From assembly GCF_913064665.1 (NCBI RefSeq), contig NZ_CAJYBT010000001.1, forward strand, positions 1 to 64,000: a stretch of DNA of 64,000 bases, written 5' to 3'. The position numbers were made by a program, and so were the translations under genes. Every line of letters starts with the position of its first letter. The first letter of the stretch is position 1. This document shows, piece after piece, positions 1 through 64,000 of this stretch. Source of the DNA: an uncultured Thioclava sp. Lineage in GTDB: Bacteria; Pseudomonadota; Alphaproteobacteria; Rhodobacterales; Rhodobacteraceae. Under the pieces are notes generated by a model, which made no database searches, was not told where the DNA came from, and saw only the letters and a list, made by a program, of their open reading frames with translations.

Positions 1-717
<717 letters not shown>

Positions 718-1087
718 GAAATCTGCATTCGCAGATCCTTGACGTCGAACCTTCGCACATCTGTGTCTAACCTAAGTTAAACATCATCTTCTGCTTATCG
801 TTCCACTCGCGTGAAGCCGACAAACAGTGAAGCTGACACTCATATCATCGGACCGAAATCCTAATGAGCCGATATGCTACGGTTAAACGTCGAAATCGAC
901 CAAACCGCCCACATATCTCTTCAGATAAATAGCAATGTCAAAGAGCACAGAGACAAAATAAACCGGCGACACCTCAATCTCTTGGGGCGCGACCTGCAAA
1001 CCTTACTCCAAATTTTGTTTCGCTTTTCAGCACCTTGCAGCACTTCCGGCTACCGTCGCTGCGTCGTTTGCTGCTTCGGTGAGGGGG
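718..1087 (-). other. rRNA operon leader
   Basis: About 370 bases separate the inferred transcription start from the 16S 5' end. The stretch has no credible coding region; the reading frames in it overlap leader signals and have no ribosome binding site. It contains a boxA element. The segment close to the 16S end should pair with the 3' flank of 16S to form the RNase III stem, but that partner lies outside the window. Confidence 0.7.
936..947 (-). promoter_or_regulatory. boxA antitermination element of the rRNA leader
   Basis: The complement reads TGCTCTTTGACA, matching the boxA core TGCTCTTTA bound by NusB/NusE in rRNA antitermination. It lies about 220 bases upstream of the 16S gene and about 140 bases downstream of the promoter, as in other alphaproteobacterial rrn leaders. 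Confidence 0.75.
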
Positions 1088-1133
1088 GTTCTACGGATAC
1101 TCCCCGACCTCCGCAACCACTTTTTTAAAAAAA
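1088..1133 (-). promoter_or_regulatory. rrn promoter with A/T upstream element
   Basis: On the minus strand a -35 box TTGCGG (1111-1116) is followed by a 17-base spacer and a -10 box TAGAAC (1088-1093). Directly upstream is an A/T tract (1121-1133) that resembles an UP element. Spacing, box style and position fit an alphaproteobacterial rRNA promoter driving the 16S gene. A transcription start near 1080 is inferred. Confidence 0.7.
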
Positions 1134-1215
1134 CTTTCTGACGCCAGCGCCAATGGGTCCAAATAGGGTAATTTGAGAGGAGAAAGCTTCTGGCGCATCG
1201 TAACCACTGAAGGTG

Positions 1216-1386
1216 ATGATGAGAAAGGCAGCCAAAAGATTCGGCGAGAAGATTGTCTAAGATATCAAGCGCGCCACCGCGGCCCGACAGTTGATACGCA
1301 GTATCGATGAGAGGGGCGCAAGCTGCATTCCTCCGAAGATAGAATCAAGCTCGTTTTGGACGGGCTGCGCGGTGAGGATACTCATC
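1216..1386 (+). pseudogene. Decayed IS3-family transposase orfA fragment
   Basis: From the ATG at 1216/1219 the frame reads MRKAAKRFGEKIV, stop (1258-1260), then DIKRATAARQ. After a frame change at about 1290-1328 it resumes at 1329 as SSEDRIKLVLDGLRGED. Together these match the start of IS3-type OrfA proteins, in which an EKIV..DIKRAT segment leads into an EDKIRIVLDGLRGEDSI-type helix-turn-helix region. A stop codon, a frame shift and loss of everything beyond about residue 50 show it is dead. It marks an old insertion between the rRNA promoter and the flagellar locus. Confidence 0.6.
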
Positions 1387-1734
1387 GATGCGCAGGACGG
1401 GGCCCATTCCCCGGGGTTTTGCGGACAAGGCCCCTCGTGCATTCGACTTGGGAGCAAAGGGGGGGGCAAGCGCTGGCGTTCCGATTCGCCCCGGATACGC
1501 GCAGGGGAGAGCCCAGCCCATATCCGGGACGAATCGGCGTAAGTTTTTCCCACTCGCCCCCCGACACGGCCTTGAGCCCTCTCACGCGCTGTTCTAGACC
1601 CGATCATCTGTGTGAGTGCCTGTCTTGTGAACCACTGTTGTCCCAGGCGTGCCGCCGGCGCGCCCGAAATCACTGGGGGAGGCCTTGAACCTGATCATTG
1701 CGTATAGCTGGCACATCCCAGAGAGTTTTCCAGA
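1387..1734. other. Gene-free spacer upstream of the flagellar locus
   Basis: Apart from the inverted repeat, I see no credible gene here. Short frames on both strands lack ribosome binding sites and protein-like composition. A promoter for the rightward flagellar genes is expected between about 1550 and 1730, but no convincing sigma70, sigma54 or sigma28 boxes are visible. Confidence 0.5.
1481..1537. repeat. Long inverted repeat, 17-bp arms, between rrn and flagellar genes
   Basis: The left arm 1481-1497 (CCGATTCGCCCCGGATA) and right arm 1521-1537 (TATCCGGGACGAATCGG) are complementary at 16 of 17 positions, with a 23-base loop. A T5 run follows at 1543-1547 on the plus strand. It could be a terminator left from an earlier gene arrangement, or an element end or operator. 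No gene ends just before it. Confidence 0.7.
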
Positions 1735-2028
1735 ATGAGCGGCGCGTCCAAGAACGTGGTCCCGCTCGAGCTGCTCCATCACGCGCTCATCACGCTGGCC
1801 TACGCGCTGACTCCGCTGATCGCGGGGATCGTTCTGGTCGGCATTCTCATCGCAGTGGTCCAAGGCGCGCTCCAGATTGAGGACGGGGCACTTGCGATGG
1901 GGGCAAAGCTGACAATCGTGCTGGTCTTCGCGAGCTCATCGGGCATGCTGATCTACGAGACGCTGACCCATCTCGCCCATGCTTGGATCGCGGCGATCCC
2001 CTCACTCGTTGCGCAGGACTGGCACTGA
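1735..2028 (+). CDS. Second FliQ-family export-gate protein
   Basis: This 97-residue protein has two hydrophobic segments (about 17-43 and 56-75) joined by a short loop carrying QGALQIED, which matches the Q..TQI.E loop of FliQ/YscS proteins. FliQ is a small inner-membrane subunit of the type III export gate, assembling with FliP and FliR. The gene is followed one base later by fliR and then flhB, the usual fliQ-fliR-flhB order. A second and more canonical FliQ is encoded at 11162-11440 in the same locus. Membership of the FliQ family is fairly secure; which of the two is in the working gate is unknown. No symbol is given, to avoid confusion with the other copy. Confidence 0.75.
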   Translation: MSGASKNVVPLELLHHALITLAYALTPLIAGIVLVGILIAVVQGALQIEDGALAMGAKLTIVLVFASSSGMLIYETLTHLAHAWIAAIPSLVAQDWH

Positions 2029-2029
2029 G

Positions 2030-2806
2030 ATGGTGGAGGTTCCCCAAGACCTGATCATGGCATGGCTCGCCGCCGCGTTCTGGCCGTTCTTGCGCATGAC
2101 GGGTGTCTTCCTCACCGCGCCGGTGCTGGGCTCGCGCAACATCCCCGTGCTGCACCGGGTGCTGATGTCGGCCCTCTTCGCCGCCTGCCTCGGGGCCTGG
2201 GGCGGGCCATGGCCGCCACTGCCAGACAACGTGATCGCTATTATCTATGCCGGGCTCGTGCAGATCTCGTTCGGCGCCGGACTCGGGCTGGTGGGCCGAA
2301 TCATCGTCTCGACCATCGGCGCGGCGGGCGAGATCGCGGGCGCGGCGATCGGGTCGAACTTCGCGCGCACCTCAGGGCTCGACCTCTCTTCAGAGCCGCC
2401 GGTTCTCTACAACATCCTGAACATGACCGGCCTGCTGGTCTATCTCGGCGCGGGTGGCATGTTCTGGACGATCCTCGCGGTCGCCCATTCCTTCCGTAGC
2501 TTCCCCTCGGGCCTGCCAAGCCAGATCGCGCTGCACGAACTGGCCTCCTATGCCGGGGTGATCCTCAGCTCGGGCACGATCCTCGCCCTGCCCGCACTGG
2601 CCGCGGCGCTCGCGCTCAACCTCTCAATCGGGTTGGCCAACGCGTTGTCGCCCAATCTCAATATCTTCTCGGTCGGCTTCCCGATTCTCTTTCTCGGCGG
2701 CATCTGGGTGATCGGCTCCACCATCTTCTTCATCGAGCCGATGGTGGGCCAGTTGATGGTCGCGGGGGCGCACGCGCTATCGCAGCTGATCGGCAAGGGG
2801 CTCTGA
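2030..2806 (+). CDS. fliR: Flagellar export-gate protein FliR
   Basis: This 258-residue, very hydrophobic protein has about six membrane segments. It shows FliR-type sequence, with FLRMTGVFLTAPVLG near the N terminus and GLANALSPNLNIFSVGFPI near residue 205. FliR forms the export channel with FliP and FliQ. The ATG at 2030 is chosen over an earlier in-frame start because it follows the upstream stop codon by one base, which suggests translational coupling. flhB starts one base after its own stop. Length is normal for the family (about 260). Confidence 0.92.
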   Translation: MVEVPQDLIMAWLAAAFWPFLRMTGVFLTAPVLGSRNIPVLHRVLMSALFAACLGAWGGPWPPLPDNVIAIIYAGLVQISFGAGLGLVGRIIVSTIGAAGEIAGAAIGSNFARTSGLDLSSEPPVLYNILNMTGLLVYLGAGGMFWTILAVAHSFRSFPSGLPSQIALHELASYAGVILSSGTILALPALAAALALNLSIGLANALSPNLNIFSVGFPILFLGGIWVIGSTIFFIEPMVGQLMVAGAHALSQLIGKGL

Positions 2807-2807
2807 G

Positions 2808-3923
2808 ATGGCCGAAGACAGCGACGCCGAGAAAAAACACGACCCGACACCGGAGCGATTACGAAAGGCGCGGGAAAAGGGCCAGATCAAGCGTTCGAAT
2901 GACCTGCCCAAGGCCGCCATCACGCTCGGCACGATCCTGATCGTCTTCATCAGCGGCGGCGCGCTCTCCGGGCTCGCGTCACGCTGGCTGGCGGCCAGTC
3001 TGCGCGCGGTGGGCACCGCCGATCCCGGATCGGTCGCGGCGCTCGATCTCGAATTCGCCATGATGCTGGGCGTATTCTTGGCGGCAACCGGGGCGCTGGC
3101 CTTCCTCGCGGGCCTCGGCTCGGGCGGCTGGATGATGTCCTTCATGCTGCTGATGCCCAAGCTCGAGCGGGTCGATCCTGGGAAATCTTGGGGCCAGATC
3201 TTCTCGCTTTCGAACCTGATCGAGATCGGTAAGTCGGCGGTCAAGATCATCGTGATTGGCGGCGCAGGCTGGGCCGCCTACGTGAACCAGAAATTCCAGC
3301 TTCTCGCATTGGCTAACCTGCGCGAAATCTCGCTGGCGACCCTAGGCGGTCCGGCCTTCCATGTGATCCTAGGCGCGACCGGTGGCGCGCTGCTGCTCGC
3401 CATAGCCGATATCGGCATTCAGGCATGGCTGAACCGGCGCCAGCTCAAGATGACCGACAAGGAGATCAAGGACGAGGCGAAGAAGAACGATGGCGACCCG
3501 CATGTGCGCGCGCGCCGCCGCGCCCTGATGCGCAAGGCCGCGCAGGCAAGGCAGGTGCAATCGGTCAAGAGCGCGACGATGGTGGTGACGAATCCCACCC
3601 ATTACGCGGTGGCCTTACGCTATCGACGCGAAAGTGACGGCGTGCCGATGGTCGTCGCGAAGGGGGTGGATATCAACGCCTTGCCGATCATCGAGCAGGC
3701 TCGCATCCATGGCGTGCCACTGGTCGAGGCACCGCCGCTCGCGCGCGCACTTCACCGGCAGGTCGAGGTCGATCGTCCGATCCCCGGCCATCTTTACCGC
3801 GCGGTGGCCGAAGTTCTGGCCTATGTCTGGCGGATGGATACGTGGCGGGCGGCGGGCGGCGACAAGCCCGAGCACCCGCGTTTCCCCGATGCGCTCGAGG
3901 CGACTGGGATGCCGCCCGAATAG
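2808..3923 (+). CDS. flhB: Flagellar export switch protein FlhB
   Basis: The protein has 371 residues. The N-terminal DPTPERLRKAREKGQ (12-26) is the family signature. Four membrane segments follow, then a cytoplasmic domain with the autocleavage motif NPTH at 262-265. FlhB cleavage between Asn and Pro switches export from rod/hook to filament substrates with the help of FliK (encoded at 12651). It is the last gene of the fliQ-fliR-flhB unit and converges on fliJ with only four bases between the stop codons, leaving no room for a separate terminator. Confidence 0.96.
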   Translation: MAEDSDAEKKHDPTPERLRKAREKGQIKRSNDLPKAAITLGTILIVFISGGALSGLASRWLAASLRAVGTADPGSVAALDLEFAMMLGVFLAATGALAFLAGLGSGGWMMSFMLLMPKLERVDPGKSWGQIFSLSNLIEIGKSAVKIIVIGGAGWAAYVNQKFQLLALANLREISLATLGGPAFHVILGATGGALLLAIADIGIQAWLNRRQLKMTDKEIKDEAKKNDGDPHVRARRRALMRKAAQARQVQSVKSATMVVTNPTHYAVALRYRRESDGVPMVVAKGVDINALPIIEQARIHGVPLVEAPPLARALHRQVEVDRPIPGHLYRAVAEVLAYVWRMDTWRAAGGDKPEHPRFPDALEATGMPPE

Positions 3924-3927
3924 GCCG

Positions 3928-4329
3928 TCACTCGCGACGCTCGGAGGTGCGCTCGGCGAGGATCTCGGCGGCGGCCTCCCCCCGCTCCACCACGCGTAGA
4001 AGCGACTTGTGCTTCTCGGTGGCGCTCGCCAGCGTGTCGAGCGCGGCCGTCTGCGCCGCCTGCCCGGCCCTGATCGCTTGCTCGTTTTGCGCCCGCGCCC
4101 GCAGCCCCATCTCGATAAACTGCGCATAGGCGCGCAGCTCGATCCCGCTGCGCGTGCCCGGCTCCGCCAGCCGCTCCGAGAGGCCGTTGACATAGCCCGA
4201 AAGCGTCGCCGATTGCCTGTCGAGCGCGGCGAGACGTTGCGCGGCCTCTGCCGTCGCCTGTTCGGCGCGAATCTTGTCGCGATTCGAGAGTACCGTGAGC
4301 AAGCGCAGGGTCTTGTGCGAGAGCGTCAT
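3928..4329 (-). CDS. fliJ: FliJ-like export chaperone/ATPase stalk
   Basis: This 133-residue protein is predicted to be almost entirely alpha-helical coiled coil, with an alanine-, glutamate- and arginine-rich heptad-like sequence. It directly follows fliI, overlapping its stop by four bases (ATGA). FliJ is a coiled-coil stalk that sits in the FliI hexamer and links it to FlhA. Sequence conservation in FliJ is low, so the call depends on size, predicted fold and position in fliH-fliI-fliJ order. Confidence 0.75.
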   Translation of the reverse strand: MTLSHKTLRLLTVLSNRDKIRAEQATAEAAQRLAALDRQSATLSGYVNGLSERLAEPGTRSGIELRAYAQFIEMGLRARAQNEQAIRAGQAAQTAALDTLASATEKHKSLLRVVERGEAAAEILAERTSERRE

Positions 4330-5660
4330 GACAGAATCTCCCGCAGCCGCGCCTCGGCGTCGCCCAGCGGGATGTTCTCGTGTGAGCCCTGCCGCAGGAA
4401 TGCCTCCATCTGCGGCGCACGCGCGAGCGCATCGTCAAGCACCGTGTCGCGGCCGGGCGCATAGGCCCCGATATCGACCAGCTCGCGCTTCTCCTGCAGG
4501 CGCGACCACAGGAAACGAAAGCGCATCGCGGCCGCGTTGTGATCGCGCTCGACAAGACTGGGCATCGGACGCGAGAGCGACATCGATATATCCACGGGCG
4601 GGTAGATTCCGGCCTCGCTCATGCGCCGCGAAAGCACGACATGCCCGTCAAGCACCGAGCGCGCGGTATCGGCCACTGGGTCGCCAACATGGTCATCGCC
4701 CTCCACGAGCACGGTGTAGAGCCCGGTGATCGAGCCCTGTCCCGGCCCGCCCATCCCGGCGCGCTCGACATAGCTCGCAAGCTTGGCGAAGACCGAAGGC
4801 GGGTAGCCGCGTGTCGCGGCCGGCTCGCCCACCGACAGCCCGATCTCGCGGCCCGCCATCGCGAGACGCGTAAGCGAATCCACCAGCAGCAACACGTTCC
4901 GCCCCTCGGCGCGGAATCCTTCCGCGATAGAGGCCGCGCGCTGCGCTCCGAGCATCCGCGCGAGCGGGGGCGTGTCGGCGGCGCTGACCACCACGACAGA
5001 TCGGGCAAGCGCCTCACCCAAGTGGTCGTCGATGAACTCGCGCACCTCGCGTCCACGCTCGCCGATCATCGCCAGAACGCAGCAATCCACCTTGGCATGG
5101 CGCGCGATCATCCCCAAAAGCGTACTCTTGCCCACGCCACTGCCCGCAAAAAGCCCCGTGCGCATCCCGAGGCCCAACGTGGTCAACCCGTTGAGCGCGC
5201 GCACGCCCACGTCAAGCGGTTGTGTCAGGCGCTGACGATGCATCGGGTTTATCGGCACCCCCTCAAGCGGCCAGCTCTGCCCGGTCGCGGGCGGCGGTCG
5301 ATCATCGAGAGGGTTGCCATAGGCGTCGAGCACCCGGCCCAGAAGCCCCGCGCCCACCGTCACAGAGACGCCACCCGGCACGGCGGTCACCCGGTTGCCG
5401 CGTTGCAACCCCTTGAGCGAACGATCCGCCATCAGAAGCGTGAGTCGCCCGTCAAAGCCCACCACCTCGGCCCCGATCGGGCCGACCCTTGTGGCGATCG
5501 TGCAGCGCGAGCCGATCGGCACTGCAAGATTGCTCGCCGTGATCAGCTCGCCCTCGGTGCGCAGCACCGCGCCGCTGCGCTCGGACGGCTCCAGCCTCGG
5601 CAGATGGCCTGCCAGCCACGCCTGCGCGGCCAATTCGATCTCGCGCGCAGTCTCAGACAT
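4326..5660 (-). CDS. fliI: Flagellum-specific export ATPase FliI
   Basis: The protein has 444 residues. The Walker A motif GSGVGKST is at 173-180 and the Walker B strand LLLVDSLTRLAM has its Asp at 261. SITGLYTVLVEGDD is typical of FliI/YscN ATPases related to F1-beta. FliI unfolds and delivers export substrates at the base of the flagellum. The start codon overlaps the fliH stop by eight bases and the stop overlaps the fliJ start, so fliH-fliI-fliJ is translated as a coupled block. Length matches the family. Confidence 0.97.
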   Translation of the reverse strand: MSETAREIELAAQAWLAGHLPRLEPSERSGAVLRTEGELITASNLAVPIGSRCTIATRVGPIGAEVVGFDGRLTLLMADRSLKGLQRGNRVTAVPGGVSVTVGAGLLGRVLDAYGNPLDDRPPPATGQSWPLEGVPINPMHRQRLTQPLDVGVRALNGLTTLGLGMRTGLFAGSGVGKSTLLGMIARHAKVDCCVLAMIGERGREVREFIDDHLGEALARSVVVVSAADTPPLARMLGAQRAASIAEGFRAEGRNVLLLVDSLTRLAMAGREIGLSVGEPAATRGYPPSVFAKLASYVERAGMGGPGQGSITGLYTVLVEGDDHVGDPVADTARSVLDGHVVLSRRMSEAGIYPPVDISMSLSRPMPSLVERDHNAAAMRFRFLWSRLQEKRELVDIGAYAPGRDTVLDDALARAPQMEAFLRQGSHENIPLGDAEARLREILS

Positions 5661-6291
5661 CGGAGTTCAGCTCACGGATGACCCGCTCCATGCGCTCGAT
5701 CGAGGCATCCCAGCGATTGATAGTGGCCCCGTCATCGTTCAGCTCGATCACAAAGCCACCTGGCCGCATCTCGCGGTCCTCGCGCATCGTGAGCGCATCG
5801 GGAAAGGCCTGCCCGATCTCGGCCAGCGTCTTCGGAGCGGCGCGGCAAACCAAGGTGGCTTCCTGCACGCCCTCCTCGCGGGCCTCTTCGAGCATCCCCG
5901 CGAGCAACGACTCGCGGTCGAAGGGCCGGGGGACCCCCACGAGTGTCTCGGCTAGGGTCTGGCCAAGGGTGATTGCGGCTCGCGCCATTGCTGCGCGCAC
6001 CGCGTCGCATTCGCGATCATGGCGCTCGGTGGCTGCCTGCAGCCGTTCCACCGCCGGGCCAATCGCGCCCTTGATGGCCTCGAGCGCCTCGGCACGGCCT
6101 CGCCGCAACCCTTCCTCGTACCCTTCCTGCGCGGCGTTCTTGCGCAGCTGGGCGCGCTCCTCCGCCTCGGCTGCTTGAGCGGCCTCGGCCGCGTCCGCGC
6201 GCTGGCGTTGAAGGCTTTGCTCCAAGGCCTCGCCCTCGGGCGTCTCGGCGGGAGGTTCGGGCGCGGACAGGATGCGAAAGGGGTGTCTCAT
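5653..6291 (-). CDS. fliH: FliH-like ATPase regulator
   Basis: The protein has 212 residues. The N-terminal half (about 20-75) is strongly charged and Ala/Glu/Gln-rich, predicted helical. It leads into a C-terminal domain with the GGFVIELNDDGATI-type segment seen in FliH/YscL/V-ATPase E subunits. FliH dimers bind FliI and anchor it to FliN at the C ring. The gene overlaps the stop of the small membrane protein gene upstream (ATGA) and is followed by fliI. It is assigned from position, size and C-terminal pattern. Confidence 0.8.
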   Translation of the reverse strand: MRHPFRILSAPEPPAETPEGEALEQSLQRQRADAAEAAQAAEAEERAQLRKNAAQEGYEEGLRRGRAEALEAIKGAIGPAVERLQAATERHDRECDAVRAAMARAAITLGQTLAETLVGVPRPFDRESLLAGMLEEAREEGVQEATLVCRAAPKTLAEIGQAFPDALTMREDREMRPGGFVIELNDDGATINRWDASIERMERVIRELNSDV

Positions 6292-6566
6292 GGCAACCTC
6301 GACAGGGCCTCCCGCAGTTGCGGCAGCTGACGCCCCACCAAAACTGCGGCTTCCATCAGCGCCATCAGGACACCGCTCGCGACGATGGCGATGGCCAACA
6401 GCTTCGCCGCGAACCCACCAATCATCATTACCCTCAGGAACACCGGCACATGGAGCGCGCCCCAGAGCGACGCAATGCTGACACCTGCGAAGAAGGGGCG
6501 GATCGGCCGCTGGGCGGCGGGTGCGTCGGCGGTCTTTCCTGCGCCTTTTTGTTTCGTCTTAGCCAT
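6288..6566 (-). CDS. Small membrane protein of unknown function between motB and fliH
   Basis: This 92-residue protein has a Lys/Ala-rich N terminus (MAKTKQKGAGK) and one or two hydrophobic segments at about 45-75, beginning FLRVMMIGGFAAKLLAIA. The ATG at 6566 is chosen because it overlaps the motB stop by eight bases; an upstream in-frame start would run deep into motB. It ends four bases into fliH (ATGA). I do not recognise the family. Position in a tightly coupled operon suggests a basal-body or export accessory role; FliO, a small membrane export protein missing from this locus, is one candidate but sequence support is weak. Confidence 0.6.
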   Translation of the reverse strand: MAKTKQKGAGKTADAPAAQRPIRPFFAGVSIASLWGALHVPVFLRVMMIGGFAAKLLAIAIVASGVLMALMEAAVLVGRQLPQLREALSRLP

Positions 6567-7677
6567 GCTTCGCGTCCGCCGTTGCTTGTGATTTCGGTGT
6601 CTGGTCCGGGCTCCCCTGCCCTGGCTTCGGCTTGATGATCGGTCTTGCTGCCGGGGCCGGCGCAAGCGCGCCCGTGGGACCAGAGATACCCGCAGGGGAT
6701 GGTTTCGGCGGCCCCGCCTCCGGACCCGCCGTGTTCCCGACCGATGTCGAAAGCCCGCTACGTTCTGGCGCAGGTTTAGCGGCGGGGTCGCCGGACTGCG
6801 CGGACGGGGCTTCTTGCCCCGGCTTGGGCGCCGAGATCACGATCGAGACGCGGCGGTTCTGCTGGCGTCCCTGCGCGGTGTCATTGCTCGCGATCGGGTG
6901 GTATTTCGAGAACCCCTCGGCGCTAAGCGCCTCACCGGCCACGCCATTGTCCACGAACAACAGCACCACGCTGAGCGCGCGCGCCGTCGACAATTGCCAG
7001 TTCGACGGGAACTCCTTGGTGTGGATCGGCTGGTTATCGGTATAGCCGTGAATCGAGATACGGTAGCCTTTCGGGATCGCGCCGAGCGTCTGAGCCAGGG
7101 GCGTGAGTATCTTGACCGCCCCCTTTGTCAAATCGGCGGCCCCATTGCCGAACAAGATCTTCGCGTTAAGCTGGATATTGATCGAAAGCGGCGTGGAATC
7201 GATGGAAATCGACTTGGCCTTGATCTCAGGCTGCAACAGCGAATGAAGCTTATCGCGCAACGCTTTGATCGCCTTGATCGAAGGCTGGAGGTCGCGCTGC
7301 TCCTGCTGCGTCAATCGATCAACCGGCAGCGACGACACCTTGTCCAGGTGATGGACGTTCTGCGGGACTGCAGGCGTCTTGGGCATTGGCGGGGCTTCGG
7401 CCGGAAGGGTCTTGGCCTTCGGAAGCTGACTTTTGGGGCCGTGCGGCGAAGACGGTTTCTGGATCAGCGACGGTGGCGTGCCCGAGAATGCAACCATCAT
7501 GCTCGACGCCATCGCATTCATTTTCGACGTATTTTGCGCCGAGGTCGCATAGAGCACGATGAACAGCGCCAGCATCAACGTCAGGAGATCCGCATACGAA
7601 ATCATCCAGCGCTCGTGGTTCGGCTTGTGCCCCGTATCCCGCCGCGATCGGCGGAAGTCACCGCTTCTGTGTGCCAT
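6559..7677 (-). CDS. motB: Flagellar stator protein MotB
   Basis: The protein has 372 residues. A single membrane helix begins at MISYADLLTLMLALFIVLY, in which Asp30 corresponds to the proton-conducting aspartate. The C-terminal OmpA-like peptidoglycan-binding domain (about 170-290) contains HGYTDNQPIHT and NRRVSIVIS. A long Pro/Ala/Lys-rich tail (about 290-372) extends beyond the usual end. MotB pairs with MotA to form the torque-generating stator anchored to the cell wall. It starts at the last base of motA. Confidence 0.95.
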   Translation of the reverse strand: MAHRSGDFRRSRRDTGHKPNHERWMISYADLLTLMLALFIVLYATSAQNTSKMNAMASSMMVAFSGTPPSLIQKPSSPHGPKSQLPKAKTLPAEAPPMPKTPAVPQNVHHLDKVSSLPVDRLTQQEQRDLQPSIKAIKALRDKLHSLLQPEIKAKSISIDSTPLSINIQLNAKILFGNGAADLTKGAVKILTPLAQTLGAIPKGYRISIHGYTDNQPIHTKEFPSNWQLSTARALSVVLLFVDNGVAGEALSAEGFSKYHPIASNDTAQGRQQNRRVSIVISAPKPGQEAPSAQSGDPAAKPAPERSGLSTSVGNTAGPEAGPPKPSPAGISGPTGALAPAPAARPIIKPKPGQGSPDQTPKSQATADAKHG

Positions 7678-8486
7678 CAGCCTGCCTTCTGGTCCTGTAC
7701 GTTCTCACCCTCGGCCTCGGTCTCTTGGTCAAGGCCAGAACGGCGACGCGATTCGAGCATGTTCTCAAGCCGCTCGCGCAGCCGCATCGGGTTGGTCGTC
7801 CCCTTCGAAAGCTGCAGCAGCCCCTCGGTCGCCATCTCGCGATAGGTCGTACGCCCGCCCGCGATCGCTTTCAGACGGTTGCCGAGCGGGAAAAAGACGA
7901 GGTTTGCCGCCCCCACCCCGTAGATCGTTGCGACGAAGGCGGTAGCGATCCCCGGACCGAGTTCGTCAGGATGGTTAAGCCGCAGCATGACGTGGATCAG
8001 CCCCAAAACGGCGCCCAGCACGCCGATCGTGGGCGCGTAGCCTCCGGCAGCCTCCCAGATCTCGCCGCCCTGGCCATTCTCGCGATCCTCGATATCGCCC
8101 AGCGTATAGAGAACGTCGCGCACCTCCTCGTAGCTCTGGCCAGCCACGATCAGACCCAGTCCGACCTTAAGGAACTGATCGTCGACCTCATCGGCGGCAT
8201 CCTCAAGCGCGAGCGCACTGGAGCTGCGCATGATGCCCGCCCAATCATACATGTCCCCAATCAGCTTCACGGTATCGGTTGGCGGCGGCTTGACGAGCCA
8301 GCTTGCCTGCTTGACCGCGTTCACAATCGAGCGCCATTCAGCATGCACGAGCAATGCCGAGATCGACCCGCCGAACACGATGACGGCGGCATCGACCTTG
8401 AAGAGCGCCAGCAACGGGTCGCCTTCGAGCTGGCTGGTCAGGATGATCGCGGATATCCCGAGGAGAATTCCCAGAATGGCACTCAT
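7677..8486 (-). CDS. motA: Flagellar stator protein MotA
   Basis: The protein has 269 residues and MotA/PomA/ExbB-type topology: two N-terminal membrane segments (about 1-22 and 32-50), a cytoplasmic loop, then two more at about 150-170 and 183-205. The segment GGYAPTIGVLGAVLGLIHVM is the conserved third helix. The charged C-terminal tail (230-269) is cytoplasmic. MotA surrounds MotB and pushes on FliG. The start overlaps the fliA stop by four bases. Being inside the flagellar locus suggests these stators serve this flagellum. Confidence 0.95.
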   Translation of the reverse strand: MSAILGILLGISAIILTSQLEGDPLLALFKVDAAVIVFGGSISALLVHAEWRSIVNAVKQASWLVKPPPTDTVKLIGDMYDWAGIMRSSSALALEDAADEVDDQFLKVGLGLIVAGQSYEEVRDVLYTLGDIEDRENGQGGEIWEAAGGYAPTIGVLGAVLGLIHVMLRLNHPDELGPGIATAFVATIYGVGAANLVFFPLGNRLKAIAGGRTTYREMATEGLLQLSKGTTNPMRLRERLENMLESRRRSGLDQETEAEGENVQDQKAG

Positions 8487-9070
8487 AAACTCTCTCCCGC
8501 GGTTTCTTCGAATTGTTGGTCGGTCATGAAGGTCCTTTGATGGATTGCCGCAGCGAGGCGCGTGAGGGCGCGTTCGCGGTAGCGCACGACGCGCACTTCC
8601 GTGACCCCCATGATCCCCGCGACATCCTTGTTACGAAGCTCCTCAAGGTAGAACAGCGAGATCGCTGTGCGTTCATCTTCAGGTAGCTTTTCGATTTCCT
8701 CTGCGAGAATATCGGCGCTCTCGCAACCGATGATCAGGTCAAGCGCATCATCGGGCGTGACACTCTCGCTCTCGGCGACATAGGCCTCCTCGCGGCGCTT
8801 TATCGAGCCCGCACGGCGCGAGATGTCGATCATCGCGCCCAGCACCCGTGGCTTGATGAAGACCGGGAAGGGCACGCCGCGCGCGGGATCAAAGCGGTCG
8901 CGCAGCTCAAGCGCGGTCAGCACGCCGGTCTGGACCATGTCGTCCACCTCGGCCCAGGGCATCCGGCCATGCAGTCGCCAGGCGGTGCGCGTGATCCATT
9001 TACCGCTCTGGACCAGCACCTCTTCGGGCTCGGGAACGCCCGGACTGGGGTCTTGCTGCGGGGCGCTCAT
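8483..9070 (-). CDS. fliA: Sigma28-family flagellar sigma factor, short form
   Basis: This 195-residue protein is about 45 residues shorter than E. coli FliA. Sigma region 2 spans about 20-85 (AEVDDMVQTGVLTALELRDRF, shown in part; PVFIKPRVLGAMID). Region 4 spans about 121-178, with LPEDERTAISLFYLEEL and a helix-turn-helix ending VTEVRVVRYRERALTRL. The segment between (86-120) is too short to hold a normal domain 3. FliA directs RNA polymerase to late flagellar promoters and is held back by FlgM, encoded here at 33012. Most alphaproteobacteria lack FliA; Rhodobacter sphaeroides fla1, an acquired system, is a known exception. It is coupled to flhA and motA by four-base overlaps. Confidence 0.88.
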   Translation of the reverse strand: MSAPQQDPSPGVPEPEEVLVQSGKWITRTAWRLHGRMPWAEVDDMVQTGVLTALELRDRFDPARGVPFPVFIKPRVLGAMIDISRRAGSIKRREEAYVAESESVTPDDALDLIIGCESADILAEEIEKLPEDERTAISLFYLEELRNKDVAGIMGVTEVRVVRYRERALTRLAAAIHQRTFMTDQQFEETAGESL

Positions 9071-11181
9071 TGTGCGGCCTCTTCAGGCGGGCGGATCACC
9101 CCGAGCACGGTCGTGGGCTGGTTATCAGGGATCTCCTCGAGCGCAATCACCGCGAAGCTGTCAGCAATCACGCGCGCGATCGCCCGGCGGCAAGACCCAG
9201 GCACGGCGAGCACCGGCTTGACACCCCGCGAGGCCGCCAGCTCTTTGCCCGAGGCGGCAGCCGCGCGCAGCATCCGCATGATGCCCGGCTCGGAGATCGC
9301 AGAGCTGTTCTGGGCGCGCGCTGTCTCGATCGACTTGATCACGATCCCCTCGAATTCGGGATCGAGCGCGAGCACCTGAAGTACCTGCCCCTCGCCCAGA
9401 TAGGGCGCGATGAGAAGCCGCGAGATCCGCTGGCGAACGGCAGCAAGCAACATTTCCGGATCGCGCGTTGCAGCTTCCGGCGCATCAACCATGGCCTCGG
9501 CGATCCGTTCGAAATCGCGGATCGGGACCATCTCGGCGACCAGACCCGAGAGCACCTGACGCACCATCCCCATCTGGTAGCGCGCACGCAGGTCCTCGAT
9601 TAGCTTCGGGTGGCTGCGCGCGTAATGGCCGACGATTTCCTCGACCTCGCCGCGGCCAAGCATCTCCCAGGCATGCCGCTTGAGCATTGCATCGAGATGC
9701 GTCGCGATGACGCTCGAGGGATCAACGACGGTGTAACCAGCGGTCTCGGCATCGGCCACCATCGCCTCGCCAATCCAGAGCGCGTCAGTGCCGAAGACGG
9801 GCTCCTTCGCGGGCCGCCCGCCGGAGATCCGGTCGATGATGTTATCGGTCTCGATCGCAAGCATCTGGCCGGGAAAGACCTCGCCGCGGCCAATCACGCC
9901 GCCGCGGATGACGAAGCGGTATTCCTGCGGCCGGACCTGCTCGGAATCGCGGATGTGGATATTGGGCAGCACGAAGCCGATCTGCTTGCTAAAGCGGGTG
10001 CGAATGGCAGTCAGCCGGGTCATCAGGGTCGGTTTGCCCGGAGCCTGCTCGCCGATTAGCGGCACCAGCGCAAAGCCGATATCTAGGCCAAATGGATCCA
10101 CCGTCTGGACGCTCGAGACATCGACCGCAGCCGGCTTCTGGTCGGCCGCCGCGGGAGCAGGCTCGGCGGTTTCCGCCTCCTGCGCACGCCGCTTGCGTTG
10201 CACCCCGCGCAGTCCCGTCGCACCCAAGATCGCACCGAAGCCGAGGAAGGGTAGATGTGCCATGCCCGGCACCAGCCCAAGGATCAGCAAAAGCGCACCC
10301 GCGACCAGCATAGCCTCGGGATGATTGGAGATCTGGCCAACAATCTGGTTCGAGATGTTCTGGCCGTTGGACACCCGCGTCACGATCAGACCGGCAGCAA
10401 TCGAGATCGTGAGCGAGGGGATCTGGGCCGCCACCCCGTCGCCGATCGTGAGCAGCGTGTAGCTTTGCGCCGCGACCGCAAGCGGCAGCCCGTGCTGGAG
10501 CATCCCCACCAACAGCCCGCCCACAAGATTGACGACAAGGATCACCATGGCCGCGACCACATCGCCGCGCACGAATTTCGACGCGCCGTCCATCGCGCCG
10601 AAGAAATCGGCTTCGGCGCGCAGCTGACCGCGCCGCCGTTCGGCCTCTTTCGCACTCAGCGTGCCGGCATTCACATCCGCGTCGATCGCCATCTGACGGC
10701 CGGGCAGAGAGTCGAGCATGAAACGCGCAGAGACCTCGGCGACCCGGCTCGACCCCTTGGTGATGACCACGAAGTTGATCACGATCAGGATGCAAAAGAT
10801 AATGATCCCGATCACGTAATTGCCGCCCACGACGAGGCGACCGAAGCTCTCGACGACCGAGCCCGCCGCCCCCGGCCCCGTATAGCCGTTGAGCAGGATC
10901 GCACGAGCCGTCGCGACGTTCAGCCCCAGTCGCATCAGCGTGGTCGCCAACAGGATCGAGGGGAAGGAGAGCAGATCGGAGGCCTCGGTGACATAGATCG
11001 CCGCGGCCAGGATCACCAGCCCGGCGGCGATATTGACCGCAAACATCAACGAGATCGCCAGGGGCGAAAGAGGCACAATCAACATCGTCAGCACCGCGCC
11101 GACGATGGCGGGGCCGGCCAGCCACGAGGTTATCGACGGCCGCGGAAGTGATATGACTGGCTTAACGGCTGGCGTGGGCAT
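9067..11181 (-). CDS. flhA: Flagellar export-gate protein FlhA
   Basis: The protein has 704 residues. Eight membrane segments in the first about 320 residues include the FHIPEP-region equivalent around VTEASDLLSFPSILLATTLM. A cytoplasmic domain follows, with DPFGLDIGFALVPLI and ARYQMGMVRQVLSGL. FlhA forms the nonameric export platform that docks chaperone-substrate complexes. The ATG at 11181 is preferred; the frame is open to a TTG at 11232, but that would overlap fliQ by 71 bases rather than 20. No clear ribosome binding site is seen, so coupling to fliQ translation is likely. The downstream fliA overlaps by four bases. Confidence 0.95.
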   Translation of the reverse strand: MPTPAVKPVISLPRPSITSWLAGPAIVGAVLTMLIVPLSPLAISLMFAVNIAAGLVILAAAIYVTEASDLLSFPSILLATTLMRLGLNVATARAILLNGYTGPGAAGSVVESFGRLVVGGNYVIGIIIFCILIVINFVVITKGSSRVAEVSARFMLDSLPGRQMAIDADVNAGTLSAKEAERRRGQLRAEADFFGAMDGASKFVRGDVVAAMVILVVNLVGGLLVGMLQHGLPLAVAAQSYTLLTIGDGVAAQIPSLTISIAAGLIVTRVSNGQNISNQIVGQISNHPEAMLVAGALLLILGLVPGMAHLPFLGFGAILGATGLRGVQRKRRAQEAETAEPAPAAADQKPAAVDVSSVQTVDPFGLDIGFALVPLIGEQAPGKPTLMTRLTAIRTRFSKQIGFVLPNIHIRDSEQVRPQEYRFVIRGGVIGRGEVFPGQMLAIETDNIIDRISGGRPAKEPVFGTDALWIGEAMVADAETAGYTVVDPSSVIATHLDAMLKRHAWEMLGRGEVEEIVGHYARSHPKLIEDLRARYQMGMVRQVLSGLVAEMVPIRDFERIAEAMVDAPEAATRDPEMLLAAVRQRISRLLIAPYLGEGQVLQVLALDPEFEGIVIKSIETARAQNSSAISEPGIMRMLRAAAASGKELAASRGVKPVLAVPGSCRRAIARVIADSFAVIALEEIPDNQPTTVLGVIRPPEEAAQ

Positions 11182-11440
11182 GAACGATTTCGGGAATCGA
11201 TTGGAAAACATGGGTGGTATAGTTCTCGGCAAAGCGCAGCATCATGCCGCCGCCGAGCGCCACGAGGACCAGCAGCCCGATCACTTTGGGCACGAAGCCC
11301 AGCGCAGCCTCGCGAACCTGGGTCGTGGTTTGCAAAATCGCACCACCAACGCCAAGCAGTAGGCAGGTCGCAAGCGCCGGCCCCGCGATGGCGAGGAAAG
11401 TGTTCACAGCGCCTAAGCTGAACCAGTCCGGCACCGTCAT
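11162..11440 (-). CDS. fliQ: Flagellar export-gate protein FliQ
   Basis: The protein has 92 residues, two membrane helices and the canonical loop TTTQVREAALGFVPKVIG (about 39-56), matching the FliQ signature QAATQINE..L.F.PK. It is part of the FliP-FliQ-FliR export channel. It overlaps the fliN stop by four bases (ATGA) and flhA by 20 bases. This is the canonical copy; a divergent FliQ-like protein is encoded next to fliR at 1735. Position between fliN and flhA is unusual, since fliP and fliR are both elsewhere in the locus. Confidence 0.9.
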   Translation of the reverse strand: MTVPDWFSLGAVNTFLAIAGPALATCLLLGVGGAILQTTTQVREAALGFVPKVIGLLVLVALGGGMMLRFAENYTTHVFQSIPEIVHAHASR

Positions 11441-11787
11441 GCCGGATGATCCGAGTCGTCCGTTCCAACGATCTCCGTTACCCGGATGCCGTATTTGTGG
11501 CCCTCGGTCGAGACCACCTCGCCTCGCGCAATCAGGCTACCATTGGCGCGAATGTCTATCGGCTCGCCGATTGCTCGATCGAGCGGGATCACCGTGCCCT
11601 GCCGGGTGCCGCGCAGTTCCTTGATCGTCATGTTCACGCGACCGATCTCGACGACCATGGTCACGCGCACGGAATCGACCGTGGTTGCAGGGATTGCACG
11701 CGCAGCGCCTGCGGTGTCGACCGGCGGCTCAAGCGGATCGACCTGAACCGGCGTCTGATCGGAGGGCTCATTTTTTTTGTTGGTCAT
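11437..11787 (-). CDS. fliN: Flagellar motor switch protein FliN
   Basis: The protein has 116 residues. The C-terminal SpoA domain (about 35-110) has VTMVVEIGRVNMTIKELRG, RQGTVIPLDR, PIDIRANGSLIARGEVV and GIRVTEIVG. FliN tetramers form the bottom of the C ring and bind FliH. The ATG at 11787 gives a charged linker (NKKNEPSDQ) before the SpoA domain and overlaps the fliM end by 20 bases. The shared region contains an A8 run, discussed in the findings. An earlier in-frame start is less likely because it runs further into fliM. Confidence 0.93.
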   Translation of the reverse strand: MTNKKNEPSDQTPVQVDPLEPPVDTAGAARAIPATTVDSVRVTMVVEIGRVNMTIKELRGTRQGTVIPLDRAIGEPIDIRANGSLIARGEVVSTEGHKYGIRVTEIVGTDDSDHPA

Positions 11788-12658
11788 TTTCAAAGAAAAC
11801 TCCGTAATTCGGGCCGACAGCCCCATAGGAAATGTCTGCGATCGTGGTCTTGCCGATCACCGCGCGGGCATTGCGATGGAAGGTCAATGGAAGCATGTCG
11901 CCCACGGCCAGCGCGGACAAACCACCCGCCGACATCGAGACCGTGCCGATTTCGAAGCCGATCTCGACGGGCACCTCTTCGATCGCCTCGGACAGGTGGT
12001 CGGTCCACCTACTGCGTGCCTCCAGCTCGGCCTGGCCACCAGCAGGCGAGCCGAGGATCTCACGGTAGGGTTCCAGCCCGCGATAGGGAATCGCGACGGA
12101 GATCGTTCCGCCGCCCGCAGGCAAGCTGACCTGGGCCGACATCTTGCAGAACGGCTCGACCGCATCGCCCACTGAGGCCAGAGCGGCGAAGCCTTCGGTG
12201 CGCACGACCTCGGGCTGGACCACGAAATACTGTTGGAAAGCGGCACTGATCGCAGGCCCTATCATTTCAATCAGCCGGCGACCGATCCGGGCTTCCATGT
12301 TCGAGATCTGCGGCTGCAGCTTGTCTTCAGGCGCGGGTGCATCGGCGCCAAACAGGTCATCGACCAACGCAGCCAGAAGCGCACCGTCCAACGTCACCAG
12401 CGACAGCCCCCGGATTGGCGAGAGGTTGAGGATGGCGAACAGGTGGTAACCGTCGCGCGGAGCGAGATAAGCGTCGTGGTTGACGATTTGGAACTTGCCC
12501 TCTTGGATCTCGACGCCGAACCTAAATTCCTGAAACAGCTGAGTCCGGAAATAGCGGAACAAGCGTTCAACCACGCCCGACATGTCGGGCAGACGATTGA
12601 CGAAGACCGTGGTCGGGTTGATCAGGTCGATGGGCTCGAATTCGGGGGTGTCAGGCAT
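11768..12658 (-). CDS. fliM: Flagellar motor switch protein FliM
   Basis: The protein has 296 residues against about 330 in E. coli. The CheC-like middle domain (about 40-190) includes LSLVTLDGALLAALVDDLFG. The C-terminal SpoA domain includes VPVEIGFEIGTVSMSAGGL and ISYGAVGPNYGVFF. FliM links FliG and FliN in the C ring. The N terminus begins PDTPEFEPIDLINPTTVFVN and lacks the LSQ.EIDALL CheY-binding peptide of chemotactic FliM. The stop overlaps the fliN start and the start overlaps the fliK stop. Confidence 0.93.
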   Translation of the reverse strand: MPDTPEFEPIDLINPTTVFVNRLPDMSGVVERLFRYFRTQLFQEFRFGVEIQEGKFQIVNHDAYLAPRDGYHLFAILNLSPIRGLSLVTLDGALLAALVDDLFGADAPAPEDKLQPQISNMEARIGRRLIEMIGPAISAAFQQYFVVQPEVVRTEGFAALASVGDAVEPFCKMSAQVSLPAGGGTISVAIPYRGLEPYREILGSPAGGQAELEARSRWTDHLSEAIEEVPVEIGFEIGTVSMSAGGLSALAVGDMLPLTFHRNARAVIGKTTIADISYGAVGPNYGVFFENDQQKK

Positions 12659-14030
12659 AGGCTTTCACCGTCTTGTCGTCGCTCTCTCCTGCAGGCGGAA
12701 GAGGCGCTTCCCACGGGGTGTCTTGCGGGTGCGGCCGATGCTGGTCGCCCCCTGCATGCTGGTGCTGCGCATCGCCTGCGAAACCGCCCGCGCCCCCTGC
12801 ATCGGCGAATCCGGACTGGGGCGCCTGAGCCCCCCCCGCCACTCCGGGCTGCGGCGTCAGTACATTGGTGCCGCCCGGCATGCCCGCCATCGCGGCCTGC
12901 ACCGAGCCCACGTTCAGGCCTCCCTGCGCAAGCTTCTGAGCCAGATGCCCCGTCTCCGCCGCGAGCGCGCGGTAGCCGGCATCGGTCTCGGCGCTCAGGT
13001 GAATGTGCGTCACCCCTTGCGCAGTCACGTCCACCCGCACCACCACGGTGCCCAGAGATTGCGGATGCAAGGTTATCTTGGCCGAGCCACCCCCGTCCGA
13101 GGCCAGAGAGAGCGCGGAATGCAGCAATTGCGGTTGGGTTTCGGGTTCTGTCGGAAGGGATTGGACAGGGGCCAGTCCGGTCACTGGGCCGAGCGCGCCG
13201 GGCTGGGGCGCGGAGGGTGCGGCCAGCGCAGCGACGACCCCTGCGTCGCGTTCCGTCTCGCGGTTGCTGTGCGGCGTCACAGGCTGCGGCAGGGTTTGCG
13301 GGATGCTGTGCGGAATCGACAACTGGGTCGGCATCACATCCACGGCAGGGTCATGACGCTTATCATCATGCATGCGCCGCCCCCCCGGCGCGCGTAGCTG
13401 TTCCGCACCGGGCGCAGACCGATCCATACCGTCGGCGCCGATCTCTGCGGCCTGCCTGCGAGGGGCGATCGAGACCGCCCGCATTGCGAGATCCTCAGCC
13501 TGTGCCGGCTTCACCGGCGTCGTGTCCACATCGCGGGGGAGGGGCGGCAACGTGGCGTTCCGGTTTGAAGGGATCGCATGCGCCTGCTGCGCGCCCGGCT
13601 CAGCCACCGAGCTCGCCTTGTCGCTCTTTGCAGTCTTCGCCGCAGCCGCGGGCCCCGAACCAGGGGCGGCCCGTGCGAGCATCGTGTCCAGCGACGAGAG
13701 ATCCTTGCGATCTGCCACACGACTCTCGTCACGAGGCGCGATCGGTCGGGCGTCATCCCGCGCTGTTTCCTCAACCCCTGTCACCAGCGCCGTGTCGCTC
13801 TGTGTCTGCGCATCCGGCGACGCTTCTTTCGACGTCGCGCCCGCGCGCTCCACATCGGCTCCCTGATCCGTTCGGGTGTGATCGTCCCGCGCGCCAGTCT
13901 TGGGCACGGCACAGGCCTCAGAGCAGGCCGTGTCAAAGGCACGCGCCTGATGCGCATCTGCGCGGGCGGCCCGGTCAACCGGCACGGCCGCGCTGGACGG
14001 AAGGAGAGCGTGCGTCAGGGTCCGGGTCAT
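12651..14030 (-). CDS. fliK: Flagellar hook-length control protein FliK
   Basis: The protein has 459 residues. The first about 270 are Ala/Pro/Arg/Asp-rich, disordered and poorly conserved, typical of the ruler part of FliK. The C-terminal Flg_hook domain (about 300-390) carries ITLHPQSLGTVVVRVDVT and HIHLSAETDAGYRALAAE, the export-switch domain that contacts FlhB. After it is a Gly/Gln/His-rich tail. FliK is exported during hook growth and triggers the FlhB substrate switch. It overlaps fliG and fliM by a few bases each. Confidence 0.9.
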   Translation of the reverse strand: MTRTLTHALLPSSAAVPVDRAARADAHQARAFDTACSEACAVPKTGARDDHTRTDQGADVERAGATSKEASPDAQTQSDTALVTGVEETARDDARPIAPRDESRVADRKDLSSLDTMLARAAPGSGPAAAAKTAKSDKASSVAEPGAQQAHAIPSNRNATLPPLPRDVDTTPVKPAQAEDLAMRAVSIAPRRQAAEIGADGMDRSAPGAEQLRAPGGRRMHDDKRHDPAVDVMPTQLSIPHSIPQTLPQPVTPHSNRETERDAGVVAALAAPSAPQPGALGPVTGLAPVQSLPTEPETQPQLLHSALSLASDGGGSAKITLHPQSLGTVVVRVDVTAQGVTHIHLSAETDAGYRALAAETGHLAQKLAQGGLNVGSVQAAMAGMPGGTNVLTPQPGVAGGAQAPQSGFADAGGAGGFAGDAQHQHAGGDQHRPHPQDTPWEAPLPPAGESDDKTVKAYA

Positions 14031-15028
14031 ACCATATCTTCCTCGTTGCTGAGCGAGATCCGACCCTCTCGCGACAGTCGCATCGCCGCCTCGACGAACT
14101 CGTGCTGGGCAGCCTGCGAATCCGCGCGCTTCACCATCGGGCCGTTCTCGATGTCGTCCTTGAGGATCGCCGCATCCTTGCGCGAGATATTCGCGAAGAA
14201 ACGCTCGCGGGTCTGCTCCGTGGCACTACGCAGCGCGGGGGAACGCCGCTCGGGCCCGACCTCAAAGATGACCTGTTGCAGGAAGTGGTCCGGCAGCCCC
14301 AGCAGGTCGTCGAAGGTGAACATGTTCGCGCGGATCCGGTCCGCAAGATCTGCATCCTCTTCGCGAATCCGCGACAGCGCCCGTTCCGCGGCACCGGCAC
14401 TCATCCCGTTGAGCAGGTCAGCGGCCTGACGCACGCCCCCCGTCGAGCTGGCCTGTGTCGCGATCTGCGTGCCGAGATGGTCCGAGAGCATGCTTTTCAA
14501 CTCGGCGAGCGCGACACTGGGGATCGTTTCGAGCCGCGCATAGCGATGGATCAGGTCTGTCGCCAGCTCTTCATCGAAGGCGTTGAGGCACTCCACTGCG
14601 GCCGAGCGTGTCATCTGCCCCAGCAGCACCGCCAGCAATTGCGGTCGTTCGTCCTTGACCTGATCGGCAAGGGTTCGTCCGTCAATCTTCGAGAGGATGT
14701 CGAGATCGGAAGTTCTGGTGCGAATGATCCGCTCAAGCATGTCATGGGCGCGCTTGTCCCCGAATGCGCGCGACAGCAGCGACTCGAAGGCATCGAAACC
14801 GCCCGATGCTATCGCACCGCCAGCCTCAAGCTCCGCCATCAGCCGGGCATAGATCTGCACGCCCTCGTCGCGGGAAGGTTCGTGCATCTCCGACATTGCG
14901 GCGGTTAGAATGCCGATAGAGGCCTCGTCCATGTGGCGCAGTACCTGTGTCGCGGCCTCTTCATCCATCGACATCACAACATAGGCAGCCATCGCTGCCC
15001 CGCTCATCCCGCTATCCGGCTCGATCAT
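14027..15028 (-). CDS. fliG: Flagellar motor switch protein FliG
   Basis: The protein has 333 residues. It shows FliG features: EEAATQVLRHMDEASIGIL (about 22-40, FliF-binding N domain), a middle domain with FDEELATDLIHRYARLETI, and a C-terminal torque domain with FTFDDLLGLPDHFLQQVIFE (shown in part) and charged residues around ARSATEQTRERFF. The ATG at 15028 is chosen because it overlaps the fliF stop by four bases (ATGA); a start at 15076 would lie inside fliF. FliG sits under the MS ring and interacts with MotA. Confidence 0.94.
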   Translation of the reverse strand: MIEPDSGMSGAAMAAYVVMSMDEEAATQVLRHMDEASIGILTAAMSEMHEPSRDEGVQIYARLMAELEAGGAIASGGFDAFESLLSRAFGDKRAHDMLERIIRTRTSDLDILSKIDGRTLADQVKDERPQLLAVLLGQMTRSAAVECLNAFDEELATDLIHRYARLETIPSVALAELKSMLSDHLGTQIATQASSTGGVRQAADLLNGMSAGAAERALSRIREEDADLADRIRANMFTFDDLLGLPDHFLQQVIFEVGPERRSPALRSATEQTRERFFANISRKDAAILKDDIENGPMVKRADSQAAQHEFVEAAMRLSREGRISLSNEEDMV

Positions 15029-16581
15029 GCGCCGTCCTCCTCCGGTTGGAGGCTCGGGACATCGCCCGACAGCCATTTCTGCAACACGCCGGCCATCGCC
15101 TTAGGTCGCTCCTTGCCGGCCTCGCCCACCTGTTCGGCGATCCGCTTTAGATGCACGACGTCCAGGCTGTCCTCGAGGGCCGGCTTGGGCATCGCGACCA
15201 CGGGGGCTGGTGCCGGGGCCCAAGGCCGCACTGGCCGCTTGCGCAACCAGCCCACCAGCGGGCGCGCCACGCCGAACAGGAATCCTAGGGCCGCGACGAG
15301 TAGCAACCCAGCCTGCACGATCAGCGACATCTGCGCATCAGGTGCCTGCGCGACAGCCTCGGCTCCGGTTACGAAATTCGCGCTCGTTACCTGAATCTGG
15401 CCCACTGGTCCCGCGATGGTCGAGCCGATCATCGCCTTGAGTTGGTCGAGGCTCGTCGATCCAAGTGCGGCCTTGTTCACCACCACCGATGCGCTGACTT
15501 TACGGACCGACCACGCAGCAGGCCGCCGGGTTGTCGAGGTCTTGTCGACGACGAAGTCCTTCTGGGTATGTTGCGACGCGCTCTGCGGCTGGCCGTTGGC
15601 GGGCTGCGCGCCCTGCCCATTGGCATTCAGCGGCGCGGTGGTCTTGCCCGGCGGCTGGTTCGACAGCGCCCCAGGAATTCCCATCGCGACAGGATCCTTG
15701 CCGTTGCGCGTCTGCGACTGCTCGTCGCTTGAGCGTAAGACGGAATTGGGCCCGTAACGAACCGACTGTTCCTCGGTCGCGGCGAAATCAATATCTGCCG
15801 AGACAGTGACGCGCGCGTTCCCCGCCCCGAGGATCGGCGCCAACAGGCTGCGTATCTTGGCCTCCTGAGCCGCCTCGATCCGCTTCAACACGGCGAGCTG
15901 CTGCGCGATATCGCCGACATCGCCCTGAGGGTAAAGAATCATGCCGCCGCTGGTGGCCACGACGACATCCGCCTCGTCCAGCCCCGGCACTGCGCCGGCC
16001 ACGACCTTGGCAATCGCCATGCCGATAGCCTGATCCGCCTGGGGAGGGGCAGTCAAAATCACCGAAGCCTTCGGTCGCGGTTGATCGGCGAGGAACGGCG
16101 TATCCTTGGGTTCGGCCAGCAGCACCTGCACTTGGCTCGCTCCCGACAGCGCCGTGATCGATTCCTGCAAGCTGTGTTCGGTGGCCTGCAACTGCAACGC
16201 TTGGGTGGCGGCCTGGCTGGTGGTGACCGATGACTTCTCGAGCGCCTGCCAGCTTGACTCGCTGCCCGTCTCAGGCAGCCCCGCCACGCCCAACCGCAAC
16301 CGCGCACGCCCGAAATCGGATTCGGGGACCGAGATCACGTTTCCATCCTGGCTCAGGCGATATGGGATACCCTCTTTCTGGAGCGCGGAGATCACCTTGC
16401 CGCCGCGCGCAGGCGACAGCCCGTCGAACAGAACGGTGTAGCGCTCGCCTGAAAACTCGAACGCCGCCAGAACGGCGATGCCGAGCACGACTGTTGCCAC
16501 GACGAGCGTTATGGAAAGCGGTAGGTTTTTAAGCCGGGCTAACAGGTTCGAACCAAACGCCCGCGCATCCTTTAAAGTCAT
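15025..16581 (-). CDS. fliF: Flagellar MS-ring protein FliF
   Basis: The protein has 518 residues. Membrane helix 1 (about 23-43, SITLVVATVVLGIAVLAAFE) is followed by ring-building motifs (GKVISALQKEGIPYRL; RLRLGVAGLPE) and periplasmic domains with a Gln/Gly/Asn-rich insertion. Helix 2 (about 420-450) precedes a cytoplasmic tail that binds FliG. FliF is the MS-ring scaffold on which the basal body is built. It follows fliE by eight bases and is coupled to fliG. Length is slightly below the E. coli protein (552). Confidence 0.95.
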   Translation of the reverse strand: MTLKDARAFGSNLLARLKNLPLSITLVVATVVLGIAVLAAFEFSGERYTVLFDGLSPARGGKVISALQKEGIPYRLSQDGNVISVPESDFGRARLRLGVAGLPETGSESSWQALEKSSVTTSQAATQALQLQATEHSLQESITALSGASQVQVLLAEPKDTPFLADQPRPKASVILTAPPQADQAIGMAIAKVVAGAVPGLDEADVVVATSGGMILYPQGDVGDIAQQLAVLKRIEAAQEAKIRSLLAPILGAGNARVTVSADIDFAATEEQSVRYGPNSVLRSSDEQSQTRNGKDPVAMGIPGALSNQPPGKTTAPLNANGQGAQPANGQPQSASQHTQKDFVVDKTSTTRRPAAWSVRKVSASVVVNKAALGSTSLDQLKAMIGSTIAGPVGQIQVTSANFVTGAEAVAQAPDAQMSLIVQAGLLLVAALGFLFGVARPLVGWLRKRPVRPWAPAPAPVVAMPKPALEDSLDVVHLKRIAEQVGEAGKERPKAMAGVLQKWLSGDVPSLQPEEDGA

Positions 16582-16589
16582 ATTGTCCG

Positions 16590-16892
16590 TCAGATCTGCA
16601 TATTAGAGAGCGTTTGATAGGCCGAAACGACCTCGTTTCTCACAGCCACCACGCCATTCCACCCAATCTCAGCCCGATCGGAGAGAACCAGAGCAGTTGC
16701 CTGCGACGCACCGGGCTTGCCCGCAGCAACCGCATTTTCTGCGGACGTTGCAGAACTCTGAGCATCACTCACAGCATTGAGAGCCGATTCTACAGTTTTT
16801 AAAAAGGATGCTCCGCTCGCACCGTCCGACGCCTTTTCGGTAAGGGAATGTCCGTTCGAAAATCCAATTAAAGATAGAGGCAATACAGACAT
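16590..16892 (-). CDS. fliE: Flagellar rod-base protein FliE
   Basis: The protein has 100 residues. The C-terminal pattern SDRAEIGWNGVVAVRNEVVSAYQTL (given in part: RNEVVSAYQTLSNMQI) matches FliE, which ends in a conserved V..RNKVV.AY.EIM.M.. helix. FliE joins the MS ring to the rod. It has a good ribosome binding site (AGGA) and is the first gene of the leftward operon fliE to fliJ, diverging from flgB across a 275-base regulatory region. Confidence 0.9.
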   Translation of the reverse strand: MSVLPLSLIGFSNGHSLTEKASDGASGASFLKTVESALNAVSDAQSSATSAENAVAAGKPGASQATALVLSDRAEIGWNGVVAVRNEVVSAYQTLSNMQI

Positions 16893-17167
16893 CGGAATCC
16901 TCGCGCGTTTACGTTTGGGATGCCCTCTAATGGCATTGAGCCATACTGGTCAACTCACGGTATCGTTTAAACGTTAAACGTGTGTGAAATTTTGAAACGT
17001 TACCGAAAAGCCACACCCCAGAAAATGAGTATATATTCATATATACAATTGTTTTTACTGAATTTTCTAAAGATCACGACGACCGCACGCATTTGTTACA
17101 TCTTTGCACATTGCGGCTAGGCGCAGGCTGAAATAACGTCCACCACAACCTAAGAATGTGAGTTAAA
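16893..17167. promoter_or_regulatory. Divergent fliE/flgB regulatory region
   Basis: This AT-rich 275-base region separates the two large flagellar operons. It contains a 17-bp imperfect palindrome at 16964-16980 (CGTTTAAACGTTAAACG), a related half site at about 16995-17004 (GAAACGTTAC) and a perfect 18-bp palindrome at 17029-17046 (GTATATAT-TC-ATATATAC). These are candidates for binding of an unidentified flagellar regulator. No standard sigma54 or full-consensus sigma28 promoter is visible. Confidence 0.55.
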
Positions 17168-17527
17168 ATGGCCGCTGGTAGCCCTGTATTTCTTTCTTTT
17201 GCCCAGGCAGACCTGACGTTGCGTGAACAGCGTCAAAGCCTCATCGCATCGAATGTGGCAAACGCGAATACTCCAGGATATCACGCAATTGATATCGATT
17301 TTGAAAACAGCCTGTCTTCGGCGCTGAAATCGGGAATTAATACCCTTGGAGAAGTTCAATACAAAGCGGGCAATCCATCTAATCTCGACGGGAATGATGT
17401 TTCTTTGACTGCAGAGAAACTCGAGTCCCTGAAAAACGTAAATGCGATGAAATCCGAGGTGACCTATCTGCATCAATCCACAAAGGATTTGATCACCGCG
17501 CTACGCCCGAATCCGAACGGTATCTGA
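17168..17527 (+). CDS. flgB: Flagellar proximal rod protein FlgB
   Basis: The protein has 119 residues. The N-terminal rod/hook signature RQSLIASNVANANTPGY (about 22-38) is followed by DFENSL, as in FlgB. FlgB is a proximal rod subunit exported through the type III gate. It is the first gene of the rightward operon flgB-C-D-E-F-G-H-I-J-K-L. Weak GAG ribosome binding site about six bases before the ATG. Confidence 0.93.
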   Translation: MAAGSPVFLSFAQADLTLREQRQSLIASNVANANTPGYHAIDIDFENSLSSALKSGINTLGEVQYKAGNPSNLDGNDVSLTAEKLESLKNVNAMKSEVTYLHQSTKDLITALRPNPNGI

Positions 17528-17531
17528 CCTT

Positions 17532-17948
17532 ATGACTGGCCCCATTCCCGACGTCTCAACTATTATCGGCTCCGGCCTGTTGGCAAATCGCGAACGCCTG
17601 AGCCTGATCGCGTCGAATGTCGCCAACGCAGACTCGATCACGACGCCCGGCGGTGAGCCTTACCGAGCCCGCGAACCCGTCTTTAAAGCCGAGCCGGTGC
17701 TGCAAGGCTCGCCCGCTGCAGGCGTGAGCGTGGCCGAAGTGGTCGAAAGCGACGCGCCGCCCAAGCTGGTCTACGACCCGGGCAACCCCTACGCGGATGA
17801 CAAGGGATACGTTCAGCAATCCAATGTCGATCAGGTGCAGCAGATGACCGACCTGATCAGCACCACACAAAGCTACAAGGCCCAGATCGCGGTCCTCCAG
17901 CAATCGACGCGGCTGGACCAAGCGATGCTGCAAAGCTTCATCGACTGA
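17532..17948 (+). CDS. flgC: Flagellar proximal rod protein FlgC
   Basis: The protein has 138 residues with RLSLIASNVANADSITTPGG near the N terminus, KLVYDPGNPYADDKGYVQQ (about 76-94) and the C-terminal helix SYKAQIAVLQQSTRLDQAML. This is the FlgC pattern. Proximal rod subunit. It starts four bases after flgB ends. Confidence 0.95.
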   Translation: MTGPIPDVSTIIGSGLLANRERLSLIASNVANADSITTPGGEPYRAREPVFKAEPVLQGSPAAGVSVAEVVESDAPPKLVYDPGNPYADDKGYVQQSNVDQVQQMTDLISTTQSYKAQIAVLQQSTRLDQAMLQSFID

Positions 17949-17967
17949 TCGGGAACGAGGAACCGCC

Positions 17968-18642
17968 ATGACCAACACCTCCGCCGCTGCAAGTGTCGCT
18001 GCAGGAACCAGCAGCGCTCCGGCCACGTCCGGAGCCGACGGCGCCGGACTGAGCGGCCTGACACAGGCCGATTTCATCAAGCTTCTCACTGCCCAAATGC
18101 AGAATCAGGATCCGACCTCGCCGACCAAGCCGCAGGATCTCGCAAACGAGTTCGCCCAACTCTCCACTGTCAGCGGGATCAATGCGCTCAACGCCAAGGT
18201 CGACTCGCTCGGCGCCATTGCCGGCGCGGCCGAACTGGGGCAGGCGTCCAACCTGATCGGCAAGACGGTGGCTGTGGCAGGCGGCTCAAGCGCGGTGGCC
18301 AATGCCGACGGCACGGTGACGGGCGGCTTCAGCCTCTCGGGACCGGCCAGCACGGTGAAGGTGCAGATCACCGACCCCGCGAGCGGCAAGGTGATGCACA
18401 CGCTGACGCTGCACGACCTGCCTGCGGGCCTCAGCAATTTTAGCTGGACCGGCGGCAGCGCGGGCTACGCCTACGCCTACGATGTCGCGGCCACGTCCGG
18501 CTCTTCGGAGGTCGCCGCAACCACCTATCACAACGCGACTGTCCGGACCGTCAACCTGTCCGGTGGCGCCCCCACCCTTTCGCTCGCCGGTGCCACCCAG
18601 CCGGTCGATCTATCGCAAATCGTAAGTGTTCTCGGAGGCTGA
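17968..18642 (+). CDS. flgD: Flagellar hook-capping protein FlgD
   Basis: The protein has 224 residues. LTQADFIKLLTAQMQNQDP (about 31-49) and ANEFAQLSTVSGINALN are the FlgD N-terminal signature, while the rest forms the Tudor/Ig-like part with GTVTGGFSLSGPASTVKVQI. FlgD caps the growing hook and directs FlgE assembly, and is later replaced. A good ribosome binding site (GGAACGAGGAA region) precedes the ATG. It sits between flgC and flgE as usual. Confidence 0.94.
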   Translation: MTNTSAAASVAAGTSSAPATSGADGAGLSGLTQADFIKLLTAQMQNQDPTSPTKPQDLANEFAQLSTVSGINALNAKVDSLGAIAGAAELGQASNLIGKTVAVAGGSSAVANADGTVTGGFSLSGPASTVKVQITDPASGKVMHTLTLHDLPAGLSNFSWTGGSAGYAYAYDVAATSGSSEVAATTYHNATVRTVNLSGGAPTLSLAGATQPVDLSQIVSVLGG

Positions 18643-18647
18643 ACCCA

Positions 18648-19874
18648 GTGTCACTCAATACCGCCCTTTCCGGTCTTCTTGGTGCCCAAACCGGCCTCAA
18701 TGTTGTCTCGAATAACCTCGCCAATGCCAGCACTGTCGGCTTCAAGTCAGGCACTGCGCATTTCTCCGACACCTATCCCGCGGGGGGCAGCGACGGCGTC
18801 GGCCAAGGCGTGACCGCGAGCTTCACGTCTCAGGATTTTTCGCAAGGCGACCTGACGAGCACCGGTAACGCGCTTGATCTCGCTATTCAGGGCAACGGTT
18901 TCTTCATTACCGAGAAGAACGGCACGACCAGCTACAGCCGCGACGGGGGGTTCCAGCTCAGCCCGACCGGCGAGCTTCAGAACGGCAACGGCTCTGCGGT
19001 GCAGGGCTTCGGCATCAAGGCTAACGGACAAGCGGACGGGTTGCTTGGCCCGGTCTCTATCTCGACCTCGCCCGAACCGGCCCAAGCTAGCGCGCAGATC
19101 AGCCTGAACGCGGCGCTCAACTCGGCCGACCCGGTGAATGCCACCCCCTTCGATCCGACGGATTCGAACACGTTCGACGAGGCAACCTCGGTCACCGCCT
19201 TTGACTCACTGGGCAATGCCAACCGTATCCAGCTCTATTTTGCACGTCAGGCGGCTTCGGCCTCGGCCACCACTCCGAGCCCTTGGTCGATCTATGCCCA
19301 GCCCGAGGCGGCCTCGGGCACGACCGTGGGCTCGGCGCAGGCACTCACCACCCTGTCCTTCGGCAACGACGGCACGCTCACCTCTGGTGCTCAGGCGACG
19401 CTGAACGTGAACTGGGGCAATGGCGCGGCCCCCTCGAACATCGCTTTCGATTTCGGAGGGACTGCCCTGAGCAATCAGGACTTCGCGATCAACTCGCTGA
19501 CCAATGACGGCTTCGCGCCGGGCGCCTATACCGGGACCAAGGTCAGCGCGAATGGGGATGTCAACGTCTCCTATTCCAACGGCCGCACCAAGACCGTGGC
19601 GACGCTGGCGATGGCGAGCTTCATCAACAATCAGGGTTTGATCCCAACCAGCCACAACCTGTTCCAAGCCTCGACGAATTCCGGCGCCGCGGTGGTCAAC
19701 CAGTCCGGTGCCGGAGTGAACGGCTCGCTGGTCGCAGGCGCGCTCGAGAAATCGAATGTGGAGACCTCGAACTCACTGGTTGAGCTGATCAACTATCAAG
19801 AGGCCTACCAAGCCAATACCAGTGTGATCCAAGGCGCCCAGCAGGACGTCCAAAAACTACTGCAGATCAGCTGA
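18648..19874 (+). CDS. flgE: Flagellar hook protein FlgE
   Basis: The protein has 408 residues. The N terminus SLNTALSGLLGAQTGLNVVS with NNLANASTVGFKSG is the hook/rod signature; LDLAIQGNGFFI follows. The C-terminal coiled region includes NVETSNSLVELINYQEAYQ. The start is GTG at 18648, preceded by GGAGG nine bases upstream. FlgE polymerises into the hook. Similar in size to E. coli FlgE (402). Confidence 0.95.
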   Translation: MSLNTALSGLLGAQTGLNVVSNNLANASTVGFKSGTAHFSDTYPAGGSDGVGQGVTASFTSQDFSQGDLTSTGNALDLAIQGNGFFITEKNGTTSYSRDGGFQLSPTGELQNGNGSAVQGFGIKANGQADGLLGPVSISTSPEPAQASAQISLNAALNSADPVNATPFDPTDSNTFDEATSVTAFDSLGNANRIQLYFARQAASASATTPSPWSIYAQPEAASGTTVGSAQALTTLSFGNDGTLTSGAQATLNVNWGNGAAPSNIAFDFGGTALSNQDFAINSLTNDGFAPGAYTGTKVSANGDVNVSYSNGRTKTVATLAMASFINNQGLIPTSHNLFQASTNSGAAVVNQSGAGVNGSLVAGALEKSNVETSNSLVELINYQEAYQANTSVIQGAQQDVQKLLQIS

Positions 19875-19876
19875 GC

Positions 19877-20620
19877 ATGGCACTTAGTGGTCTTTACACC
19901 TCGATGGCCGGTCTCGAGACGTCTTCGGAACGTCTCGAGACGGTTGCTCAGAACCTCGCGAACGCGAACACGCAGGGCTATGCCGCCCAGCAGACCGAGG
20001 CGATGGCGCTTCCCTATGCGGGCGACGCCCCGCTGCCCGGCGCGGACGTGATCGCGCTGGGGGAAAACGCCGATACCAGCGACGGCCCGCTCGAAGAGAC
20101 CGGTGCGCCGCTCGACGTGGCGGTTCAGGGCGGCTGGCTCGTGGTGCAGACCCCAGATGGCGGGCAGGCGCTCACGCGCAACGGACACCTTTTGCAGAAC
20201 GCCGCAAACCTGCTGACGACCGCCTCGGGCGAACCGGTACTGAGCCCTTCGGGGCGCCCAATCAGCCTGCCGCAGCTTCGCGACCTCACAATCGCGCATG
20301 ACGGCACGATCTCGGGCATCCCAGCCGGAGCGCCGGGCGCCCAGGCGCAGAATTTCGGCAAGCTGATGCTTGCGGAGACCCCGACCGGAGGTCGTCTGAC
20401 GCCGTTGGGCAACTCGCTCTATGGCCTGCCCGAAGGCACAGCGGCCCAACCCTCGGCCAGCGCGTCGGTCCAGCAGGGTGCCCTTGAGGGCAGCAACGTG
20501 GATTCAGTTAAAACGATGATGCAGCTGATCTCGGTCTCACGGACCTACCAGCTCGAGACGCAGGTGATGGGCAAGTCGGCCCAGACCCAGACCGAGCTCG
20601 ACCAAATTCTGATGACCTGA
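19877..20620 (+). CDS. flgF: Flagellar proximal rod protein FlgF
   Basis: The protein has 247 residues. The N-terminal LYTSMAGLETSSERLETVAQ with NLANANTQGYAAQQ is followed by PLDVAVQGGWLVVQTPDG and a C-terminal SNVDSVKTMMQLISVSRTYQ. This matches the rod protein pair FlgF/FlgG, and its place between flgE and flgG gives FlgF. It starts two bases after the flgE stop. Confidence 0.92.
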   Translation: MALSGLYTSMAGLETSSERLETVAQNLANANTQGYAAQQTEAMALPYAGDAPLPGADVIALGENADTSDGPLEETGAPLDVAVQGGWLVVQTPDGGQALTRNGHLLQNAANLLTTASGEPVLSPSGRPISLPQLRDLTIAHDGTISGIPAGAPGAQAQNFGKLMLAETPTGGRLTPLGNSLYGLPEGTAAQPSASASVQQGALEGSNVDSVKTMMQLISVSRTYQLETQVMGKSAQTQTELDQILMT

Positions 20621-20630
20621 CGGAGATACC

Positions 20631-21425
20631 ATGCTTCCTGCACTTTCCACTACAGCAACCGGGCTTTCTGCCGAGCAGGTGAAGATCGATTCCATTTCGA
20701 ACAACTTGGCCAACGTAAACACGGTCGGGTTCAAGAAATCGGACCCCGTATTCGAGACGCTGACCTATCAGCAACATATCCAGCCCGGCGCCGCCTCGAG
20801 CGGGACAACGCTCTACCCTTCGGGCTACAACATGGGCACGGGCGTGCGGGTCGCGGCTACGGTGCCGGTGCTCACTCAGGGCAACCTGAAAGAGACCAAC
20901 AACCCGCTCGATATGGCGATCGAGGGGGGGGGCTATTTCCAGGTCCTGCAACCCAACGGCCAGATCGCCTATACCCGCGACGGGGCCTTCCAGCTTGACC
21001 AGAGCGGTCACATGGTCACCGCCGACGGCTTTCAGGTGCTGCCCAGCACGACCCTTCCCTCAAATGCGACGAGCGTGACCATCGCACAGGATGGAACGAT
21101 CTCGGTCACGGTGCCCGGGTCGTCCAACGCGACCCAGGTTGGCCAAGTGCAGCTCGCCAATTTCGTCAACCCGCAGGGGCTGCAGCCGATCGGCAACAAC
21201 CTTTATGTCCAAACCAATTCGAGCGGCGCCGCAGTCACCGGCACGCCCAGTTCGAACGGGCTTGGCGCAGTCTCGCAGAAGCATCTCGAGGAATCCAACA
21301 CGAGCGTGGTAGACGCGATGGTGAACCTTATCTCAGCTGAGCGCGCTTACCAGCTGGGTACCAATGCCGCCTCGGCAGCGGGCCGGACGCTGAGCGAGCT
21401 CTCGTCGATGGCCTCAAGCGCATGA
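20631..21425 (+). CDS. flgG: Flagellar distal rod protein FlgG
   Basis: The protein has 264 residues. It shows the FlgG signature VKIDSISNNLANVNTVGFKK near the N terminus, the LDMAIEGGGYFQV segment (about 97-109) and ESNTSVVDAMVNLISAERAY near the C terminus. FlgG builds the distal rod that P and L rings surround. The EGGG codons are written with an uninterrupted run of nine G bases (20924-20932), a possible slippage site. The stop overlaps the flgH start by four bases. Confidence 0.95.
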   Translation: MLPALSTTATGLSAEQVKIDSISNNLANVNTVGFKKSDPVFETLTYQQHIQPGAASSGTTLYPSGYNMGTGVRVAATVPVLTQGNLKETNNPLDMAIEGGGYFQVLQPNGQIAYTRDGAFQLDQSGHMVTADGFQVLPSTTLPSNATSVTIAQDGTISVTVPGSSNATQVGQVQLANFVNPQGLQPIGNNLYVQTNSSGAAVTGTPSSNGLGAVSQKHLEESNTSVVDAMVNLISAERAYQLGTNAASAAGRTLSELSSMASSA

Positions 21426-22093
21426 TCCCAAAACGTCCCATCCGGGAGCTCGCGGCCGCCGCTTCGGCGGTCGCTGTCTTGCTGTCGGGCTGCGCGACCA
21501 AGGCTCCACCCAAACGGTATTTCGTCCAGCCTGCCCCCTTCCCCGTGCAAGCCGAGAGCCCGCCCGACGCGCAGAACGGCTCCATCGTGCCTGCAAACGC
21601 GACCGGCTCGCTTTATGGCAACCAGAGCGTATGGGAGAAAGGCGATGTCGTGACCGTCAATGTCTCGTTCTCGACGACGGCGCAGAACAAGGGCGATGGC
21701 GCGCTCAAGAAAGACAGCACCTATGACAGCTCAGGGACGCATATCCTTGGCTACTCGCCCTCGCTGGGCCTCTCAAGCAAGCAATCCTTCACCGGCAGCG
21801 GCTCGGTCAGCGGCTCGAACGCGGTGACGACCGAACTGGCCGCCGTCGTCATCGACATCAAGCCCAACGGCGTACTGGCCCTGCGCGGGCGCACCAATGT
21901 CAACATCAACGGCAACGTCACAGGTATCGAGGTCACCGGGTTTGCCCGGCCCCGCGATATCGGCCCGAACAACACGCTCGATTCCTCGCAGCTTGCCGAC
22001 GCCAACATCCAATATGTCGGTATCGGCGACATCAACTCCGCAGATCATGTCCCATGGCTCCAAAGCACACTTTCGAAATATTCACCCTTCTGA
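21422..22093 (+). CDS. flgH: Flagellar L-ring lipoprotein FlgH
   Basis: The protein has 223 residues. A lipoprotein signal peptide ends in the lipobox LLSGC (about residues 20-24). The mature domain has GSLYGNQSVWEKGDVVTVNV and the conserved end DINSADHVPWLQSTLSKYSP. FlgH forms the outer-membrane L ring. The 3' end overlaps flgI by 40 bases, an unusually long overlap that implies coupling. flgA, often found before flgH, is instead at 30620. Confidence 0.95.
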   Translation: MIPKRPIRELAAAASAVAVLLSGCATKAPPKRYFVQPAPFPVQAESPPDAQNGSIVPANATGSLYGNQSVWEKGDVVTVNVSFSTTAQNKGDGALKKDSTYDSSGTHILGYSPSLGLSSKQSFTGSGSVSGSNAVTTELAAVVIDIKPNGVLALRGRTNVNINGNVTGIEVTGFARPRDIGPNNTLDSSQLADANIQYVGIGDINSADHVPWLQSTLSKYSPF

Positions 22094-23166
22094 TCGGACT
22101 CGCGCTGGCGGCTCCGACAGCCCGCGCCGAGCCAGTCGGGCAACTCGTCACCCTTGCCGGGGCGCCGAGCAACCAACTCGTGGGCTATGGGCTGGTGGTG
22201 GGGTTGCCGGGCACCGGGGACCAGACGACCCAGATCCCCTATACCCAGCAAGCCATCACCAACATGCTGTCGCATGAGGGGATCACCCTACCAAAAACAG
22301 CCTTCATGCAGCCTGACGACGTGGCCTCGGTGATGGTGACGGCGCAGATCCCCCCCTATTCTGAGCCGGGCTCGGATCTCAACGTGACAGTGGCCGCGCT
22401 CGGCAACGCGAAATCGCTCGCTGGCGGGGTGCTGCTCCCGACGCCGCTCAAGGGCAGCAACGATCACATCTACGCTCAGGCGCAGGGGGCGTTGCTCGTA
22501 AGTGGATTTGCGGCCGCCAAGTCCGGCTCCTCGGTGCGCTCGAACACGCCCACAGTGGGCCGGATCCCCAACGGCGCGGTGATGTCGCGCGCGATCGCGA
22601 CATCCACTTGGTCGCCACACGGTTCGGCACGGCTGCTGCTTAAGACGCCGAGCTACGAGAATGCCGACCGGATCGCCACCGCGATCAACAAGCAACTCGG
22701 AGGCAACACCGCGCAGGCAACCTCGCCCGGCGTGGTAGAGGTGACGCTTCGCGGCAAAATCTCGCATGTCTCCTTCATCGCGCGGGTTCTTGGCGTCCAA
22801 GTGACCCCGCAAGCGCCGCCGCCAGTCGTCATCGTCGATGCCCAGTCGGGCACAATCGTCATGGGCGGCAACGTGAAACTGCTTCCCGCAATCGTCTCAC
22901 ACGGCAACCTGACCGTCTCGGTGCAGGCGACGAACGCGGTCAGCCAACCCAATCCGCTCTCGCAAGGCCAGACGGCTGGCGTGAACAACGCCTCGATCAG
23001 CGCCAACCAGTCGCAAGGCAAGGTTGTGGCGCTGCCCGCAGCGACCACCCTCGACCAGATCGCGGCCGCGCTCAACAAGATCGGGGCGACGCCCACCGAC
23101 CTGATCGCGATCGTCCAAGCGCTCAAGGATGCGGGCGCGCTGCAAGCCGAAGTGAAGGTGGTTTGA
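22054..23166 (+). CDS. flgI: Flagellar P-ring protein FlgI
   Basis: The protein has 370 residues. A Sec signal peptide ends near PTARA/EPV (about residue 25). GQLVTLAGAPSNQLVGYGLV and GLPGTGDQT are the FlgI signature. The C terminus LIAIVQALKDAGALQAEVKV is also conserved. FlgI forms the periplasmic P ring with help from FlgA. The ATG at 22054 inside flgH is chosen because it is needed for the signal peptide. Confidence 0.96.
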   Translation: MAPKHTFEIFTLLIGLALAAPTARAEPVGQLVTLAGAPSNQLVGYGLVVGLPGTGDQTTQIPYTQQAITNMLSHEGITLPKTAFMQPDDVASVMVTAQIPPYSEPGSDLNVTVAALGNAKSLAGGVLLPTPLKGSNDHIYAQAQGALLVSGFAAAKSGSSVRSNTPTVGRIPNGAVMSRAIATSTWSPHGSARLLLKTPSYENADRIATAINKQLGGNTAQATSPGVVEVTLRGKISHVSFIARVLGVQVTPQAPPPVVIVDAQSGTIVMGGNVKLLPAIVSHGNLTVSVQATNAVSQPNPLSQGQTAGVNNASISANQSQGKVVALPAATTLDQIAAALNKIGATPTDLIAIVQALKDAGALQAEVKVV

Positions 23167-23975
23167 TGCTGGTAACACAAGGCCCCGCCGCCGCAGAGAC
23201 CGGAACGCAGGGCGTCGAAATGGTCGCCCAGGCTGAGAAACTCGAGGCGCTGCTTTGGCAGCAGGTGTTGAGTTGCATGACAAAGACGGCGTTCTCGGGC
23301 GCCTCTCTGGGCACCGGCTCGCAGCTCTATAACGGGATGATCACGCGCGCGCTGTCAGACAAGATGTTCGCGACGACCAGTGCCACACTCACGAAACAGA
23401 TCGTCGAGCAGCTCGGGGGCGAGGCCACGCAGGGTGCAGCCACGGCCACGCCGACTTTGCAGGCGCTCGCGGCACATCCCGCGATGCTATCTGCGCACCC
23501 GGCCCCTGCGGGCCATCTCGACCGCGCGATCGATTTCGCCAAGTCGGTCTGGCCCGCGATCAAGTCAAGCGCCGCAGAACTTGGAGTGCCGCCAGTCGCG
23601 CTGCTCGCACAATCTGCGCTCGAGACCGGCTGGGGCGCCTCGACGCCGGGCAACAACCTGTTCGGCATCAAGGCCGTTCACGGCCAGAGCGGCACCTTAG
23701 CGTCCACCAAGGAGGAGCGCGACGGCGTGATGACAGCCACGCAGGCGACCTTCGCAGACTACGATTCCGGGGCGCATTGCGCCTCCGCCTATACCGGGCT
23801 GATCCGGCGCGTCTACCCAGATGCGGTCGGGACGACCTCGGTTGCGCAATATGCCGATGCGCTCATGCACGGCGGCTACGCGACCGACAGCAGCTATGCC
23901 CGCAAAATCGTCGATACCGCGCAATCGCCGACCATGCAGTCGGTCCTAAACGTCCTCGAAGGAGATGACACATGA
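23166..23975 (+). CDS. flgJ: Flagellar rod-cap/peptidoglycan hydrolase FlgJ
   Basis: The protein has 269 residues in two domains. The N-terminal rod-binding part (about 10-90) has EKLEALLWQQVLSCMTKTAF. The C-terminal glucosaminidase-type hydrolase (about 120-265) has LLAQSALETGWGAS, whose Glu is the expected catalytic residue, NNLFGIKAVHG and ADALMHGGYATDSSYARKI. It caps the rod and opens the peptidoglycan. Many alphaproteobacteria have a FlgJ without the hydrolase domain; the fused form is usual in gamma- and betaproteobacteria. ATG at 23166 overlaps the flgI stop by one base. Confidence 0.94.
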   Translation: MLVTQGPAAAETGTQGVEMVAQAEKLEALLWQQVLSCMTKTAFSGASLGTGSQLYNGMITRALSDKMFATTSATLTKQIVEQLGGEATQGAATATPTLQALAAHPAMLSAHPAPAGHLDRAIDFAKSVWPAIKSSAAELGVPPVALLAQSALETGWGASTPGNNLFGIKAVHGQSGTLASTKEERDGVMTATQATFADYDSGAHCASAYTGLIRRVYPDAVGTTSVAQYADALMHGGYATDSSYARKIVDTAQSPTMQSVLNVLEGDDT

Positions 23976-25912
23976 CAGGCCTCAACAGCGCGATTTCCTC
24001 CGCCCTCTCCGGGCTCGACGCGTTTTCCGAAGGCATCGGAACGGTCGGCAGCAACATCGCGAACCAGTCCACCGACGGCTATGCCGAACGCAGCGTCGAA
24101 ATCCAGACCACGGCAGGCGGCGCGGGCCAATCGGGCGGCGGCGTGGTGGACCCGGCCCTCGTGCGCCGCGCCTCGGACGCGATGGAGGCGTCGAACGTCT
24201 ACGCAGCCACCGCTGCCAACAGCGCGGCCAGCACCCGCGCCTCGGTGCTGAAAGCGATCGATCAGGCCTTCACCGGCAACGGCGATATCGAAAGCGCGGC
24301 AAGCACCTTCTTCTCCGGCCTCGGCACGCTCGCCTCGAACCCAACCAACGCGGCCCAGGTCAGCACGGTTCTCGCGAACGCACAGGCGCTGGCCAGCGGT
24401 TTCAACTCGGCTGCAAGCGCGCTGACCAGTCAGACCGGGCAGATCGGCACGCGCATCTCGCAACAGGTCGGGCAGGCCAACACGCTGCTTGGTGAACTTG
24501 CCAAGATCAACAAGCAGCTCATGGCCTCACCCGAGGAACCGACGCTTCTAGATCAACAACAGGCGACACTGGGCAAGCTGTCCTCGTTTCTCAACATCAA
24601 TACGCTGCCACTGGGGTCCTCCGGCGCGGTCGCGGTGATGACCGGCGGCTCGGTGCTGGTGGACCAGGCCGGGGCGCAAACGCTCGATATGCAAAGCATC
24701 AACGACATGCCAGAGCTGACCGCAGGCCCCGACAAACACCCCCTGCGCCTGTCGGATCGCGGCGGCTCGCTGGGCGGGTTACTCTCGGGGCTCAAGGCCA
24801 CGGACGACGCCGGAAAACGGCTTGACCGGATCGCCGGCACCATCGCGGATCTCGTGAACCAGTCGCAGGCCGAGGGCCTGACCGCAAATGGCAGCGCGGG
24901 CAAGGCGCTTTTCTCCCGGCCGCAGCCCAACGCGACGCCAGCCCAAAGCAACACGGGCAGCGCGACCCTCAACGCCAGCGTGACCGATACCAGCGCTCTG
25001 CCCGCCAATGGCCAAGGTTACACGTTGAGCTATTCCACCTCGGGCTGGAGCGCGACAGTGCCCGGCAGCGGCCAGAGCCAGGCTTTGGGAACCAGCACCC
25101 CGCTGACGCTCAACGGCATGAACATCGCAATCTTGGGGACGCCTGCGCCGGGCGACAGCTTCCGCATCGCCCCCGATCCCGGCGCGGCCGCCGCATTGCG
25201 TCTGACGTCCAGCGATCCGAGCGAGCTGGCCGTGGCCGACCCCTACGTTCTAGTCGCGGGAACGATCTCGGGCTCGGGGGCCGTGAGCAACACCAATGCC
25301 GGAACGATCAACGAGGGTGAGGACACGGTCACAACGACGCCCGCCACCGGTGCGGCCGTCGTTCCGGGAAGCGCGTTCGGCGGAGATCTGGAGCTGAAAT
25401 TCACCACCGCAAGTTCCTATGACGTGATCGACAAGGCCAGCGGCACCACCGTGTCGACCGGGAGCTTCGCTGGCGGTGCCACCACGCTCGCGGTGGCCTA
25501 CCCGGCCTCAAGCTCGGCCGCAGGACACTACTGGCAGGTGAACCTGACCGGCGCGCCCCGCGCAGGCGACGTGGCGACCCTCACCCCGGGCGGGCTCAAC
25601 AGCGGTTCGAACGCGCAGCGGATGTCGGACCTGTGGACCCGGACCGATAGCGCCCTGCCCGGCGGCTCGATGCAGGGCTCTGTGCTCTCGCTGATCGGCG
25701 AGACCGGGGCGGCCTCGGCGCAAGCGACGACGCTGGCCTCGAACACCGCCTCGAACCTCAATACCGCACAGGGTGATCTGACCCGCGCCGCGGGGGTGAA
25801 TGTCGACCAGCAGGCGACGCTGCTCACGGAATACCAGCAGGCCTATCAGGCGGCGGCCAAGGTCATCTCGACCGCCCACTCGATGTTCAACTCCCTGCTT
25901 CAGGCGATCTAG
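23972..25912 (+). CDS. flgK: Hook-filament junction protein FlgK
   Basis: The protein has 646 residues. The N-terminal rod/hook-like helix (SSALSGLDAFSEGIGTVGSN followed by IANQSTDGYAERSV) and the C-terminal flagellin-like helix (NVDQQATLLTEYQQAYQAAA) are typical of FlgK (HAP1). The middle is Ser/Thr/Gly-rich and larger than in E. coli (547). It joins hook and filament, and its export is helped by FlgN, encoded at 32585. It overlaps the flgJ stop by four bases. Confidence 0.94.
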   Translation: MTGLNSAISSALSGLDAFSEGIGTVGSNIANQSTDGYAERSVEIQTTAGGAGQSGGGVVDPALVRRASDAMEASNVYAATAANSAASTRASVLKAIDQAFTGNGDIESAASTFFSGLGTLASNPTNAAQVSTVLANAQALASGFNSAASALTSQTGQIGTRISQQVGQANTLLGELAKINKQLMASPEEPTLLDQQQATLGKLSSFLNINTLPLGSSGAVAVMTGGSVLVDQAGAQTLDMQSINDMPELTAGPDKHPLRLSDRGGSLGGLLSGLKATDDAGKRLDRIAGTIADLVNQSQAEGLTANGSAGKALFSRPQPNATPAQSNTGSATLNASVTDTSALPANGQGYTLSYSTSGWSATVPGSGQSQALGTSTPLTLNGMNIAILGTPAPGDSFRIAPDPGAAAALRLTSSDPSELAVADPYVLVAGTISGSGAVSNTNAGTINEGEDTVTTTPATGAAVVPGSAFGGDLELKFTTASSYDVIDKASGTTVSTGSFAGGATTLAVAYPASSSAAGHYWQVNLTGAPRAGDVATLTPGGLNSGSNAQRMSDLWTRTDSALPGGSMQGSVLSLIGETGAASAQATTLASNTASNLNTAQGDLTRAAGVNVDQQATLLTEYQQAYQAAAKVISTAHSMFNSLLQAI

Positions 25913-25925
25913 GAGACCACGACAG

Positions 25926-27146
25926 ATGGATACCACGTTCTATGCCATGTCCGGCCAGAGCTTCACCGCCCAGGAAACCCGGATCACCGAACTCGAACAA
26001 CAGCTCTCCTCGGGCCGCAAGGTCGACACAGCCGCGGCAGATCCTGCGGCCTATACCGGCGCGCAAGAAGACAACTCGACCGTCCAGAAGCTCGACGCAA
26101 TGAACGCGAGCCAGGTCAACATCAAGCAGACGCTGGGCAGCGCAACCACAGCGCTGGGTGATGTCTCGACCGCGCTCAACCACATCAACAGCATCGCGCT
26201 GCAAGCCATGAACGCAACGACCAGCGGTGCCGACTTCCATGCTTTGGGCGATCAGGTCGAAGCCGGGCTGCACCAAATCCTCAGCCTGGCCAACACCCAA
26301 AGCAGCAACGGCAATTACGTCTTTTCCGGCACTGCCAAGCAGACCCAACCCTTTGTCCAGACAACTTCGGGATCGGTCAACTATGTCGGCAATGACGGCA
26401 CCTCCTCGGTCGAGATTTCTCCGGGTGTGACGGTGAATGCCGCGCTAAGCGGGTCGATCTTTACCAAGGTCTCGACCGGCAACGGCTATGCCTCGGTCTC
26501 CGCTACGAGCAGCAATTCAGGGGCATCCACACTCGTTTCGAGCGGGGTTGTGGATGCCAGCGCGGCAATGGCCTTCCATGATGGCACTAGCCCGATCACG
26601 GTCGGCTTTTCGACATTAGCGGACGGAAGCAAGAGCTACACCGCGACCTCAGGCGGCACGACGATCGCGACCGGCCCGGTGGACGACACCGAAGGCGCCG
26701 ATACGACCCTCACGCTCGAGGGCGTGCAATTCACGTTCTCAGGGCAACCTGCAAACGGCGATAGCTTCACCATTGCCCCGGCCCGCCCGCAATCGATCTT
26801 CGACCTGGTCAAGCAGATCCGGACCGCGCTGGCTGAACCTGGTTCTACGCCGGCGGCACGCGCCCAGACCCACCAGATCCTCGGCAATGCACTGGGGAGC
26901 CTCACCGGCTACCAGCACCAGATTTCCGGCGCATCGGCCAAGGTCGGCGTCATCTTGCAGGCGACCAATACCGCCGCGAACGCGAATACTCAGGCCAGCA
27001 CCAATGCCCAGACTGATGCCAGCAATCTGGTCTCTGCGAATATTCCGAAAGTGCTGACCGAGCTGCAGGACCGCACCTCTGCGCTGCAGGCTGCGATGAA
27101 GGCCTTCTCGGTCGCCTCACAACTGACGCTGTTCAAATACCTCTGA
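25926..27146 (+). CDS. flgL: Hook-filament junction protein FlgL
   Basis: The protein has 406 residues with flagellin-like ends: ETRITELEQQLSSGRKVDTA near residues 17-36 and LQDRTSALQAAMKAFSVASQ near the C terminus. This is FlgL (HAP3). The ATG at 25926 is chosen because the frame, although open to 25800, would otherwise begin inside flgK without a ribosome binding site. It is followed 13 bases later by the large glycosyltransferase gene. Confidence 0.93.
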   Translation: MDTTFYAMSGQSFTAQETRITELEQQLSSGRKVDTAAADPAAYTGAQEDNSTVQKLDAMNASQVNIKQTLGSATTALGDVSTALNHINSIALQAMNATTSGADFHALGDQVEAGLHQILSLANTQSSNGNYVFSGTAKQTQPFVQTTSGSVNYVGNDGTSSVEISPGVTVNAALSGSIFTKVSTGNGYASVSATSSNSGASTLVSSGVVDASAAMAFHDGTSPITVGFSTLADGSKSYTATSGGTTIATGPVDDTEGADTTLTLEGVQFTFSGQPANGDSFTIAPARPQSIFDLVKQIRTALAEPGSTPAARAQTHQILGNALGSLTGYQHQISGASAKVGVILQATNTAANANTQASTNAQTDASNLVSANIPKVLTELQDRTSALQAAMKAFSVASQLTLFKYL

Positions 27147-27159
27147 GACGGGAATACCG

Positions 27160-30100
27160 ATGTCTGAACTACGGAATGCCGAAAAGCAGGCCATCTTCGT
27201 CGCGGGCTATTACCGCAGCGGAACCTCCGCTTTGTGCGGGGCGCTGGCCGATCTGGGGGTCCAGATCAAAAGCGACTCTCAGGTCAACGAGGCCAATCCC
27301 AAAGGGTTCTTCGAATCGACCGAACTGATCCGGTTCGACGTCCGCGTGCTCGATCTGATGAGCTCCTACTGGGCCGATCTCGCGCCGCTACCCGAAGGCT
27401 GGATCGAACGCGCCGATATCCAGCTTCAACGTGATGTTCTCTCGGAGATCCTCTCGCGCCAATTCGCCGAGGCGCCGCTCGTCGCAGTGAAGCACCCGCA
27501 CCTGTGTCGGCTTCTGCCGCTCTACCTTCGGGCGGCCGAGGATATCGGCTACGCCCCAAAGGTGATTCACACGCATCGCGCGCCCTACGCCGTCGCCACG
27601 AGTCAGGCGACCAAGAACAAGATGACACGCGCCCATGCCCTCGCCCTGTGGTCGAGCTACATCACCTCGGCCGAGCATCTTGCGCGGGGGGTGCCGCGAG
27701 CATGGGTTCACTATCCAGACCTTCTCAACGACGCGGATGCCACGGTGCGCGCGGCGTTGGACACGCTGAACATCGAAACCCCACGCGGTCGCAGTGTCGA
27801 TTTCATCACCAAAGCGCTCAACCGCTCAGACGAGGCGGATACAGCGGGGCTCTTTGCGCCGCTCGCAGTGTTGGTGCGCGACATAGAGGTGGCGATCCAC
27901 GAAAAAGCAGACGCGCAGACCTGGGACGATTTGCGCGCGCGCAGTGCCGACCTGGCGGGTTTCGTTGAAGAACTGGGGCGCTCGGGAAATCGCGCGGCTC
28001 CTGGCGTCGGCCACGGCCTGATCGTCTCGACCCCGGCGGGCCGGTCGATCAACCTTGCCAGAGCGACCAAAGCCCATCCCGTGCGCCCCTCCGAGCGCGG
28101 CGATCCGGCCGAACGTACCCGGCTTCTGGCACAGCTTGATGCACTGCGTGCGCAAAATGGGACGCTACCCGAAGTGAGCGTGCTGATCGCCTGTCCAGAA
28201 GGCGCGAGCGCGCAGCAGGTCCGGGACACGCTCGACTCGATCGCGCAAAACTGGACCGCGCCCGCTATCAAACTCGCCTACGCAACGAAGCCGCAATTCG
28301 ATCTCTCGCAGAACGGGTTGAGCATGGAGCATCATTTCGGGAGCGACGCGGAGATGACAGCGTCGCTCTTTGCCGCAATGGCCGAGGCACGCACCGACTA
28401 CGCCGCGATCATCAACGCAGGCGACATGCTGGAGCCGGATGCGATCGCGCGGTTCACGCTGCGTGCGGCGACTTCGGGGGCGGATATACTCTATTGCGAC
28501 GAAATCGCCCAAAGCCCCGGTGGCCCCTGGATCCGCGCCAAGCCGGCGATGTCCGCGTCCCGGCTGCTCGAATCCTGCTTTGTCGGGGACTGGGTCTGGT
28601 ACAAGGCCACAACAATCGCTGAGCTCGGCGGGTTCCGGCCCGGCCTTTATCCGGGCGCCGAGGAGCAGGACATGCAGATCCGCCTTGTCGGCGCGGAAAA
28701 GCAAGTCGGGACCATTCCCGAGGCGCTCTTTGTGCGCGGCGAGAACACGCGACGCGACGGCGTGCCCCTGGAAGAGGCCACCGAGAGCGCGCGTGCCGCG
28801 ATAGCGGCCCATCTTGCGCAGGCACAGATCGCCGCAACGGCGCGCCCCGGCACCCTGCCCGGTCTGTTCGTGATCGACCATGTCCTCGAAACCGACCCTG
28901 CGGTGACGCTTGGCATCCGTTGTCGCCCCGGTATCGCGCCCGATCTGGTGAAGAATACCGCCAATACTCTGCTGCCTCATCACACTGGCACCACGTCGCG
29001 GATCGTGTTTCTGCGCGATGAGGGTCTCGACGAGACGATGACCCAGTTTCTGGATCAGGTCACAGCCGAGATCACGCCGGGCCATCCCTCGGTCTCGGTC
29101 ATGAAGACCGCGCCGCAGCTGGGCGGGACACTCGCGCAGCTGATGCAACTGCGCCCCGAGAACCATGTCGCGATCGTCGATCCGATCTCGGTCCCTTCGG
29201 CCCAAGATATCCTCGGTGCCCTCGCCGCGCTGCTCGATGCTCACGCCGAGGCGGGCGTGATCGCCCCGCTCACCTTCTTCCGCGATGGCGAGCGCACGGC
29301 GCGCCTGAAAGGCCCGCTGCTGTTCGGCGCCCAAGCCAGGATCGGGGCCGGCTACGAGGCGCTCTCGCCCGGGCCGGGCGGCTGGCTCGCGACCACACAA
29401 CCGGTGGATGCTGTGGACGGCCCCGTTGTCATGGCCCGCGCAGGCATCGCCTTCGATCCGCAGGCTGTCACTTGGTCCGAACTCTGTGCCAGCCTTTCGG
29501 ACCCCAATGGCCCCTCGCAGTCGGCCGCGTTCTGGACACCGCATCGGCAGGTCGAGATCCCGGATCCCGGCACCGAGGCGGATTGCGAAGTCGCCGCCGC
29601 GCTCGCGATCGCCTATCGCGGCCACCACCATCACCCGGCAATGACGATCAAGGGATCGCCGCTGATGCTCGAGGGGCGCAGCGGTCTGGTGGACAACGAT
29701 GCCGCAACGCTCATCACGACCTCGGATCCCGCCGATGACGCTAAGTTCATCAACGCCGCACGGTTTGCCCGCCAGCATGATGGGCTGCAGGCGGGAATCG
29801 TCTCCGAGCCGATCGATGCGCTCTCAGTGCTGCGCGCGCGCCAGCAGGGGCGGCGCTGGGTGCGGATCAATCCGACCTCGCGTATCTGCCACCCCGGCAC
29901 AGTGAGCGACATCCCCTCTGACCTGAGCGTCTGGTCCACCCTGCCGCCGACCGAGCGCCGGCCGCTGGTTCTTTCGGCCGATCGCAACGTGGTCACCTCG
30001 CGCGGGCTCGCAGCGCGGCTGCGCGGGATGGGCGCACGCAATGTCGAACTGCGGGTTCCCCGGTTGAACCGTGAGGCCTGGGCGGCATTCACACCGAAAC

Positions 30101-30630
30101 CCGCCCGCGAGAAGCCCGTGGTCCTCTGGGTCGAGGAGGCCGGCATCGAGGTTCCCTGGATCGAGCAGGCGATCGCGCAGACCGCCGACCGGGTTGCCTG
30201 GACCCTCGTCACACGTACCAAGCGGGACCTGCCCGGGAACGTTGCGTGGCGGACGATACCGATCTTCGAGGAAGACTGGGTGCGACTGTTCTCCGAGACC
30301 GGCGCCTCGGTGCTGCTCCGGCCCACGCCCGGCGCCAACTGGTGCGACGATTACTTGATCCGGGTCGCACTGGCCGGTGGATGCCGGGTGATCGCCGGGC
30401 GCGAGGCCGAGATCCCCCCCGAGATCGCCGCACTGGTGACGAAGCGGCTCTCCTCCGACGGGGTGGCGCGTTGGGTTTCGGCGCTTCAGGCGATCACCGA
30501 AACCGGCCCCGACAGCACCGCGCGCGAGCAATTGCTCGAGATGCCCGAGACCTGGATGGAGGCAGGGGGCGACAGCCTTGCCACGCTTCTCTCGGGGGGC
30601 GCACGCGAGGACCATACCGATGCGGCATAA
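27160..30630 (+). CDS. Putative sulfotransferase-glycosyltransferase fusion in the flagellar operon
   Basis: The protein has 1156 residues and no signal peptide, so it is probably cytoplasmic. Residues about 10-230 look like a PAPS-type sulfotransferase: the phosphosulfate loop YYRSGTSAL (17-25), VKHPH (110-114), an HTHRAPYAVATS segment (137-148) and VHYPDLLND (183-191). Residues about 337-560 resemble a GT-A family 2 glycosyltransferase (SVLIACPEG, INAGDMLEPDA, LYCDE, EEQDMQIRL). Residues about 930-1110 look like a GT-B-type C-terminal half (PVVLWVEEAG; WCDDYLIRVALAGG). It lies between flgL and flgA and overlaps flgA by 11 bases, so it is co-expressed with structural genes. Flagellin or hook modification is inferred; the activity of each domain is not established. 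Confidence 0.65.
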   Translation: MSELRNAEKQAIFVAGYYRSGTSALCGALADLGVQIKSDSQVNEANPKGFFESTELIRFDVRVLDLMSSYWADLAPLPEGWIERADIQLQRDVLSEILSRQFAEAPLVAVKHPHLCRLLPLYLRAAEDIGYAPKVIHTHRAPYAVATSQATKNKMTRAHALALWSSYITSAEHLARGVPRAWVHYPDLLNDADATVRAALDTLNIETPRGRSVDFITKALNRSDEADTAGLFAPLAVLVRDIEVAIHEKADAQTWDDLRARSADLAGFVEELGRSGNRAAPGVGHGLIVSTPAGRSINLARATKAHPVRPSERGDPAERTRLLAQLDALRAQNGTLPEVSVLIACPEGASAQQVRDTLDSIAQNWTAPAIKLAYATKPQFDLSQNGLSMEHHFGSDAEMTASLFAAMAEARTDYAAIINAGDMLEPDAIARFTLRAATSGADILYCDEIAQSPGGPWIRAKPAMSASRLLESCFVGDWVWYKATTIAELGGFRPGLYPGAEEQDMQIRLVGAEKQVGTIPEALFVRGENTRRDGVPLEEATESARAAIAAHLAQAQIAATARPGTLPGLFVIDHVLETDPAVTLGIRCRPGIAPDLVKNTANTLLPHHTGTTSRIVFLRDEGLDETMTQFLDQVTAEITPGHPSVSVMKTAPQLGGTLAQLMQLRPENHVAIVDPISVPSAQDILGALAALLDAHAEAGVIAPLTFFRDGERTARLKGPLLFGAQARIGAGYEALSPGPGGWLATTQPVDAVDGPVVMARAGIAFDPQAVTWSELCASLSDPNGPSQSAAFWTPHRQVEIPDPGTEADCEVAAALAIAYRGHHHHPAMTIKGSPLMLEGRSGLVDNDAATLITTSDPADDAKFINAARFARQHDGLQAGIVSEPIDALSVLRARQQGRRWVRINPTSRICHPGTVSDIPSDLSVWSTLPPTERRPLVLSADRNVVTSRGLAARLRGMGARNVELRVPRLNREAWAAFTPKPAREKPVVLWVEEAGIEVPWIEQAIAQTADRVAWTLVTRTKRDLPGNVAWRTIPIFEEDWVRLFSETGASVLLRPTPGANWCDDYLIRVALAGGCRVIAGREAEIPPEIAALVTKRLSSDGVARWVSALQAITETGPDSTAREQLLEMPETWMEAGGDSLATLLSGGAREDHTDAA

Positions 30631-31300
30631 GCTTCTCGTCGCTTTCATGCTCCTTGCGGGCAGCGCGGCACAGGCAGCACCGCTCGAGCCAGCCTCGGCG
30701 ATTACCGCCGCGATCGCGTCACAGCTCGACGGTGCGGAGGGCAAGGTCATGTCCAATGGCGGCGCCATGATGCCCGCCTGCCAGGCGCAGCTCTCCGTGA
30801 GTTGGCTGCCTTCGGAGGATGACACCTTCCGCACCGCCTCCGTCACCTGCCCCTCGCCATCCTGGACGATCTATGCGGGGGTCCGCATCGTGAAGCGCCA
30901 CGTTGCGCTGGTGGCCTCACGCGCGATTGCGGTTGGCGAGGTGATCGACAGCTCCGACACAGCATCGCGCGAGGTGGTCCTCTCGGACGTGCACGGGGCG
31001 CTTCTTAGCCCACAGGTACTTACCGAAGGGGTGAAGGCGACACGCGCGATCCCCGAGGGCGAACCGGTGACTCGGTCGATGACCGACCTGACCCGCTCGG
31101 TCCACAGCGGACAACAGGTGGTGCTGCGCGTCAACCAGGGGGGGCTTGTCGTCTCTGCCCCGGGCCAAGCGCTGCAGGACGGGGCAATCGGCGACTCGGT
31201 CGCGGTCGAGAATGCCGAGTCCCATCGCCGTCTAAGCGCTATCATCGTGCGCTCAGCCCCGCAGCGGTCGGGCGTCTACCTCATCGCCCCCGCCGAGTAA
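30620..31300 (+). CDS. flgA: Flagellar P-ring assembly chaperone FlgA
   Basis: The protein has 226 residues. A Sec signal peptide ends at about SAAQA/APL (residue 18). The C-terminal SAF-type region (about 95-225) has LVASRAIAVGEVIDSSDTAS, TRAIPEGEPVTRSMTDLT and QVVLRVNQGGLVVSAPGQAL, the FlgA pattern. FlgA is a periplasmic chaperone for FlgI. The ATG at 30620 overlaps the end of the glycosyltransferase gene by 11 bases. Its place far from flgHI is a rearrangement relative to common gene orders. Confidence 0.9.
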   Translation: MRHKLLVAFMLLAGSAAQAAPLEPASAITAAIASQLDGAEGKVMSNGGAMMPACQAQLSVSWLPSEDDTFRTASVTCPSPSWTIYAGVRIVKRHVALVASRAIAVGEVIDSSDTASREVVLSDVHGALLSPQVLTEGVKATRAIPEGEPVTRSMTDLTRSVHSGQQVVLRVNQGGLVVSAPGQALQDGAIGDSVAVENAESHRRLSAIIVRSAPQRSGVYLIAPAE

Positions 31301-31363
31301 TGGCCGTGACACGCCTCCTTCCCCACTGGCCAAAGCAAGCCCCATGAACAAGGCTCATTCGCA

Positions 31364-31879
31364 ATGAAGAAATATTTCCTGATCGGGCTCGGGGTGATCG
31401 TGTTTTGCACGATGGCCGTGGGCGATGGGCTGGGCGTCGTCGCCTTTCTCAAGGAACGCGCGCGCCCCGCAGCTGCGGCGACAACCGCGCCAGCCGAAGC
31501 GAAAAGCGCACCGAAACCCCCTAGCAAGCCGGCCGCCGGCAAGGCGCTGTTCGCCGAGATCCCAAAATTCGTCGTCACGATCCCGGGCTCGCAGGAGGCG
31601 GGCGGCGGCTCGGTCTATCTCCAGCTTTCGCTGTCCTTCCTGACCGAGAAAAAACAGGCGATAGACGATTTCAACAAGCTCATGCCGATCATCAAGTCGG
31701 CGATCATCAGCGATATCATGGCTTCGGGCCTGTCGCCCGACAGCCAGTCCGCCCAGTTCCGGCACAAGATCACAACGGACAGCCTTGATCTCGCCAATCG
31801 CACCGTCTCACAAGCCGACAGCGATCTCGGGCGCACGCCTTTCCTCGGTGCCTATATCACCACCTTCGTCATCCAATAG
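31364..31879 (+). CDS. fliL: Flagellar basal-body protein FliL
   Basis: The protein has 171 residues with an N-terminal membrane anchor (about 4-28), a Pro/Ala/Lys linker (31-60) and a periplasmic domain with IPKFVVTIPGS, VYLQLSLSFLTEKK and the C-terminal LGAYITTFVIQ. FliL surrounds the MotAB stator and supports torque. It sits immediately before fliP (three bases). About 60 bases separate it from flgA with no visible hairpin. Confidence 0.88.
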   Translation: MKKYFLIGLGVIVFCTMAVGDGLGVVAFLKERARPAAAATTAPAEAKSAPKPPSKPAAGKALFAEIPKFVVTIPGSQEAGGGSVYLQLSLSFLTEKKQAIDDFNKLMPIIKSAIISDIMASGLSPDSQSAQFRHKITTDSLDLANRTVSQADSDLGRTPFLGAYITTFVIQ

Positions 31880-31882
31880 ATC

Positions 31883-32569
31883 ATGGCGGATCTTGTAACT
31901 CCTTTGGCGAGCGTCACGGGCCAGGGCGGCACTGGCGTCCTCTCGCTCGACATCCAGACGCTTATCATCATCACCCTGCTGGCCTTCCTGCCGGGGCTGA
32001 TCTTGCTGATGACCAGTTTCACCCGCTTCGTCGTGGTGCTGGCCATCTTCCGCCAGGCGCTGGGGCTAAGCACGACACCGCCCAACATGGTGCTGATCGC
32101 GCTGGCCCTGATCCTGTCGGCCTTCGTGATGCGGCCCACGTTGGAGACAGTGAATGACAACGCGATCCAGCCTTACCTGACCAAGTCAATTTCGTTCGAG
32201 AACGCCGTCCAGGCCGCCGAAGCCCCGATGCGCGCCTTCATGATGCGGCAGGTGCGCAAGCGCGACCTGCATCTCTTCGTGGACCTCTCTGGCCACGCGG
32301 GGGATTACGCCACACCCGACGATGTCCCTCTGCTCACCCTGGTCCCTGCCTACGTGACCTCGGAGCTGCAAAGCGCGTTCGAGATTGGTTTTCTGATCTA
32401 CATACCCTTCGCGCTGATCGACCTCGCGGTGGCGGCGGTGCTCATGGCGCTGGGGATGATCATGGTCTCGCCCACGTTGATCTCGCTGCCGATAAAGCTG
32501 CTGCTCTTCGTCTCGATCGGGGGGTGGTCGCTTCTGCTTAGCTCGGTCGCAAGAAGCGTGGCGCAGTGA
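31883..32569 (+). CDS. fliP: Flagellar export-gate protein FliP
   Basis: The protein has 228 residues. The signature LLMTSFTRFVVVLAIFRQAL (about 36-55) and PPNMVLIALAL are followed by AFMMRQVRKRDLHLF and the C-terminal ALGMIMVSPTLISLPIKLLL. Four membrane segments. FliP forms the core pore with FliQ and FliR. No cleavable signal peptide like that of E. coli FliP is apparent. fliO, which stabilises FliP assembly in enteric bacteria, is not found upstream. The gene converges on flgN with 15 bases between. Confidence 0.95.
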   Translation: MADLVTPLASVTGQGGTGVLSLDIQTLIIITLLAFLPGLILLMTSFTRFVVVLAIFRQALGLSTTPPNMVLIALALILSAFVMRPTLETVNDNAIQPYLTKSISFENAVQAAEAPMRAFMMRQVRKRDLHLFVDLSGHAGDYATPDDVPLLTLVPAYVTSELQSAFEIGFLIYIPFALIDLAVAAVLMALGMIMVSPTLISLPIKLLLFVSIGGWSLLLSSVARSVAQ

Positions 32570-32584
32570 CACGTCCGAACCGGG

Positions 32585-33019
32585 TCACGCCTCGGCGTGC
32601 AGGCCCGAACTGTCATCCTCTGGGTCTTCACCCCGGCGCTGATCGATGATTTCGAGAAGCGCGTCGCTGATCTGGCGTTCGGATCTGGAGATGATCGCGC
32701 GGGTGCGCTTGTATTCATGGATCAACTCCTGCATCCGGGCCGCCTCTTCCTCGCGGCCGGGAGCCTCCACAAGCGCGTGGTAGGCGGATTCGAGCGTGTG
32801 GTGGTTTGCGTCACGTAACACCCCAAGCAAGCGCTCGAAGACCGAGCGGGCAGACTCTGCGCTGCTCTCGAAGGACCGGCTCGTGGTGCGGATCGTCGCC
32901 GGGCGCTCGCTCTCGAGGCTGGACGAAAGACGTTCGGCCTCGCCGCGCAGGCCGCGCACAGAATCGAGCGCCTCCCTGAGCGCCGCAGCGAAATCTCTCT
33001 TATCGCTCGGGTCAGTCAC
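32585..33019 (-). CDS. flgN: FlgN-like export chaperone
   Basis: The protein has 144 residues, almost all helix, with EALDSVRGLRGEAERLSSSL and LLGVLRDANHHTLESAYHAL, consistent with the FlgN chaperone for FlgK and FlgL. No ATG fits; the start is taken as GTG at 33019, which overlaps the flgM stop by eight bases. A TTG at 33025 is an alternative. Sequence conservation in FlgN is low, so the call relies on helix content, length and the flgM-flgN pairing. Confidence 0.65.
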   Translation of the reverse strand: MTDPSDKRDFAAALREALDSVRGLRGEAERLSSSLESERPATIRTTSRSFESSAESARSVFERLLGVLRDANHHTLESAYHALVEAPGREEEAARMQELIHEYKRTRAIISRSERQISDALLEIIDQRRGEDPEDDSSGLHAEA

Positions 33020-33344
33020 TACCAAGCTTCCGCGCGACCAGCCGCTCGAAGGAGAGCAGCGCCTTGGCAACCTTGGACGAGTCGGGGCGATAGCTCCCCT
33101 GCGCCACCGATTGCATGAGTTGCTGGATCTGGGGGTCGCCCTCGGGGCGATCGGCTGCGGCCACCCCTTTGTAAAGCGCCGCGGCATCGGTGGCGCGCTC
33201 GGAAAGCGAGACAGTTTCCCCAGACTGGACGGGGTTGGTTCCTTCACCGGCCTCGGGCGCGGCAGGTTCTGCGGCAGGCCCGACCGCGGAAGTCGATTGG
33301 TCAAGCGGAATGGATCCGCTGGTTGCGCCGGAAATCTTGATCAT
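33012..33344 (-). CDS. flgM: Anti-sigma28 factor FlgM
   Basis: The protein has 110 residues. The disordered N terminus (ISGATSGSIPLDQS, Pro/Ala/Glu-rich) contrasts with a C-terminal helical half containing VAQGSYRPDSSKVAKALLSF (about 80-99), matching the FlgM sigma-binding region (I..G.Y.VD...VA..ML.FE). FlgM holds FliA until it is exported through the finished hook. Its cognate sigma factor is encoded at 8483. It follows fliS by two bases and is coupled to flgN. Confidence 0.85.
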   Translation of the reverse strand: MIKISGATSGSIPLDQSTSAVGPAAEPAAPEAGEGTNPVQSGETVSLSERATDAAALYKGVAAADRPEGDPQIQQLMQSVAQGSYRPDSSKVAKALLSFERLVARKLGSD

Positions 33345-33346
33345 TC

Positions 33347-33718
33347 TCAGTCCGCCAGTTTCTTGAGTTCGTCCTCGAGCTGCGCGATCTGCGTTGCGAT
33401 CGCGCGGAATTCGGCGACATCATTCGCCGCGTGGGCCCGCGTCATCCCTAGGTGAAAGCCGGTATAGAGTCCAGAAAGCGTCGCTCCCAGCGATCCCTCA
33501 CCCTCCGGCTGCGTGATGCCCTGCATGAAGGTCAAAAGCTCGGTGGCGCGCGTGACGGCTGCGATCTTGGCGGCGTTGTTGTCCAGCTCAAGCGCACGCG
33601 CGGCCCGAGCGAGATAGGTGCGTAGACCGCGAAGCCCCGTCACGAGCGTCTGCATCGTGGGCTCCTCGGACATCATGGCGGCGTTTCTGTAGAGGGCGGC
33701 GGTTTCAGACATGATCAT
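33347..33718 (-). CDS. fliS: FliS-like flagellin chaperone
   Basis: The protein has about 123 residues, all helical, with LYRNAAMMSEEPTMQTLVTG near the N terminus and FHLGMTRAHAANDVAEFRAI in the second half. This fits FliS, which prevents premature flagellin polymerisation. Two ATGs (33718 and 33712) compete and neither has a strong ribosome binding site; translation is probably coupled to fliD, whose stop is at 33721. Family assignment rests largely on position in fliD-fliS order and helix pattern. Confidence 0.7.
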   Translation of the reverse strand: MIMSETAALYRNAAMMSEEPTMQTLVTGLRGLRTYLARAARALELDNNAAKIAAVTRATELLTFMQGITQPEGEGSLGATLSGLYTGFHLGMTRAHAANDVAEFRAIATQIAQLEDELKKLAD

Positions 33719-33720
33719 AC

Positions 33721-35124
33721 TCAACTGCTGCTGCTCGATCCGTTCAGGAGCGAGAGATAGGAAAGGGTGGTGGAAGCGGTGTTGGACCGGCTAATCGCAG
33801 AGGTAAACTGCGCCTCGAGATTGGCGATCTGCTCATTCCCGATCTTGGTCTGCGTCTTGATCTGGTCCTGAAGCGAAGAGATGTTCGTATTGAGATCAGA
33901 CGTCGCGGCCCCGATGAAGCCGCTCCCAATCCCAAGCCCCGCCGCGCTGGCCGACCCGGAATCGACCGAGGTGCCGATCGCGCCGGTGAGGATGGAGCCG
34001 ACATGGGTCTCGATTGACTTGATGAGGGAGTCGGCCCCCGTAGGGTTCGAGCCATAGAGCGTGTCGAAAGTCGCAGTGTCGAAGGAGAGCGCGCCGCTCG
34101 AGGAGATCGAAAAGCCAAGCGCGTTGGACGATAGCCCGCCGCTCGCCGCCGAGGAGATCGCCGAAAGCAGATCCTGCTTGAGCTGCTGGACCTGCACGTT
34201 GCCAAGCAACGGGCCGGATTTCGCCTGCTTGCCGGTGCTGCCGGCGGAGGCCGAGGAGCCGGGCTGGTAGGCGGTCTGGGTGGCGATCACGTCCACAGCA
34301 TCGTTGAGCTTGTTGGTAAAGCTCGAGAGCGCGGAGGAGAGCGAGCTGTGGGATTTGTCGACCGAGATCTTGGTCGAGCCGGAGGCCACGAGATCGACGC
34401 TCAACCCCTTCACCAGCGACACGCTGTCATTTGAAGTCTCGGAGACGGGCACGCCATTCAGCGTAAACGTGGCGTTGCGGGCGGACTGGCCAAGCGACAT
34501 CGTGGCCGAGCCGCTGCCATAGGAGAGCCCCGCCACCGCGCCCGAACCACTGACCGAAAAGGACTTGCCAGAGCCGGGCTCGGCACCCTGCAGCGCCAGC
34601 CGGACCCCAGAGGCGGTGTTGACGACAGTGGCGGTGACGCCGGTATTCGCCGCGTTGATCGCGTCCGCAACACCGCTCACCGTGTCCGCCGATGAGGCGA
34701 TGGAGACCGAGGCCGAACCGCCGCTGCCGAACTGGAAGGTCAGCGTGCCCGAGCCCGCACCGACGGCGGCGCTCGCAGACGCATAAGAGGCCGAGTAGAT
34801 TTCCTGACTCTGGGCGAGTTGAATATTGGAGAGCGTGTAGGCGCCGCTCGCTGCGCTGTCTGCGGCCGTCGCGGTGGCGACAGAGCTTGCGCTGGTGCTC
34901 GCTTTCATCGCGCTGAGCGATGCCGGGTCGGTCAGATCGCCAAGCGCGCCGTTGAGCGAGGAAAGCGCGCCACGCACCTGTCCCAGCGCCGAAATCTGCG
35001 TTTTGTCGGTCGTGATTTCATATTGCTCCAGCTTCATCGGCGCCTGAATGCGCGACTGAAGCCGGCTCACGATCGAGTTCACTTGGGCCGACGAGAATAG
35101 GCTGTTCGATATCGAATTGCTCAA
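33721..35124 (-). CDS. fliD: Flagellar filament cap protein FliD
   Basis: The protein has 467 residues. The N-terminal domain (SAQVNSIVSRLQSRIQAPMK; QISALGQVRGALSSLNGAL) and C-terminal domain (DLNTNISSLQDQIKTQTKI; YLSLLNGSSSSS) are FliD-like, with Ser/Gly/Ala-rich middle repeats. The start is taken as TTG at 35124 because GGGAG lies seven bases upstream. The only earlier ATG (35172) has no ribosome binding site and would add a non-conserved 16-residue extension that runs toward the fliC terminator. FliD caps the filament and folds flagellin in place. Confidence 0.9.
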   Translation of the reverse strand: MSNSISNSLFSSAQVNSIVSRLQSRIQAPMKLEQYEITTDKTQISALGQVRGALSSLNGALGDLTDPASLSAMKASTSASSVATATAADSAASGAYTLSNIQLAQSQEIYSASYASASAAVGAGSGTLTFQFGSGGSASVSIASSADTVSGVADAINAANTGVTATVVNTASGVRLALQGAEPGSGKSFSVSGSGAVAGLSYGSGSATMSLGQSARNATFTLNGVPVSETSNDSVSLVKGLSVDLVASGSTKISVDKSHSSLSSALSSFTNKLNDAVDVIATQTAYQPGSSASAGSTGKQAKSGPLLGNVQVQQLKQDLLSAISSAASGGLSSNALGFSISSSGALSFDTATFDTLYGSNPTGADSLIKSIETHVGSILTGAIGTSVDSGSASAAGLGIGSGFIGAATSDLNTNISSLQDQIKTQTKIGNEQIANLEAQFTSAISRSNTASTTLSYLSLLNGSSSSS

Positions 35125-35190
35125 CTTCGTTCTCCCGCATGCCGCCCGGTTTCGAACGGTGCCCGCTTGCATGTGTCAAAGGGTATCAGA

Positions 35191-35214
35191 CCCGGCGAAA
35201 TCTTCTCCGCCGGG
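35191..35214 (-). terminator. Hairpin after flagellin gene
   Basis: A perfect seven-base stem (CCCGGCG / CGCCGGG) with a ten-base loop lies 21 bases past the fliC stop. No strong U run follows, so it may act as a weak terminator or an mRNA-stabilising hairpin that lets fliC be expressed above fliD. Confidence 0.55.
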
Positions 35215-35235
35215 CCCCGGTTTGGGTGGTTCTGC

Positions 35236-36675
35236 TTACGGCAGCAGCGAGAGATAGGACTGCTGCAGACGGCTGCTCGACTTGAGTGCCGAGACGCCCG
35301 CTTGAGCCTGAATCTGGCTTTGGGTCAGTTTCTGGGTGACCTCAGGGATGTTGGCGTCCTGCACCGCCGAGAGGCCGTTTTGCAGGTTGCTCTGGGTGGT
35401 GGTCAGGTTGTTGAGCGTCGCCTGCATCCGCTGCTGGGTGGCGCCGAGCTGACCGCCGAGGTTGTTGAGCCCCTGGATCGCATATTTCACGACGTTGATC
35501 GCCTTGTTGGCGCCTGCCGTGGTCGAGACGTCAATCGAGGACAGCTTCTCAAGATTCGACTGGGTCTTCAGGCCGACGGCGCTGGCGCTGCCCACGTGGA
35601 AGGCCGCGTCGGACTGGAACGAGATCTTGCCCTGAGCGACCAGGTGATCCGTACCGCCCGAGGATGCAGCGGTCGAGTTCCCGACGGAGGTCAGTGTTCC
35701 CGAGGTAATGCCAGTGATCGAGATGTTCTTGCCGTCACCCTGAGTCAGCACGACATTGCCCGCGGTGTCTTGCTTGGCCGTGATACCGGTTTTCGCCGTG
35801 TGGCCGTTGATCGCGTCGACAAGGCCCGACTTGCTGGTGGCCGAGATATTGACTGTGTTGGTCGCGCTGGCCGCGTTACCGTTGCCCAGCGTGAAGTTGA
35901 AGGAGCTGCCCGTAGCGGTCAAGTCCAGCTCGGTGCGCGCCTGCGCGGTCACGCCGGTCTGGTTGGTGTGCTGGTTAATGCTGGCCGCGATAGTAGCTGC
36001 GGAGTCAGTCGCAGCGACGGTTACATTGGCCTTGCCGTTCGCACCCTGAATCGCCAGCGTGCCGGCGCCAAAGCCCGCCCCGCTTGCCGTGACATCTGCG
36101 GAGCTGCCGGCGGAGAACTTCGCCGAGGCGCCCGTGGAGGCGTCGAGCGTGTTCATGCCGATAGTGTCAGCCGAGGTGCTCCCGATCGAGAGGCTCAGTG
36201 TCTGGCCTTCGTTCGCACCGACCTGAAACTGCACCCCCGAGAAGGTGCCGTCGAGCAGGCTGATGTTGTTGAACTGGGTCTGATTTGCGATCGTGCTCAC
36301 CTGACCGGTCAGCTGCGAGACGACACCCTGAAGCGATTGCGCCTCTTCCGCCGTCTGCGTGCCGTTGGCGGCCTGCACCGCGATCGAGTTCAGCTTCTGT
36401 GCCACGTTGAGCTGCTGCTGAACCGCACCCTGCGCGGTCTGCAAGAGCGAGATTCCTTCGCTGGCGTTGCTGCTGGCCTGGCTCACGCCGTTGATCTGGC
36501 TGGTGAAGCCCTGCGCGGTGATAAAGCCCGCCGGGTTGTCGGAGGGGCTGTTAACCTTCTGACCGCTCGAGAGCTGTTGCTCGTAGCTGTCATTGGATTG
36601 CTGAGCGGCGGAAATGCCGTTCAGCGCGGTCAGCGCGCCGCTGTTAGAAAGAATTGAACCGATTGCACCGGACAT
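35236..36675 (-). CDS. fliC: Flagellin
   Basis: The protein has 479 residues. The conserved N-terminal D0/D1 region has SYEQQLSSGQKVNSPSDNPA and GISLLQTAQGAVQQQLN, and the C-terminal D1/D0 has IQGLNNLGGQLGATQQRMQA and SSRLQQSYLSLLP. The variable centre (about 150-350) is rich in Ser, Thr and Ala, giving many possible O-linked modification sites. A strong AGGAG precedes the ATG. It is the only flagellin in the window and begins the fliC-fliD-fliS-flgM-flgN group. Confidence 0.96.
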   Translation of the reverse strand: MSGAIGSILSNSGALTALNGISAAQQSNDSYEQQLSSGQKVNSPSDNPAGFITAQGFTSQINGVSQASSNASEGISLLQTAQGAVQQQLNVAQKLNSIAVQAANGTQTAEEAQSLQGVVSQLTGQVSTIANQTQFNNISLLDGTFSGVQFQVGANEGQTLSLSIGSTSADTIGMNTLDASTGASAKFSAGSSADVTASGAGFGAGTLAIQGANGKANVTVAATDSAATIAASINQHTNQTGVTAQARTELDLTATGSSFNFTLGNGNAASATNTVNISATSKSGLVDAINGHTAKTGITAKQDTAGNVVLTQGDGKNISITGITSGTLTSVGNSTAASSGGTDHLVAQGKISFQSDAAFHVGSASAVGLKTQSNLEKLSSIDVSTTAGANKAINVVKYAIQGLNNLGGQLGATQQRMQATLNNLTTTQSNLQNGLSAVQDANIPEVTQKLTQSQIQAQAGVSALKSSSRLQQSYLSLLP

Positions 36676-37602
36676 TATGAATCTCCTGCCTTTTTGAGGG
36701 GTCCGCGACGACAGCTTTCCCGTCGATCGCTGAAACTATATTCGAGGCTGACCCCCGATAATTTCACCAGCCGCGATAACAAGACCGTGAACGCCCAGAA
36801 AAACGCATGCGTCGGGAGATCCTCGACGCATTTGGCTACAGAGTTCGGGAACGGGGCCGTCCCAGTCAACGCCTTTTTCGCAAGTGGATTGATCCCGCCT
36901 AAGCAGGTGGTTGCATTTATCGGTGTTCGGCCCTGAGGTCACACCGCCTTTTACTGAAAACCGTCGGGCACATGCTTCGGTCCGTGGTCAGCGCTTGTCT
37001 GCCACTACGATGCTGGTTCGATGCAATTCCGACATGTCTATCTCTTAAGCGTGTTTGACGGATGTCCGCGACGGTCTTGAGCGGGACCTCAAGGGCCAGC
37101 GATCAAGCAGGAAACGGGTTGCATCTCACGTCGTCGGCGCAGCCTCTGGCCGGAATGTCGTGCCATCGAGCCACATGCGATGCAGGATAGCTGAGGTCCG
37201 GCGCGCCAACGCGCACCCTCTCGGCGACGCCACCGGGGATGCTTGCCGCCCTAGAACACGTCCGCAATTCCGCCGATAGCCTGCCTCGCCCACACGTGCT
37301 GAGCGGGTTCGCGTGCAAATGATGTCTCGGCGGGGTCTCCAGCACTGCGTTGCGGCCACGCAGCCCTTCAAACACCAAGCTGACCTGAAACTGATTTGTA
37401 GATTTCCGGTGCTTCGCCATTTTCGCATCCCTTCAAAGGCTCGGGGCACAGCTGAATGGACTGTCCGATTTTCCGGAACCACGTCAGAAAGCCCTATAGT
37501 CGGGATGATGAAATCTGCAGATCATGGCGAACCGCAACGCGATCAGCCGGGTCCGCTCCAAAGCCATGGCATCGCCCCTAGCCGGCTCATCCGCTTCTCC
37601 AG
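36676..37602. other. Flagellar/catabolic spacer
   Basis: This 0.9-kb stretch contains the fliC 5' region (promoter not clearly recognisable) and a decayed transposase fragment at 37129-37263. Other reading frames in it have no ribosome binding sites or protein-like composition. Confidence 0.5.
37129..37263 (-). pseudogene. Possible IS110-family transposase C-terminal remnant
   Basis: The minus-strand frame ends with ALARRTSAILHRMWLDGTTF, which resembles the conserved end of IS110/IS1111-type transposases (ALARKLAVILHRMW.DGTEF). Upstream sequence in other frames is consistent with further degraded transposase but cannot be aligned by eye with confidence. No start codon or intact catalytic region remains. 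Confidence 0.5.
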
Positions 37603-37645
37603 TTGACAGCTTTGGAACGTTACAATAATAAAATGGAACGTTCCA
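37603..37645 (+). promoter_or_regulatory. Repressed promoter with twin LacI-type operators (plus unit)
   Basis: The -35 TTGACA (37603-37608) and -10 TAATAA (37626-37631) are separated by 17 bases. Operator 1, TGGAACGTTACA (37613-37624), fills the spacer, and operator 2, TGGAACGTTCCA (37634-37645), begins two bases after the -10. The copies are 21 bp apart, two helical turns. The same geometry recurs at 55856-55899. It should drive the three plus-strand catabolic genes. Confidence 0.8.
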
Positions 37646-37780
37646 ATTTCCGCAAAATCTAGGTTTTGGTTGTTTTCGAGCGGAAGAAAATCAGGCCTAC
37701 ACCGCGAAATTTGGCTGCTGGAGAAGACAGACGTCGGCAACGCTTGACCCAAATGCGCCGACACATGAGGGGATCGATCT

Positions 37781-38944
37781 ATGACCGAAATCAAAGTTGC
37801 AGTTCTAGGTGCATCGGGCTGGATGGGGAAGGTCCACACAATGGCCTACCAGACATTTCCGCACTTCTTTGGCTGCGAAGGTGGGACCGCGCGTGTCACG
37901 ACTTTGGTCGAGGCAAATAAGGATGCGGCAAAGGATCTTACGTTTCGTGCGCCGGGAGCAAAGATCCTTCAGGATTGGAAAGCCGCCATTGCCGATCCTG
38001 AAACGGACCTTATCGATATCTGCCTGCCCGATAGCCTGCACTATGAGGTGGCCAAGGCCGCCCTACTCGCTGGCAAACACGTCTATTGCGAAAAGCCACT
38101 GGCCGACACCGCGGCTGAGGCGCAAGAATTGGCCAATATAGCGCGCGAAAAGGGCGTCATTACACGGGTGGGCCATGCTTTTCCGCGCAACCCCGTTCAT
38201 GACCTCGCCAAGGAAATCATCACCTCGGGCGAGATTGGTGAAATTCAACTGTTTAAAGCGTGTCAGCATATCGACATGTATGGCGACCCGCTCGCACCGT
38301 TCATGTGGCGCGCCGATGGCCAACTGGCCCCAACCGGGATTGTCGGAGATACCGGTAGCCATGTGTTCAGCTTTATGGAATTTCTGGTTGGCAAAGTCAG
38401 TTCGCTGATCGCGGACAACTTTATCGTAACGCCCAAACGCCCTGTCGTTCACGGCCTTGCCTACGGGGAACAAACGGTCCTCACGGGCACCGAAGAGTGG
38501 CGGGATGTCACCAATCCGGACGGCACCAATATTTTGTGCCGCTTTGAAAATGGGGCGCGGGGAATCGTCGATTTCAGCCGCGTGGCGACAGGCCGAAAGT
38601 TCGTTCAGACCTATGAGGTTTACGGCACCAAAGGCAGCCTTCGCTACACCTACGACGAGGTGAACCGCCTGCGTTTCTACACCAACGATGATCGCACAGG
38701 GCGTCGCGGTTTCCGCGAAATTGACGTCGGACCCGAGAATGAAACATTCCGCAAATTCTTGCCGCTGCCGAATTTCGCGTTGGGCTATAACGAAAGCAAG
38801 ATCATCGAAATTGCCGAGGTGATCCGGTCAATCGTAGCGAACCGCCCGATGTGGCCGACCTTTGAAACCGGCCATCACATTTGCCAGATCGTCGATGCGT
38901 GCATGGACTCATCGCGCCTGAGGCAATGGGTCGATATCAACTAA
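37781..38944 (+). CDS. Gfo/Idh/MocA-family oxidoreductase
   Basis: The protein has 387 residues. The NAD(P)-binding Rossmann fold starts with VAVLGASGWMGKVHTM, and the family motif CEKPLAD is at about 103-109. The C-terminal beta-sheet domain includes GDTGSHVFSFMEFLVG and YEVYGTKGSLRYTYDE. Such enzymes oxidise or reduce sugars, cyclitols and keto-sugars with NAD(P). Good ribosome binding site (GAGGGG). It is the first gene of the plus unit. Substrate unknown; sugar-type substrates fit the neighbours. Confidence 0.85.
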   Translation: MTEIKVAVLGASGWMGKVHTMAYQTFPHFFGCEGGTARVTTLVEANKDAAKDLTFRAPGAKILQDWKAAIADPETDLIDICLPDSLHYEVAKAALLAGKHVYCEKPLADTAAEAQELANIAREKGVITRVGHAFPRNPVHDLAKEIITSGEIGEIQLFKACQHIDMYGDPLAPFMWRADGQLAPTGIVGDTGSHVFSFMEFLVGKVSSLIADNFIVTPKRPVVHGLAYGEQTVLTGTEEWRDVTNPDGTNILCRFENGARGIVDFSRVATGRKFVQTYEVYGTKGSLRYTYDEVNRLRFYTNDDRTGRRGFREIDVGPENETFRKFLPLPNFALGYNESKIIEIAEVIRSIVANRPMWPTFETGHHICQIVDACMDSSRLRQWVDIN

Positions 38945-38983
38945 TCGCCTTCCAATTGACCTGCCAGACACCGGACCACCGAC

Positions 38984-41065
38984 ATGCCTCAGCAAATTCC
39001 CCAGCCCATCCTCGACGCCTTGACCGACGTAGAAATGCCGCGCCTGCGCCCCGAGCCGCCATTTGCGGAATATGCCGATATTGGTGGCTATCGCCTACCA
39101 GTGTATCGTTGCGAGACAATCGTGGTTGGCAGCGGTGCCGCAGGACTGCGGGCTGCGGTCGAACTCAAGCGGCGTGACGTCGACGTCGTGATCGTTAGTC
39201 AAAGCGCGTGGGGCGGAACCTCTGCGTGTTCAGGGTCGGACAAGCAGACATTGCACACCGCGAACACCGCGGATCAGGGCGACAATTTCAGAGCGATGGC
39301 CCGCGCCATCCGTTCCGGCGGCGCAATGGATGAAGACACATCTTATGTCGAAGCGGTTGGCTCTGTGCGCGCGATGGCGTCCTTGCAATATCTTGGCCTG
39401 CCGCTGCCGCAAGACGCCTTGGGCGGCACGCTGCGTTATCAGACCGATCATGACGAGGTGGGGCGCGCCACCAGCTGCGGGCCGCGCACGTCGCGTTTGA
39501 TGGTCAAGGTGCTGGCGCAAGAGGCGATGCAGCTGGAGGTGCCCTTTTACAATCAGATGACAGTTGTGCGGATTTTGACAGATGATACCCGCGTGTCGGG
39601 CGTTCTGGCCGTCAGGTCCAAAGATAAATCTGACAAGAACCCACATGGCTATGTGCTGTTCCAATGCACCACGCTCGTTCTGGCCGCGGGCGGACCTGGC
39701 GAATTGTATCGCGACAGCGTATTTCCCAACAGCTGTTTCGGATCGCTTGGCCTTGCGCTCGAAGCGGGTCTGGAACTCGTCAACATTACAGAAAGCCAGT
39801 TTGGGATCAGCACAAGACGCGAGGGATTCCCGTGGAATTTATCCGGCACATATGTGCAGGCAATCCCGCATATCTATTCCGTGGATGATGACGGCGAAGA
39901 ACATCATTTCCTTGCCGACTATTACCGCACCACACAAGAACTGGCCTCGAACATCTTTCGCAAAGGGTATCAATGGCCCTTCCACGCTACCCGCATGCTG
40001 GATTTTCAATCAAGCCTGATCGACCTTGCGATCGTTCGAGAAAACCAGCAAGGCCGCCGCGTTTTCATGGATTTCAATCGCAATCCCTTGCCCGTGCAAG
40101 GGGGCGATCCGTTCTGCCTCGAACGACTGGATCCGGATGTTCGGACCTATCTGAGCCAAGCAGGTGCGGATCACGACCTGCCCATTGACCGACTGCGCCA
40201 CATGAACCCGCTCGCGATAGAACTCTACCGTCGCTACAAGGTCGATATAGCGGCACAGCCATTGGAATTTGCCGTCAACAACCAGCACATGAACGGCGGA
40301 ATTGCGGTCGACACTTGGGGCAGGACCAATATCGATGGCATCTACGCTATCGGCGAGGCGGCAGGTACCCATGGGGTGACGCGCCCGGGGGGATCGGCGC
40401 TAAATTCCGGGCAAGTCTTCGGCACCCGTGTCGCGGAACACATCGCAGCCAGTGGGCGGACGGGTGCTCTGCAAGGGGCTGCGGATTTCGGCCCCGCAAG
40501 CCGCCACCTAGATGCCATCGCCCAGATATTGAAGTCCGAAGGTGGCTTGATGGTTCGTGACATCCGGCAAGACGTTCAGGCGCGGATGAGCGACACGGCC
40601 GGAATTTTGTGCCGCTCGGATGCGGTCAGTGCGGCGCTAAAAGACGCGCAGGAGCTGAATCGCACCATCACCGCGCATGGAATAACCTTTGGTCGCACAG
40701 GCGAAGTTGCCCGCGTGCTGCAGTGGCACCAGATGGCGCTTGCCTCACAAGCGGTTCTGGCGGCGTTGGATTTCTACATCCGTCAGGGCGGCGGTAGCCG
40801 CGGTGCACGCGCCATTTGTGACCCCGACGGCACAGCCGAGCCGATGTCTGTCCATGGCCCTCTGTCCGAGTTCCGCTTTAGAACAGAGCGCGAAGAAGAC
40901 AAGACCACGCAAATCCTTGTCCGTATGGTCGCAGATGAAATTGTTATTTCAACCCGCGCGAATCGTGCCTTCAACGAAAACGCCAAGGCCTTTTTCGAGC
41001 GCAATTGGCCGGCGTGGCTGACGGGCGGAATTTACGATCTAGATGCAACGCAGGTGCAGTCATGA
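38984..41065 (+). CDS. FAD-dependent fumarate-reductase/succinate-dehydrogenase-type flavoprotein
   Basis: The protein has 693 residues. The dinucleotide-binding motif VVGSGAAGLRAAVEL begins at about residue 47. Fumarate reductase/aspartate oxidase-like parts include WGGTSACSGS, TLVLAAGGPGELY, NQHMNGGIAVDTWGRTNIDG and a C-terminal helical domain with RVLQWHQMALASQAVLAALD. These enzymes oxidise C-C or C-OH/C-N bonds or reduce enoates. The exact reaction is unknown. It lies between a Gfo/Idh dehydrogenase and a sugar kinase, and overlaps the kinase start by four bases. Confidence 0.75.
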   Translation: MPQQIPQPILDALTDVEMPRLRPEPPFAEYADIGGYRLPVYRCETIVVGSGAAGLRAAVELKRRDVDVVIVSQSAWGGTSACSGSDKQTLHTANTADQGDNFRAMARAIRSGGAMDEDTSYVEAVGSVRAMASLQYLGLPLPQDALGGTLRYQTDHDEVGRATSCGPRTSRLMVKVLAQEAMQLEVPFYNQMTVVRILTDDTRVSGVLAVRSKDKSDKNPHGYVLFQCTTLVLAAGGPGELYRDSVFPNSCFGSLGLALEAGLELVNITESQFGISTRREGFPWNLSGTYVQAIPHIYSVDDDGEEHHFLADYYRTTQELASNIFRKGYQWPFHATRMLDFQSSLIDLAIVRENQQGRRVFMDFNRNPLPVQGGDPFCLERLDPDVRTYLSQAGADHDLPIDRLRHMNPLAIELYRRYKVDIAAQPLEFAVNNQHMNGGIAVDTWGRTNIDGIYAIGEAAGTHGVTRPGGSALNSGQVFGTRVAEHIAASGRTGALQGAADFGPASRHLDAIAQILKSEGGLMVRDIRQDVQARMSDTAGILCRSDAVSAALKDAQELNRTITAHGITFGRTGEVARVLQWHQMALASQAVLAALDFYIRQGGGSRGARAICDPDGTAEPMSVHGPLSEFRFRTEREEDKTTQILVRMVADEIVISTRANRAFNENAKAFFERNWPAWLTGGIYDLDATQVQS

Positions 41066-41997
41066 TCTCGTTTTTATCAGCCAAGGCCATAGCAATCGGC
41101 GAGGCCATGATCGAAATGGCCCCCGTTGGGGACGGGCTTTATCGGCGCGGATACGCGGGTGACACGTTCAATACTGCCTGGCATCTCGCGCGGGCTTTGG
41201 GTCGCCGGGGCCAGGTTGGTTTTGGCTCGCGGGTAGGACGGGACCAGATCTCGGATGCCTTTGTCCAGGAACTGGCGCAAGACGGGTTGGACGTCAGTTT
41301 GATCGCGCGTGATGATGCGTTGACGATGGGGCTGTATCTGATCGAACTTGATGGTGTCGAGCGGAGCTTTCACTATTGGCGCAACGCCTCCGCTGCGCGA
41401 CGACTGGCAGATGATGAAGCTTGGCTGAAACGCGCCATGACCGGACAAGCGCTGATCCATATTTCCGGCATTACGATTGCTATTCTCTCTCCAGAGGCCC
41501 GCACGCGATTGGCCCAGGCGCTTGCAGATGCCCGCCTCCGCGGGGCGCGCGTGTCCTTTGATCCAAATATCCGGCCACGCCTTTGGTCCTCGGTTCAAGA
41601 GATCCGCACTACGATCTCGCAATTCCTTGCGCTGAGCGATATTGCCATGCCCAGTTTCGATGATGAGCAGGCCAATTTCGGCGATGCGACGCCAAGCGAC
41701 ACGCTTGCGCGCTATGCGGCATGCGGAGTAGCTGAAGTCGTTGTCAAGAATGGCGCCGCCCCGGTGTTCATCCAGTCCGACGGTCAGCAGACGCAGATTG
41801 CAACCGCTCCTGTGTCGGGTATCCGCGACACCACAGGAGCGGGCGATGCGTTCAATGCAGGCTATCTTGCCGCTCGCCTGATCGGCCGCGATCCTGTGAC
41901 CGCCGTGTCGCATGGCCAAGAAATGTCCGCGCAGGTCCTTCAGCATTCCGGGGCGCGGATTCCCAAAGATCAGGTGCCGCTCATTGTGGCCGGATGA
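41062..41997 (+). CDS. PfkB-family sugar kinase (2-keto-3-deoxygluconate kinase-like)
   Basis: The protein has 311 residues. The PfkB signatures are GGDT-like RGYAGDTFNTAWHLARALG (about 30-48) and the C-terminal DTTGAGDAFNAGYLAARLIG (about 260-279), with the catalytic Asp in GAGD. The spacing and the SFDPNIRPRLW segment resemble KdgK-type 2-keto-3-deoxygluconate kinases. Start at 41062 overlaps the preceding stop (ATGA). If KdgK-like, the pathway would feed a 2-keto-3-deoxy-hexonate into Entner-Doudoroff-type metabolism. Confidence 0.8.
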   Translation: MISFLSAKAIAIGEAMIEMAPVGDGLYRRGYAGDTFNTAWHLARALGRRGQVGFGSRVGRDQISDAFVQELAQDGLDVSLIARDDALTMGLYLIELDGVERSFHYWRNASAARRLADDEAWLKRAMTGQALIHISGITIAILSPEARTRLAQALADARLRGARVSFDPNIRPRLWSSVQEIRTTISQFLALSDIAMPSFDDEQANFGDATPSDTLARYAACGVAEVVVKNGAAPVFIQSDGQQTQIATAPVSGIRDTTGAGDAFNAGYLAARLIGRDPVTAVSHGQEMSAQVLQHSGARIPKDQVPLIVAG

Positions 41998-42042
41998 TAC
42001 CCGGCACGACCCCGGTTTTCGGAATTTCATCACAGACAGACG

Positions 42043-42065
42043 CCGAAACCTCATTCGGGTTTCGG
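42043..42065. terminator. Terminator-like hairpin between converging catabolic units
   Basis: A perfect eight-base stem CCGAAACC / GGTTTCGG with a seven-base loop lies 45 bases after the kinase stop and 85 bases before the lacI-type gene stop. It could end transcription in both directions. No U run follows on either side. Confidence 0.5.
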
Positions 42066-42149
42066 ATGAGAGCGAGCACAGATAAATGTTTGCCGCATCT
42101 CGCTTACACATCATGATCGGTCGAACCTGAACTGGCGCGATATCGCCTG

Positions 42150-43169
42150 TTAGTGTTCTTGCGCATCACTTTGACTGGATTGGCGGATCGAGAGCGAAAC
42201 CGGCGTTCGTGATGTCGGCGGCGGGATCTGGCCATTTTCAAGCCAGTTCACAACGGTATTCGCCGCCTGCGCACCAATACTCGCGATGTCGCAGCGGACC
42301 GATGACAAGGCAGGAAACGTTTGGGCGACATCCTCGATGTCATCGAAACCGACGATAAGGAAATCCTGGCCTACTTTGCGCCCGGTCTCGTAACAGCCAG
42401 ACAGCATGCCAAGGGCGACCAAATCGTTAAAACAAACGGCGGCATCGACGTCGGGGTGTTCTTTGATCAATCGTTTTGCCGCCTCACGGCCAAATGCGCG
42501 ACTGGCTTTCCCTGTGATAGCGAGGGGCTCCATCCCGACCTCTTTCAGAACCGATAGATACCCGGCTTTGCGCTCTTCGGTGACAGCGCGGCCGTCGAGG
42601 CCACCGACAAAAGCCACGCGACGGGCCTTCATATCAATCAAGTGGCGCGTCGCCTCTTCGCTGCCCGAAACATAATCCGGCGCGGTGAAGGGAAACAGAC
42701 CCAGCCGGTCATCCACCTGACGCAACATCTGCATGGCCGGAATGCCCGCGCGCGCAATCGCATCAAATGTCGCGCCCGTATCCCCGTAGGCCGGGCTGAT
42801 GATAAATGCCGACACGCCATGTTCGATTATCGAATTGACAACCTGGTCTTGCAGAACGGCATTTTCATCCGTGTTGGCGATGACGGTAGAATAGCCTTTT
42901 TCCGCCAGCGCCATCTGCAGCGAAGTTGCAAATTCGGCAAAGAACGGGTTGCGCAGATCGTTGATGACAAGCCCGATCAGGCCCGCATTCGACATGCGCA
43001 TATTTGCCGCAGCACGATTGTAGACATAACCGATCTCGGCCATCGCCTCGCGGACTTCCTTGCGTGTATCTTCCCGCACCGCAGGACTATTGCGCAAGAC
43101 GAGGCTTACGGTCGACTTCGATACACCCGCTTTGCGTGCAACGTCTATAATGGTCGGTCTACGGTTCAT
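42150..43169 (-). CDS. LacI-family transcriptional repressor
   Basis: The protein has 339 residues. The N-terminal helix-turn-helix PTIIDVARKAGVSKSTVSLV with the hinge VYNRAAANMRMSNAGLIGLV is followed by a periplasmic-binding-protein-like effector domain (IGLVINDLRNPFFAEFATSL; VCFNDLVALGMLSG). The ATG at 43169 is chosen because it places the HTH at the usual position near residue 5; GGAG lies upstream. It is the last gene of the minus unit. The island promoters carry palindromes with a central CG (TGGAACGTTCCA) typical of LacI-family operators, so it is the inferred repressor; effector unknown. Confidence 0.93.
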   Translation of the reverse strand: MNRRPTIIDVARKAGVSKSTVSLVLRNSPAVREDTRKEVREAMAEIGYVYNRAAANMRMSNAGLIGLVINDLRNPFFAEFATSLQMALAEKGYSTVIANTDENAVLQDQVVNSIIEHGVSAFIISPAYGDTGATFDAIARAGIPAMQMLRQVDDRLGLFPFTAPDYVSGSEEATRHLIDMKARRVAFVGGLDGRAVTEERKAGYLSVLKEVGMEPLAITGKASRAFGREAAKRLIKEHPDVDAAVCFNDLVALGMLSGCYETGRKVGQDFLIVGFDDIEDVAQTFPALSSVRCDIASIGAQAANTVVNWLENGQIPPPTSRTPVSLSIRQSSQSDAQEH

Positions 43170-43230
43170 GTTCACTATATCTCCGCCCGACATTGCACGG
43201 TGACAATGCAACACTCTGGGTCGCGAATGA

Positions 43231-43242
43231 AAGAACGTTCCA
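43231..43242. promoter_or_regulatory. Third operator-like site upstream of the lacI-type gene
   Basis: AAGAACGTTCCA matches the TGGAACGTTCCA operator at 10 of 12 positions and lies about 62-73 bases before the repressor start, in the only gap of note in this part of the operon. It may serve autoregulation or loop with the outer operators. Confidence 0.5.
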
Positions 43243-43248
43243 CAGTAA

Positions 43249-43572
43249 TCAGGATTTTGCAGCGTTCACAGCAAGATCGAAGCACAGGATCCCGTCCTTG
43301 CCACCAACCGCGCCTGCAACCAGCTTTGCTCCCAGTCTCTGGTGGTCTGCATGGTCCTGATAAGCCTGAAGCGCCTCCCAGTCGGAAAAGTCCACAACAA
43401 AACCATGCATATAGCCGCGCTCCATCTGTTCAGGACTCTCGCTTCGGCCTGCGGTGATGCTTAGCAGGCCGGGGATTTTGCCGTCGATTTGCTGCAGTTC
43501 CTGGAACAATGCGGCGATGTATGCTTCGCTCAGTTCGGGGCGAAACCGTATCAGGACGATATGACGAACCAT
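43249..43572 (-). CDS. Dabb (stress-responsive alpha/beta barrel) domain protein
   Basis: The protein has 107 residues. It begins MVRHIVLIRFRPELSE and contains MHGFVVDFSDWEALQAYQDH followed by ADHQRLGAKLV, the Dabb (A/B barrel) pattern of small ferredoxin-like dimers. Functions in this family range from stress proteins to cyclases in polyketide and terpenoid pathways, so the role here is open. It starts four bases after the GMC gene upstream and ends close to the operator-like site before the repressor gene. Confidence 0.8.
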   Translation of the reverse strand: MVRHIVLIRFRPELSEAYIAALFQELQQIDGKIPGLLSITAGRSESPEQMERGYMHGFVVDFSDWEALQAYQDHADHQRLGAKLVAGAVGGKDGILCFDLAVNAAKS

Positions 43573-43575
43573 ATG

Positions 43576-45165
43576 TTAACCCATTCCATGTTGGGCCTTG
43601 ATCATGTCTGCGGCCTTTTCACCGATCATGATCGCAGCTGCGTTTGTATTTGAAGAGATGACTGTCGGCATGATCGAATTGTCGATCACGCGCAGGCCCT
43701 CGATCCCATTGAATCGCAGAGAGGTATCCACGACCGCACCATCATCGGGTCCCATGCGGCAGGTGCCCGCGCAGTGGTGCGAGGTCTTTGAGTGTTGGCA
43801 GATAAAATCGAAATAGTCCTGATCTGTCGTCACACTCGGCCCCGGCAAACGCTCGGCGAGAATATATTTCGCGAGCGGTGACTGCGAAAGAATATCTTGC
43901 GTAAGCTTCAGCCCCCGGATCGACATTTCGCGATCCAGCGGGTCCTGAAGATAATTTGGATCGATCAGCGGTGCTTTTGAAGGGTCCGCACTTTGCAAGC
44001 GGACCGTCCCGCGCGACCGTGGCCGCAAGTAGCAGGAGTTGAGCGTTATTCCCCCCTGCGGCATGGCCGCGACCCCATGTTCGATGCCCGTACCCAGCCC
44101 GAGATGGAACTGTATGTCGGGCGAACGTGCATCCTGATCCGCATACCAGAAACCGCCGGTTTCAAACAGCGACGAGGCAACCGGCCCCTTGCGGCCAAAG
44201 ATGTATTGCAGCCCGGCAATTACCGCCCAATGGGGCTTTGCGTAGCGGTCATAGCTATAGGGACCGGCAAGTTCGCTGATGCAATACAGGTCGAGGTGAT
44301 CTTGAAGATTGGCACCGACTTGCGGCTGGTCATAAATGACGTCGATCCCCAGTGATCCGAGGTGTTCGGCGGGGCCGATGCCAGACAGCTGAAGCAGACG
44401 CGGAGACCCGATCGCGCCAGAGGACAAAAGCACCTCGGACGTGGCGTACAGCCGCGTGCCGTCGATCAGTTCCACTCCGGTGGCGCGGCCCTTTTCGACG
44501 ATCAAACGACGCACCTGCGCCCCTAGCTTGACCGTCAGATTCTGGCGATGCCGGTTCGGCGCGACATAGGCCATAGCGGCCGATGAACGGCGCACGTTGC
44601 GCTGCGTCAGTTGATAATAGCCAACGCCGTCCTGCGTCTCGCCGTTGACGTCCATGTTGCGCGGAATGCCAAGTGCGGCAGCGGCCGCGAAATATGCCTC
44701 GCACACCGGCAAGGGCGCGCGCGGTTCGCTTACGCCAAGCGGGCCTCCCTTCCCATGAAACCGATTTTCATAGGTTTCATTGTCTTCGGCCTTGCGAAAA
44801 TAGGGCAATACATCATCGAAACCCCAGCCCTCGCACCCCATCTGCCGCCAATCGTCATAGTCCTGGGCATTGCCCCGCGTATAGATCTGCGCATTGATGG
44901 CCGATCCACCGCCAATGACTTTGGCTTGGGTATAGCGGAAGATCTTGTTCTGCATTTGCCTTTGCGGAACCGTTTCCCAACCCCAAGAACCGATGCCCTT
45001 GGTCATTTTCGCAAAACCTGCGGGTAGATGATAGAACGGATGGCGATCGCTTCCGCCTGCCTCAAGCAGCAAAACCTGCGCCGAGGGGTCTTCGGACAGA
45101 CGCCCGGCAAGAACCGATCCGGCAGAACCTCCGCCGATGATAATGAAATCGTAACCTTTGGGCAT
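43576..45165 (-). CDS. GMC-family FAD alcohol dehydrogenase (choline dehydrogenase-like)
   Basis: The protein has 529 residues. The FAD-binding motif FIIIGGGSAGSVLAGRLSE (about 6-24) and VIGGGSAINAQIYTRGNAQD (about 85-104) are GMC signatures. The catalytic His lies in SKTSHHCAGTCRMGPDDGAV (near 455-475), and the C-terminal segment has SNTNAAAIMIGEKAADMI. Such enzymes oxidise primary alcohols to aldehydes using a quinone or oxygen. The nearby aldehyde dehydrogenase could take the next step. It is a member of the minus unit, 44 bases downstream of a second, different GMC enzyme. Confidence 0.88.
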   Translation of the reverse strand: MPKGYDFIIIGGGSAGSVLAGRLSEDPSAQVLLLEAGGSDRHPFYHLPAGFAKMTKGIGSWGWETVPQRQMQNKIFRYTQAKVIGGGSAINAQIYTRGNAQDYDDWRQMGCEGWGFDDVLPYFRKAEDNETYENRFHGKGGPLGVSEPRAPLPVCEAYFAAAAALGIPRNMDVNGETQDGVGYYQLTQRNVRRSSAAMAYVAPNRHRQNLTVKLGAQVRRLIVEKGRATGVELIDGTRLYATSEVLLSSGAIGSPRLLQLSGIGPAEHLGSLGIDVIYDQPQVGANLQDHLDLYCISELAGPYSYDRYAKPHWAVIAGLQYIFGRKGPVASSLFETGGFWYADQDARSPDIQFHLGLGTGIEHGVAAMPQGGITLNSCYLRPRSRGTVRLQSADPSKAPLIDPNYLQDPLDREMSIRGLKLTQDILSQSPLAKYILAERLPGPSVTTDQDYFDFICQHSKTSHHCAGTCRMGPDDGAVVDTSLRFNGIEGLRVIDNSIMPTVISSNTNAAAIMIGEKAADMIKAQHGMG

Positions 45166-45209
45166 TGTGTTGTTTTCCTCAGATCAGCCAACCCATCTCA
45201 AAATGGCGA

Positions 45210-46700
45210 TTAAGCGGCCTCGTTATTTGCTTGGATGTGTTCAGCGGCCCGGATGGACAGGGCTGCGATGGTCAACGCAGGGTTCACTGCTGCCGATGTC
45301 GGCAAAACCGATGCATCTGTGATATACAGGTTGGAATGGTCGTGGCTGCGACAGTTTGCATCCACGACACTTGTCACCGGGCCTAGCCCCATTTTGGCCG
45401 TCCCGCATTGATGCGATGGCGTACGCCGATCGAAAGGACGGGCAAGAACGAACGGATATCCGGCTTTGCGCAACACCCGCTTGAGCTTTGCGACCAGCGC
45501 CAGATGTGCATCCCAGTTGGACCGTTTCCAGTCCAATTTGATCTGGCCATTTTCAAGCGTAACGCGACTTTGCGGGTCCGGCAGATCTTCGGACATCGCG
45601 TAAATGTCGAGCGAGTGTCTGGCGACCCAATTTGCCACTGGCCCCGGCAGTGGTGACGAGGCTTGCAGGATCGTGCCAGAAATCTTGCCCAGCATCTGCA
45701 CATTCCCAAGCGGTTCACCGTTCCGCCCACCGGTCAGGTAGAAATCATTCAGCATCAGTGTTTTTTGATAGATCGAGTCATTGCGCTTGAACGGGCGCAG
45801 CGCGAGAACAGCCGAGCAATTGTGGTTCATGAAGTTGCGCCCCACCTGATCCGAGCGATTGGCAAGACCCGAAGGGTTCGCGTCATTCGCCGAGGCAAGC
45901 AACAATGCAGCGCTCTGCACGGCGCCTGCAGCCAAGACCACAGTCGGAGCCAATAGAACCTCACCGCAGGACAGCTCGACGCCGGTGATGCGATTGCCCT
46001 CGCCAGTCAGCAGACGCTGCACGCGTGCATTGGTTCGTAAGGTGACATTTTCATGTTTCAGCGCGGCGTTCAGTGCGCCCGTCTCGGCATCCAATTTCCC
46101 GCCATTCGTGTCGGGAAAGGCGTCCCAAGGCGTTTTCGCCCGCGACAGCCATCGATCGAGATCCACACCAAGAGGGAGGAAACTCGGGTGGAACCCGACC
46201 GATGACAACCGCTTACGCAGTTCTGCGATAGCGGGTTCATCCGGGAGCGGCCCAAATGGATAATCGGCCGATCGCGGTGGCTCTGTTGGATCGTCGCCTG
46301 CCTTGCCGCGCACCGAATACATCTGCTCGGCCATGCAATAGTAGGGTTCCATCTCTTCGTAGGTGATTGGCCAGCCGGGCGTGGTGCCCCCGATATGCTT
46401 TAGCGGTGAGAAATCTTCACGCCGAAAGCGTATAAGGACCGCACCGTAAAACTTGGAATTTCCACCGACGAAATAGTAATTTCCCGGATTGAAAGGGGCC
46501 CCGTTGCCGTCCAGCCACTCTTCTTCAGGCCGGTAATGCCCATCGCGAAAAATCGATCCATCATCCCGGTCATGAGCACTGGCGCGCAGATAATCACCAC
46601 GTTCGAGGATCAACACCCGCCGTCCGGAGGCCGCAAGAGACGCTGCCATCGTGGCGCCTCCCATGCCTGAGCCAATGATGATGACCTGCGCGTCGCTCAT
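45210..46700 (-). CDS. GMC-type sugar oxidoreductase (glucoside 3-dehydrogenase-like)
   Basis: The protein has 496 residues. The FAD motif VIIIGSGMGGATMAASLAAS (about 6-25) is followed by NYYFVGGNSKFYGAVLIRFR (about 73-92). Near the C terminus SHQCGTAKMG and VNPALTIAALSIRAAEHI hold the likely active-site His and Asn of the GMC subclass that includes gluconate 2-dehydrogenase, glucoside 3-dehydrogenase and related carbohydrate oxidases. No signal peptide is visible, so it is probably cytoplasmic. It overlaps the ABC ATPase gene by four bases, tying it to sugar import. Oxidation of a sugar hydroxyl is inferred. Confidence 0.8.
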   Translation of the reverse strand: MSDAQVIIIGSGMGGATMAASLAASGRRVLILERGDYLRASAHDRDDGSIFRDGHYRPEEEWLDGNGAPFNPGNYYFVGGNSKFYGAVLIRFRREDFSPLKHIGGTTPGWPITYEEMEPYYCMAEQMYSVRGKAGDDPTEPPRSADYPFGPLPDEPAIAELRKRLSSVGFHPSFLPLGVDLDRWLSRAKTPWDAFPDTNGGKLDAETGALNAALKHENVTLRTNARVQRLLTGEGNRITGVELSCGEVLLAPTVVLAAGAVQSAALLLASANDANPSGLANRSDQVGRNFMNHNCSAVLALRPFKRNDSIYQKTLMLNDFYLTGGRNGEPLGNVQMLGKISGTILQASSPLPGPVANWVARHSLDIYAMSEDLPDPQSRVTLENGQIKLDWKRSNWDAHLALVAKLKRVLRKAGYPFVLARPFDRRTPSHQCGTAKMGLGPVTSVVDANCRSHDHSNLYITDASVLPTSAAVNPALTIAALSIRAAEHIQANNEAA

Positions 46701-47809
46701 GGTGCGATGCGCTCTTCGGTTTTCGGGTCGAAAGCAACAGCCTTATCCATGTTGATTGCAAAATCGAACTCTTGTCCGGCACCAACATTTGCATCTGCAC
46801 GCATCCGCGCGATGATGTCCTTGCCGCACAGTTCCATGGTGACGAAAGTATCCGCGCCTGCAGGTTCGGTAACGCCAATCCGGTTACGCAAAGACACAAT
46901 ATTCCCCGAATTCCGATCCGCCCCATCGGGATCGGTGATGGATTCCGGCCGGATGCCCAGCAGGATCTCTTTGCCAGCCCATTGTGCCATATTGGCCTGA
47001 CTGAATTTCAATAACTGATCTGCTCCGTTTGCATCCTTGATCTGCGCGTACGAAACGCCATCGTGCATCACTACGCGCGATGGCAGGACATTCATCGCAG
47101 GGCTGCCCATAAACGTTGCGACATAGACATTTGCCGGCGTGTCGTAGATCTCTTTGGGCGTGCCCAATTGCTGGACATAGCCTTGATACATAACCGCGAT
47201 CCGGGTCGAGAGCGTCATCGCTTCGATCTGATCGTGGGTAACGTATACAATAGTGGTTTTCAGTTTCTCATGCAGTTTCTTGATCTCGGTGCGCATGTCG
47301 ACACGCAGTTTGGCGTCGAGGTTGGACAGAGGTTCATCGAACAAAAACACATCAGGATTGCGAACAAGTGCGCGGCCCATGGCAACACGCTGGCGCTGAC
47401 CGCCCGACAGTTGCCCCGGCTTTCGATCCAGCAGGTTTTCGATCTGCAACAGCTTGGCTACGTCTTTCAATGCCGCGTTGCGTTCCGGTTTGGGCACGCC
47501 GTGCATTTCAAGACCGAAGGTCATATTCTGGCCGACGGTCATATTGGGGTAAAGCGCGTAGCTCTGGAACACCATCGCGATGTTGCGCTTTGACGGATGC
47601 ACACCGTTTATCACACGCCCCTTGATCGAGATGTCTCCCGACGTGATGCCTTCCAATCCGGCGATCATGTTGAGAAGTGTGGATTTACCACAACCAGACG
47701 GGCCCACCAGAACCAGAAACTCACCTTCTTGAACGTCGATATCTACACGGTGGAGAACTTCGACCGCGCCGTACGACTTGGTGACATTTTGGATATCGAG
47801 AAATCCCAT
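46697..47809 (-). CDS. ABC sugar importer ATP-binding protein (MalK/UgpC type)
   Basis: The protein has 370 residues. Walker A GPSGCGKST (about 37-45), signature LSGGQRQRVAMGRAL (about 134-148), Walker B VFLFDEPLSNLDAKL and the switch His in VTHDQIEAMTL are intact. The C-terminal regulatory TOBE domain covers about 235-365. It energises the CUT1 importer encoded upstream. It follows the second permease by four bases and is coupled to the GMC gene. Confidence 0.95.
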   Translation of the reverse strand: MGFLDIQNVTKSYGAVEVLHRVDIDVQEGEFLVLVGPSGCGKSTLLNMIAGLEGITSGDISIKGRVINGVHPSKRNIAMVFQSYALYPNMTVGQNMTFGLEMHGVPKPERNAALKDVAKLLQIENLLDRKPGQLSGGQRQRVAMGRALVRNPDVFLFDEPLSNLDAKLRVDMRTEIKKLHEKLKTTIVYVTHDQIEAMTLSTRIAVMYQGYVQQLGTPKEIYDTPANVYVATFMGSPAMNVLPSRVVMHDGVSYAQIKDANGADQLLKFSQANMAQWAGKEILLGIRPESITDPDGADRNSGNIVSLRNRIGVTEPAGADTFVTMELCGKDIIARMRADANVGAGQEFDFAINMDKAVAFDPKTEERIAP

Positions 47810-47813
47810 GATC

Positions 47814-48692
47814 TTATCCTTTCACAGAGCCAGCCATCAAGCCGCGCACGAAGTAGCGACCAGCGACGATGTAGACGAGGAGGGTTGGCAGCGCGGCGAG
47901 GATCGCCCCTGCAAAATGAACGTTATATTCTTTGACGCCAGTTGATGATTGGACAAGGTTGTTGAGAGCAACAGTCATCGGCTGGATCTGACCACCAAAC
48001 GAGGCCCCGAACAGGAAATCGTTCCAGATGTTCGTGAATTGCCAAATGATGCATACCACCGTGATCGGACCTGAAATGGGCAGCATGATCCGCCAGAAGA
48101 TACGGAAAAAGCCTGCGCCGTCGATCATCGCGGCTCGCACCAACTCGGTCGGAAACGAAGCGTAATAGTTGCGATAATAGAGCGTCGAGAACCCGATTCC
48201 GTACACGACATGCACAAGGATTAGACCCGGAATCGACCCCGCGAGACCCAATTTACCCAGAACCGTCGCCATTGGGATCAGCACAATTTGGAATGGAATG
48301 AAGCAGGAAAGCAGCAGCAGTCCAAAGATGATCTTGTCGCCGCGAAAGCTCCATTTTGTCAAAACATAGCCATTCAGTGCGCCGAGGACCGTTGAGATCG
48401 CCACGGCAGGAACCACCATCAAGATGGAGTTGATGAAGTAGGGTTTGAGGCCGGTTGGCTCCACCCCAATCTGTGCTGACGACCACGCTTGCCGCCACGG
48501 TTCGATTGTCCAGGTTTTCGGCAAGGACATCATGTTGCCGCCGGTGATCTCGCTAAGGGGCTTAAGTGAGTTCACGACCATGACGAACAGGGGCAGCAGG
48601 TAGAACAGCGTGAAAACCAAAAGCGTGACATAGATCAGCATGCGGGTCACACGCCCGGTCCGGATCGCAGTGTCCTGTGTGATAGCAGACAT
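47814..48692 (-). CDS. ABC sugar importer permease (second subunit, GtsC-like)
   Basis: The protein has 292 residues and six membrane segments. The EAA loop TELVRAAMIDGAGFFRIFWR with IMLPISGP (about 190-217) contacts the ATPase. The ATG at 48692 overlaps the stop of the first permease; an upstream GTG adds only one residue. Together with the preceding gene it forms the CUT1 channel. The order binding protein-permease-permease-ATPase matches the Pseudomonas gts glucose importer. Confidence 0.92.
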   Translation of the reverse strand: MSAITQDTAIRTGRVTRMLIYVTLLVFTLFYLLPLFVMVVNSLKPLSEITGGNMMSLPKTWTIEPWRQAWSSAQIGVEPTGLKPYFINSILMVVPAVAISTVLGALNGYVLTKWSFRGDKIIFGLLLLSCFIPFQIVLIPMATVLGKLGLAGSIPGLILVHVVYGIGFSTLYYRNYYASFPTELVRAAMIDGAGFFRIFWRIMLPISGPITVVCIIWQFTNIWNDFLFGASFGGQIQPMTVALNNLVQSSTGVKEYNVHFAGAILAALPTLLVYIVAGRYFVRGLMAGSVKG

Positions 48693-49585
48693 CACTTCAC
48701 CTCTTTCAGCTCGGCGTAAAGATAAGGGATCATGATTGCCGCGATCGTCATCAGCATGATGACCGCTGAGGCGGCGCCAACACCCATCTCGTTTCGGGTG
48801 AAGGTGTAGGAATACATGAAGGTGGCGGGCAATTCGGTAGAGCGTCCCGGCCCGCCCCCAGTGAGGGCGATGATCAGGTCATAGGACTTGATTGCAAGGT
48901 GGCTGAGGATCACAAAGGAAGACAGAAACGCCGGGCGCAATTGCGGAATGATAATGCGCCAATACAGGTTCCAGTTCGACGCACCATCGATTTGCGCGGC
49001 CTTGAGAATTTCGTTGTCGATGCCGCGCAGCCCGGCCAGAAACATCGCCATCACGAAGCCAGAAGTCTGCCAAACTGCGGCCAGAACCACGGTATAGATC
49101 GCGTATTTGCTATTCTTGATCCAGTCGAAGTGAAAGCTGGCCCAGCCCCAAAGATGCATCGTGTGTTCAATGCCGATACCTGGATCGAGCAACCATTTCC
49201 ACGCGGTCCCCGTGACAATGAAGGACAGCGCCATCGGATACAGAAAGATTGGCCGCAGAACGCCCTCGCCTCTGATTTTCTGATCGAGGAAAATGGCAAG
49301 CGTTAGCCCGATCGCGGTCGAGATGACGATGTACAGCGAGGCGAAGATTGCCAGGTTAGTGATTGCCAGCGTCCAAGCGGGCAGTTGGAAAAGTTTGGTG
49401 TAATTCGCCATTCCGACAAGATCGTAGCTGGGCAAGATCTTGCTGTTGGTGAAGGACAGATAAACGGTGTAGACGATGAATCCGTAGACGAAAACCATGA
49501 TCACGCCCAGCGACGGTGCAAGCACCAGCTTGGGTATCCAGTTCTGCAAACGCGTCCGGAAATCCACTTGGACGGTGGTCGTCAT
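48692..49585 (-). CDS. ABC sugar importer permease (first subunit, GtsB-like)
   Basis: The protein has 297 residues and six membrane segments with the EAA loop NEILKAAQIDGASNWNLYWR followed by IIIPQLRP (about 196-223). Part of the same CUT1 importer. It lies 79 bases after the binding-protein gene, from which it is separated by a strong stem-loop. Its first residues (TTTVQVDFRTRLQNWIPK) are cytoplasmic. Confidence 0.92.
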   Translation of the reverse strand: MTTTVQVDFRTRLQNWIPKLVLAPSLGVIMVFVYGFIVYTVYLSFTNSKILPSYDLVGMANYTKLFQLPAWTLAITNLAIFASLYIVISTAIGLTLAIFLDQKIRGEGVLRPIFLYPMALSFIVTGTAWKWLLDPGIGIEHTMHLWGWASFHFDWIKNSKYAIYTVVLAAVWQTSGFVMAMFLAGLRGIDNEILKAAQIDGASNWNLYWRIIIPQLRPAFLSSFVILSHLAIKSYDLIIALTGGGPGRSTELPATFMYSYTFTRNEMGVGAASAVIMLMTIAAIMIPYLYAELKEVK

Positions 49586-49622
49586 GGCATATCCTCTCTT
49601 TACTCAGTTGGGGGCCCAGGTA

Positions 49623-49647
49623 GAGGCCGACGACGACCGTCGGCCTC
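49623..49647. terminator. Strong stem-loop between binding-protein and permease genes
   Basis: A perfect ten-base stem, GAGGCCGACG / CGTCGGCCTC, closes a five-base loop. It lies just after the solute-binding-protein stop on the minus strand. Hairpins here are known in many ABC operons (for example between malE and malF) to protect the binding-protein mRNA and reduce read-through. No U run follows, so partial termination or 3' protection is more likely than full termination. Confidence 0.65.
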
Positions 49648-49664
49648 GTTGTACTCGGGCAAAC

Positions 49665-50918
49665 TTATTGGGCGAGAGCGACGGCTTTGACCAACTCAGC
49701 AGCCGCCTGCTTGGCGTCGTACTCGCCATTGAAATTTGCTGTCACCACGTCGTAAATCGCATTTTTTACGGACGCCACATCAGCATGGCCATGCGCCATC
49801 GAGCCCAGCAAAGTGCCGTTGGCCGCTGCATCCTTCAGCTGCTGCATCGCCATCTTGCCGCACGCATCAAATGCTGCATCCGATACGTCGGTGCGGGCAG
49901 GAACCGAGCCTTTGACCACGTTGAACGACGATTGGAATCCGGGCGACATGATCGCCTTGGCCATCTCGTCTTGCGCAGCTTGTGCAGCGGGATTCTTCAC
50001 CTTGAACATCGCGAACTGGTCCGAGTTAAAGGTGACGTCGCCCGCAGTTCCCGGCGTGCGGAAGCACATGAAGTCAGTGCCGGGAACCATCTTGGCTCTC
50101 AGAAACTCCCCCTTGGCCCAATCGCCCATCATCTGGAATGCCGCGTCACCCTTGATCACCATGGCCGATGCAAGGTTCCAGTCGCGCCCCGAAAAGTTCG
50201 GGTCCACAAAACTGTGCAGGGTTTCCATCCGCTTGAATGCTTCGACCATCGTATCCGATCCAAGCGCTTCTGGATCCAGGTCAATGAACGCCTTTTTATA
50301 GAAATCCGGGCCGCCGGTGGACAGAACGACACCGTCAAACATCGTGGACTCTTGCCAAGGCTGGCCACCCATCGCCAGTGCAACCTTGCCCGCGTCTTTC
50401 ACCTTTTGCAGAGCGGCAACAAATTCGTCCCAGGTCTTGGGTTGTGCTATCCCCAAACCGTCAAGCACTTTCTTGTTTGCCCAGACCCAGTTGGTCGAAT
50501 GCACGTCAACCGGCGCCGCGACCCAGTGGCCATCGTATTTGGAAAACTTCTGAAGCGCTGTCGGCACCACCGCGTCCCAGTTCCCCTCCTTGGCAACACT
50601 ATCAAGGTTGGCCAGAACGCCCTGCTTGGCCCAGTCGGTGATATCAAAACCTAGCATCTGCACGGCAGTGGGCGGATTGCCACTTGTCACACGAGCGCGC
50701 AATACGGTCATTGCGGCCTCCCCGCCGCCACCTGCAACAGGCATGTCTTTCCAACCGATATCTTTCGCCGCAAGATCCTGCTTGAGGACGTTCAGCGCAG
50801 CGGCCTCCCCGCCCGATGTCCACCAGTGCAGGACTTCCACATCCTCAGCATGGGCCATACTGGCCGTTGCTGTGAGCGCCATGACGAGAGCCGTCGTCTT
50901 TCCAAAGTTACCACGCAT
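49665..50918 (-). CDS. ABC importer sugar-binding protein (GtsA/glucose-type)
   Basis: The protein has 417 residues. A Sec signal peptide ends near SMAHA/EDV (about residue 24). The mature protein begins [20 protein letters not shown], continues with [42 protein letters not shown] and [11 protein letters not shown], all closely matching glucose/mannose-binding proteins of the GtsA/Thermus type. It captures sugar in the periplasm. ATG at 50918 has a strong GGAGGAG site. Strong similarity to glucose binders suggests a glucosyl-like ligand. Confidence 0.93.
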
Positions 50919-50956
50919 TAAGGTCTCCTCCCAATTTAGCGTTGGTCTTGTCGGCA

Positions 50957-50971
50957 TCCCAAGTGTTGGGA
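50957..50971. other. Short hairpin between aldehyde dehydrogenase and binding-protein genes
   Basis: TCCCAA-gtg-TTGGGA forms a perfect six-base stem with a three-base loop just past the aldehyde dehydrogenase stop. It may be an RNA processing point or weak attenuator separating the enzyme genes from the importer genes. Confidence 0.4.
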
Positions 50972-50972
50972 A

Positions 50973-52499
50973 TTATGCCATTTTCACCCAAGGTGCTCGG
51001 GTGCGCCCGATGCGCATCACGAGTGATTTCACCTCAAGGAATTCCTCATAGCCGTATTTTCCTATCTCGCGGCCCTGTCCGGATTGCTTCATCCCGCCAA
51101 AGCTCAATTCGGGGAAGCCATCCATCCATGTATTGGTCCAGACCGTTCCGGCCTCGGCGCGGCGGCAAAATTCCAGACAGGTATGAACGTTCTCGCTCCA
51201 GACGCCCGCCGAAAGGCCGTATGTCGAGTCATTGGCAAGCGCGATCGCCTCATCCAGACTGCGGAAGGTCAAGACCGTCAGCACTGGACCGAACACCTCT
51301 TCACGCACAATCGCCATGTCGGGCGTGACGCCACGAATAACCGTCGGTTCGTAAAACTGGCTTCCCAGACCCGCGACAGACATGTGGTGTCCGCCAAGAC
51401 AGACCTCGGCACCGGCTGCGACAGCCTCTTTGACGTAGCCGTCGATTTTGGCTTGATGATCGGGTGTGACAATCGCACCGACCTGCGTGTCGGCGTGGAG
51501 CGGATTGCCGAACACAACCTTGCGCGAAAGGGCAACGACACGTTCGACAAAGGCATCGGCAATATCTTCATGCACGATGATGCGGCTGGATGAATTGCAG
51601 CATTGGCCGACGTTGAAATAGACGCCAAATGTCACCGCATCCGCAGCATTCTCCAGATCGGCGTCTGGGAAGATGACCTGCGGGTTCTTGCCGCCCAGCT
51701 CAAGCGCCACTTTTTTAAGGCTATCCCCTGCGGATTTGGTGATCATCTTGCCAACAGCAGTCGAGCCCGTGAAGGTCACCATATCCACGTCCGCATGAGT
51801 GGTCATCAGGCTGCCCACGGGATCGCCATATCCCAGAACGATGTTGCACACGCCGGCGGGTAGTCCAGCCTCTTGCAGCAGATCGCCAAGCATCGCGGTC
51901 GTCGAGGGCGTGACTTCGGAGGGTTTGACGACGCAGGTGCAACCAGCCGCCAAGGCAAAGGGCAATTTCTGACTGAGGATCCAGAAGGGGAAGTTCCACG
52001 GCGTGATCACCGAAACTACGCCAATCGGTTCCTTGACCACTACGCCCAGAATATCAGCACCGAGTGTATTATGACTGTCCCCATGCGCGGTCCTCGCAAG
52101 AGACGCCGCATAGCGCCACAGATCGGCGGCCCCACCGCATTCGCCGCGCGCCTGGCTAATCGGTTTGCCACTTTCGAGCGTCTCGATCACCGCAAGGCGC
52201 TCGACATTCTGCTCGATGAGGTCGGCGACCTTGTTCAGCACAGCGGCTCGGTCTTTGGCGGGGAGGCGGCTCCACCGGCCATCATCGAATGCCGCGCGCG
52301 CGGATTTGATCGCGGCTTCCGTTTCCACCGCAGACCCGAGGGCTGCCTGACTGACAACGACGCCATGTGACGGAGATACCCGCTCAGAGGTCCGCCCATC
52401 AGCGCTATCGACATACGTCCCATCAATAAAATGGCGCGCCTGATAAGGGGCCTTCAGCATTTCTGTGGTTTGATCGGCGAGGATTGTGAGGTCTGACAT
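50973..52499 (-). CDS. NAD(P)-dependent aldehyde dehydrogenase
   Basis: The protein has 508 residues. It has the ALDH superfamily motifs PWNFPFWILSQKLPFALAAG (about 172-191), the general-base Glu in VALELGGKNPQ, the nucleophilic Cys in NVGQCCNSSSRI and EEVFGPVL near the C terminus. It resembles betaine-aldehyde/gamma-aminobutyraldehyde-type broad ALDHs. It would oxidise an aldehyde, possibly the GMC product, to an acid that the nearby CoA-transferase could activate. Starts four bases after the crotonase stop. Confidence 0.93.
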   Translation of the reverse strand: MSDLTILADQTTEMLKAPYQARHFIDGTYVDSADGRTSERVSPSHGVVVSQAALGSAVETEAAIKSARAAFDDGRWSRLPAKDRAAVLNKVADLIEQNVERLAVIETLESGKPISQARGECGGAADLWRYAASLARTAHGDSHNTLGADILGVVVKEPIGVVSVITPWNFPFWILSQKLPFALAAGCTCVVKPSEVTPSTTAMLGDLLQEAGLPAGVCNIVLGYGDPVGSLMTTHADVDMVTFTGSTAVGKMITKSAGDSLKKVALELGGKNPQVIFPDADLENAADAVTFGVYFNVGQCCNSSSRIIVHEDIADAFVERVVALSRKVVFGNPLHADTQVGAIVTPDHQAKIDGYVKEAVAAGAEVCLGGHHMSVAGLGSQFYEPTVIRGVTPDMAIVREEVFGPVLTVLTFRSLDEAIALANDSTYGLSAGVWSENVHTCLEFCRRAEAGTVWTNTWMDGFPELSFGGMKQSGQGREIGKYGYEEFLEVKSLVMRIGRTRAPWVKMA

Positions 52500-52502
52500 G
52501 GT

Positions 52503-53270
52503 TTACTGTCCTGAAAAGTCTGGCTTGCGTTTTTCGCGAAAGGCGGCGACGCCCTCGGCCCGGTCGGAGGTGGATGCGATAGCGGCACTGCCAAGCGCCT
52601 CCACCATCGCCCCGCGATCCTCGCCCTGGGCGGCATGGATCATGGATTTGGAGATCTCGACTGCGCGCGGCGAAAGAGTGATCGCGCGGGCCAGCAGAGC
52701 CTCTGCCACAGCGCGCGGATCATCGTCAACGGCGGCAGCGAATCCGCATCGAAATGCGCGGTCCGCTTTGATCCTGTTCCCGAACAGGGCCATTTCCTTG
52801 ACCATCGGTTCGGGCAAAAGGCGCATAAGACGTTGGGTTCCTGACCAACCGGGCACGATCCCTACGCCGGCCTCAGGTAATGCCAAAGCAGCGTTGGGGG
52901 CCATGACGCGAATGTCACAGGCCGCGGCCAGTTCCAGCCCGCCGCCAAAGGCATGCCCGTTGAGGATCGCAACCGTAGGTTTGGACAAGCGCGCCAGCCG
53001 ATCGAAAATCCGATGCCCAACGCGCACCCAATGTCGGGCGAATTCGGCAGGGCTTAGATCGCCCCACCCATTGATATCGGCCCCCGTGCAGAACGCTTTG
53101 TCGCCCTCCGCAGTGACGATCACAGCCGCAACGGTTGTGTCGCGCTCAATGGCGTCAAGGTGGGTTGCCAATACGTCGAGCATCTCGACCGTAAAGGCGT
53201 TCATCTTTGCGGTGTTGTCCAGCCGAAGTTCGGCCAACGCGCCGTGTCGAAGGAAATGAACGTTACTCAT
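52503..53270 (-). CDS. Enoyl-CoA hydratase/isomerase (crotonase) family protein
   Basis: The protein has 255 residues. The oxyanion-hole segment TAEGDKAFCTGADINGWGDL and the region NGHAFGGGLELAAACD with PEAGVGIVPGWSGTQRLMR hold both Glu residues expected in hydrating crotonases. The substrate is a short- or medium-chain acyl-CoA, unknown here. The ATG at 53270 overlaps the CoA-transferase stop (ATGA). Confidence 0.88.
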   Translation of the reverse strand: MSNVHFLRHGALAELRLDNTAKMNAFTVEMLDVLATHLDAIERDTTVAAVIVTAEGDKAFCTGADINGWGDLSPAEFARHWVRVGHRIFDRLARLSKPTVAILNGHAFGGGLELAAACDIRVMAPNAALALPEAGVGIVPGWSGTQRLMRLLPEPMVKEMALFGNRIKADRAFRCGFAAAVDDDPRAVAEALLARAITLSPRAVEISKSMIHAAQGEDRGAMVEALGSAAIASTSDRAEGVAAFREKRKPDFSGQ

Positions 53271-54838
53271 TGTCCCCAACCCATCGGTTCTTGAGACAGC
53301 AGGCTTATCGGTAGCGTGATCGCATCGGGCGCGACTGAGACACGTCCGCCCGAGGCATTGACGATGTCGCGCTCGGGATCGATGCCCGGCATGATCTCGG
53401 TTGCAACAAGACCGGTCTCGCCCATGCGCATGACGCAGCGCTCGGTGATATAGATCACGTCTTGGCCCAACTCGCGCGCACGTTTGCCCGAAAACGTCAC
53501 ATGCTCGACCGTCTCGACCATCTTGGTAAACTTTCCGGGAGCCGCCACGTTGATCCCTTCGGAGGTCAATTCAATCTGCGCACCTGCTTCGAACCATCCC
53601 GAGAAAACGATCTTCTTCGCGCCTGATGTAATGTCGACAAATCCGCCACAACCTGCTGTCAGATAGGGTTTTTTGCCCAGCTTCGAGACGTTCACATTGC
53701 CTTCGACATCGACCTCGAGGAAGGACAGGAACGACACATCGAAACCGCCGCCCTGAAAGTAGATGAATTGTTGTGGCGAAGGCACGAACGCATCGGCATT
53801 CGAGGCGCAACCAAAGGCAAATCCCGTCAGCGGAATGCCACCCACCGCGCCCTGTTCGACGGCCCATGTCACTGCCTCGGAATGTCCAGCCTCAAGCAAG
53901 ATGCGCGGGACCATCGCACTGATCCCGAAACCGAGGTTCGCCGTCATGCCGGGGCGAAGTTCCATCGCCGCCCGGCGAGCGATAATCTTTTCGATGCCAT
54001 ATTCAGCCAGCGCAAAACTATCCAATGGCCGCAAGACCTGTCCCGAAATTGCCGGATCATATGGAGTTTCGCAGGTCTGTTTCTGGTCCGGATCGATCAC
54101 GATCAGATCGACCAGATGACCGGGCACACGCACGTCATGTGGCCTGAGCGACCCGCGTTTCGTCACCCGGCTGACCTGCGCGATGACAAGACCGCCATGG
54201 TTGCGGACGCAAATCGCCTGTTCAAGGCCACCAAGATACGCGCCCTCGTGTTCGTATGTCAGATTGCCGTGTTCGTCAGCGGTTGTCGCGCGCAAGATCG
54301 CAACATTTGGCACTATGTTCGGGAAGTGCAGCCACGTATCATTTTCAAAATCCAGGCGCTTGACGATCGGGGCAGCGGCGGCCCTATCGTTCATCGCACA
54401 GCCTTCGCGCTGAGGGTCGACAAAAGTGTGCAGCCCTACCTTGGTCAGAACACCCGGACGATTTGCAGCGGCTTCACGCGTCATATCGAACAAAATCCCT
54501 GAGGGCACGTTATAGGCGGCAACACGGTTCTCAACGACCATCTTCCAGATTTCTGGCATCGGTTTGGACGAAGGACCAGAGGGATAAGAACCGCCCAGAA
54601 TACGGGCCAGCAAACCGTCCTTGGCGATGTGATCTACACCTTTGACACCATACATGTCGCCCGCCGCAATAGGATGAATGGTTGTCAGGCTGCGTGGATG
54701 CCCCTCGGCATCGAAACGATCCCCAATCGCCTTGAGCACGAGATCGGGGCACCCCAGCGCCGAAGACGACGAGACCGTCACCACCGCACCATCCTGTATG
54801 CGCGAGGCCGCCATTTGCGGGCTGACGATTTTGCTCAT
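53267..54838 (-). CDS. Acyl-CoA:carboxylate CoA-transferase (propionate/acetate type)
   Basis: The protein has 523 residues, a fused alpha-beta CoA-transferase. It begins SKIVSPQMAASRIQDGAVVT; the catalytic Glu is in AVEQGAVGGIPLTGFAFGCA (about 327-346), and NVSKLGKKPYLTAGCGGFVD is also conserved. It resembles PCT/YdiF-type transferases that activate short carboxylates. It is coupled on both sides by four-base overlaps to the Gfo/Idh gene and crotonase gene, so the three act in one pathway. Confidence 0.9.
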   Translation of the reverse strand: MSKIVSPQMAASRIQDGAVVTVSSSSALGCPDLVLKAIGDRFDAEGHPRSLTTIHPIAAGDMYGVKGVDHIAKDGLLARILGGSYPSGPSSKPMPEIWKMVVENRVAAYNVPSGILFDMTREAAANRPGVLTKVGLHTFVDPQREGCAMNDRAAAAPIVKRLDFENDTWLHFPNIVPNVAILRATTADEHGNLTYEHEGAYLGGLEQAICVRNHGGLVIAQVSRVTKRGSLRPHDVRVPGHLVDLIVIDPDQKQTCETPYDPAISGQVLRPLDSFALAEYGIEKIIARRAAMELRPGMTANLGFGISAMVPRILLEAGHSEAVTWAVEQGAVGGIPLTGFAFGCASNADAFVPSPQQFIYFQGGGFDVSFLSFLEVDVEGNVNVSKLGKKPYLTAGCGGFVDITSGAKKIVFSGWFEAGAQIELTSEGINVAAPGKFTKMVETVEHVTFSGKRARELGQDVIYITERCVMRMGETGLVATEIMPGIDPERDIVNASGGRVSVAPDAITLPISLLSQEPMGWGQ

Positions 54839-55839
54839 TCTACTACTCCATAACTTATCGTTTGGCAGACGCCTGTTAATGCTGCCTCGCGCACGGCAGT
54901 CGCAATCAACAGCGATTTTGCGCCGTCGGCGCCCGTGGCGGCCGGTGCCCCCCGGCCCCGCGTGGCAGCCGTAAACTCGCGAATGACGGCTTCGTAAATT
55001 TCTGTCTTGTCGAACGGCACTTCGATCCGACCGGTGCGGTTCACCAAGGTGATCTCGCCCAACGGATCTTGTGCAAAGACACCAACTGCGACAATCGACC
55101 CATCGGTGCCGTGCACCTCAATCCCCGATTCAGTGAAAGGTTGGGTAAAGCTCTCGTGGCTGAAAACCATCACACCCGAGGGCATGGTCCACACCGACAT
55201 GGCGGAATCCTCGACCCCGTTTCCCATACCGCTTTGGCTCATTTCCGCGACCACTGTGCAGGGGTCTTCTTGCAATAGGAATCGCGCGGTGTCGGCGTTG
55301 TGCACCGTCAGGTCCGCGATCGCGCCACCGCCTGCCCGGGGGGCATTCAAACGCCAGCCGCGCAGATGTTCAGGCAGATGAACAGCATGGAATAGCCGCA
55401 GCGACAGGACACGACCGACAGCACCAGACGCGATCAATTCCCGGATCTTGCGATGACTACCCGCACAGCGCAGATGGTGGTTCACGGAAAGTGTAACGCC
55501 TGCAACTTTTGCGGCGGCAATCATCTCGGCCGCCTGCGCGGCGGTCATCGCCAACGGCTTTTCACACAGAACATGTTTGCCAGCCGAAATTGCGGCCATG
55601 ACCTGCGCAAAGTGCTTTTCATTGGTTGAAGAGATGTAGACTGCTTGAACGGTCTCATCGGCGAGCGCATCAGCGATCGATGTTGTCCATTGGCTAATTT
55701 CATGGGTTTTTGAAAATTCCTGGGCGCGATCCGCATTGCCGCTCACAACCCAGCCAACCGTGCCCTGCTGCGCGGCGCGTATCGCCGCGATCATGTACTG
55801 ACTCGCAATTGTGCTAGCGCCAAGTAGTGCCCAATTCAC
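54835..55839 (-). CDS. Gfo/Idh/MocA oxidoreductase, 1,5-anhydro-D-fructose reductase-like
   Basis: The protein has 334 residues. It begins MNWALLGASTIASQYMIAAI and has CEKPLAMTAAQAAEMIAAAK, NHHLRCAGSHRKIRELIASG, FHAVHLPEHLRGWRL and EVHGTDGSIVAVGV. These follow closely the 1,5-anhydro-D-fructose reductase of Ensifer (Sinorhizobium) morelense as I recall it. That enzyme reduces 1,5-anhydrofructose to 1,5-anhydromannitol with NADPH. Start is GTG at 55839 with GGAGG eight bases upstream. It is the first gene of the minus unit and sits right behind the twin-operator promoter. Substrate identity is inference. Confidence 0.82.
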   Translation of the reverse strand: MNWALLGASTIASQYMIAAIRAAQQGTVGWVVSGNADRAQEFSKTHEISQWTTSIADALADETVQAVYISSTNEKHFAQVMAAISAGKHVLCEKPLAMTAAQAAEMIAAAKVAGVTLSVNHHLRCAGSHRKIRELIASGAVGRVLSLRLFHAVHLPEHLRGWRLNAPRAGGGAIADLTVHNADTARFLLQEDPCTVVAEMSQSGMGNGVEDSAMSVWTMPSGVMVFSHESFTQPFTESGIEVHGTDGSIVAVGVFAQDPLGEITLVNRTGRIEVPFDKTEIYEAVIREFTAATRGRGAPAATGADGAKSLLIATAVREAALTGVCQTISYGVVE

Positions 55840-55855
55840 CCACGCATCCTCCCAA

Positions 55856-55899
55856 TGGAACGTTCCAATAAGCTACTGGAACGTTCCATATCTTGTCAA
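55856..55899 (-). promoter_or_regulatory. Repressed promoter with twin LacI-type operators (minus unit)
   Basis: On the minus strand the -35 TTGACA (55894-55899) and -10 TAGCTT (55870-55875) are 18 bases apart. Operator 1, TGGAACGTTCCA (55877-55888), lies in the spacer one base before the -10, and operator 2, an identical copy (55856-55867), begins two bases after it. Both are perfect palindromes, 21 bp apart. The leader to the GTG start is only about 25 bases. The promoter should drive the whole leftward operon. Confidence 0.82.
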
Positions 55900-56856
55900 C
55901 GGCAAGGTGGAAAGATTCGTCAAACATGGATGATCATGAGGCAAGCATATGATTTATTAAGAAATAATCAGGGGTCACTCGGGGAAGCAGACCTGATTGC
56001 GCCGAATAACGGTAAGCGTCACGTCCGAAGTCTATTGGATTCACAGACGACCGGGCCCCCCTTGCGACTCTGCACGACACTCAGAAAACGGTCTCAAAAA
56101 GTCAGTCGATTGCGCCACTCACAAATTCCTTGAGCAGGCTCAGGCGATCTTCCACCACGGCCGATTTGCGGGCGGTGGTGGTTGCAGGCCTCCATTCATT
56201 TCCATACGCTGGCGCGGACCAGCGGCCCGCCCCCCAAGCGTGCAGATAGACGCACCCACATTTCAGCGTTCGTCATAGCTGCTCAATGAAGATTGAGGGC
56301 CCCTAGTTTCCGAGACACCCGCCGCGTTCATTTTTCTTTGTTTGATTTCATAATCAACCGGCGACCGCATGCCATCGATATCGCATAGCCCTTAGATGCT
56401 GGAGCCTACAGAAGAACTGAATGCCTTCAATGCTCGCAGGCGGCTTGCAAGCCCGTGTACCGGTGCTCAACTCTCCTACCCGCCCCAAGGTCGCACAATA
56501 TATTGACAAACCTATGGTGCTCAACACAATATACGGGAAATCGCACTTCGTGCACAATCCGCATACAGTTTTCGCTGCATTCTCACCTCGTTTTCATGTA
56601 TAGTATGCAGCATCAAACATTTAGCGAAAACGACGCACAATGAATTATGTCATGAGCACTTTAAATGTGCACAAAAGACTTAGGCTGGATAAGCGCCACC
56701 GCAGCGACAATTGGTTTGCGCGGCTACCGACCGGCAGATTTAGGCCACAGTTGAACAGGTCTTGCTTAGAAAACGTCCATTTTTAGCCTTTTCTTAACGA
56801 TAAGCAGAGCACTCAGGCCTGACGTGGCGTAAACGTGGCCTGCTTGAGAGGCAGCA
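55900..56856. other. Spacer between catabolic island and signalling cluster
   Basis: About 950 bases without an intact gene. It contains the decayed IS3 orfB fragment at 56102-56290. The remainder (56291-56856) is more AT-rich than the flanks and has only short frames without ribosome binding sites; a TTGACA at 56503 has no good -10 partner. Confidence 0.5.
56102..56290 (-). pseudogene. Decayed IS3-family transposase orfB fragment
   Basis: From 56290 the minus-strand frame reads FIEQL, stop, RTLKCGCVYLHAWGAGRW and then runs on in frame to a stop at 56102. This matches the DDE-transposase C-terminal segment of IS3 OrfB (FIERLWRSLKYECVYLHAF), with a TGA replacing the conserved Trp codon. The rest of the element is missing. 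It marks the border between the catabolic and signalling modules. Confidence 0.62.
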
Positions 56857-57252
56857 ATGATTAAACCAAATACAAGTCAGACCACCCGGGTTCTTCTGGC
56901 CGAAGATGACGAGACGAACATACAGGTTATTCTTGCCTATCTGTCGGCTCTCCCCACACTTGAGCTGACGGTTGTCAAAGACGGGCGCGCCGCGTTGGAA
57001 ACGGCAACGGTCAACCTGTATGAACTGATGATCTTCGATCAGAATATGCCCTTCATAACCGGTGATCGTATCATTCGGCACCTGCAAGCCAGCGGATCAA
57101 TCAACGCTCATACCCCTGTCATCCGCCTCAGCGCCGATACAACGCAAACAAAAGATGCGTCCGCAGGTAGCTCCAGGAATATTCATCTTTCCAAACCCCT
57201 TCGGCAAAATGAACTAATCGATACGATCAAATTGCTTTTAACGAACATTTAA
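56857..57252 (+). CDS. Single-domain response regulator (receiver only)
   Basis: The protein has 131 residues, a CheY-like receiver. Acidic residues are in LLAEDDET (about 14-19), the phosphoacceptor Asp61 is in LMIFDQNMPF, and Lys113 is in HLSKPL. The segment after the Asp is unusual (DQNMPFITG rather than D..MP.MDG) but resembles phosphorelay receivers. No output domain. The gene precedes the hybrid kinase by 159 bases and probably belongs to its phosphorelay. GAGAGG precedes the ATG. Confidence 0.88.
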   Translation: MIKPNTSQTTRVLLAEDDETNIQVILAYLSALPTLELTVVKDGRAALETATVNLYELMIFDQNMPFITGDRIIRHLQASGSINAHTPVIRLSADTTQTKDASAGSSRNIHLSKPLRQNELIDTIKLLLTNI

Positions 57253-57411
57253 TTACCGCGAGCGACCGATCTGCAAATCTCCCCTGGGTTGTTTTAGTCA
57301 CATCATTCAGCAATGTCTGGAAGAATCGCTCAGGGGCTGGACTGTTCGGGGGACTGCCGCTCTATATTCGATCTAAAACAAGCGCCGAACAGCGAAAAAT
57401 GGTGAGATCAA

Positions 57412-60400
57412 ATGCGGCAAGAGACAAAAGTGGTAGCCAGCGAAGCGACACAAACGGGCCAAACTGGAGAGCCGGAGAGCTCGATCCTCACCCAAGCATT
57501 AACAACGCTCGCAGCTTTGGCGGATCATGAAATCCGCTCAGGTCTTGAAACTGTTCTGAGCCTGCTGAAGCGTGAAGTCGGCGCTGATTCCATTTGCCTC
57601 TTTTCCGTATCGCCCCGCGAAGAGCTTGAGTTGGTCCAGCATCTGGGCAACGAAGCCCCCCATGGGGCCGCGCTAAAAGACCACCGTTTGACCGCCAAAT
57701 TATCGTTGCAAAGCAGTCCCGATTCCTGTGACGCGTGCGACGAAACCGCCGCAGTTCAAAGCTTGGCAGCGAAAGATGTGGCGGGAAATGTTTGCGTGGT
57801 TCTGACCTTTGATACGGGCGAACGCGTTGCTCGACGCGACGCCATCCGTAACGACGAAATCGTCAAGGTTCTTCTTGCAATCAGCAGTGTCTTGCGGCGC
57901 GCCCCGCTGGGTGGAGTTTCTTTGCGAAGCGACCTCGTCGAAGCTGCCGATATGGTTGAAATGGGCATCGCCTTCTTCGATGCGAGCGGGCAGATCAGCT
58001 TTCGCAATGGCCCCTTCAGGCGTTTCTTCAAGGAATATGAGGGGTCTTTGAAGACCTTGGATGCCTTAAAGAAGACAATCGAAAAACTCAGGTTGGAACT
58101 GGTCTTTCCGGGTGGAGGGGCGCCCGAACCCAGTAACGCTAACGACAAGAGGGTCATGATTTCGGATGGACGCATCCTTGACCTCAAGATCAGATTGCTG
58201 CCCAGCGGGACGACACTCATTCAATGCGCAGATATCGGTGGTTGTCCGATCGAAAAGGCGCGCATGCAGGCTGCGATCGACGGCGCGGGGCTTGGCACTT
58301 GGGAATGGACAATGTCCACGGGCCAGCACAAGATCAACGCGCGTTGGGCGGAGATGTTGGGCTATACAATTGATGAGCTCGGCTCGATGACTTTCGATCG
58401 GTTTCAAAGTCTCGTGCATCCGGATTCTCTCAAAGAACTAAAGAAAATGTCGGAAAAGGTTCTGCTGGGCGAGACCGATTCATTCGAAGCCGAAATACAA
58501 ATGTTCCACAAAAGCGGCCGTCTGGTGTGGGTGAAATCCCAGGGGCGCGTGGCCGCTTTTGACTCGAACGGAGCCCCTGCGGTCATGTCGGGGGTTCTTC
58601 TGGAAATTTCAGACCTCAAGCTGGCCGAAGGTCGTTTGTTGGAACTTCTCGAGGGGGCGCATATCGGGACATGGGACTGGGACCTGATTGCCGACACTCA
58701 AACAGGAAACCAGCAATGGGTTCAAATGCTTGGATATTCATCTGACGAAATTGGTCCGATCACATACAATTCCTGGCGCGCTCTTGTGCATCCAGATGAT
58801 ATCGACGCTGTCGAAGAGGAGGCGAAGCGTAGCCTCGAGGGAGAAACGGATTCTCTCCTCGCAGAATACCGGATGCGCCATCTGGATGGGAATTGGGTCT
58901 GGTTGCTCGATCGGGCGAGGGTCGTATCACGGGACCGCGACGGGCGCGCGGCGTACATCGCAGGGATCCAGATAGATATCAGCGAACAGAAGGCCCGCGA
59001 AGAAGCGCTTCAGGCCGCCAAATCCGAGCTGGAACGCGCCTTCAATGATCGGAACACGGCTGAAAAACGCCTGGCAGATATCGCGGCGGTCAGTGACGAT
59101 TTGTTTTGGGAACAGGACAGCGAGATGCGCTTTCAATTCCTGTCGCACCGCAAGTTTCGTGAAATGTCAGGCGAGAACAAGACCGAGCTGCTGGGCAGCA
59201 CCTTGACGGAATGGCTTGCGGATCGTCCAGGCTTGCGTGCAAGCGCAGATTGGGATGGCTTGCTGGCGAAGATGGAAGACCACAAACCATTTCGCGATTT
59301 CGTTTCCGGATTCTACTCCGAGGCACATGGAGAACCGCGTTGGCTGCGGTTTAACGGCGCGCCTGTCTTCAATGCTGACGGAGAGTTTCAGGGCTACAGG
59401 GGCGTCGGGTCGGATGTAACGCAGCTCTATCGTGCCAAATTGAAGGCCGAAGAAGCCAGCAAATCCAAGACCCTTTTCCTGGCGAATATGAGCCATGAAA
59501 TCAGGACGCCGTTGAACGGCGTGCTTGGGATGGCCGAGGTTCTGGACAATACGCTGACGGACCCCACCAAGAAAAAGATGATCCGAACCATTCGGAATTC
59601 CGGGGAATCTCTGCTCAACATTCTCAACGACATTCTGGACATGTCCAAGATCGAGGCGCGTAAACTTGAGTTGGAGCTCCTCTCGTTCGATCCCACGGAA
59701 CTTGCGACACGTGTCGAAGAACTGCATCAATTGCGCGCCGACGAAAAAGGCCTCGATTTCGAAGTCAGCATTGCCATGGGAGCGCAGAAACCCCGCATCG
59801 GGGATTGCCATCGCATTCGACAGATCATGAACAACCTGATCAGCAATGCGATCAAATTCACCGACAAGGGAGAAGTGAGCGTCAGCCTGAAAGGGAGACC
59901 GGGCCGTCCATTTGTCATCGAAGTTTCCGATACCGGCATCGGGATGAACGAGAAACATATCTCCGAGATCCACGACGATTTCACACAGGCGGATCCCTCG
60001 ATCACGCGCCGCTTTGGCGGCACGGGTCTGGGTATGTCGATTACCAAGAGCTTGGTGGAAATGATGCACGGGACAATCACCGTCCAGTCCGAAGTCGGGG
60101 CTGGAACGAAGATCACGGTGGCGCTGCCGCTCCCGGTTGATGATGCCCTGCCCGTACCGCCGAAGCAGGTTGAAACGTCTGATCTGTGTCTCAAGGGGCG
60201 CCATATTCTCATCGCGGATGACAACCCGACCAACTGCACCGTTCTGGAGCATCTCGTTCACCAGCTGGGCGCAACCAGTGTCGTGACGGTGAACGGGTTG
60301 GAGGCGGTTCAGGCGTGGGAACAGGAGGATTTCGATCTTCTGCTTCTGGATATCGCCATGCCGGTCATGGATGGGAAAACGGCGCTTCAGACGATCCGCG

Positions 60401-60573
60401 AGGCCGAAGCCAGCAGCGGCCGGCCCTACACGAATGCAATCGCAGTGACGGCGAATGTCATGCCCTACCAGATCAGCGAATATATCGAAGCCGGGTTCGA
60501 CGTGACCATCGCCAAACCTATTTCAGCAAAACAGGTTTGTCGTGCCGCGGCGGCACTGCTGGATGAGGCCTGA
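57412..60573 (+). CDS. Soluble hybrid histidine kinase with multiple PAS domains
   Basis: The protein has 1053 residues and no membrane segment. Order: GAF-like region (about 35-165), PAS domains at about 185-280, 285-405 and 410-530 (each of the last two with GTWEW/GTWDW and HPDS/HPDD), another PAS-like region (about 560-670), HisKA with FLANMSHEIRTPLNG (phosphorylated His695), HATPase with NNLISNAIKFTDKG and DTGIGM plus FGGTGLGMSI, and a C-terminal receiver with DLLLLDIAMPVMDG (Asp980) and AKPISAKQ. It should sense a cytosolic signal and pass phosphate through its receiver to the Hpt protein encoded next door. Confidence 0.93.
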   Translation: MRQETKVVASEATQTGQTGEPESSILTQALTTLAALADHEIRSGLETVLSLLKREVGADSICLFSVSPREELELVQHLGNEAPHGAALKDHRLTAKLSLQSSPDSCDACDETAAVQSLAAKDVAGNVCVVLTFDTGERVARRDAIRNDEIVKVLLAISSVLRRAPLGGVSLRSDLVEAADMVEMGIAFFDASGQISFRNGPFRRFFKEYEGSLKTLDALKKTIEKLRLELVFPGGGAPEPSNANDKRVMISDGRILDLKIRLLPSGTTLIQCADIGGCPIEKARMQAAIDGAGLGTWEWTMSTGQHKINARWAEMLGYTIDELGSMTFDRFQSLVHPDSLKELKKMSEKVLLGETDSFEAEIQMFHKSGRLVWVKSQGRVAAFDSNGAPAVMSGVLLEISDLKLAEGRLLELLEGAHIGTWDWDLIADTQTGNQQWVQMLGYSSDEIGPITYNSWRALVHPDDIDAVEEEAKRSLEGETDSLLAEYRMRHLDGNWVWLLDRARVVSRDRDGRAAYIAGIQIDISEQKAREEALQAAKSELERAFNDRNTAEKRLADIAAVSDDLFWEQDSEMRFQFLSHRKFREMSGENKTELLGSTLTEWLADRPGLRASADWDGLLAKMEDHKPFRDFVSGFYSEAHGEPRWLRFNGAPVFNADGEFQGYRGVGSDVTQLYRAKLKAEEASKSKTLFLANMSHEIRTPLNGVLGMAEVLDNTLTDPTKKKMIRTIRNSGESLLNILNDILDMSKIEARKLELELLSFDPTELATRVEELHQLRADEKGLDFEVSIAMGAQKPRIGDCHRIRQIMNNLISNAIKFTDKGEVSVSLKGRPGRPFVIEVSDTGIGMNEKHISEIHDDFTQADPSITRRFGGTGLGMSITKSLVEMMHGTITVQSEVGAGTKITVALPLPVDDALPVPPKQVETSDLCLKGRHILIADDNPTNCTVLEHLVHQLGATSVVTVNGLEAVQAWEQEDFDLLLLDIAMPVMDGKTALQTIREAEASSGRPYTNAIAVTANVMPYQISEYIEAGFDVTIAKPISAKQVCRAAAALLDEA

Positions 60574-60587
60574 AAGAGCGCCTCAGC

Positions 60588-60965
60588 TCAGCTTTCGGAT
60601 TGATCCAGCAGCGCTTCCATCTCGTCGAGCAGATCCTCGACGGCGCCTTCGGCAATGAGCCATGTCTGTGACGCGGCCTGTCCGCTGGAGCGCGCCGACC
60701 CGATGAGATCGTCGAGCCGCATCGACAACTTGCCAAGCCGTTGAAGCCCCAAGGTCGCGGCGACACCGGCCATCTTATGGGCCATCTCCCCAATCGCGGA
60801 GATCGCGCGCTCTGGCTGTTGAGACGACGCCACCTCTGCCTTGAGGGATTCCAGCATGAGACTGCGCTCTATGAGCCTCGCGATGAAGTCCTTACGGATA
60901 CGCGCAATCACCAAATCGATGCCGGTGTTTTCGGAGGAATCGTCTGCTTGCGAGATAGCCATCAT
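60588..60965 (-). CDS. Hpt domain phosphotransfer protein
   Basis: The protein has 125 residues, all helical. The motif AIGEMAHKMAGVAATLGL holds the phosphoacceptor His63 with the usual H.(L/M)AG pattern, followed by a second helix LGKLSMRLDDLI. It would carry phosphate from the hybrid kinase receiver to the response regulators nearby. The ATGs at 60965 and 60962 are both served by GGGAGAGGAG. It converges with the kinase gene and follows the response regulator gene by 13 bases. Confidence 0.85.
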   Translation of the reverse strand: MMAISQADDSSENTGIDLVIARIRKDFIARLIERSLMLESLKAEVASSQQPERAISAIGEMAHKMAGVAATLGLQRLGKLSMRLDDLIGSARSSGQAASQTWLIAEGAVEDLLDEMEALLDQSES

Positions 60966-60978
60966 GTCTCCTCTCCCG

Positions 60979-61944
60979 TCACAGGCTGCCAATGAGCCGG
61001 CGCTTCAGCCGGTCTTTCAACGGCGAATGGGATTCGGCAGGATAGATCTGCATCTTGGCCAATTGCAACAGACGCGTCGGCCGCCCGATGGCCAGCGACG
61101 GCATGCGCGCGAGGGTGCCAAATCGGATGACAGGCAGGGACATGTTTGCATCGCTATAGATCGGTTCGAAATCGCTCATGCTGAAATTCGCAGTCGCTGT
61201 CATTAATTCCGCGTCATAGCCGTTCTCCCCCCGCAAGACGCAAGCGAATATGCCACCGCCCGTGTAGGATATCATGGCATCTTCGGTCTTCAGGCAGTCC
61301 TGAACGATTGTGGCAACATCGCCAATCATGTCCACGAAATTGCCAGGAGTTTTCGTCATAAATATCTGATCGGCGTTTTCGATAGCCACGGCACAGGCGC
61401 GCAGGCCATGCATACGCCCCAGGCCCAGCGTCAACAGGTAGTTCTCCAAAGCGGTCGGGCTTAGAAGGCGATCGACATTGGGCAGGGTAATTGGATCGTC
61501 GAAGGCAAAGGGCGGAGCGATCGCATAGGACGACAGCGACGCACTCGCGGCGGCAGCGGCCTTTTCCTGCATCCGCAAGCGCGCGACCATTCCAAGGCGC
61601 GCCTTGAGTTCGACCCGGTCAAGCGGCTTGGTGATATAATCCAGCGCGCCGGCAGCAAAGGCATCGTCGATAAAGGATTTATCCGACATCGCCGTAACCA
61701 TGACGATCGGCGTCTCGCGATAAGCTGGAAGGGTTCGAATATGGCGGCACAATGTAACGCCATCCATTTCGGGCATCCGAATATCCAGCATGATCAAATC
61801 GTAGCGCGCGCGTGGCGACTTAAGACGTGCAAGCGCCTCACGTCCGGAGCCTGCCGTATTGACGTCACAATAGCCAAGATCTTTTAGTTGCGCACTAAGC
61901 AGCCGCAGGAAGAGTGGCTCGTCGTCTACAACCAGGATCTGCAT
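60979..61944 (-). CDS. Response regulator with degenerate GGDEF-derived output domain
   Basis: The protein has 321 residues. The receiver (1-120) has VVDDEP, the phosphoacceptor Asp54 in LIMLDIRMPEMDG and Lys106 in ITKPLD. After an Ala/Ser linker, residues about 150-310 follow GGDEF domain layout: DPITLPNVDRLLSPTALENY, then YTGGGIFACVL where the active-site GGDEF would be (229-233 reads GGGIF). The catalytic acidic residues are lost, so it should not make c-di-GMP. It forms an operon with the Hpt gene. The other response regulator at 62239 has the same architecture. Confidence 0.82.
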   Translation of the reverse strand: MQILVVDDEPLFLRLLSAQLKDLGYCDVNTAGSGREALARLKSPRARYDLIMLDIRMPEMDGVTLCRHIRTLPAYRETPIVMVTAMSDKSFIDDAFAAGALDYITKPLDRVELKARLGMVARLRMQEKAAAAASASLSSYAIAPPFAFDDPITLPNVDRLLSPTALENYLLTLGLGRMHGLRACAVAIENADQIFMTKTPGNFVDMIGDVATIVQDCLKTEDAMISYTGGGIFACVLRGENGYDAELMTATANFSMSDFEPIYSDANMSLPVIRFGTLARMPSLAIGRPTRLLQLAKMQIYPAESHSPLKDRLKRRLIGSL

Positions 61945-61974
61945 GCCTGAACCTTTCGCTCAGCTTTGACCCGA

Positions 61975-62103
61975 TCAATACAAGGGTGGATCAAAGATGT
62001 CCTCTAAAACCTTGAGGTGTTTTTGCTCCACGAATGTGGTCAATTCGTGGCGCATTTGTAGAATTGTGTCGACCAGCGCATAAATCCGGTGGCACAGCCT
62101 CAT
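61975..62103 (-). CDS. Possible small protein upstream of the response regulator gene
   Basis: A 42-residue frame begins MRLCHRIYALVDTILQMRHE and ends LEDIFDPPLY. It has protein-like amphipathic composition, and its stop is 30 bases before the response regulator start. There is no strong ribosome binding site and no recognised family. It contains an eight-base inverted repeat at 62028-62050. It could be a true small protein, a leader peptide or chance. Confidence 0.25.
   Translation of the reverse strand: MRLCHRIYALVDTILQMRHELTTFVEQKHLKVLEDIFDPPLY
62028..62050. repeat. Inverted repeat in the divergent region between the two response regulators
   Basis: CCACGAAT and ATTCGTGG (62028-62035 and 62043-62050) are perfect eight-base arms around a seven-base loop. 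It lies in the 294-base divergent region and could be an operator or a leader RNA hairpin. Confidence 0.5.
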
Positions 62104-62238
62104 CGCCGTGCTGTGCTTTGCCGAAAATGGCAACACATGCGAAAAAATAGCTCCGCACGCAAGAGTTGCAAGCCTTTTGCCCAATTTCGAACACATTTCG
62201 GCCCTACCAAAATCTTGTGGGCAGGGCTGAAAACAAGA

Positions 62239-63540
62239 ATGGCGCAAGTGAAAGTGCCGCGTTCTGCACCGCAGCGAGAGACTAGAGGCAGTGAAGTCGA
62301 TGGTAGGAGCAGGAAATTGATTTTGGGCTATATTATTGCTGGCGTTGCTGCGGGGCTCATTGCTTTCTTCGTAGCATTGGCGCGTGGATATTCTTTCCTG
62401 TCGGCCATTGGCATCTACATGTTGATCGGTTCATCCGCTGTGCTCAGCGCAGCGCTGCTATTCTTCGTGACTGATAGCGTGATGCGCCGATTCGGTCTGG
62501 GCAGAAACGCGAAACAGGCGGCGTCGGAAGCCACCGAGATCACCGGGACCGACCCGATGAACGGGCTTGGTACCAATGACGCGATTCGCATTCTGGCCGT
62601 CGACGACGACCCCTTCATTCTCGATTTCGTGCCCGTCATCGCAGGCAAGGCTGGCTTTGCGGATATCACCGTAGCTTCGAGCGCCGAAGAGGCGCTTGAT
62701 CTGATCGCCGCAAGCCCGGCCCCCTTCGACTGCCTGCTGCTCGATATCCGGATGCCGGGCATGGACGGCATCGAACTGTGCGCGCGTGTTCGTAGGAATT
62801 CCGCCTATAGCGACGCCCCGATCATCATGCTGACCGGCATGCGCGACATCGAGAGCCTCGGTCGCGCCTACAAAGCGGGCGCAACCGATTTCCTGACCAA
62901 ACCCTTCGAGATCGCGGCCTTCGAAGACCGGCTCAAATCTGCACATAAACACTGCACTTTGCGTCGCAACGACCAGTTGGCCGCGCAAGCCCACGGCATT
63001 TCCCGCCAGGGCAGCAAGGGCAAAGCTGGCCTTTATGACACGCTTGTTCATGGCGCCCTGCCGAACCTTATCGACCACCAGTCCCTGCAAAACCACCTGC
63101 GGCAAATGTCGGTCTCGGCCACCACGCAAGCGCGCGTGACGGCCTTCAAGATCGACCAACTCGATCTGATCTATCAGAAATCATCCTCGGCGCAGTTCAT
63201 GTCGCTTCTCTCCGAAACCGCCGAAGTTTTTGCCTCGAACGGTTTCATCATGGCATATTCCGGCAATGGGACGTTCGTAACGGTCACCAGCCAGACCCGA
63301 GACATCGCTTCGCTCGATTTCGAGCAAGAGACCGGCCGCATGCTGAACCACAAGCTCTCAAAGCTCGGGGCGGATCTTGGGATCGCGTTCGATGTTTCGG
63401 TGGGTGCGTCGGTTCACCCTCAAGCCCGCGCTATCGATCGTGCCGAGATGGCAATCAAGCAGGCAATTGGCAATGTCGAGGCGCGGTTCGCCTCCAAATG
63501 CGCGGACCGGACGCCCCCGGCGCTTCGCTTGCTGGGATAG
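62239..63540 (+). CDS. Membrane-anchored response regulator with degenerate GGDEF-derived domain
   Basis: The protein has 433 residues. Two membrane helices (about 27-45 and 52-78) precede a receiver (about 115-235) with VDDDPF, the phosphoacceptor Asp169 in LLLDIRMPGMDG and Lys221 in LTKPFE. Residues about 265-420 follow the GGDEF layout (ALPNLIDHQSLQNHL; SGNGTFVTVT; DVSVGASVHP; DRAEMAIKQA), but the active site reads GNGTF (342-346) instead of GGDEF. The ATG at 62239 is chosen because earlier starts add an unstructured basic extension. Membrane-anchored receivers are uncommon. It is a paralogue of the regulator at 60979. Confidence 0.8.
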   Translation: MAQVKVPRSAPQRETRGSEVDGRSRKLILGYIIAGVAAGLIAFFVALARGYSFLSAIGIYMLIGSSAVLSAALLFFVTDSVMRRFGLGRNAKQAASEATEITGTDPMNGLGTNDAIRILAVDDDPFILDFVPVIAGKAGFADITVASSAEEALDLIAASPAPFDCLLLDIRMPGMDGIELCARVRRNSAYSDAPIIMLTGMRDIESLGRAYKAGATDFLTKPFEIAAFEDRLKSAHKHCTLRRNDQLAAQAHGISRQGSKGKAGLYDTLVHGALPNLIDHQSLQNHLRQMSVSATTQARVTAFKIDQLDLIYQKSSSAQFMSLLSETAEVFASNGFIMAYSGNGTFVTVTSQTRDIASLDFEQETGRMLNHKLSKLGADLGIAFDVSVGASVHPQARAIDRAEMAIKQAIGNVEARFASKCADRTPPALRLLG

Positions 63541-63623
63541 GCGTGTTCTCCATGTTCGCAACGCCGTTTTCTATCGCGATCTGGAGGGACCTCATGAGGA
63601 GTGCGGCGTCACTGGGTGATCCT

Positions 63624-63638
63624 CCCGTTTTAAACGGG
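63624..63638. repeat. Short palindrome downstream of the response regulator gene
   Basis: CCCGTTT-T-AAACGGG forms a 15-base palindrome with a single central base, about 85 bases past the stop codon. It may act as a weak terminator or be part of the insertion sequence remnant that follows. Confidence 0.4.
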
Positions 63639-63665
63639 ACTTGGTCTTAGAGCTTACCCGGCAGG

Positions 63666-63835
63666 TTATTTCAAAGCAAAAGCCCGAGAGGGCATCGCAC
63701 CGCACTTCAAACGCCATTTGTAAAACGACCCAGTACTCATGCCTGTTCGCGGCACAACTCAGCCACCGGCACGGCGCCTTCCGCCTGACGCAGGATCGCA
63801 AGGATCTGGGGTTCGTTAAATCTCGTCATCTTCAT
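63666..63835 (-). pseudogene. Frameshifted IS3-family transposase orfA
   Basis: The frame from about 63835 reads MKMTRFNEPQILAILRQAEG and on to ELCREQA before a stop at 63737. In the adjacent frame the sequence continues as MSTGSFYKWRLKCGAMPSRA and ends with FALK and a TAA at 63666. Joined, the two give a typical IS3 OrfA helix-turn-helix (SRFTEEQI..VLR......V.ELCR.HG.S..TFY.W). One frameshift breaks it and no orfB follows on this side. The sequence upstream, 63836-64000, has no recognisable gene. Confidence 0.68.
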
Positions 63836-64000
63836 CAGAATCTCCGCAGGTATCTTGCTGACAAAATTCAGCATCCGCATGCCCTTAGGTTTGGGGAGGA
63901 TTACTATTTGGCCCTCCGTCCCGCAACCTATGGGCGATTTCCCCACGAGAACAAGATAGTGGCCTAACTGACACAAAACGAGATACGTGAGAAAGCACAA

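Follow-up and report, generated by a model that had tools for sequence, protein, structure and literature searches.

The window, a stretch of 64,000 nucleotides from an uncultured Thioclava sp., contains a flagellar gene cluster (1979–36675) in which a gene, here called X, encodes a fusion of a sulfotransferase (ST) with several glycosyltransferase (GT)-type modules. The open reading frame of X (27160–30630, forward strand), which begins with ATG and is supported by homologues, encodes a protein of 1156 amino acids. It lies between flgL (25926–27146, forward strand; Pfam Flagellin_N), which ends 13 bases upstream of X, and flgA (30620–31300, forward strand; Pfam ChapFlgA), whose ATG at 30620 produces an 11-base overlap of the two genes (30620–30630, forward strand). 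These coordinates confirm the placement of the frame in a preliminary description of this DNA. The genes flanking X gave Pfam matches to FlgK, Flagellin_N (FlgL), ChapFlgA, FliL and FliP.

Full-length homologues of X with 64-65% identity were found in three further distinct genomes. X lies between flgL and flgA in all four distinct genomes, with a flgL–X gap of 12-13 bases and the 11-base overlap with flgA in each; some of the loci offer other possible flgA starts besides the ATG that gives this overlap. Wherever the neighbourhood of a full-length copy was examined, the copy sits in this flagellar cluster, and the divergence of X keeps pace with that of FlgK/FlgL (63-68%). The dN/dS values of all modules in all pairs range from 0.12 to 0.47 (several of the dS values exceed 1), and by these ratios purifying selection is acting on every module. 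A chance open reading frame, a frame fusion and a pseudogene were excluded by the full length of X in four distinct genomes and by its dN/dS.

The GC content of the cluster is 64.1%, that of the 1978 bases preceding it 55.3% and that of the sequence following it 56.6%. It is a rare, extra flagellar cluster of some alphaproteobacteria and may represent a fourth flagellar lineage in Rhodobacterales; the host has another flagellar system on contig C22. The flagellin gene fliC (35236–36675, reverse strand), which has homologous genes in three other loci (L028, L029 and L034), encodes a possible acceptor. The Ser/Thr-rich flagellin centre of the preliminary description needs correction: Ser and Thr make up 27.0% of FliC residues 176-375, barely above the two ends (22.9% and 20.2%) and below FliD as a whole (29.0%). 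A Pfam search of nine proteins downstream of fliC found no glycosyltransferase and no clear sugar-nucleotide gene. The matches in this region include a GFO/IDH/MocA oxidoreductase.

Modules of the X protein

Four modules were distinguished in X, not three: a sulfotransferase, a GT2-type module (GT2a), a probable second GT2 (GT2b) and a probable GT-B. The two glycosyltransferase modules of the preliminary description are thus probably three GT-type modules.

The sulfotransferase module (residues 1-230; 27160–27849, forward strand) was identified by Pfam, a predicted model and Foldseek. Sulfotransfer_3 matched residues 12-207 with an E-value of 7.4e-6 and 26.8 bits, marginally below the cut-off of 27; in a search of the genome it scored 31.1 bits against X, above that cut-off, and X was its only match there. 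An APS kinase match was also found in this genome. The predicted model of the module has a pLDDT mostly above 90, and Foldseek with the X model retrieved the sulfotransferase 4gox at rank 50 (E 1.5e-5). In an alignment of 41 rows (A3), four of them X sequences, the motif GYYRSGTS (residues 16-23; 27205–27228, forward strand), the predicted 5'-phosphosulfate-binding loop, retains G16, G21, T22 and S23 in 41/41 rows, S20 in 40/41 and R19 in 39/41. R140 and S148 of the R...S pair (27577–27603, forward strand), the predicted 3'-phosphate-binding motif, are present in all 41 rows. The PAPS-type N terminus of the preliminary description is therefore upheld by the Sulfotransfer_3 match and a full set of binding motifs, and the sulfotransferase is apparently intact. 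A linker (residues 231-335; 27850–28164, forward strand), delimited by alignment with ST-GT2-GT2 proteins and modelled with low confidence at 275-313, separates this module from the next.

GT2a (residues 336-570; 28165–28869, forward strand) is a GT-A module assigned by hhalign and a motif table. Profile comparison with the first GT2 of tandem-GT2 proteins gave a probability of 96.8% (E 2.9e-10), in agreement with the GT2-like middle described before. As regards the DXD-type metal motif and the nucleotide-binding Asp, the module has NAGD where its relatives have DHDD, and nothing in it corresponds to the DDxS-type motif. The residues D422, D447, E448, E502 and D504 are invariant in alignment A1. 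Comparison with FgtA of Pseudomonas aeruginosa (see below) alone was marginal, 2 of 60 shuffles scoring as high. Pfam made no call in the middle of the window's X copy, where only NTP_transf_3 appeared (E 0.048); the copy of Thioclava dalianensis matched Glyco_tranf_2_3 at 337-532 (E 1.8e-4, under the Pfam cut-off). A search of PHROGs with X gave a weak glycosyltransferase match at 405-456 (E 0.0079), and a search of NCBIfam gave no match.

GT2b (residues 571-800; 28870–29559, forward strand) is placed by colinear alignment and the model as a probable second GT2-type module. A tandem-GT2 HMM matches X at 399-636 and FgtA at 237 bits and gave no match to reversed X. By hhalign GT2b alone was not significant (51/60 shuffles scored as high), and X has VDP in place of NND; all four X sequences lack both the NND and the DNGS-type motif.

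The probable GT-B-type module (approximately residues 830-1120; 29647–30519, forward strand) was found by hhalign profile comparison, in which residues 936-1118 matched the FgtA-type GT-B profile with E 2e-4 and a probability of 46%, none of 100 shuffles being as good. This lends moderate support to the GT-B-like C-terminal part of the preliminary description. A single-template comparison of the C-terminus scored 29.5, compared with 24.5 for the reversed sequence. A GT-B-type HMM matched all four X copies at one place, weakly (E 0.0035-0.17), and Pfam GT4 domains within one family member (L127) favour the GT-B label. The motif FNxxKSxL(K/R), which we take to have a role in FgtA-type GT-B modules, occurs in none of the four X sequences. 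It was found in 6 of 11 frames matching the GT-B profile, a close variant in two more and neither in three; it is not universal in the family, and its absence is no proof of inactivity.

Structure prediction from the four X copies alone gave a mean pLDDT of just 35.8, and a 51-row alignment that misplaced GT-only rows was excluded from modelling. The best PDB match of the X model was the chondroitin polymerase K4CP (2z86/2z87; E 8.9e-11), which is not independent because the model was built with tandem-GT rows; the support for GT2a from the model and Foldseek is likewise not independent. K4CP resembles the model in having two GT-A domains per chain, but it is a polymerase without a sulfotransferase, the identity is 12-13%, and the TM-score is just 0.15-0.16 when normalised to the query and 0.26-0.29 when normalised to the target. 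The C-terminus was modelled with low confidence. A PDB sequence search with X gave one match at E 0.29, and none with the X profile. Among the matches listed (20 of 46 records), a plasmid search with X gave N-terminal matches, and a search with the C-terminus gave one meaningless match (E 0.9).

FgtA and non-flagellar relatives

The protein WP_010793909.1 of locus L103 is taken to be FgtA/PA1091, the b-type flagellin glycosyltransferase of P. aeruginosa, from its place and accessory genes, its record not carrying that name. PA1091 is described as a GT2 plus phosphotransferase and the flagellin of P. aeruginosa pa1091 mutants as non-glycosylated (PMC11833859). Like FgtA, X is one long protein encoded in a flagellar operon downstream of flgK-flgL, with an extra group transferase fused to tandem GT2 modules and a GT-B-type module, the second GT2 and the GT-B being probable in X. 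Both have an altered xAGD motif in GT2a (HAGD in FgtA, NAGD in X) and a GT2b with degenerate motifs, partly so in FgtA. FgtA differs in its length (1694 aa), in an N-terminal CDP-glycerol-type phosphotransferase where X has the sulfotransferase, and in a GT-B that retains FNxxKSxL(K/R). Its gene sits between flgL and fliC and follows flgL only after three accessory genes, which X lacks; X is followed by flgA. Direct comparison of the two proteins was weak, both by BLASTP (E 0.014) and by single-template hhalign (probability 3%, E 0.015). FgtA thus provides a precedent for a flagellar-operon protein with several GT modules whose gene closely follows flgL. The most fitting interpretation of X is that of a sulfo-counterpart to FgtA.

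Four alphaproteobacterial proteins (L085, L086, L088 and L089) share with X a colinear order of ST, linker, GT2 and GT2, but their GT2 motifs are complete and they have no FgtA-type GT-B match. Their fetched flanks gave no match to the flagellar proteins of the window, and the neighbours scanned for L086, L088 and L089 include a polysaccharide-export or NeuB gene. Another protein (L087, genome G588) combines ST, one GT2 and FgtA-type GT-B in a single chain. It differs from X in its 1529 aa, the single GT2, an additional GT4 part and an intact GT-B motif, and no flagellar match was found in its vicinity. Sulfotransferase-GT fusions thus exist elsewhere in Alphaproteobacteria outside flagellar loci, and the fusion alone is not the novelty. 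The place of X inside the structural operon is conserved. No match to the sulfotransferase, tandem GT2 or FgtA-type GT-B was found in the 30 other alphaproteobacterial flagellar loci searched (L035-L053 and L074-L084), several of which are partial.

Proposed role of X

The best explanation, to which we give a little better than an even chance, is that X is an FgtA-like flagellar modification enzyme that uses sulfate in place of a phospho-group. X would be cytoplasmic, co-expressed with the accessory flagellum and dedicated to it. Its GT-derived chain (GT2-GT2-GT-B) would dock before export on flagellin, on a hook-filament protein or on its glycan, and the transferase fused to this chain would attach an anionic group, in X sulfate from PAPS. 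In favour of this are the operon position, the complete PAPS motifs, the single Sulfotransfer_3 match and the APS kinase match in the genome, the profile comparisons of GT2a and GT-B, the FgtA precedent and the purifying selection. Against it count the non-significant GT2b on its own, the marginal comparison of GT2a with FgtA, the modest profile probability and low model confidence of the C-terminus, the lack of glycosyltransferase matches downstream of fliC among the nine proteins scanned, and the polysaccharide-type neighbours of three non-flagellar relatives. The sulfotransferase is the module likeliest to be active; GT2a may still transfer one sugar, and GT2b and GT-B are probably a substrate-binding scaffold. 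In all four copies GT2b and GT-B lack signature donor or catalytic residues and GT2a is altered, so sulfation, possibly of flagellin, is better supported than glycosyl transfer. With two of three GT-type modules lacking such residues, the preliminary description, in naming one sulfotransferase and two glycosyltransferase modules, credits X with more activity than is likely. More tentatively, X may be an FgtA-like flagellin glycosyltransferase in which the GT modules have decayed to a recognition scaffold and sulfate is added to the filament or hook by the fused sulfotransferase; the result would be a sulfated bacterial flagellum belonging to a fourth Rhodobacterales lineage.

X could instead be fully working in all its modules, as the preliminary description suggested, with its glycosyltransferases assembling a short flagellin glycan and its sulfotransferase sulfating it. 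GT2a does retain the five residues invariant in A1, FgtA is needed for glycosylation with its own altered HAGD and partly degenerate second GT2, all modules of X are under purifying selection, and the KS motif is missing from other GT-B-profile matches too. We nevertheless consider this unlikely in view of the DNGS-type and NND motifs missing from GT2b, the FNxxKSxL(K/R) motif missing from GT-B in 4/4 and the DDxS-type counterpart missing from GT2a. Direct sulfation of a flagellar protein on Tyr, Ser or Thr, in which no glycan takes part and the GT modules are only a docking platform, would fit the lost GT motifs, the intact sulfotransferase and the Tyr residues of FlgE (8), FlgK (10), FlgL (8) and FliD (8). 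This appears very unlikely, as FliC has only three Tyr and the sulfotransferase of X aligns with domains of GT-fusion proteins.

Modification of a surface polysaccharide, capsule or LPS, the flagellar location reflecting expression or chance insertion, would agree with the Wzt, NeuB and polysaccharide-export neighbours of L086, L088 and L089, which have the same architecture, and with the sulfated LPS and capsule-type polysaccharide of Sinorhizobium meliloti that have been described (PMC5498481). The place and coupling of X conserved in all four genomes, its FlgK/FlgL-like divergence and the flagellar cluster around every full-length copy whose neighbourhood was examined make this a rather improbable reading.

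No report of a sulfated bacterial flagellin was found in the literature searched. Known flagellin modifications include many sugars and phosphate-linked groups, and there are sulfated examples among archaeal flagellins. With a dedicated sulfotransferase encoded in the operon, the existence of a sulfated bacterial filament could be tested directly, and, if the reading is true, a glycosyltransferase array can turn into a carrier for another chemistry.

The fusion gene and its distribution

The gene encoding the sulfotransferase-glycosyltransferase fusion occupies window positions 27160-30630 of the forward strand, and both this reading frame and the 11-base overlap with the flgA ATG were borne out as first described. 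The gene starts 13 bases past the flgL stop, and a 12-13 base gap to flgL together with an flgA ATG overlapping by 11 bases is found in all four distinct genomes containing the fusion, with alternative flgA starts possible at some of these loci. The four are the window genome, Thioclava dalianensis (L030), Allgaiera indica (L028) and a Defluviimonas MAG (L029); loci L032 and L034 were counted as one with L030 and L029, respectively. The protein of locus L102 (genome G788) is identical to that of A. indica over the compared 1159 residues. The window protein shares 64-65% identity with the three others, and every module shows purifying selection in 6/6 pairs (NG86 dN/dS 0.12-0.47, several dS > 1), the C-terminus most weakly. 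The gene is real and conserved. In T. dalianensis, flgL (L030 1222-2444) consists of two overlapping reading frames, reflecting a sequencing error or a broken gene. An open reading frame between fliP and fliD (window 32585-33304, reverse strand) has no Pfam match and shows 55-60% identity in L028, L029 and L034.

The fusion is present in 2 of the 16 genomes of the genus and in 2/3 genomes of the genus of the Defluviimonas MAG. Searches with the fusion protein gave matches in 22 of 295 family genomes, all confined to residues 4-301 outside the window genome, and in 28 of 385 class genomes, with a full-length match in the window genome alone. When 25 selected genomes (14 from the genus and 11 with a FlgL match) were searched with a profile, one full-length match, in the Defluviimonas genome G335, and one sulfotransferase-only match were detected. 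Short patterns from the window protein, which detect close relatives only, identified three loci among 84,980 species genomes. A sulfotransferase-domain match at L058 (G502:C31:140824-141432) lies inside an open frame given as 25156 codons.

Modules and their probable activity

The sulfotransferase module (residues 1-230) contains G16, G21, T22, S23, R140 and S148, which are invariant in an alignment of 41 domains, four of them from the fusion. The first GT2 module (GT2a, residues 336-570) matches a profile of five tandem-GT2 proteins at their first GT2 (hhalign 96.8%, E 2.9e-10). The probable second GT2 (GT2b, residues 571-800) is colinear with proteins of the sulfotransferase-GT2-GT2 type, and the tandem-GT2 HMM match extends to residue 636 in the window protein; GT2b alone is not significant by hhalign, and against FgtA (PA1091), the b-type flagellin glycosyltransferase of Pseudomonas aeruginosa (taken as WP_010793909.1, locus L103), 51 of 60 shuffles do at least as well. 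The C-terminus (about 830-1120), a probable GT-B module, has no Pfam match and was compared with the FgtA C-terminus family. Residues 936-1118 match a four-protein profile of this family (E 2e-4, probability 46%), a score reached by 0/100 column shuffles (best 24.1 against 37.9). Against FgtA alone, none of 60 shuffles was as good (best 27.4 against 29.5; reversed copy 24.5). Pfam also gave no match on the C-terminus of FgtA itself, and the GT-B label comes from the Pfam GT4-type domains of one family member, L127.

In a structure model based on 42 alignment rows, confidence is high in the sulfotransferase, fair across the two GT2 stretches and poor at the C-terminus. The best PDB match of the model was K4CP (E 8.9e-11, low TM-scores), a chondroitin polymerase with two GT-A domains, and the sulfotransferase domain 4gox ranked 50 (E 1.5e-5). 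The model and its fold matches are supportive and not independent, because the alignment included tandem-GT rows.

The roles of the glycosyltransferase motifs (DHDD, SDED, DDxS-type, DNGS-type, NND and FNxxKSxL(K/R)) are assumed here. In GT2a, all four fusion proteins have NAGD where four relatives have DHDD, CDEI for SDED and AEEQD for SQD(Y/H)D, and the DDxS-type stretch of the relatives has no counterpart in the alignment. FgtA has HAGD at the same place and retains SDED, and its second GT2 is partly degenerate. The flagellin of a pa1091 mutant is described as non-glycosylated (PMC11833859). Since FgtA is similarly altered yet needed for flagellin glycosylation, GT2a of the fusion may still be functional. 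GT2b has lost the DNGS-type and NND motifs in 4/4 proteins, and FNxxKSxL(K/R) is missing from all four GT-B modules. Among 11 frames matching the GT-B profile, six have this motif, two a close variant and three neither, so its loss points to an inactive GT-B without proving it. The sulfotransferase motifs and the GT2a homology stand; with GT2b the protein probably has three glycosyltransferase-type modules, one more than first proposed, and GT2b and GT-B lack signature motifs. With its motifs kept and those of the glycosyltransferases altered or lost, activity is best supported for the sulfotransferase. The fusion is the only match in the window genome to Sulfotransfer_3, the one sulfotransferase family searched. 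One APS kinase match is present in this genome, and PAPS supply to the fusion is plausible.

The flagellar cluster and its lineage

The fusion travels with one flagellar cluster type. Of 394 family genomes, 29 gave some FlgL match, and no genome other than the window's and G335 has a FlgL more than 33% identical to that of the window; the same two genomes are the only ones with FlgI above 43% identity among the matches listed (310/394 family genomes). FlgI at most 42% identical to that of the window is present in 16/16 genus genomes; in the window genome this second FlgI is located on contig C22. A tree of 41 FlgI proteins places the FlgI of the three fusion clusters that have one on a single branch (100/100, length 1.7), separate from the clade of the other flagellum of the window genome, from that of the Marinovum algicola fla2 reference and from a third family clade. 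Three flagellar types, fla1-fla3, are recognized in PMC12363192. The cluster (window 1979-36675; L028, L030, L034) may represent a fourth flagellar lineage in Rhodobacterales, which is likely and not proven because only fla2 is labelled in the tree, fla1 and fla3 having no labelled representative. Its GC content is 64.1%, whereas the 1978 bases ahead of the cluster have 55.3%, the sequence behind it 56.6% and ten other 20-kb stretches 60.2 +/- 1.6%; the raised value is in keeping with horizontal gain. Of the three FlgI matches in genome G335 (L034, L123), one is of this cluster type and another falls in the fla2 clade; at most two flagellar systems per genome are reported in PMC12363192.

Related fusions and flagellar glycosylation genes

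Sulfotransferase-GT2 fusions also occur elsewhere in Alphaproteobacteria (L085-L090). These are of sulfotransferase-GT2-GT2 (L085, L086, L088 and L089), sulfotransferase-GT2-GT4/GT-B (L087) and sulfotransferase-GT2-RgpF (L090) type. Window flagellar proteins other than the fusion have no match in L085-L089. Of ten scanned neighbours of the L085-L089 fusions, three suggest surface glycans, namely a Wzt gene in L086, a NeuB gene in L088 and a polysaccharide-export gene in L089; the others do not. Because the L088 gene lies near a NeuB-family gene, sulfation may accompany nonulosonic acids at non-flagellar loci.

Inside flagellar operons, FgtA is the closest precedent. It lies between flgL and fliC, after three accessory genes, and its N-terminal part contains a CDP-glycerol-type phosphotransferase (Pfam); PMC11833859 characterizes PA1091 as GT2 plus phosphotransferase. 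The genes fgt1 and fgt2 of P. syringae are placed upstream of fliC in PMC3927599. The sulfotransferase, tandem-GT2 and GT-B profiles matched none of 30 flagellar loci of family and class genomes (L035-L053 and L074-L084, several incomplete; other fetched flagellar loci lie outside this count). The arrangement inside a structural operon, first called unfamiliar, has a precedent in FgtA and is absent from these 30 loci.

A literature search largely without subscription papers found no report of sulfated bacterial flagellin. The main text of a survey of enterobacterial flagellin islands has no word beginning with "sulf" (PMC4875605), and the passages covered of a giant-virus paper report no sulfated flagellin (PMC10117803). 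For S. meliloti, the passages covered of PMC5498481 describe sulfated polysaccharides and refer to flagellin only as a regulated gene, with no sulfated flagellin.

The fusion as such is not new; what is new is a sulfotransferase within a flagellar operon combined with apparently decayed glycosyltransferase modules. The protein is probably a flagellum-dedicated sulfo-counterpart of FgtA, with a modified target that we infer.
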